Shown: one piece after another, positions 1 to 28,022 of the stretch
How the letters are laid out: every line of letters begins with the position of its first letter
Position numbering within the stretch: position 1 is the stretch's first letter
Assembly: GCA_910592205.1 (NCBI GenBank)
Contig: CAJVPJ010000339.1
Span: 1-28,022 of the forward strand
DNA: 28,022 nucleotides
Reading direction: 5' to 3'
Source of the DNA: Paraglomus occultum
Taxonomy: Eukaryota; Glomeromycota; Glomeromycetes; Paraglomerales; Paraglomeraceae
Notes under the pieces: model-generated
Database searches by the model: none
The model's input: only the letters and a program-made list of their open reading frames with translations
Told to the model about the DNA's origin: nothing
Translations under genes and position numbers: made by a program

Positions 1-1122
1 ACAGTCTGACGTTGGTTTTCTTTATCGTATGTAGACATTTTCAAGCCAAATTGTTCAGAGATTTACAAAGTAAACACGATGCAAAACGCGTACATTTATC
101 GTTAGTAAACAAGCTTTTATTTCTATTTTACGTGATACGAATTGGATCAAAATTGGGTAAGTTATACGCGTTTGAATATCACGGAATTTTTTGCAATTTC
201 TTTTGCACACCACTGTATATATATTTTAGCAGCATATTCTGCTAACTTGTCTGTACAAATTCATATATCACCACGTTTTTCGCAAATGTTATTAAATCAA
301 CGAAATCATGAGTACGAGGGACGGTTTCTTATAATCCGCTCCATGTATAATTACAGTTACTTCTTGCAGCTTTCCAATAAAGTTCAACAGTAAAATTTTG
401 GCAAAAACATACAGATATTAATATGTAGTGGAATGCTTATTATTATGCATAATGCGTTTATTGGATAACGGATTGTTACACACTAAAGTTACACAAACGG
501 TTCTATTTTTCTTAATATTAAGAAAACTGTTACCTTTCAAATCCCTAAAACTCGAAACTTTTCAGTTGACTAAAAAATGCAAACCGTAACTTTATTCTGC
601 ATTATCTTTTCTATCATTCTTACGGATTAGTTTTTCTCTCCATATTCTCTAATAGAAAAGCCTTAGGGTTTCGAAAGTTGGATAATTTATTTCGAGCTTT
701 AGATGATATGCACCATATATAGCTCATTATATTCTATTTTTGGAGCGTCTAGGAATAACGTTTGCGCCTGTACTACGTGGCGGGACGGGTAAATTCCCCA
801 ATAATAATAAATGAGACTAAAATTAATATTTTATTTGTACCATAAAAGCATTATAATATGAGAAAATTTTAGACATAAAGTGAACTATCAGACACAGGAC
901 ATGTCATTAATGTAAGACTTTATTGCCCAACTACAGTCGTACTCTACGTATTTAATTATTGTTAAAACTTTCTTCTTATTCAAACACTTGCTCGATACAT
1001 TACATACAACAAAATGATCCGTCTTCAACACTATTCGACTAACACTGCCACCATACCGTTTCTACCTTCTCTTACCACTATCTCCTCTACCACATCCAAA
1101 GATTATGCTTTAAACACACAAG
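1..1122. other. Non-coding or unresolved left flank
   Basis: AT-rich stretch in which I find no convincing exon. Short open frames near 12-393 on the plus strand have no recognisable content. A minus-strand open frame of about 55 codons at roughly 890-1060 lacks a start and any motif. It probably holds the 5' part of, or the decayed DNA around, the SNARE fragment that begins at 1123. Confidence 0.4.
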
Positions 1123-1371
1123 TTTCTTGGGCGAAAGCAAGCACGACAGCTGGAGAGCGAAATTGAGAATAAACTATCTGCATATGCAAAGTTGGCTAGC
1201 GGTTATGGGAGAGAACGAGGAGAGGCTGGTGTGAGTGGGATAACAGGACTAAGTACTGAAGCCGTGGAAGCAGAGGTTGATGAGTTGATAAAGAAGATAT
1301 ACATAATTAGTGGCATCAGTGATATCAATGTGTATCATTGTACTATTTCTGTATATTCGACATACTTATAA
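1123..1371 (+). pseudogene. Fragment of a GOSR1/Gos1-type Golgi Qb-SNARE
   Basis: The frame open from 1123 to the TAA at 1369-1371 encodes the opening helix of a Golgi SNARE of the GOS28/Gos1 family, with the run RKQARQLESEIENKLSAYAK followed by LASGY. A linker and then VEAEVDELIKK follow. In the family this helix is followed by a conserved middle region, a SNARE helix and a C-terminal membrane anchor. None of these is visible on the plus strand downstream to 3.2 kb, and no start codon or clear first exon was found upstream. A splice acceptor (ACAAG) could precede 1123. The family acts as a Qb-SNARE in ER-Golgi and intra-Golgi fusion. Here only about the first quarter of the protein remains, so I treat it as a truncated relic. 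A real gene with badly diverged later exons cannot be excluded. Confidence 0.5.
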
Positions 1372-1929
1372 AAGCAATTTTACATCTAGAATGGAATAGA
1401 CAAAAGTTCTCATCATTTATGAGGGTGGAGCAATTAACGTCTTTACTGTGATCTTTGTATTCGACATTTACTTAATCATCCCATACGCTTAATTCCCATG
1501 GAACGATGTAACATCTGCGTAGCATCGATTAACACTTTAACACGAGACATTGGTTCTAATTGTCTTTTCTTTAAGAAGACAACATCATTAGTAGATATTC
1601 ATTTGCATGATCAATCGCGGATCTATCGGCCCCAACAGTATGCAAATAGACCGAATAAGAAGTCCGCTTTTTGTCGCCGATCATTCCGCGGTTTTGTTTT
1701 TATTAGCGTAACCGTTAACTTTTTTTATACCCGATATCGAAATATGCAAATACAGTACTTATTATTATAACACGTGCATTCAAATTTTAATATTAAGAAA
1801 AGGTACTGGTACACAACACAGTTAAACCTTGTTATACCGAAGTGTCGGAGAGGCACTCCACGATTCGGTACAGTATAACGAAGTTAGGCCTAAGGTCAAG
1901 CATATTCAGCATAATTATCAACAACTCAC
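1372..1929. other. Intergenic, nothing recognised
   Basis: AT-rich DNA without a supported gene. The plus-strand open frame at 1498-1770 has no recognisable motif and is probably chance. The missing middle and C-terminal parts of the SNARE fragment were looked for here and not found. Confidence 0.4.
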
Positions 1930-2310
1930 ATGTCAACTCGCACCAACTTTTTCCTCAGAAGCTCAAGCTTCGAATCCTTATCTTTACTTTTAAGTGAGAC
2001 CGGCACTTGTCAAGATAAGAATCCACGATCAGAACTATTCAACCACCCCACATATTCGAGTTTGTTTTCGCTTTGCAACACTATACAATTCCACCTTTGC
2101 GCGAAAGGCTTTATAGTTATTGTCTATGTCACCTTGTTGAAGGAAGTTGAATGCATCTTTAGTAAAGACGGTAGGGGAGATTTTGAGCCACTTTCATTAT
2201 CATCTTCCTCTTCTACTGCAGGAAAGCGCGGGAACTAATGGCCAATATTTAGACCTTTTTCAGTGCCCACTTTCCATCTCAGAATAAGCGCATACAGCCG
2301 TTATTGACAT
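1930..2310 (-). CDS. Candidate gene or gene tail, unknown product
   Basis: Weak minus-strand candidate. An ATG at 2310 opens five codons that end at a GTATGC donor, and a CATTAG acceptor leads into a 34-codon segment (2234-2133) with an acidic run (EEEDDNESGS) and a GTGACA donor in phase 0. Closer to 1930 the same strand encodes a lysine-rich tail, SKDKDSKLELLRKKLVRVDM, followed by a stop. The composition of both pieces looks like real protein, but the splice that would join them is not convincing: the nearest acceptors give the wrong phase. No family is recognised. The plus-strand open frame at 1930-2238 over the same DNA is taken as its shadow. Confidence 0.25.
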
Positions 2311-3216
2311 TGCGCTACTTGAACGAGAATCTATATCGAATCTCTGATAGAAGCTCTTCTCGAACAGATGAGTGGAGAATCTTCGGAAGAGGTATGGTAA
2401 TATAAAATCTATAGAAGGCGAGATGTATTATTGAAGATATTAGAAGAGGTAATCTACAATAAAAATAAACTTATTAGTATCATCCAATTAATTACGTCAC
2501 ATGGAATAAATTTTCGAATGTCTAGAATATTCCGATCGACAATTCTTTGACATAAAAGTAGCGATCGACGTCATCCATTTTTGGTATAATCCCGGACTGA
2601 ATTGATGACAACGAAATTATCTATACAGCAAATGAGTGTAATAGTAAGCAATTCTGTGTTGTCAGGAATGGCTTATCGAGACGAGGGGTTTTCCATTTTA
2701 ATTTCCGAAGAAATTGCCAGTATCTCTTTATTACAGGGATCCATCTTAGATAACTTCGTCATAGTTTCATGCTGATGACTCTTAGAGGCTATGGCAGAGT
2801 GTTTATTCATGCGATCATAGGAAATTTTTCATGAATTCAAAAAATAATGGTGATTATTAGTGATGCTTTTTTGTCTATTATTCTTATGCCTTTAGTTATT
2901 ATGTATAGTAATAGGGTCAAATATATATGTTTTCAGGCGAATTAAGACTTTACTTGTCTTTACATACCATTATACCATTATAAATCTACATGTAAATTAC
3001 AAGTACCTCAACTGATAGAAGATACTCGGCTACCAAATCAGACAGCATTTCAACAGGTAATATAACAATCCAGTATAGTATCTCTTTCATCAAGGAAATT
3101 AAATAGAAATTGAAATCAAAAGAAGGAGAAAGAGTGATAATTCGCGACAACATAACCAATGAACCAGAGTCATCCAGATTTGGTTCTTTTGTATAGCTAG
3201 TCTGCGCTCATATCTT
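2311..3216. other. Intergenic, nothing recognised
   Basis: About 900 bases without a supported exon. A short plus-strand run near 2320-2395 (IYIESLIEALLEQMSGESSE, with a GTATGG donor) could be chance. This stretch is the 3' flank of the minus-strand gene ending at 3217. Confidence 0.4.
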
Positions 3217-4604
3217 TTATACTTCCTCTGCAAGTAAGAAAGATTCTACTCGATTGAGCTCCTTTTTAATAGCATCAATTTCAATGCTCAGTTCATAACC
3301 TCGCCGTATTCGATCGGCAATAGGTTCAAATTTTATCTCCACCTCCTTGTTGATGCTCGAATGTTTCTGTTGGTCGCCTTCAGCTTTCTCTAACTTATCT
3401 ATTATCTCAAAATACCATTGCTCATGAACTATAGCTGAATCCCAAATGTCCTTATATTCAATATAGATTTTGTCAAAATAATCGACCAGTTTATCGTACT
3501 CGTCTCTACTATTTATAGTTTTCCAATATTTATCGTACGCAGATTTCTCAGCTGCTTCCATTCCTTCACGGTTTTCTCCGGTTTCCAGCCGCTTGATAAT
3601 GGCTTCATATCGTTGCTGTTTTGTCTTATTCGTTCTCTTCTTCGTATTGGAAATAGGCAGAGACTCAACCTCAACCTCGACCGTCCGTCTTCGCTTTCCT
3701 TTCTGCTCTTGTGACACATCGTCAGAGACATCGACGTCGAAAACACTCTTTCTATCTTCCAGTTTGGCAAACTCAACAGGCAGTTTGCCCTTAGATTTGA
3801 GGTGTTCCTGGAATATGCTCCAGTGACTGCTATCTTTTCGCGGGAGAAGACTCCGCCACTCAGGAGCATCCAGAGGAATGCCTAGACCATCAAAGGCTTT
3901 GATCATATTATCGATAACTCGTATTCTCCTCCTGTGCTCATCTTGCCAATCCGGCCATTCGTGGACCTTGACTTCTTTGAAGGCCTCATTCTTCAACTTC
4001 CACTTACCACCATTCCTTGTGCCAATCTACACAATTTTGGATAAAATTAGATGACTTATCCTGCATGCCCCATGAGCGTTTAAGCCAATTTTTATTGATT
4101 GCAATCGACAGTAAATTCATCCCGGTACCATATAACATAACATTTAAACTGATCCTTACTTCTTCCAATATCGACATACACAAGTCCTTTGGAGCCGCTG
4201 CTCGCTCCACGATTTCTTGAATCCCCCGTTCACCTAATATGGCCAGATCATGCAATATTTTTGAGCGGACCAGTAGAAAATCTTGAGAAGATGCGGATGA
4301 GAATGTCGTTTGCGCGGAATCCTTGGCTTTCGATCTGCCCGCCACCGTTTTCTTCGTCGCTGATACTGTGTTTCCTGAATGATCCACTACTTTTATTCTG
4401 TAGAAGCAAAAACTTAGATAACACTCTTGAATGCTTTCAGACGGTCAGACGTCCTTACCTCCCCTTTTGCTTCTGTTTCTTCTCTCTTTCAGTTGCAGCC
4501 CTAAGTTTTCTTATGGCAGCCTCAGTAGGATGTCCTTTCGGTTTTGCTCTTGCTGTTACTGCGCCCACATACATTAATTGTTTGCGGGTCGTTGGCTTCT
4601 TCAT
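3217..4604 (-). CDS. Unrecognised charged protein with an apparent frame break
   Basis: The ATG at 4604 starts a basic exon (opening MKKPTTRKQLMYVGAV) that runs to 4459. A GTAAGG donor and CTACAG acceptor (intron 4458-4398) lead in phase into a second exon with VVDHSGNTVSATKK. That frame stops at a TAA at 4004-4006 directly after WHKEWW. Coding clearly resumes in another frame (KWKLKNEAFKEVKVHEWPDW) and continues to the stop at 3217. A GTAAGT lies at the break, but no acceptor within range restores the frame. The last 260 residues are rich in Lys and Glu, with an NLS-like KGKRRR run and predicted coiled-coil near the C-terminus. No domain is recognised. Either the locus carries a frameshift, the assembly has an indel, or there is an unusual splice. 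Its neighbour upstream, PDS5, is on the same strand. Confidence 0.5.
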
Positions 4605-5092
4605 GTAAACTCTTTCCGAGATCTGGTCATTCTTTTCGCAAGTAAACTCGTGTGTATGATCACCTATTATGAACTATTAGACACGCTATGTTAGACGAAA
4701 TATTAAACTTCTTGAGAAGTCTGCTAATATAGTCAATTATAGATACTTAAAAACTCATTGCCCTTTGTGAATTTAATCGAGAGTTTGTTGGTTTTGGCGC
4801 TTCCAAGTTCACGCACGACATCTTCGGAGAGCACACACAATATTACTGTCTTTTGCACCTTGGCACTTGTCAAGACATAAGTCCCTTGAGATGCGTTCAT
4901 TATTCGTTATGATAGATACGGAACTTAGTCAACGGATATTTTGGTTGAAAGTTAAATAGTAACGGTAATCTTGTGTACAGTTTAACAATCGGCTTGTCAC
5001 ACGAGCTTTGTGGCAGTTTACTTAATTACAGCTACGAATTTAAGCGTTTTTTATTATAGTACTAATTCATTACAAGGCGGTCTATGAACTTC
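4605..5092. other. Intergenic spacer between two minus-strand genes
   Basis: It holds the 3' flank of PDS5 and the 5' flank of the gene starting at 4604. No exon or defined regulatory motif was identified. Confidence 0.5.
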
Positions 5093-8000
5093 TCACGTCT
5101 GATCATCGGCTCGGCGACGTTTCCGAGCTGACGTATCGGCTTTTTTAGACTCATTTCTTTGACTTCTCTTTGCCTGAACGAAAAATTGTCATTACTCAGA
5201 TGTCTATTCAAGACTTCTTGTACAGATTATACCTACCTTATCTTTCGATGATCCTAGCCCTTGCCGCTTCACTAATACTTTCATGAAATCTTTTGGCAAA
5301 TAATTCTTGACCATTATCTTTCGGAAAATCGTGTGATTATATATATATGAGATAACGTTCGCTTCTCAATTTAACAGTGCTTATTATTCTATTACCTCAG
5401 CAGCGGCTGGCGCGTCAAGAAGGGGACGAAACATATCTTTTGGCAGCACAACTTGATTCGGAAATGATAACAGCGTCCATGAAGATGCTTTGCATCTCTC
5501 ACGAATCAGATGCTGTGCTAAATCACTGAGTGTATATAAATTCTAAGAGACATGATAAATTAGAGATATTTCATACGGATTTCCAGGCAATTAAACCTTC
5601 CTTACATCACTTTTCGCCGACGGGTCAATATCTTGTACTTGTTTCAACCGACCGACAATATAATACAGAAATGACATATTGTCCGCATTGGCCACGGTAT
5701 CAAGAAAGAAATCGATATACCTGAGCCATCGTAAACGTTTGTCGATATTAGCAGAGATTACATTCACCGGATTTATGTATTATAACATATATCTGCTTAC
5801 TTCATAGCATCAATAAGATCCTTAATCTCACAAGAGAAATCCGGATGATGAGAAAGTAGATATATAAGGCGAACTAGTGCCATTTCGAACATTGCCAGGT
5901 TATCTTCCCCTAAACGAAAATCACCTTAGTCTTAATAATATACATCTATAACAATACATTCGAAATCGATTGCTTACGCATCAACCTAGCAGCTCGATAG
6001 TGTTTCAGGACGAAGACTTTTACCTAAATAGAATGAATGAATGAATAAATAAAATCTTTAAAGTTTTGACAAAAAAATGTATGGACGTTCAGCAAAAACA
6101 TTAGACATGCCATGGGAAGTATGTCCGATCCTTCTGGCTCATGTGCCACCAAAAAGAATATAGCCAGAAACCGCGCACTCAGCTGATAACCACTACAATA
6201 ACGTATGAGGCGTGATGAAAATGCGTGTCGTACTTGATAACAGGGATCCTCATTAGCAGAGAATATTCAAGTTAACGTTAGTCATTGACATTATGATCAT
6301 CTATTCAAATTACTGCTCACCTGTATCATCAGTGCCAATTCTTTGAAATCGCCTACAGGTATCATATTGTCATAGACCTTCTTACGCGCTAATTTTAGTA
6401 CTGATTTAGCAGCAGCTAGTCTTAACCGACTTTGGAATGATGGGCTTTATCGGAAATTTATCCAACAAACCATATTACAGAATAAGACCACATTAACCAA
6501 TTTTGATGTAAACAATAAATACGTCTCAACCAAAATTTTACCTTGTTGACTTGTCAGGAAGAAATTCACCGCCTTCTCTTATTAAAGTCCATAATAACTT
6601 AAAAACTGGCTTCGCTAGATCTTCCGCCGCCTCATCTTCAGGACGTGCGATAAGCCGATTAACGAGTATTTTTAAACCAAGCACCTACATTTACCAACCA
6701 CATATTACTACTATCAAGAACGCCAGATATCACGGTTACTGGTAAGCGCCAATATACCTTAGCTTTGCATTCATCATCAAGTTCTTCATCCTTCACCCAT
6801 TCTGGCTCATTAGGGGTAGCCTATTAGAAAGCCATACTTAATTTAGTTATATTACTTCCCTTCTGTTCAACGTACATTATAATTGCATTACCTCATGTCG
6901 GTTCTTTAATATCAATTCATTAAGTATGAAATTTGTAATGTCATCGCTCCTATTTTCGTATGATTGAACGGAGTAGAGCGCGACTTGGCTTAAGACAGAT
7001 AGGTGAGCAAGCAGATGATAGGAATGGATCGAAAGTGCTGGAAGAATTTGCTGTGGCATGGATAACACGCATCAGCCAATTTACAAGCTTCAAAAAGAAA
7101 AAATAAATAACTCTTAATAATTGCCTGTAGCAACTCTCCGGAGATTTCATGTTTATCTCTCATATGTCCCATTATCATAGAAGCGCGTCTTGCTTGTATT
7201 GGTGTGCCTTCCATTGCGTATCTAAATAAGCGCTCTCTGCATTGGCTATAAAAAAAATTAGTATAACCGTCGAGGATACACGTACATAATTTACAACAGT
7301 CGCTTACATGTCCTGGGGTGTTTCATCGGGGTACGTCTTAGAAAATTTGGCCAATGCTTCCAGCGTATTCTCAACTAGAGAGATCGTGATAGAAGCAATA
7401 AGAATTGAGTCTAATACGCGTGTTATCATCAGTTAGCAAGCATACCCGATAGATCGTTTAGATCTTCAGATAGTAAACGCATCAACTCATTGACATGAGC
7501 GCGATAAAGTGCGGGAAATCGCGATGAAATATCCTAATTAAATCAATGACATCATCAATCATATTTTCAAACAGAAGACCATAACAGCAGTATACGATGA
7601 GTAACCTTGAGCAGTTCCTGTGTAGTTGATACAATATTCTTTGACCGGCTCGTTGATGGCGGCAAATCCCTCAACTTGTGTAATAATAGAGGAACGATAT
7701 CGCCATTAAATATGGTCAGACTTACTCGTCGTATGAGAATAGAGAACGTCTCTAGAGCTGATGCGGCTGATTGTTCTATATGCTTGAACACGTCTTTCTG
7801 TAATATTGACCATTAAGGCCTGGTTAACATGTATAGACAACGAGTCATTGTGAATGACAACAATCTATCACAAACTTCGGCTTTCTTGACAGTTTTATAA
7901 TCAGACTCCGGGCTCATTAGATCTCGCAACAATCTGTACAATCTGATATCGTTCAGTTTAGCTACGTTCGACAGATGATTGATCGACTTCGGTGGATCAG

Positions 8001-10700
8001 GAAGTTTGCCTATGATGATTTTATCAAGAGAAGATTAGCTATCTCTAACCAACAAATATAAGATTCACGACCAGTACATACCTGCTATTCGCTTTACCAC
8101 TTGAGCAAGGAGGACAGCCACTTTTTCTTCTTCCTTACCATCTCCACCCTAATACCAGCAAGCTGTTGACATGCGACTAGACAACTGAATTATTTAATAG
8201 CACATTATGCAAAGTATACCTTATATTTTTCGCACATTCTTAAGTATACATCCATTTCATTCATGGCGCTATTTCAAGAGTTAAATAGACATATTGTTAA
8301 TGGAATTACTGACAGGCTGTTTTAGAATAAACTGCAGAAAGAGTGCACGAGTCAGGTACGTACTCCCTTTGTCTTTGAAATAAAGAAAAAAAGGCTTTCT
8401 TAGCCTTCCCATCCAAGCTCTGAAGCACAATTAACATGCGCTCTACACGAGCAGAGACATCAGAATTATGCGGAAGAATCTGTTCGTGCAAGACCTTTTC
8501 AACACACGCTCTAAATAACAAATAATCAGCCATAATGTTCAAAGACGTGGACAAAATCCAATAATTTCACTTACATAATTTCGTTGTCGTTTGTATATAA
8601 TGTATTTAGGATCTCTTTTGGTATCCAATCAAACTTCTCCATAACCTTTTCCTCAAAGTCAGCTCTAATATAAATATATGTAAATATTAATAGATCTAAT
8701 GTACAGAGTAAGAAAACCAAACCTACATTTCAATAAAAGCCAGATTATACAGTCGGGCGAGAGAATTTATTGCTTCTTGTCTAACACCTTGCTGTTTTCG
8801 ACAATATAGGTTTTTAACGGACACAATTTACTCATAAATCAATTTAGTCATCACAGCATTATATGCCAAAATTGAGCTCTGAAGTTCCTTATTACCTTTC
8901 TATCACGACAACGGCTTCCTAATACTTCAAGCAGTTCTTTATCCACAAGTTTCAAAGCACTTTCATAATCTATTTGACTGAATATCTTACAAAACGCAAT
9001 CCGTACCTTCTCATCTGGATCAGACATCTTGGAACGAATTGCGTCTTGTAAGAGAAAAAAGGTAAATTGCTGACCAATGTATTGTAACACGTTGCAATCA
9101 ACATACCATTAATTTGCTTCGCAAGTTCGGGATGATTTTGATACAAGGCTAAACAGTGGTCTGCCCATGCAATACGCACGACAGCTACTTTGTCATTTCG
9201 TCTATTATTTCAAGTTTTAGGATTTAAATCAACTATGCAGAAAATGTTCAATCTCTCAGATTAGACTGGCCGACAGACCTTGATAACCACGTTTTCCATA
9301 GATTGTCATAGTCTGTCGCAAGAGTTGAGCCTTTTTCGGCAAACATTTCGCCAAGAACTTGCGTCGCAACCAGACGTAAGTTGAGATCGTCAAGCTATGA
9401 TAAATCAATATATGAAAAATTTGATTGACTAAACCCTCATAAAAGTTTGTCGACGTACTTTTAATTCTTCTTCTAATTGTGGAACTACGTTCAATAGCAG
9501 CTTTGGCACAGATCGATTAAGCCCCTTGATCAAATCGTGTGCACTTTTAAAGCTATTTAAGTCCTCTTGCGACGCCCCACTCTTTTCTGAAGCAGACACT
9601 ATAACATGTGTAAAATACTACGAATGGACATAAAATAACTATTAAACCTTTTAAATCAATAGTGGTTATGCGTGATCGATCGATCAACTTACTTGAGATA
9701 CACATCGCTGTAACTTGTCAATAGCACTATTACATAAATCATACGCCAATTTATATGCAGCAGGATTCTCGTCCTACAAATAAGAGTTTTTACTTGTGAG
9801 AATGGAATAACACATCAGCATAAGTTTATTATATGACAGACCTTTCGTTCATCAAACTGAGACAGAATGGCTTTGAATGCATTTTTCGGAAGAGATGAAC
9901 TCTCCTCAGTCAATTGGTACAAGATATCTAACATATGTTTATGTACATTCTTAGGCATTTCTGGCCTTTTGTCAATTAAAGTTAATAACAACATTGTAGA
10001 AAGCAGTAGTGTTTACGAAATACAGTTTACCTGATTACGTCAAAAAAATCGTGAAATAATTGATCCATTAATCCGTCACTGTCTTGAAGATCTAGTATGA
10101 GAAGCACTATCTTTACTGTAGACAAGGTTTCAAGAAGATGAAAAATAGTGTCGAAATAAGGTCCTGAGGTGTCGCTTATATTCTGAAGCTGACGGACAAA
10201 AAAGTCAAAGACGTCCTAAATCATATAACCAGGAAGAGAGAAGGGTCTACACAGTCAGATATCAATATATAACATATAAACTCTTTACAAACAAACATAG
10301 ACTAAGCATACCCGCAACTCTCCGTCGGTATAGGGAGCATCAGGAGCATGAAGCCGCAGGACATCTGCTAAACAAGCTGCAACATATGCCTTGACGCTTT
10401 TATCTTTATGTCCAGTTAACGATTCGTTGATCAACTCTTTTGTTATACTCGCAAGTGAATCCGTATCAACCTCCTCTTGATCGATCTTCTTTAATTCTTC
10501 ATGTAACGTCTATTATAGTTGAAAGTCCTATTAGCCACCTAATATTTTATGTGTATTCTATGTGCCAAATTCGTGCATCCAACCTTCAAGCGTTTGACCA
10601 ATTCGATTGTTGCTATTTGTTTCGACGATCCCGAAACCAATTTCTGTTTAAAGCGAAGTCGAACACCGCGTGATGTTGAAGCACCTTTAGTCGCTACCAT
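5093..10700 (-). CDS. PDS5: Sister chromatid cohesion protein PDS5
   Basis: PDS5 is a large HEAT-repeat protein that binds cohesin in the nucleus and controls its maintenance and release. The ATG at 10700 begins a 39-codon exon (10700-10584), and the next exon opens at 10509 with TLHEELKKIDQEE. The diagnostic N-terminal motif follows as AACLADVLRLHAPDAPYT near 10.33-10.39 kb (family: CLADIFRIYAPEAPYT), then the helical segment ending in DQLFHDFFDVI. Near 8.3-8.55 kb the family signature ERMLIVLQSLDGKAKKAFFS is present, and at 8.85-9.1 kb ESALKLVDKELLEVLGSRCR. Near 5.4-5.5 kb it reads LPKDMFRPLLDAPAAA. The last exon is a basic NLS-like tail (KKADTSARKRRRADDQT) ending in TGA at 5093-5095. The gene is cut by many introns of roughly 50-70 nt. 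Length, estimated at over 1,000 residues, fits the family. I did not fix every internal exon. Confidence 0.9.
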
Positions 10701-10717
10701 TTTACATTAAGCGGATA

Positions 10718-11147
10718 TTAGACGAAATACGCGCGTTTCTGCAAATTGAATACTCGCGTGCGACCGTACACATTTATTTCGCTTTGAGACGACCAAATGT
10801 GACTTGACATCACGTGCAATTGAGGTAACCTACGGCAAGTTCTTCGAACTCACTTTCCTCCGAACTTTTAATCGATTCTGCATCAGATACAGCCTAGATA
10901 AACCATGCTACTACTATTCACTTTCAGTATCGTGGTTGATGAATATTTGTAAAATGAGTCAGCCATATATACAATTTCCGTTTACATATTGCGACCAAGC
11001 ATTTTTGTCCACATTTCCCAACAGTCTGTACAATTGGCTTGCTTGCTCAACCTTGAATTCCAGGCTACGGTTGGACCAAACATAATCGTTTATTAGTAAA
11101 ATACTTGCATGCGTTGGGTTATGGAACTTATCCGAAATATTCAGCAA
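10718..11147 (-). CDS. Predicted small three-exon gene, unknown function
   Basis: Three minus-strand exons join in phase: 11147-10986 (starting MLNISDKFHN), 10893-10834 (AVSDAESIKSSEESEFEELA) and 10738-10718 (KRAYFV, stop TAA). Donors are GTAAAC and GTAGGT; acceptors are CTAG and GCAG. Lengths 162, 60 and 21 nt sum to 81 codons (80 residues). The middle exon is strongly acidic and serine-rich, and the first carries an amphipathic run, VEQASQLYRLLGNVDKNAW. I recognise no family. The first exon could be partly intron, since another ATG lies further in. The gene ends only 17 bp before the PDS5 ATG on the same strand, which is tight for a fungus. It may instead be an upstream exon set or a uORF-like element of the PDS5 transcript. 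The plus-strand open frame at 10804-11085 is the shadow of this locus. Confidence 0.4.
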
Positions 11148-11774
11148 TCAAAATGAGGTTCTTGGATAGAGATTACAGTACATTCATTTATGTTCTGTTG
11201 CATTACGAGTTATTCTTAAAAAATAGACTCTATAAATTGATATGTAATAGTTTTGGGGGTAAGCTTTATATAGTCATTTTCTTTTTTAAAAAGTATCTCG
11301 TCACCATTTACTTTCTACAAATTTGGGCTTGGTAAACAATGAAGAAATCTTATTTCGTTCATTTTAAGATTTGTTTCCATGTCTGTAAGAACACTTTGCG
11401 CAAAGTTCCTGAAACGTATAAGTGACCAGATATATTTTTACATGTAGTTATATAGGGATGCCAGTCGGACTACGCGTTGAATCAGCTGTCTATATGGAAT
11501 ACGTCTCCAAAGTCTATTTTTGCTCGTGTTTAAACTACAATCGAGCTATTTTTCTTGACGCAGACGAATAATAGTCCGTATTATTTAGAAAGAGTTAGTT
11601 GTTCGACGCGTCTCTAAATTACTTAGTATTAACGTTATTTGTTTATCACGTGATACTACTGTCCGATAGGATCGGCACATATCTTATGATGATTAATGCC
11701 AAAAATAGAATGTCTATCAGAGTTTTTAAGTCACTGGTGTTTACGTATTAGTGTTTTTGATCTCATTCGTCACT
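11148..11774. other. Divergent intergenic region
   Basis: About 630 bases between the minus-strand small gene/PDS5 and plus-strand SFT2, so it should contain promoters for both directions. It is AT-rich with poly-T runs. The plus-strand open frame at 11105-11335 is hydrophobic and AT-driven, and I do not regard it as a gene. Confidence 0.4.
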
Positions 11775-13366
11775 ATGCCATCAACCTCAACGTCGAGCGA
11801 ACAACAGTTTCGAGAATCCCTAAGATCCTTTCGTTGGGCTTCCAACTCCAGCGGCACATCAACCACGAAGTCTACAACGCCCCTGTCGAGACTGACCGAA
11901 ACAACGTCAAACTTTTTCGGCAGTGTCGGCAATAGGATGCAAGGCTATGTGCCTTTGACCGGGAATGCAGAGCAGGAAGAGGGCTGGTTTACTTTAACAA
12001 GGTGGCAAGTGAGTAACTACACGTGGTTGGTTACTACTTGGAAGGGTTTGAATGCTAAATTATCTTTTTCCCTCTCGTAGCGTCTCACCGGGTTTGCAGT
12101 ATGTCTTGCGACAGCTGCTCTTTGTTTCATAATTGTAAGTAGTTTCTGTTCTTGTGTTTATTCTAGTACAAATATGTTATGGATCGTACCTATATCTTCA
12201 GTCATCTCGTTTGCAATCAATTACATTACTTCGATTAGTTGCTAATCATGAGCATGATAAGCAGGCAAGTAACAGAATCGTTGTTATTTACTTGTATAAA
12301 GAAATTTGCGATTGGATTGGATTGAAGATGAATATATGAAACAGAAATTTTCATGTGGCTTGTTGCCAGATGGAAGATTTATTGAACGCCAATCTTTGAA
12401 TATCCTATGGTGTTAGGATATCAGTCCCCTTTCAGTCTCAATGGATATGGTGTAATCGACGTTAATTGTCGCCGATAGGGCAGCTAACCCAGAATCCTAA
12501 CAAGGATCTTGAGTAGAAATATGATTTTATCCAATTCCGGTATTTCTTTATACAGGTAAATATTGGCGATTCCATAATTAATAACTAATCGTTGATTTAA
12601 TTGAAGTGTGTTTTATTTTATTTGTCTTGTTATTTTCCGATCGGAATAGTTGATTATTGTTGATTAATCGACTAACGATTCACAGCACTAATATCAAAGT
12701 GTGGTGTCGATTGAACAGGCGGCCTTAACTATACCCATAATTGCAATAAAACCGAGGAAATTTGCTGTCACTTATACTATGGGGAGTCTTCTGGTAGTTA
12801 CAAGGTCTGTTTTTACATTCGATATTTCGATACTTAACAAGTACTCGTGTAGAGGCTATTACTTGTATTGATTATTTTTCTTTCTTAGTATTGCGCTGCT
12901 ACATGGTCCATTGGCACATTTTAAACATATATTCGGACGCGATAGACTACCCTTTACCTTCACTTACATCGGATCTATGCTTGCTACGTTATACTGTGCA
13001 ATTGTGGTGGGTTTACATGTCTAGAGTTGGGTATATCTTGTCATATTGCAATTTTTGCGCTCTAATAATTTTTTTATTCTTATAGATGCATAGTTATCTC
13101 TTTACAATACTGTTTACCGTGTTACAAATGATTGCTCTAGTGTGGTAAGTCGAATATACAAATTAAAATGAGATTATGGCTTCCGGTGTAGTCCCCATAT
13201 TTAATGCTCGCACGATCAGCTGTTAACGCCTTTCAAAGCTCATATATTTATCCTATATTCTTTACGAAATACACTTTTTAGGTACGTTATCTCGTATCTC
13301 CCGGGAGGGGTTGGTTCTCTCCAATATGGGACAAGAATGCTGGCATCCAACATTCTTCCGTTCTGA
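11775..13366 (+). CDS. SFT2: SFT2-family vesicle transport membrane protein
   Basis: SFT2/Got2 proteins are four-helix Golgi membrane proteins that help endosome-derived vesicles fuse with the trans-Golgi network. Six exons join in phase: 11775-12008, 12081-12134, 12719-12804, 12889-13006, 13086-13144 and 13282-13366, totalling 636 nt (211 residues), the usual family size. The N-terminus is a Ser/Thr-rich cytosolic tail with the family-typical [17 protein letters not shown] leading into helix 1. Helix 2 follows [20 protein letters not shown], and the loop [20 protein letters not shown] leads into helix 3. Helix 4 ends in [17 protein letters not shown], the most conserved motif of the family. 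The protein ends MLASNILPF with a TGA stop, which together with TGG for Trp shows standard code use. The second intron (12135-12718) is far longer than the others. Confidence 0.92.
12135..12718 (+). other. Oversized SFT2 intron 2 (584 nt)
   Basis: It starts GTAAGT and ends TTGAACAG. The other SFT2 introns are 72, 84, 79 and 137 nt. It is AT-rich, with no exon or mobile-element motif that I can identify. Its identity as an intron is secure because the flanking exons encode consecutive parts of helix 1 and helix 2. Confidence 0.75.
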
Positions 13367-13960
13367 ACAAAGTAACAACGCTTTAGATGTTTGTTAAATA
13401 TCTAAATTAATATTATAACAATAAGTTCGGTTTCATGTTAGGTGATTTCATAATAAGTTCTGATTGACAGAAAGTTATGCGTTCTGCGAAGACCTAAATT
13501 TATGTTGTCGAATATTCAAGTCAGATGATCAATCATTATTATTGTACTAGCAAATATTAATACTAAAATTGGATCATTGAGTTATATTTAATTGTGCTAG
13601 TAATTTCGAGATGAGACAAATATTTGTGGGGTTTTTCACACGTAACTATTGTGTGACCTTCACATAATAGCACACGCTAAAAGTGTGATAAAGTTTGGAA
13701 GAGAAGGTTTACACGCGTCACAAGTATCGAAATATATATTCGATAAGTATGCGTGGTGTATGCGTGGTTTCAACACGATTTCTATGACGAACCTTCTGTC
13801 TGACGTAATAATAGCTACCCAAATATTTTATATTAAAACATTATATTGTTTCCTAAAATGTTAATGTAGACTTTATGACTACTCTACTACGTAATCAATT
13901 AAACTTATTAGGAGAATTCATTGTTTATGAGACCTAGCCAATGACAAAATCGTATATTCG
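13367..13960. other. Intergenic, SFT2 to lectin
   Basis: Spacer between two plus-strand genes, AT-rich. The plus-strand open frame at 13649-13864 has no recognisable content. The promoter of the lectin gene should lie here, but no clear TATA element stands out. Confidence 0.4.
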
Positions 13961-13999
13961 ATGAGGTTTGGAAGAGTTTCAAAACTGTCCTGGGAAAAT

Positions 14000-15488
14000 A
14001 TGCTTTTCATAAAGACGGACAACAAGGGCTTAGTTTTACTAGGACTCTTAGCGTGCTGTTTATTTGCTCTTGGACAAGCAAGTGACAACACTCCCGATGC
14101 TAAAAATGCTATTCCTTTGCGAACTCACTCTCTATACATTCCCTATATTGGTATTGCCCAGATCTTTCCTCAAAGTGATAAGACAATTTAAAAGCAAAAT
14201 ATTTATATTGGTCATCATTTCGTAGACCAGGAACTACAAAATCGATGGTTTGACTTTGGAGGAGACGCTGTAATCAACACTAATAAGCATGTGCGTCTAA
14301 CTCACGATCGTCAGTCTCAGTCGGGTTGGTTATGGAGTCGTCTGGTAAGCATTGTTGGTTTGAAGGTGTCTCCACCATTTAACTGAATTATCAACTGGTC
14401 GTATTTGTTTTGTTTTGTTTTTTTTTTTCATAACGATACTTTATCTGCAGCCTTTGACCGCTACCAATTGGCAAGTTGAGTTTGAATTCAAAATCGATGG
14501 ATCCAATCCCGTACTATTTGGGGATGGTATGGCTGTATGGTTTACCAAACAACGCGCTCAGACTGGTCCTGTCTTTGGATTTATGGATTATTTTGAAGGC
14601 TTGGGCATCTTTTTTGACACTTATGCTAATTCTCGACAGTCGGTGTGTAGTGATCATTTCTGTGCGAAAACCTATGTCTTCGTAAGGATTAATCGTATCT
14701 TTTATTACAGCACTCGTTTCCATATGTAATGGCTATGAAAGGAGATGGCAAGACTTCATATGACTTGGCTAGAGACGGTAAAGCCAATGAACTTGCTGGA
14801 TGTGAGGTATATCGGAAGCAGATAGAATATTTCCTGTATCTATGCGTAGTCCATATGTCTTACCCCGTATTACCACGTTTGTAGGCCGACATTCGAGGCA
14901 GACAACTCCCGACTAAAGCTCGTATAAGTTACTTCAAGGATAACTATCTCGAGGTGGGAGCTTGACGAAGCTCACAGAATATGCACAAAACTCAATGCTA
15001 ATATAATATTTATTTTAAAAGCTTAAATTGCATTATAAAGATTGGGATCAATGGGAGCCTTGTTTTACTCTCTCAAACGTCTCACTTCCGACAGTCTACT
15101 ATCTTGGGTTTACCGCATTGACTGGAGAGGTTTCCGGTAAGTTAATTAGTTTGCTTATCGTTACGTAAATTGCACACATATTCTAATCATGATCTGTCGT
15201 AGATAATCATGATGTCATAAGCGTTGCAACGAACAATATCGTAGCCCCTCCACAAAGAATGAAACATCCCGAGGTGAGTAAGATGTTTTACACGATTATG
15301 AGACACATCGATCACTTGCTAAAAGAGTACCGGAAATATTTTTACAGAACTCAATGTACTACCAGCATTCCTCATCAAGCTGGTCCGGTCTTCTCTTTAT
15401 GTTAAAGCTAATTGCTACGGTTGTTTTTATCGGAATACTAATTATGGTATATAGAGTGTATATAAATCAATCGAATAAGCGATTCTAA
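14000..15488 (+). CDS. L-type lectin cargo receptor (VIP36/EMP47 type)
   Basis: Type I membrane lectins of this family bind high-mannose glycoproteins and carry them between ER and Golgi. Eight exons join in phase from 14000: 14000-14150, 14226-14344, 14451-14642, 14711-14806, 14885-14953, 15022-15136, 15203-15273 and 15348-15488 (954 nt, 317 residues). An in-frame ATG at 13961 would add 13 residues; I prefer 14000 because it puts the signal peptide (GLVLLGLLACCLFALGQAS) at the very N-terminus. The lectin fold shows RWFDFGGDAVI, FGDGMAVWFTKQ and FDTYAN, whose Asp and Asn match the family's calcium and sugar ligands. Two cysteines, AGCE and EPCF, match the conserved disulfide. The C-terminus has one membrane helix (LIATVVFIGILIMVYRVYI) and the short tail NQSNKRF, basic-aromatic like the ER export and retrieval tails of VIP36/ERGIC-53. 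There is no long coiled-coil stalk, which favours VIP36 over ERGIC-53. Confidence 0.88.
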
Positions 15489-15735
15489 GCTCGTTCTCGT
15501 TGGAATATCAGCGTTTGACAAGTTTAAATTGTTTCGAATCAACGGCACTGTAGCATTTTGTTATGTCTGATTCGTAGACAGAAATGTTTGTTCATGTAAA
15601 AGAGTTAAGAATTGCATAAACCTGTTTAGACAGCAAAGCGTATGAACAAAATACACTATAAATTGGAAAGATGCACTTTGCCAGGGGCAATGGGTCCTCT
15701 TCATCATGGCTCCCAGATTAGTATACCCTTGTACA
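15489..15735. other. Convergent 3' spacer
   Basis: Short spacer between the plus-strand lectin stop and the minus-strand stop at 15736. It will hold both 3' ends. The minus-strand open frames at 15561-15889 are shadows in other frames of the terminal exon of the membrane-protein gene. Confidence 0.5.
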
Positions 15736-16600
15736 TTATAGATTTCTTTTCGAGTCTTGAAGTTGCGAATTGACTTTGAAGACAGCCAATGTGACGGTGG
15801 CGTATCCAGCCACACCGCGGCTTGACAACAAAGCAACCGCAATGTCTGTCGCGCTGTAATGACTTGCCTGAGAATAAGCAGTCATACACGCTCTTTCTAT
15901 CATAGACTAAGTTTTGAAACGTGATAACTTTGTTTTCGTAATAAAACTCAATTCAGTATCAACATCGTCCTACTGCGTTAGTCAGATGTCAATAACGATG
16001 GCAAAGTATGTGGGCCAGTTATTCCCTCAAAATATAAAACGAAGGTTTTCATTCATACCGGCATATAAACATGAGGATTAAACACAGCGTGTGTATAAGT
16101 ATTCTGGGACGGAGAGCATTGTACACATCTCACTATATCGTAATTGTTTCCGAAAAAGGGAACAGTTAGTGTAACCAGCAAAACCCAAAACGTCCTGCAG
16201 TAAGCTAAACCAATTTATAAATCGTAGCAATAATTCATCTGAAGACTTCCATCCGAGCATTCTCAGCATGTAGTTGAATGGGTACACGCGACACAGCTAC
16301 ATTGCTCATCCTTCTACACATACTGCATATATCAAACTTGAGATTTATTTCCAACAGTTGACAGCAGGAATCAACCAAAGGGACAACGAATTTACTATAA
16401 CTGAATACTAATACAGTAAGCATATTTTACATTGTCGAGGTTCGATCTCAGCACAACAGCATTTTCGTTGGGATAGCGCCCCTTGTTCCATGGTCGTCCG
16501 TTACGGCCACCTCAAATTGTAAGGTCATCGAAATCTTCGACACATTAGAATGAAAATTGATAACATTACAGCAAAATTCAAACATATTATTTAAATAGCC
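15736..16600 (-). CDS. Unidentified multi-exon membrane protein
   Basis: Two exons are well supported. Exon 16194-16059 encodes a hydrophobic segment TFWVLLVTLTVPFFG followed by a loop with a CxxC pair (VRCVQCSPSQNTYTHAV) and ends at a GTATGA donor in phase 0. Exon 15906-15736 follows in phase 0 after an ACTTAG acceptor, with AYSQASHYSATDIAVALLSS, then GVAGYATVTLAVFK and a charged end QDSKRNL before TAA. Upstream, around 16430-16500, a segment GRPWNKGRYPNENAVVLRSN is coding-like in another frame and probably belongs to an earlier exon. The splice joining it, the true start and the left boundary given here are uncertain. No family is recognised; an endomembrane protein is a guess from the hydrophobic helix. 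It lies tail-to-tail with the lectin gene and directly downstream of the CLASP-N gene. Confidence 0.45.
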
Positions 16601-16730
16601 TGATAATATCAAGCTCTCTGTAAATTTTAATAAATCTAGAAACTGCCATATACTCTTCCGTGAACCGTTGATTTTACTAAACCACTTCAGTAATGTTACA
16701 TGTTCAAGTATCTGCCTAGTACACATTTCA

Positions 16731-18017
16731 TTATTTAGTAAAGGCCCTCCTAACTTTTGTCTTCTCTTCAGCATTAGACTCCTTTGATTTCACTCTCTGT
16801 GCGCCGCCTTTCCGATAATATAAAATTAGACCCCTTTTCATAAATAACGTGAAATCACAACGTACACAACATTACCTGTTACACCTCTTTTATTTATCGT
16901 ACTAGGCGCAGTCTGGGAAAGAGGTTGCGGGTTCTCCTTGGCCTGCGCATATGAATACGCTTTGCGCAGGGGCGGTCGGAATGGCTTTGGTGGTTGTTTA
17001 TCCTGTATACCAAGATACTTTTTTGTCGTTCCTGGTAATGTATCGACGAAGCTGAAATCAAAACCAAGAGACTTCAGCTGGATAGTGACTGAAAATGCTC
17101 AATTTAAAAGCCAAGTGCAAACATACTCTTGTAACCTTAGGTCAAATTTAAGCTTGTAGACCTCGAAGGTTTTTTTTGTCGTCGCTCTTACGGCGGGCGT
17201 CGAGTCGATAGCTCCTTCTCGTATTGCCAATTCCAAATCGTCGATATAATCAGTTAAACTACCCACATCGTTCGCTTCCAAACTAGCAAGAATAAACTCA
17301 GCCGCACAAGCCCGTAAATTCTTGCTTGGATCCTGTAAAGCTTCCCTGAATTTCGGAATGACGGCGGGAATATAAGAAACTTTAATGATACCAATCATAC
17401 ACTTTTGGGCTCTAGTGATGAATATTTTGTTCGTGCGCATACACAGTTTCAATATGGCTGCAACGTATGTGTCTGCCATAGGTTGAAATTTAGGACCTAA
17501 AGCTTTGGCAATTTCTTCAATCAATTCGACAGCAGTTCCAGACAGACGCGTTCTGTCTGTGAGTAACTATAGTAATTGAGTTTGTGGTCGAAGAGTTCAA
17601 TAAAATATTTCCTTAAACTAAGTAATAGCAGTAGTTTGTTATGAAAGGTGCACGTTAAACCTACCGAATTTAAAATAGATTTTCGCAAAACCTTTAATCC
17701 GTGAAGAAATGAGCTCTCGTATTTGTATGCACCATTTTGTATCATTATGGTTAGCCGACTCAATGCCTCATCAAATCCTTGCCAGGTGTGTTCAGATTCT
17801 TTTTCTTGAAATATCTCCTGTATTTTTTTTATTTCTGCGTCGAATTGCTCGGCGCTTTCGATCTTATATTAATAATACAATTAACGTGAACAACTTTGGC
17901 ATTGTCTGTTATCAGGTAGGTATGGAATCGCTAAGCTAGAGTCACATGCTAAGCGAAAAGGGGTTTACAGTCTTCCCGGTGAGTACGGCTTACCTTGATT
18001 TCTTGCTTCTCTGACAT
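16731..18017 (-). CDS. CLASP N-terminal (TOG/HEAT) domain protein
   Basis: CLASP-type TOG domains bind tubulin and regulate microtubule plus ends. Five exons join in phase: 18017-17994, 17862-17665, 17566-17127, 17051-16876 and 16807-16731 (915 nt, 304 residues). The short first exon encodes MSEKQEIK. Exon 2 shows the CLASP_N opening pattern: KKIQEIFQEKESEHTWQGFD, then the helical LSRLTIMIQNGAYK and LHGLKVLRKSILNS. Exon 3 continues it with LLTDRTRLSGTAVELIEEIA and LCMRTNKIFITRAQKCMIGI, a HEAT-like array to about residue 225. The C-terminal part is proline- and lysine-rich (KQPPKPFRPPLRKAYSY) and likely disordered. Full CLASPs are over 1,000 residues with several TOG domains; this one has a single domain, like the short fungal proteins that carry CLASP_N alone. 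The first and last introns end in AAG. An alternative CAG acceptor near 16797 would shorten the last exon to ESEIKGV. Confidence 0.75.
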
Positions 18018-18360
18018 TTTATTTCTAGACCCAAGCGGTGAACGTGAAAATATGCGAGTAAGCGTATTATTAAAAAAAGAACAGTGAGTTGTATATCTTC
18101 CGGTGTTAACGTTATTATGATGCTGGATCTTTTTCCCGTTGCGCTTCGTGTTTTGAGCTCGAGCTTTCGAGACAGTTATTTGTTTGAGACACGATGGCGA
18201 GACAGTAATGCATGTGTGTGTCCCGTGATTCAGGTTTGAGTTGTGGCTTGTGCTACAGCCTTATAATATTACTGGTCAACTGCAGGCTGATTAGCATAAT
18301 AATGCATAATAATAATTATAATTAGTAATAGTAATAATATTCATGTTAATCTGTGATATA
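18018..18360. other. Spacer upstream of the CLASP-N gene
   Basis: 5' flank of the minus-strand gene starting at 18017. It includes an AT-rich run of ATA/AATA repeats at about 18295-18345. No exon was identified. Confidence 0.4.
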
Positions 18361-19486
18361 CCCAACGCATTTTATGAACCCTGCCGCATCCAGAATATTA
18401 TTTGTCATCGCCACACCAAATGTTCTACTTTGTGCTTGAGGGAAAGTTATAACGTATAATTTAACGTTTGGCATACAATAAAGATCTTGCCATCCGATCC
18501 ACCTATCGTGCATGTTGCGACATCGATATCAATTCCGCTGCATAGCAAATCCGGTCTACGGAAGGCGATATCGTTATTTCAGGAGGTACCAGTGCATACT
18601 TGCGAATGGGAAATAATTGTGATTGCAGTTTGTAATAATTGAAAGGTTTGTGGCTGTTGTTAGAAGACCTTGATAATCATTCTTGGACATTGGAACCAGA
18701 TAAGCCCAAGTGAGTGATTTAATGTGAAAAATAGCACTTGGCAATCATTGAACGATGCTGATGTTAAGAATCCGAGATGAACCTGTGAGTGTAGTAGACT
18801 ATTTGGCAGTGAGAAGACTGTTGGTCCATTGCAAGATACTTATGAAGGTATATTAACAGAGAAATGTCAGAGTGTCATGAAACAAGTATCTAATCTTTAT
18901 AACAGGAACACATGATATTCATCCTTTAGTTATTGGATGAGCAGTAACAGCAATTTACAGCGTCGTAATCTCAGAATTACATAAATTATTATTGCAAAAG
19001 TCACGTAGGGAAAAAAAGCGAACTACATGTTAATTGTCATTGTTGCCGGGAAACTCGTAACTAGATGCAGATATGTTGTCCCAATTATAAACGGCAGTTA
19101 ATGTTGGTAGTCCGCAACTTTCATTGTTTCAACGATCACAGCAACCAAATGGCAACCTGTTGAATGGGTGGTATCATTCAATTATTCAACTCCTCAGGTA
19201 CACAGCAAATACGGCAGCTTGTTCAACCTCCCCAACAGCAACCACAGATTGACCCACTACACTAACAATTTCCGCGAATAAGGCCTCATATTGCACAAAC
19301 AAACACACCATAGAACCAACCGGTCAATACGACATTGGACGAATTATTCGTCTAGGCAAACATGTGGGTAGTCTTCTTTCTATCAAGAACAGGCTGGCTG
19401 CCTCTAGTTCAAACGTAAGAAGGAAAAGGTCTTGACTTGACAACCATCTTTCGGACGCGGCGAAAAATCAAACACCAGCGAAGTGA
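18361..19486 (+). pseudogene. Decayed protein-coding locus, unknown family
   Basis: Coding-like pieces appear on the plus strand in shifting frames: VHVATSISIPLHSKSGLRKA at about 18.5-18.6 kb, LEDLDNHSWTLEPDKPK near 18.7 kb, and DTYEGILTEKCQSVMKQVSN near 18.85 kb. At 19.19-19.35 kb a Gln/Pro-rich run (SGTQQIRQLVQPPQQQPQID) continues in one frame but is broken by TAA, TAG and TAG at 19261, 19312 and 19354 or nearby. Several of these stand where Gln would fit. The locus ends with a copy of a KR-rich tail at 19391-19486, itself frameshifted. I could not build a continuous spliced gene, so a pseudogene is the simplest reading. A gene with introns that I failed to resolve is possible. No family recognised. 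Confidence 0.35.
19391..19486 (+). repeat. Diverged repeat copy A: decayed C-terminal coding tail
   Basis: Reads LAASSSNVRRKRS, then breaks into stops through two small deletions relative to copy B, and recovers frame for NQTPAK plus TGA. It matches copy B at 20682-20780 over its full length, with most differences at third codon positions. That pattern means both descend from a coding ancestor. Confidence 0.7.
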
Positions 19487-20080
19487 CATCAACGTTAGCA
19501 TATAAGTGCATCAATGAGATTTGTTTATAATGTAAGGGATGATCAGAACGGTTGCTGTTGGAGTTAAGCAAAGCAATAGTAACTGTATGTCTTCTATATG
19601 ACCATCAATAATAATAGGTCGAATAATTCCGTCCTTCTTTATAGTTAAGTTTTCTCTCCTTAGGCGTCCTTAACAATCTTCATAATATACTGTCATTAAT
19701 AACTATAAAGTCCGATTTGTCTGTTATCAAAATACTGTATTATTGGCTTTAAGAAAGAAACGAATCAAAATCGGCGCATTTGTTCTTGCCTAATTAATAA
19801 AGTAGCATGTTGTTGTCCCTAGCGCTAGTCGTCATAACTTCCTGTTACCTTATCGGGAAACAATAAATTTGACAATTATTTATAGATTTATAATAATAAG
19901 CTTTTGTTCATCAACTTGCCGCTGTGAACAATAAAAAGTAGTGTTAGAATCTTCTATTTACTATTTTCATGCGCGCTTTTCGGTTCCGCCATTCAATGTT
20001 AGAGTGTATGCGTTTCCGCATTTAATATGAAATTGTATGTGTTCCGCCATTGTATGCGTTTTATAAACTCCTTCCTCAAT
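19487..20080. other. Intergenic, nothing recognised
   Basis: AT-rich DNA between the decayed locus and the Thr-repeat coding region. A short imperfect repetition built on the words CCGCCATT and ATGCGTTT occurs near 19986-20060. No gene is supported. Confidence 0.4.
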
Positions 20081-20107
20081 GCTAACACCACCACCACCAC
20101 CACCGAC
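20081..20107 (+). repeat. (ACC)n microsatellite
   Basis: Six or so perfect ACC units at about 20087-20104. In the local plus-strand frame they would encode a threonine run (NTTTTTTDNAKK), which marks the start of a coding-like, low-complexity stretch. Confidence 0.8.
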
Positions 20108-20780
20108 AACGCCAAGAAAACGTTCAAGCAAAAGAGGTCCTCAGTCCCCCTAAGAATTTTTCAGTACTAACGTAAGACCTTAATTAGAACGGAAAAGTCT
20201 CAGAAATTGCGGTTACCGACTCTGCCGTGAATTCATCCACTCCTCACATACGACAAAACTCATGGTTCTCGTCAACGAGGCGACTTCCGACGACTACGAA
20301 CTTTCCCTGCAATCAAGCAAGGAAGAAGAGTCACCCGAAGAGAATCCCACAGAAGGGGGAAAAAACGCAAAATCAGGACAACAGCAGCACGCAACAAACG
20401 ACAACGCTTGGAAGCTCTCAATCGTACGCTGCTAGGCAATCTATCTAATAATCTTCAAAAACAACTATTGAAGTGGTCGCTCCTTATATCAAGGATTCAC
20501 GTGTTGGTGGGTTTGGAGATAAGCGTAGACTCCCGTTTCCTAGTTTATTTATTTATTTATGTTAATTTTAGGATAATTAACAGAAAGATTTACGAACCGT
20601 TTTATGTCAAAATTTGTCAATGCTTTCCGCATAAACAACTCTGCGAAACTCTCCCACCAAAGTGTAAGTAAATCTTCTGACAAGCTGGCTGCTTCTAGCT
20701 CTAATGTAAAAAGAAAACGGCCTCGCGACTTGATAAGGCAGTCTCTCGGATGCGACGGAAATCAAACACCTGTAAAGTGA
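20081..20780 (+). CDS. Candidate low-complexity, possibly nuclear protein; structure unresolved
   Basis: Several coding-like segments lie on the plus strand and end in a complete tail. A Thr run leads into KKTFKQKRSSVP. At 20260-20430 a frame reads VNEATSDDYELSLQSSKEEE and stays acidic and Gln-rich. At about 20465-20545 comes IEVVAPYIKDSRVGGFGDKR followed by RLPFP. At 20605-20780 an ORF starting MSKFVNAFRINNSAK runs through LAASSSNVKRKRPRDLIRQS to NQTPVK and TGA. The KRKRPR run resembles a nuclear localisation signal. In the frame leading to VVAPYIK there are two consecutive TAA codons after SQSYAARQSI. I could not choose a unique splice model, and three frames are open at 20240-20430. No family recognised. 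It is a paralogue, in its tail at least, of the decayed locus at 18.4-19.5 kb. Confidence 0.35.
20682..20780 (+). repeat. Diverged repeat copy B: intact C-terminal coding tail
   Basis: Reads KLAASSSNVKRKRPRDLIRQ and ends GNQTPVK with a TGA. It is the intact counterpart of copy A, about 1.29 kb away in the same orientation. Confidence 0.7.
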
Positions 20781-21162
20781 AGTTCATAAAAAGTGTCGCA
20801 TATTTTATTCGCAAATTTGATGTTGTTATCATTCTTCTTTTGCAAATATGTAATCGAAAAACAAGAAAGATAACAAGAAAAGCCCGTTCGTAAATGCTCG
20901 CAGCTAAAGCAGAAGAATTGTATTATCCCAAATGAGGCCTAAACTGTGGAACTAATGAAATGACGCTCGGGAAATTGCTGGTAGTGTCTACTGATGTGTT
21001 ACAAACTGTAAATTATGATTGCGTAATCAATGATGACGGATTTTCGTCTTTCTATAAAAATAAATCCAAAAATACAGTATCCAAAAAAACAGTTTCTCTT
21101 CCCCAAACATTACACGATCGTTGTTGACGTAAAACATTATTATTATTATCTTTATTTAAGCA
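20781..21162. other. Upstream region of the AN1 zinc-finger gene
   Basis: About 380 bases of AT-rich DNA. A TATAAAAATAAA run at about 21053-21064 lies some 100 bp before the ATG at 21163 and could be part of a promoter. No gene is supported. Confidence 0.35.
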
Positions 21163-21785
21163 ATGGAATTGCCAGACGTAGGCCGTCAGTGTGCTGAACC
21201 TTATTGTAAACAGCTAGATTATTTGCCTTTCAAGTGTTCTTATTGTAAGAAGGACTATTGCCAAGATCATCGTAAAGCAAAAGCTCATAACTGCCAGTTA
21301 GCGCCAAGTGAGGAAGGTGTTCGTGTACCGACTTGCCCGTTGTGTGGTCTTCCGGTACCAGTGAGCAAGGGCGAAGATCCAAACATTAGGGTATTTATAC
21401 GTTTTTCCTCGCATATAAAATGTCATTGTTGTTTTGGCAATCTATTCATATTCATCGATGACTTTATGTTGAACGGCGTGCCGTCAAGTAGATGGACCGG
21501 CATATATCAAATTTCTGCAAACCAGCACCAAAAAGCACTTCGACAAAGCCATTCAATTCGTGCTCGTATGCTAGATGCAAAAACAGAGTTGCAGTGCGTC
21601 TCGTTTGCACTGGATGCAGAAAGTCATATTGTATTAAACATCGCTTGCAAGTCGATCATGATTGTGCAAGTGCTAGTAACAATAGTGGGAAGGTAGGCGC
21701 AAGAGGCGGGCCTGCACTAACAAAGAATAATCAAAAAAATCCAATAATTAATCTTATAGATGATTTCTCAAAGTTAATCAAATGA
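21163..21785 (+). CDS. AN1-type zinc finger protein (ZFAND2/Cuz1-like)
   Basis: Two exons, 21163-21390 and 21492-21785, join in phase (522 nt, 173 residues) across a 101-nt intron starting GTATTT and ending GTAG. Each half carries one AN1 zinc finger. Finger 1 has CAEPYCKQLDYLPFKCSYC followed by YCQDHRKAKAHNC. Finger 2 has CSYARCKNRVAVRLVCTGC followed by YCIKHRLQVDHDC. Between them lie CPLCGLPVP and MDRHISNF, the linker expected in ZFAND2 proteins. The family binds the proteasome and p97/Cdc48 and helps clear misfolded or mislocalised proteins under stress such as arsenite. The short tail ends in IINLIDDFSKLIK; no ubiquitin-interacting motif or CAAX box as in ZFAND2B is visible, so it is closer to ZFAND2A. 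ZFAND1 is a less likely alternative because it carries an extra ubiquitin-like domain. Confidence 0.88.
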
Positions 21786-22580
21786 CAGACTGTTATAGTA
21801 TAATATGAACACTATATACATTTATATTAATAATAATTTATCGTTATTATAAATTATTACTATTACTAGTATGCAACGAGTTATCAAAAATTACTGTTGT
21901 GTAACGTTCACTTTATGAAATTGAGAACTGCGAACTATCACGACTTTGTGTGCTAAAGGACAAGCCAGTATTATCTATTACTATTGCTTCAATGCAATGA
22001 ATCCCTTTATCAATGTATTAACTAAGAACAGTCATGGGCATCGCTTTTCAAGCACAATCAATTATCCGTAAGCGATGATCCACTTCACCCACCCCCTTCG
22101 CCACCCGTTATTGCTGCTAACTTTGTTTTATTCGGGATGAGGGTTTTGTTGCTAAATTTCTCAGACGCTGCTATTTATATTGGGCTGACGACCTGACGAC
22201 CTGATTACCAAATTTTGCATAGTTGAGTGAGACAAACCGCTTTCTGAAAATCAATATCAACGCCGATGACGACATAATGTTCTGAGAAATGCGAAAAATT
22301 AGCTTCCCAAATGCCCGAATTTTAGGGCAACAAAAAGCTTCGCGAAGTTAATACGAACCTCAAAAGCTATCATCTTCCAACGCCCGACTTTCGTGTTTCC
22401 GTCAGGATGACGCACTTGTCTTACGTAAAATTACTATTAACTGTACATTCAGAATTAGCGAAATATGACGCAATGGGAAAAAGACTCGAGGTTGTGGAGT
22501 AACTGATATATATAAAGGAAGATGGATGGAAACCCTGATGAAACAATTTATATCAAACATTTTATTACATTTTGCCAAAC
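21786..22580. other. Intergenic region before the HAM1-like gene
   Basis: About 800 bases. No exon is supported. A duplicated word (GACGACCTGA repeated at about 22188-22204) is the only local repeat noted. The last 75 bases hold a TATA element. Confidence 0.45.
22509..22516 (+). promoter_or_regulatory. Putative TATA box of the HAM1-like gene
   Basis: TATATAAA, 65-72 bp upstream of the ATG at 22581, with no other ATG-initiated frame of note between. Position and match are good for a fungal core promoter. No transcript start is visible from sequence. Confidence 0.45.
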
Positions 22581-25185
22581 ATGTCTAAGCTTCCACCCAA
22601 AGATGATCCGGAGCGCACTGCCAGAGAAGTGCAGGCATTGAGACAACAGGATAAGGCTATTGAAATCAGTGAGGCATTAAGGCAGGCATCATCTTTCTTT
22701 GAATACTTATATAAAGAAAAGTGATTTTAGTAGTTGGATATTCATCACACGCCATCTTACAGCGAGGGAAAACTACCTACCACTGCCCAAATAACTTCGG
22801 CTATCGAAGATGTTCAACGCTCGGACGTGCTTTACGATACGGCACGTGGAATGTCACCCTCGGGGAAAAAAGTCCTTGTAGACACGGAAAAGGTGTTGGA
22901 AAGTGCAAAGGCGGTATTGGAAGAAAAAAATGCAGAAGACGAGTTACAGAAAGTTATCTATTACGGAACACAAGCTGCTAAGGATTTGAGTGGTATGCAA
23001 TATCAATGCTTGATAACATAGTCTGTGAAGTTCAGTTTCGACAATATTTGAACATCGCTTCTAATTTTAAAAATCTGATGAATAGACGCGGGGGTAACAG
23101 ACATTCCGGAAGACTTGAAAGCAAGGGCTGGGGAGGGTGCCACAACAACGCAATCTCTCGCACGCGAAGGCATTAGTAAAACAATGAATCTTGCGCGTCT
23201 CCTTGTATCTTCATCCGAATTTCGTAAACTAGTCAATGATATCCTGTCCATCATTCGCGACGTTCTCCGTCAATCCGTTGCATCAGGAGATGAGGAGCAG
23301 CGAGATATCGGTGCTGGTGTTGGTACCGATCATGAGAAATCAGTAGGCCAAGCCATTGACGAGACCACTGGTAAATTACGCGAGACTGTTCATCCGATGG
23401 CCCGTTCGGCCGCTGATGTTGCTGAACCAATTATCGAACGCTATAGTAAGGGAGATATATCCTTTGAGGAAGCAGCGAAGACCGGCGCTAAGACCTTTGC
23501 TTCGAACGTCCGCTCGTCTATTACTAGTCTTAGTCTACCACCTGAGAAACGCGATGCGATCGTTAATAGATTTAAGAATTTAATTGTCCAAGCTCAGAAG
23601 AGTAAAGAATACCATGATGCATTAGAAGATTTTATTAGTATAGTAACACACATCGCTTCGCACGCCCAACAGTTGACGACGCATGTCTCGCAAAAAACAA
23701 GCGAGGCACAGACGCCCGCGTTTGAGGTTGCCGAACAAAATGCGAAAGAGCTGGTTGAGAATTTTGCCGGCCATCAGTCACTCGATTCTCTGATTTCCGT
23801 GCTGAGAGAATTCTCTGTCAAAGTACAAGAGGACAATGAGCTTCGTCAATACTTGTGTGATCTAAGTGATTTCGTGATCAAGTCGTTGCGGGATCCTGAA
23901 TTTATTCAGCGGACGGATTATAATTCTGCTGTATCTCAACAAATAGATAGGGGCCGCAAAGTTCTATTGGAGAATTACGGAGAAATAAGCCAGCGCTTAG
24001 TAGACGAAGCAAGCAAATTCAATGAAGCGTTGCAAGAAGATAGGACAACTCGTCAGTTTACGAAGGATTTGGAGACGTTGATAGAGGATTTGTTCTTGGA
24101 CGAAAGAGGCAGACCTACGATTAAATTGGAACTTGTGAAAGACTTCGCTAAAATATTGCCAGTTATTGGGGAGAGGCTCAAGTATATTTCTCTACCCCGA
24201 ATAGAAAAGTGCGTTACTACTATTGATCGCGTATTATTGGCCTGTGTTCTTTTCCGATACAGTACTAACGGTTTATTTGGGTTTGTAGTTCGGACGATCA
24301 ATATGATTATGTTTTTGACAATATTGTGCTTCACGTGTCGGAAATTATTCCAAAGCACGTCCATATGAGTTTGAATGCAGACATCAACCTTGATAGGGAA
24401 GAAAAAGATATCGTACAGTATACAATTATGGTTGACATGTACGTTTTCGGTTCGGACGGTTTGTTGTCGGTGTTATGCATCTGTCGTATTTCGGTTTACT
24501 TATCGTTGTCTTCTATAGTTCTAAATTGCATGCAGATGCACGGAATATAGCCTTTTTCTATAAAAAGAAGAAGGGAATGATCAACATGATGGATGTAAGT
24601 GACCTTGTTCACAGGAATAGTTGCTCGTTTTGACACTGGCTCTAACTATTTTATGACTTCATTGCAATTAGGTTGGGCTTATTGACTTTGCCGTTCCCGA
24701 GGATACTGGTATGAGGATCCATGCGAAAGTTTGTTTGAAACTTCCCACCGATGATAAACCTTTCTCGCTCGAAGTATGGGAGGCTCGCACCGAAATTTCG
24801 GAACTCAAGTTAAGATTGCACGACACACGGCATGAGTAAGTAGCATGGAGAGCTGTGCGAATTTTCTTTTTTCGGATCATATAAGTTACTTGCGATTGTT
24901 AATCCGGTTCTATTCATCATATCCATTAGCATGCTTTACAAATTATTGGTCCCATTAGTCGAATCAAGAATTAAGCGTCAGATTGAAACTCTCATTACAG
25001 AGCGTATTTGCGAAACTATATCGTTTATTGAAAATCAAATTGGGCGTGCACATTTGCATTTTGCAGAAATGCAGCAGAAGCAGAAACAGCGAGATGATAA
25101 TGCAGGAAGTGGACCGCATGTCAGTGAAGAGAGACGAAAGAATCCGTGGGAGAGCGCGGCATTTAACCAAAGTCAAGCTGTTTAA
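22581..25185 (+). CDS. HAM1-like protein (HAM1_N plus HAM1_C, formerly DUF5923/DUF4449)
   Basis: Seven exons join in phase: 22581-22685, 22734-22992, 23086-24208, 24289-24438, 24519-24594, 24672-24835 and 24930-25185 (2133 nt, 710 residues). The N-terminus shows the family pattern of a short charged helix (QQDKAIEISEALRQ), then GKLPTTAQITSAIEDV and a long helical region with LARLLVSSSEFRKLVNDILS, the HAM1_N core. From about residue 490 comes ILPVIGERLKYISLPRIE, then NIVLHVSEIIPKHVHMSLNA, RNIAFFYKKKKGMINMMDVG and a C-terminal helix, matching HAM1_C, which has a BPI/TULIP-like lipid-binding fold by family annotation. HAM1-type proteins are mainly fungal and linked to hyphal fusion and lipid handling; a direct role here is inference. 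The C-terminal 50 residues are Gln/Arg-rich. Intron 1 must start with GC (22686) to avoid in-frame stops at 22722-22733. Confidence 0.85.
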
Positions 25186-25620
25186 ATTATGACGAAACGT
25201 CGTTCGTATACACGTGTACGTACTCATGCGACCTGGTTAATAAAAGTCGATGTTTTGTGACAGTTTTTTAATGCATCTACATTAGTCAGACTTGGCTTGT
25301 CAGATAGACATTTTTTACTGTGAATTCATTTTATTTATAACTCTTTAATGGTCTATATAACAACAAAATGATTATTGTTTTTATCAGTTAACTTACTATA
25401 AATACGCGTGCATTCGGCGTTTTACTAGATTTAGTAACCGTATTAGTATGTTTATTTAAGATGCGGTTTGCTGGTCGACCTTGAGTCTCTAAGCCGTCGT
25501 TGAATAAAAAGGATACAAAACGTTGAGTAATGAACATTCCCTACAATGCAAATTCTTTAGGGGGGTCGCAATGTGAGTTCTAAAAAAAGCAATCTAATGT
25601 ATCTCCACGTGACTCATTCG
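25186..25620. other. Intergenic, HAM1-like gene to next exons
   Basis: AT-rich spacer holding the 3' end of the HAM1-like gene (AATAAAA at about 25239) and the upstream part of the next gene. A run of G residues lies at 25561-25565. No exon is clear before about 25628. Confidence 0.4.
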
Positions 25621-25627
25621 CTTAAAT

Positions 25628-26300
25628 TTTTCCATGGAATTCGAAATCGCGCACTTCGTCTTCTACTTTCCGTCCCAAGTGTGATCTTAATAAGTGTACG
25701 TGACATTGCCTTGCAGTCGGTTTACTCCTATATGTCACAACAAACAGCGAGATATGGAGCTTCAGAAGGTTTTCAACAAGATCGTAGAAGCAAACCCAAA
25801 CGTAAGCTGTCCAGTACAAATTTGTTTCTCTGAGCTTGCAAACTGTTAAGCGCTTTGGTAGCACAGTCGGTGCCTCTCAATACTGAGAGCTTTACACAGC
25901 CATAACCCATTGCGTAAGGCTGAACCTTCCTCGGAGTGTAAACTCTCACCACTATCATGTCATGTTTTGTTTGTATGAAACGCTTTGTTCGCTAGGCAAT
26001 CTTCTGTTCCTTTATTGACATATGTTTCAACACTCTGATATCTTGGAGATGTCAGACGACCTGCCTGAGGAGAAGAGGGTCTTGTTTGAAGAGATCGAAT
26101 AAAAATAGAAGGTGAGAATATGAGTGTGCATCTGCTCTCTTCTTTATGAGTTGTTGCCTTGAATATGCATTACAGGATGGCGTTTTCAACAACGAATGGG
26201 CAATGTACGCGGCAGAACAGACAGCATCATCATCTGTCAATACGAGTATCTCTGTCCAGAGAGACTTCAATAGTGAAGTTAAGTCTCACTCCACCAGGGT
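25628..26300 (+). CDS. Exons of an unrecognised gene, truncated at the composition break
   Basis: Three exon-like pieces lie in order. A Ser/Arg-rich piece ends at 25678 at a GTGTGA donor. Exon 25717-25801 follows after TTGCAG and reads RFTPICHNKQRDMELQKVFN, then KIVEANPN, ending at a GTAAGC donor; the two join in phase 2. Further on, at about 26030-26098, HSDILEMSDDLPEEKRVLFE runs to a TAA. At 26174-26300, after TTACAG, GVFNNEWAMYAAEQTASSSV continues to a GTGAGA. The last two pieces do not join cleanly, because TAA and TAG lie before the GTGAGA donor at 26111. Either the gene ends at about 26100 and the last piece belongs to another, or the locus is damaged. No start codon was fixed and no family recognised. 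The last exon lies right at the junction with the foreign-looking segment. Confidence 0.35.
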
Positions 26301-26322
26301 GAGAATTGTTTTGAAATTTTTA

Positions 26323-26736
26323 TTAAACACATTTGGCAAATTTGTGAGTTCCTTTTCAAAATTTCATACCATCTAATACTTGACAAGCATTGCATTGTAA
26401 TCCATTGCAAAAATGCTGACAAGTATCACATAAATCAGTTCTTGAACTTATAATTTAGATTTCTGGTGTTAATTGATGTCATAGTTTTCTGAATGCATCA
26501 TATTTCAATGATTTCAATTTGCTGTTTTCTTCCAAACCTGCTAGAAAGTTCTGGTAAACAGATTTGTAAGTTGTTTCTGCTGGTAAAAAGATAACTGTAA
26601 TAAATGAGAGGCTGATTATGATGTGACTGTAAATTGACCAGGGTGACTGATGATGTAATAATGGTGCTCAGGAACTTGTTAATTTTAATGCTCACTTTAT
26701 CATACCAGAAGGTGAGGAATACAAACCATAACATGA
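26323..26736 (-). pseudogene. Mobile-element integrase-like N-terminal region, readable with TGA as Trp
   Basis: On the minus strand one frame runs from 26736 to a TAA at 26325-26323, interrupted by four TGA (26694, 26670, 26481, 26358) and one TAA (26457). Reading TGA as Trp gives FLPAETTYKSVYQNFLAGLE, YDAFRKL-W-HQLTPEI, then ISSRTDLCDTCQHFCNGLQ. This order (a Leu-Pro segment with a TTYKSV-like start, an F-x-x-L-W motif, then a DLCxxC knuckle) is what I know from repeated eukaryotic integrase-core mobile elements in cnidarians and mycorrhizal fungi. The TGA in the F-x-x-L-W motif stands exactly at the conserved Trp. The catalytic core is absent: the frame ends soon after the knuckle, at the border with fungal DNA. 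The TAA at 26457 (between PEI and IISS) marks decay. Family assignment is from memory of the motif pattern and is tentative. Confidence 0.45.
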
Positions 26737-26972
26737 TTAATATAGGATTACCTCTATATTAATATATAAAAATATTAATATGAAACTAATTTACATTAAG
26801 TCCACTATGGAACCCAAGAATTACAGCACTATTAGAAGCATTCTAAAGAAAGCTCAAGGAGAGAAAATTGCGCCTTATTATTATGTTTTTTAAAAAGAAA
26901 ACCAAAATAGTAAAATAAGGTTAATTTGAACTGATAAGCTATAAAAATACTTATTGTGAATAACATAAATAA

Positions 26973-27260
26973 GTAACCTACTGTGATACTGATTACCAAG
27001 ATTTTACTGATTATAATAGCAGTTTAAAAAAGCTCTGACAGAGCCTAAAGAACTCAGCAACAGAGTCTATTGCTATGGAAAGAAGCTGAAAAAGACAATG
27101 AGAACTAGTCAGTAAATTTAATAAACCTTTAGACCAACCAGTTTGAATTAGAGAGTATTTAGCATGAAAGAAATTCTACTCTCAAAATGGATTACCAGTT
27201 GATCATTGAAGAAATGGTAGCTGCTGATTATACTCACTCTCTTCAACAATTGGTTTATAA
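26973..27260 (+). pseudogene. TGA-as-Trp open frame upstream of a coiled-coil ORF
   Basis: In phase with 27165 the plus strand has no TAA or TAG for 95 codons (26973-27260) but seven TGA, at 27036, 27087, 27099, 27144, 27165, 27207 and 27225. With TGA as Trp the first part reads like genuine protein: SLKNSATESIAMERS-W-KRQ-W-ELVSK, then FNKPLDQPV-W-IREYLA-W-KK. Beyond about 27190 the better coding frame is the next one, where the coiled-coil ORF starts, so a frameshift near 27190 is likely. No ATG lies near the left end. No family recognised. Confidence 0.4.
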
Positions 27261-27646
27261 GGAGTTAGTTGAAAGAGACAAAAAAAGAGGAGAATATTTA
27301 AAAGAAATTGCTGATTGTCAAGAACATATAAATGATTTGGAAAAAGAGGAGCAAGAATATTTAGCTAACCTTAAATACCACAATGCCTGGCATTCAAGAA
27401 TGGCAAGAAAAAGCCAAAAAACAAAAAGAAATCACAGAAATATTGGCTAAAGAAATTAAGGAATGACGAGAAAGACAAGTCCCTAAGCCTTCACCTTTGC
27501 CTCAAAAACAAACCAGAGTCAAATTGTTAGCTAATAAAATTATGACTCAATTCCAGCAAGTGGTGAAACTTCCAACATTTAAAGAAAAGCCTAATAATCC
27601 TTTTTCCATTTACAGAGCTTTACTTATAACCCGTTTGTTCTTTTAA
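27187..27646 (+). pseudogene. Frameshifted coiled-coil protein with an in-frame TGA
   Basis: The ATG at 27187 opens MDYQLIIEEMVAADYTHSLQ and a charged heptad-like region (EIADCQEHINDLEKEEQEYL). Near 27375 the coding signal moves to the next frame, which continues the coiled coil as IQEWQEKAKKQKEITEILAK, then EIKE, a TGA at 27464, RERQVPKPSPLPQKQ, and ends at TAA 27644-27646. Read straight, the first frame stops at 27450 with a basic tail that looks like frameshift read-through. So the locus carries one frameshift, plus a TGA that fits Trp (KE-W-RERQVP). TGG also occurs once in the second frame. It overlaps by 27 bp the 3' end of the convergent minus-strand ORF. No known family; structural, phage or element-borne protein are all possible. 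Confidence 0.4.
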
Positions 27647-28022
27647 AAAGACAATCATTTGTTTTAAATAATTAACTGGCTTTGGACAAGCAATGTCCTT
27701 AAACTCATCTCTGACAAATGCACGAATATTTTGGTAAAGATACTCCTGCCTTTTGTAATCCAAAGGAGGAGGTGTTAGTACGAGGATGGAAAAAGATTTA
27801 AGTTTTTTGGTAATTTCAGAAACACTTGCTTTTCTAGTTTTTAACAAATTGAATTCAGTAAAAACACCATTAGCAACTATTTGAGCTTTGACAATTCCAG
27901 GGTTAGCTGCTTCAAAGAGAAAGTGTTGATATTTTTGTAAACCACTCAATTTCTTAAAGAAAATCCCCAACACAGAGTTAAAATCTAAGTATTGAAAGCC
28001 TTTTCCGTTGTCATAACGTTGA
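27620..28022 (-). CDS. Uncharacterised protein, 5' end beyond the window
   Basis: The frame is open from the window edge to a stop at 27620 (at least 133 codons). The visible part starts QRYDNGKGFQYLDFNSVLGI and continues FKKLSGLQKYQHFLFEAANP, then SFSILVLTPPPLDYKRQEYL and a Lys-rich end KQMIVFLKEQTGYK. It contains no Trp codon of either kind, so it does not test the genetic code. A GTG at 27973 is a possible bacterial start, but coding continues upstream of it in the same frame, so the true start is probably outside. No family recognised. It is the only undamaged frame in the foreign-looking segment. Confidence 0.5.
   Translation of the reverse strand, partial: QRYDNGKGFQYLDFNSVLGIFFKKLSGLQKYQHFLFEAANPGIVKAQIVANGVFTEFNLLKTRKASVSEITKKLKSFSILVLTPPPLDYKRQEYLYQNIRAFVRDEFKDIACPKPVNYLKQMIVFLKEQTGYK

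Follow-up and report, generated by a model that had tools for sequence, protein, structure and literature searches.

The end of contig C339 holds remnants of a transposon family whose living lineage, judging from the codons of its many copies, was almost certainly translated with UGA as tryptophan. The window analyzed here is this whole contig, 28,022 bases long, which belongs to a 32.3 Mb assembly with 1,408 contigs. With a probability of roughly 0.6, we favor an endobacterium as the compartment that translates the element and the fungal nucleus as its sink. Because the transposase was found on no recognized endobacterial contig, we infer this compartment rather than observe it. Unless a second genome within the cell decodes it, a transposon family whose genes the host can read only in part is difficult to account for.

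Contig context and make-up of the terminal segment

A fungal gene encoding a protein with a HAM1-like N-terminal domain was located at 22581-25182 (plus strand) by Pfam (HAM1_N) and exon alignment. The protein shares 86% identity with one from Paraglomus brasilianum, and the remaining named matches are to arbuscular mycorrhizal fungi (15 hits), which points to Paraglomus or a near relative as the host. Its aligned exons use the standard code, as the first-pass annotation had claimed for fungal genes on this contig, with TGG at both of the Trp codons that could be checked (two only). In-frame stops sit within gaps of the protein alignment and are intron-like. The exception is a TAA at 24266, where the alignment piece overlaps the end of another piece.

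Read from sequence likeness, the segment 26323-28022 is a decayed transposon copy cut by the contig end, plus an adjoining fragment of a second copy. The main copy contributes the C-terminal part of a DUF7869 transposase (residues 471-586; 27674-28021, minus strand), which is 85% identical to the copy at locus L030 (E = 1e-67). Its frame is open and is ended by the contig end; the Pfam DUF7869 domain was found on related copies. An internal transposase piece (residues 179-249; 26386-26598, minus strand) aligns to L030 by tblastn with 73% identity (E = 6e-30). The two pieces occur in reversed order, and the internal piece is therefore attributed to a second, older copy. In this piece the TGA at 26481 corresponds to the conserved Trp 218, and a TAA at 26457 falls at a Gln. 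Next to it, the 3'-end region of the element (26600-26773, minus strand, given relative to the transposase) has matches in many other copies. Here it is without the terminal ~43 bases and the end motif; other copies continue to a sharp end.

An extra module at 26774-26922 (plus strand) is absent at the matching point in L009, L010, L013 and L016. It contains AATATAGGATTACC, which is similar to the region where the transposase starts. It also has a short ORF, at 26807 (MEPKNYSTIRS...), similar to the beginning of a gene on contig C612 that is like those for tyrosine recombinases. The link of this ORF to recombinases is based on a Pfam hit on L055 and on likeness of the N-terminus by eye. Pieces of tyrosine-recombinase-like genes lie near or inside transposon copies at L063 (892-1340, plus strand, C612), at L037 (530-767, minus strand) and in the window (26807-26893), and the piece on C612 has a TGA at a Trp-like site. 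An Rfam search of the window returned no match.

The remaining feature is cargo ORF 1 (26973-27643, plus strand), which is broken by frameshifts and was delineated by codon alignment to the protein P0136 and to ten other copies. In the window, this ORF has TGA at Trp positions 27036, 27087, 27099, 27144 and 27464, TGG at a Trp (27401), TGA at an Arg (27165) and TAG at a Gln (27362).

The first-pass annotation had counted eleven TGA, one TAA and no TAG in two frames of this segment, one on each strand, and had taken both frames as coding with TGA as Trp. The eleven TGA and the lack of TAG hold, and the single TAA holds if two terminal ones are left aside: the plus frame (26973-27260) has seven TGA and a terminal TAA, and the minus frame (26736-26323) has four TGA, the internal TAA at 26457 and an end TAA at 26325. 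Across all frames of the segment, TAA is more frequent than TGA (71 versus 45 on the plus strand, 55 versus 32 on the minus strand). Conserved Trp codons account for five of the eleven TGA, namely the first four listed above for cargo ORF 1 and that at 26481 in the transposase. The further TGA at 27464, which had been proposed to fit in the same way, proved to be a sixth by codon alignment of the cargo. The six other TGA provide no evidence regarding the code. That at 27165 is an Arg codon, the cargo alignment no longer follows that frame at 27207 and 27225, those at 26694 and 26670 fall in the element end region, and that at 26358 is beyond the aligned part. The two frames are real in part and their boundaries need correction, although the conclusion drawn from them about the code was right.

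The transposase family and its genetic code

Read with code 4, the L030 transposase matches DUF7869 (PF25273) with 62.9 bits against a cut-off of 26 (E = 3.9e-17). It has an RNase H-like catalytic core and an integrase-like fold, in keeping with a DDE-type enzyme. Asp 311, Asp 390 and Asp 432 are invariant in 60 relatives and are the putative catalytic residues. A profile search of PDB with the transposase yielded only one chance-level row (E = 0.86). Protein searches of the assembly with transposase pieces gave 157 and 154 matches, many of which are parts of the same copies.

To count codons, 37 non-redundant copies or fragments were codon-aligned to L030 read with TGA as Trp, with the repeat loci L029, L041, L050, L052 and L056 and alignment pieces below 40% identity omitted. 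At the five Trp sites we found 85 TGA, 52 TGG, two TAG and one TAA, with other codons in eight cases. Among the 15,972 codons outside these sites there are 60 TAA, 39 TGA and 30 TAG, which resembles ordinary decay. The contrast between Trp and other sites in TGA versus TAA/TAG is strong (Fisher p = 3e-25, with related copies treated as independent), and it bears out the earlier reading of UGA as Trp. The transposases of L030 (591-codon frame) and L037 (615-codon frame) are single frames, open to a TAA except for TGA codons, all of which are at Trp sites. Of the 31 copies in which 300 or more codons were aligned, ten show no stop beyond the Trp sites over 4,591 aligned codons in these ten; frameshifts may be hidden among them (e.g., in L020 and L033) since alignment pieces of different frames were counted together. 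In 13 copies all five Trp sites are TGA or TGG, and none of the 13 is free of TGA; thus, none of them could yield the complete protein under the standard code.

In the ten copies free of other stops, the fraction of Trp codons that end in A is 0.61, near the values for Leu TTR, Gln, Lys, Glu and Arg AGR (0.66-0.93). A tree of 31 of the 37 copies (those with 300 or more codons), calculated with the Trp columns excluded, implies at least 1, 10, 7, 7 and 2 changes between TGA and TGG at the five sites (at least 27 in total). These counts may be overestimates because the tree has a star-like shape and little resolution (support is below 80 on 15 of its 28 inner branches, and the bootstrap had not settled).

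Omega between near-intact copies, calculated with code 4, is 0.06-0.23 at dS values of 0.37-0.73 (33 of 120 pairs; dS is saturated in pairs with L037). We also calculated pN/pS for 31 of the 37 copies (leaving out the outliers L037, L042 and L047 and copies below 200 codons), using the majority codon among the other copies for the ancestor and splitting multi-hit codons crudely. The median is 0.17 in copies without other stops, and the ratio climbs to 0.62 with the number of other stops (Spearman 0.78). This pattern points to strong selection with UGA as Trp until late in the history of each copy, and to decay with all three stops afterwards. Repeated independent arrivals from a source under selection would explain it better than a single burst. 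TGA is interchangeable with TGG at conserved Trp positions under selection, as in the genes of genomes that read UGA as Trp.

Ordinary decay could place TGA in silenced copies without any meaning for the code, given that C-to-T changes generate it from CGA or TGG. Strongly decayed copies indeed contain all kinds of stops, and the window TGA at 27165, which is CGA in eight of ten other copies, fits this explanation. However, TGA outnumbers TAG by 85 to 2 at the Trp sites, although each is a single G-to-A change from TGG, and ten copies with TGA at Trp and no other stop are under strong selection. As an account of the family, ordinary decay is extremely improbable. Plain or CpG decay as the source of the TGA codons is rejected on the Trp-site counts and pN/pS, the one window TGA aside.

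Code-4 bacterial contigs in the assembly

The assembly includes a full bacterial 16S rRNA gene on C537 (1,447.6 bits, the sole match), adjoined by a gene for ribosomal protein S15 that is in code 4 and scores above the NCBIfam cut-off. Contigs C393, C16, C593, C853 and C89 carry TGA-containing genes for Xer-type recombinases, a DNA methylase, a Ulp1-like protease or kinases. These six contigs, with the code-4 bacterial loci L059-L062, L064-L067 and L070, most likely derive from a Mollicutes-related endobacterium (MRE), an assignment based on code, gene content and literature and not on 16S placement. Three further contigs (C1222, C662 and C877) are presumed to be MRE on the basis of kinase matches in which every stop is TGA. 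MRE contigs have been reported in fungal assemblies, with Paraglomeraceae mentioned among the hosts (PMC11423566). The presence of bacterial contigs in the Paraglomus assembly calls for caution in its use.

The 3' tail of the 16S rRNA gene (L062, 2730-4256, minus strand, C537) is without the usual anti-Shine-Dalgarno CCTCC. By eye, there is no clear Shine-Dalgarno sequence at the inspected gene starts in the element and on the MRE contigs. A search for the MRE in GTDB with an exact 56-base 16S pattern gave no match, to which we attach little weight given the length of the pattern. A search for a release factor gave a fragmentary match. Eukaryotic-type protein kinases are encoded on C393 at L059 (57-1601, plus strand, six TGA) and L060 (8-1201, minus strand, four TGA), in agreement with the transfer of kinases from host to endobacterium described in an earlier study (PMC10507103).

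None of the listed transposase matches lies on the nine presumed MRE contigs, and none of the 83 places with the 5' start motif is there. This absence is weak evidence, as few or no copies are expected on these contigs at the mean genome density, and the MRE sequence is incomplete. The link to code-4 endobacteria made in the first-pass annotation is supported by the presence of their contigs in the same assembly and by one homologue of a cargo gene (see below); the transposase was seen on none of those recognized.

Ends, dispersal and the possibility of nuclear decoding

The segment is a repeat, with at least 50 matches in a DNA search of the assembly (40 of 509 candidates scored). The insertion of a single bacterial gene is ruled out on this basis. 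The 3' end of the element is sharp: its core, CTGCAACAAAACCAGACAAAGTGA, was found 178 times per strand, 356 in all, when up to two mismatches were accepted (none in the control), and the 19 places that we inspected have differing flanks. The 5' end is just upstream of the start codon, and the start motif occurs at 83 places (control 0). The sequence before it differs among most copies and is partly shared by L030 and L031. The bacterial segment in a fungal chromosome that had been envisaged at first therefore gives way to a transposon family with these 83 start-motif and 356 end-motif matches. Copies are dispersed over many contigs with different flanks, which are fungal where inspected; by eye, copy L019 comes shortly after an exon of a fungal kinase and the 5' splice site of that exon. 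We found no inverted ends that could be paired within a single copy, and no target-site duplication was seen by eye in L020, L027 and L048.

A LINE-type reverse transcriptase adjoins a transposon copy at L018 (3-2032, plus strand, C1342), with a 386-codon frame. A 407-codon open frame beside element ends at L026 (4188-5408, minus strand, C117) has three TGG and no TGA; by eye it is like a protein-primed DNA polymerase, and Pfam gave no match above the cut-off.

Hundreds of discrete insertions in fungal contigs, the occurrence of transposase relatives in fungi and the lack of a copy on the MRE contigs would all be expected of a resident nuclear transposon, if the fungus decoded UGA as Trp in its cytosol via a suppressor tRNA or strong read-through. 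We consider this unlikely. Three to five UGA per gene would demand very efficient decoding. About 115 of 146 kinase matches in the genome are without an in-frame stop, and matches with at least two TGA and no other stop are confined to five contigs, including C393 and C593, which carry code-4 bacterial genes. The reverse transcriptase frame in L018 has nine TGG and no TGA. No tRNA gene was found in 34 element loci or in the window. A UCA-anticodon pattern matched two places, neither of which is a tRNA by ARAGORN; this is not a strong test, since the tRNA-Trp of the MRE and that of the mitochondria escaped the pattern as well.

Cargo genes

Variable ORFs, most with TGA, accompany the transposase in different copies (these were chosen by eye from a filtered list). 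Cargo 1 is present in the window, in L009 and in nine other loci; cargo 2 in L020 (seven TGA, one TGG) and L071; cargo 3 in L023 and L033; and other cargo ORFs in L024, L030, L031 and L037. Pfam and NCBIfam searches of the cargo proteins identified no family above cut-off. At six Trp sites of cargo 1, the 11 copies (including the window) have 34 TGA, nine TGG and two TAA. Two full-length database relatives have Trp at those sites, although the code assumed by their gene caller may differ.

A homologue of cargo 2 is encoded on the bacterial contig C16 (E = 9e-7; 361 codons, six TGA and three TGG), with TGA at the matching Trp. Neither the transposase nor the end motif occurs within the surrounding 4.5 kb. 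For cargo 3, no match was found on any of the nine presumed MRE contigs, and relatedness to endobacterial genes was found for one of the two cargos searched in the genome.

The cargo 2 homologue, on a code-4 bacterial contig, argues against another source with UGA as Trp (the mitochondria of fungi, or a protist with this code) that would have handed copies on to several mycorrhizal fungi. Table 4 is also the code of the mitochondria of moulds, and the lack of the element on MRE contigs is compatible with such a source. We regard it as improbable nonetheless: no relative is named as a protist among the best 120 of 487, and mitochondria are not known to host such transposons, which counts against a mitochondrial origin.

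Relatives in other fungi

Named transposase relatives (best 120 of 487) include proteins of arbuscular mycorrhizal fungi and none of Mollicutes, where the first-pass annotation had directed the search; the rest are unnamed metagenome proteins. Searches of GTDB contigs, IMG/VR, and plasmid and phage collections gave no confirmed relative of the transposase.

In the close clade, none of 12 gene models (from Ambispora, Geosiphon, Diversispora and Gigaspora) has Trp 314. Eleven of the 12 skip at least eight residues around this position, and there are skips elsewhere in the models too. These skips are most naturally read as introns that gene predictors introduced to bypass TGA, in which case use of this code would extend to these four genera. 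Models of genes near such elements may include artificial introns. Fungal homologues with TGG at the Trp sites, which the earlier reading had named as evidence against itself, were not found among the named close models, all of which are without Trp 314; the residue is present in seven of eight unnamed metagenomic relatives, several of which start directly behind an upstream Trp site, and in all eight models compared from a clade with 40% identity.

DUF7869 proteins of Rhizophagus and Gigaspora (P0034, P0039, P0042 and P0047) belong to the same family, with 36-40% identity and Trp 314 present. Unlike the Paraglomus element, the eight models compared do not have Trp at positions 91, 139 and 405. 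These proteins are presumably encoded in the standard code, as their models are uninterrupted at Trp 314.

Proposed life cycle and comparison with known systems

If the endobacterium is the compartment that reads the element, the transposon would multiply and be translated in the MRE within the fungal cytoplasm. Released or transposase-bound DNA would get to the nucleus and insert there as discrete units. In a nuclear copy, UGA would halt translation (for example, beside the invariant Asp 311), and decay would follow. The nucleus would act as a sink, with divergent copies representing separate arrivals. Regarding the origin, a fungal transposon may have entered the MRE and adopted its code, an option suggested by the relatives with ~40% identity: these proteins are fungal, and their models include Trp 314. 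Against an endobacterial source, hundreds of clean nuclear insertions would need transposase to be present in the nucleus.

More tentatively, and at a little short of even odds, we propose a two-compartment element. Its genes would work only in the endobacterial code with UGA as Trp, and it would insert in host nuclear chromosomes, carry interchangeable endobacterial cargo and occur in several mycorrhizal genera, possibly as a recoded, formerly fungal transposon flowing back. If true, the copies would be a datable record of DNA flow from endosymbiont to host nucleus, the element could serve as a means of exchanging genes between kingdoms, and a codon-level marker would separate the two DNA sources.

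In the openly licensed literature, we found no description of transposons that reside in fungal nuclei and are written in the code of an endobacterium. Endosymbiont DNA occurs in host nuclei, as in the case of Wolbachia inserts, which are likewise symbiont DNA in a host chromosome and unusable to the host as such. Those are genome fragments, whereas the DNA described here consists of many discrete transposon units with their own ends and cargo. Starships, the cargo transposons of fungi, are also mobile elements with variable cargo in fungal chromosomes; the element described here has a different recombinase, is far smaller and uses UGA as Trp. MRE have been reported to carry kinase and MGMT genes of fungal origin (PMC10507103), a gene transfer that involves the same partners as here. 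The reported direction is mainly from fungus to bacterium, whereas here a dispersed transposon in a bacterial code resides in the fungal nucleus.
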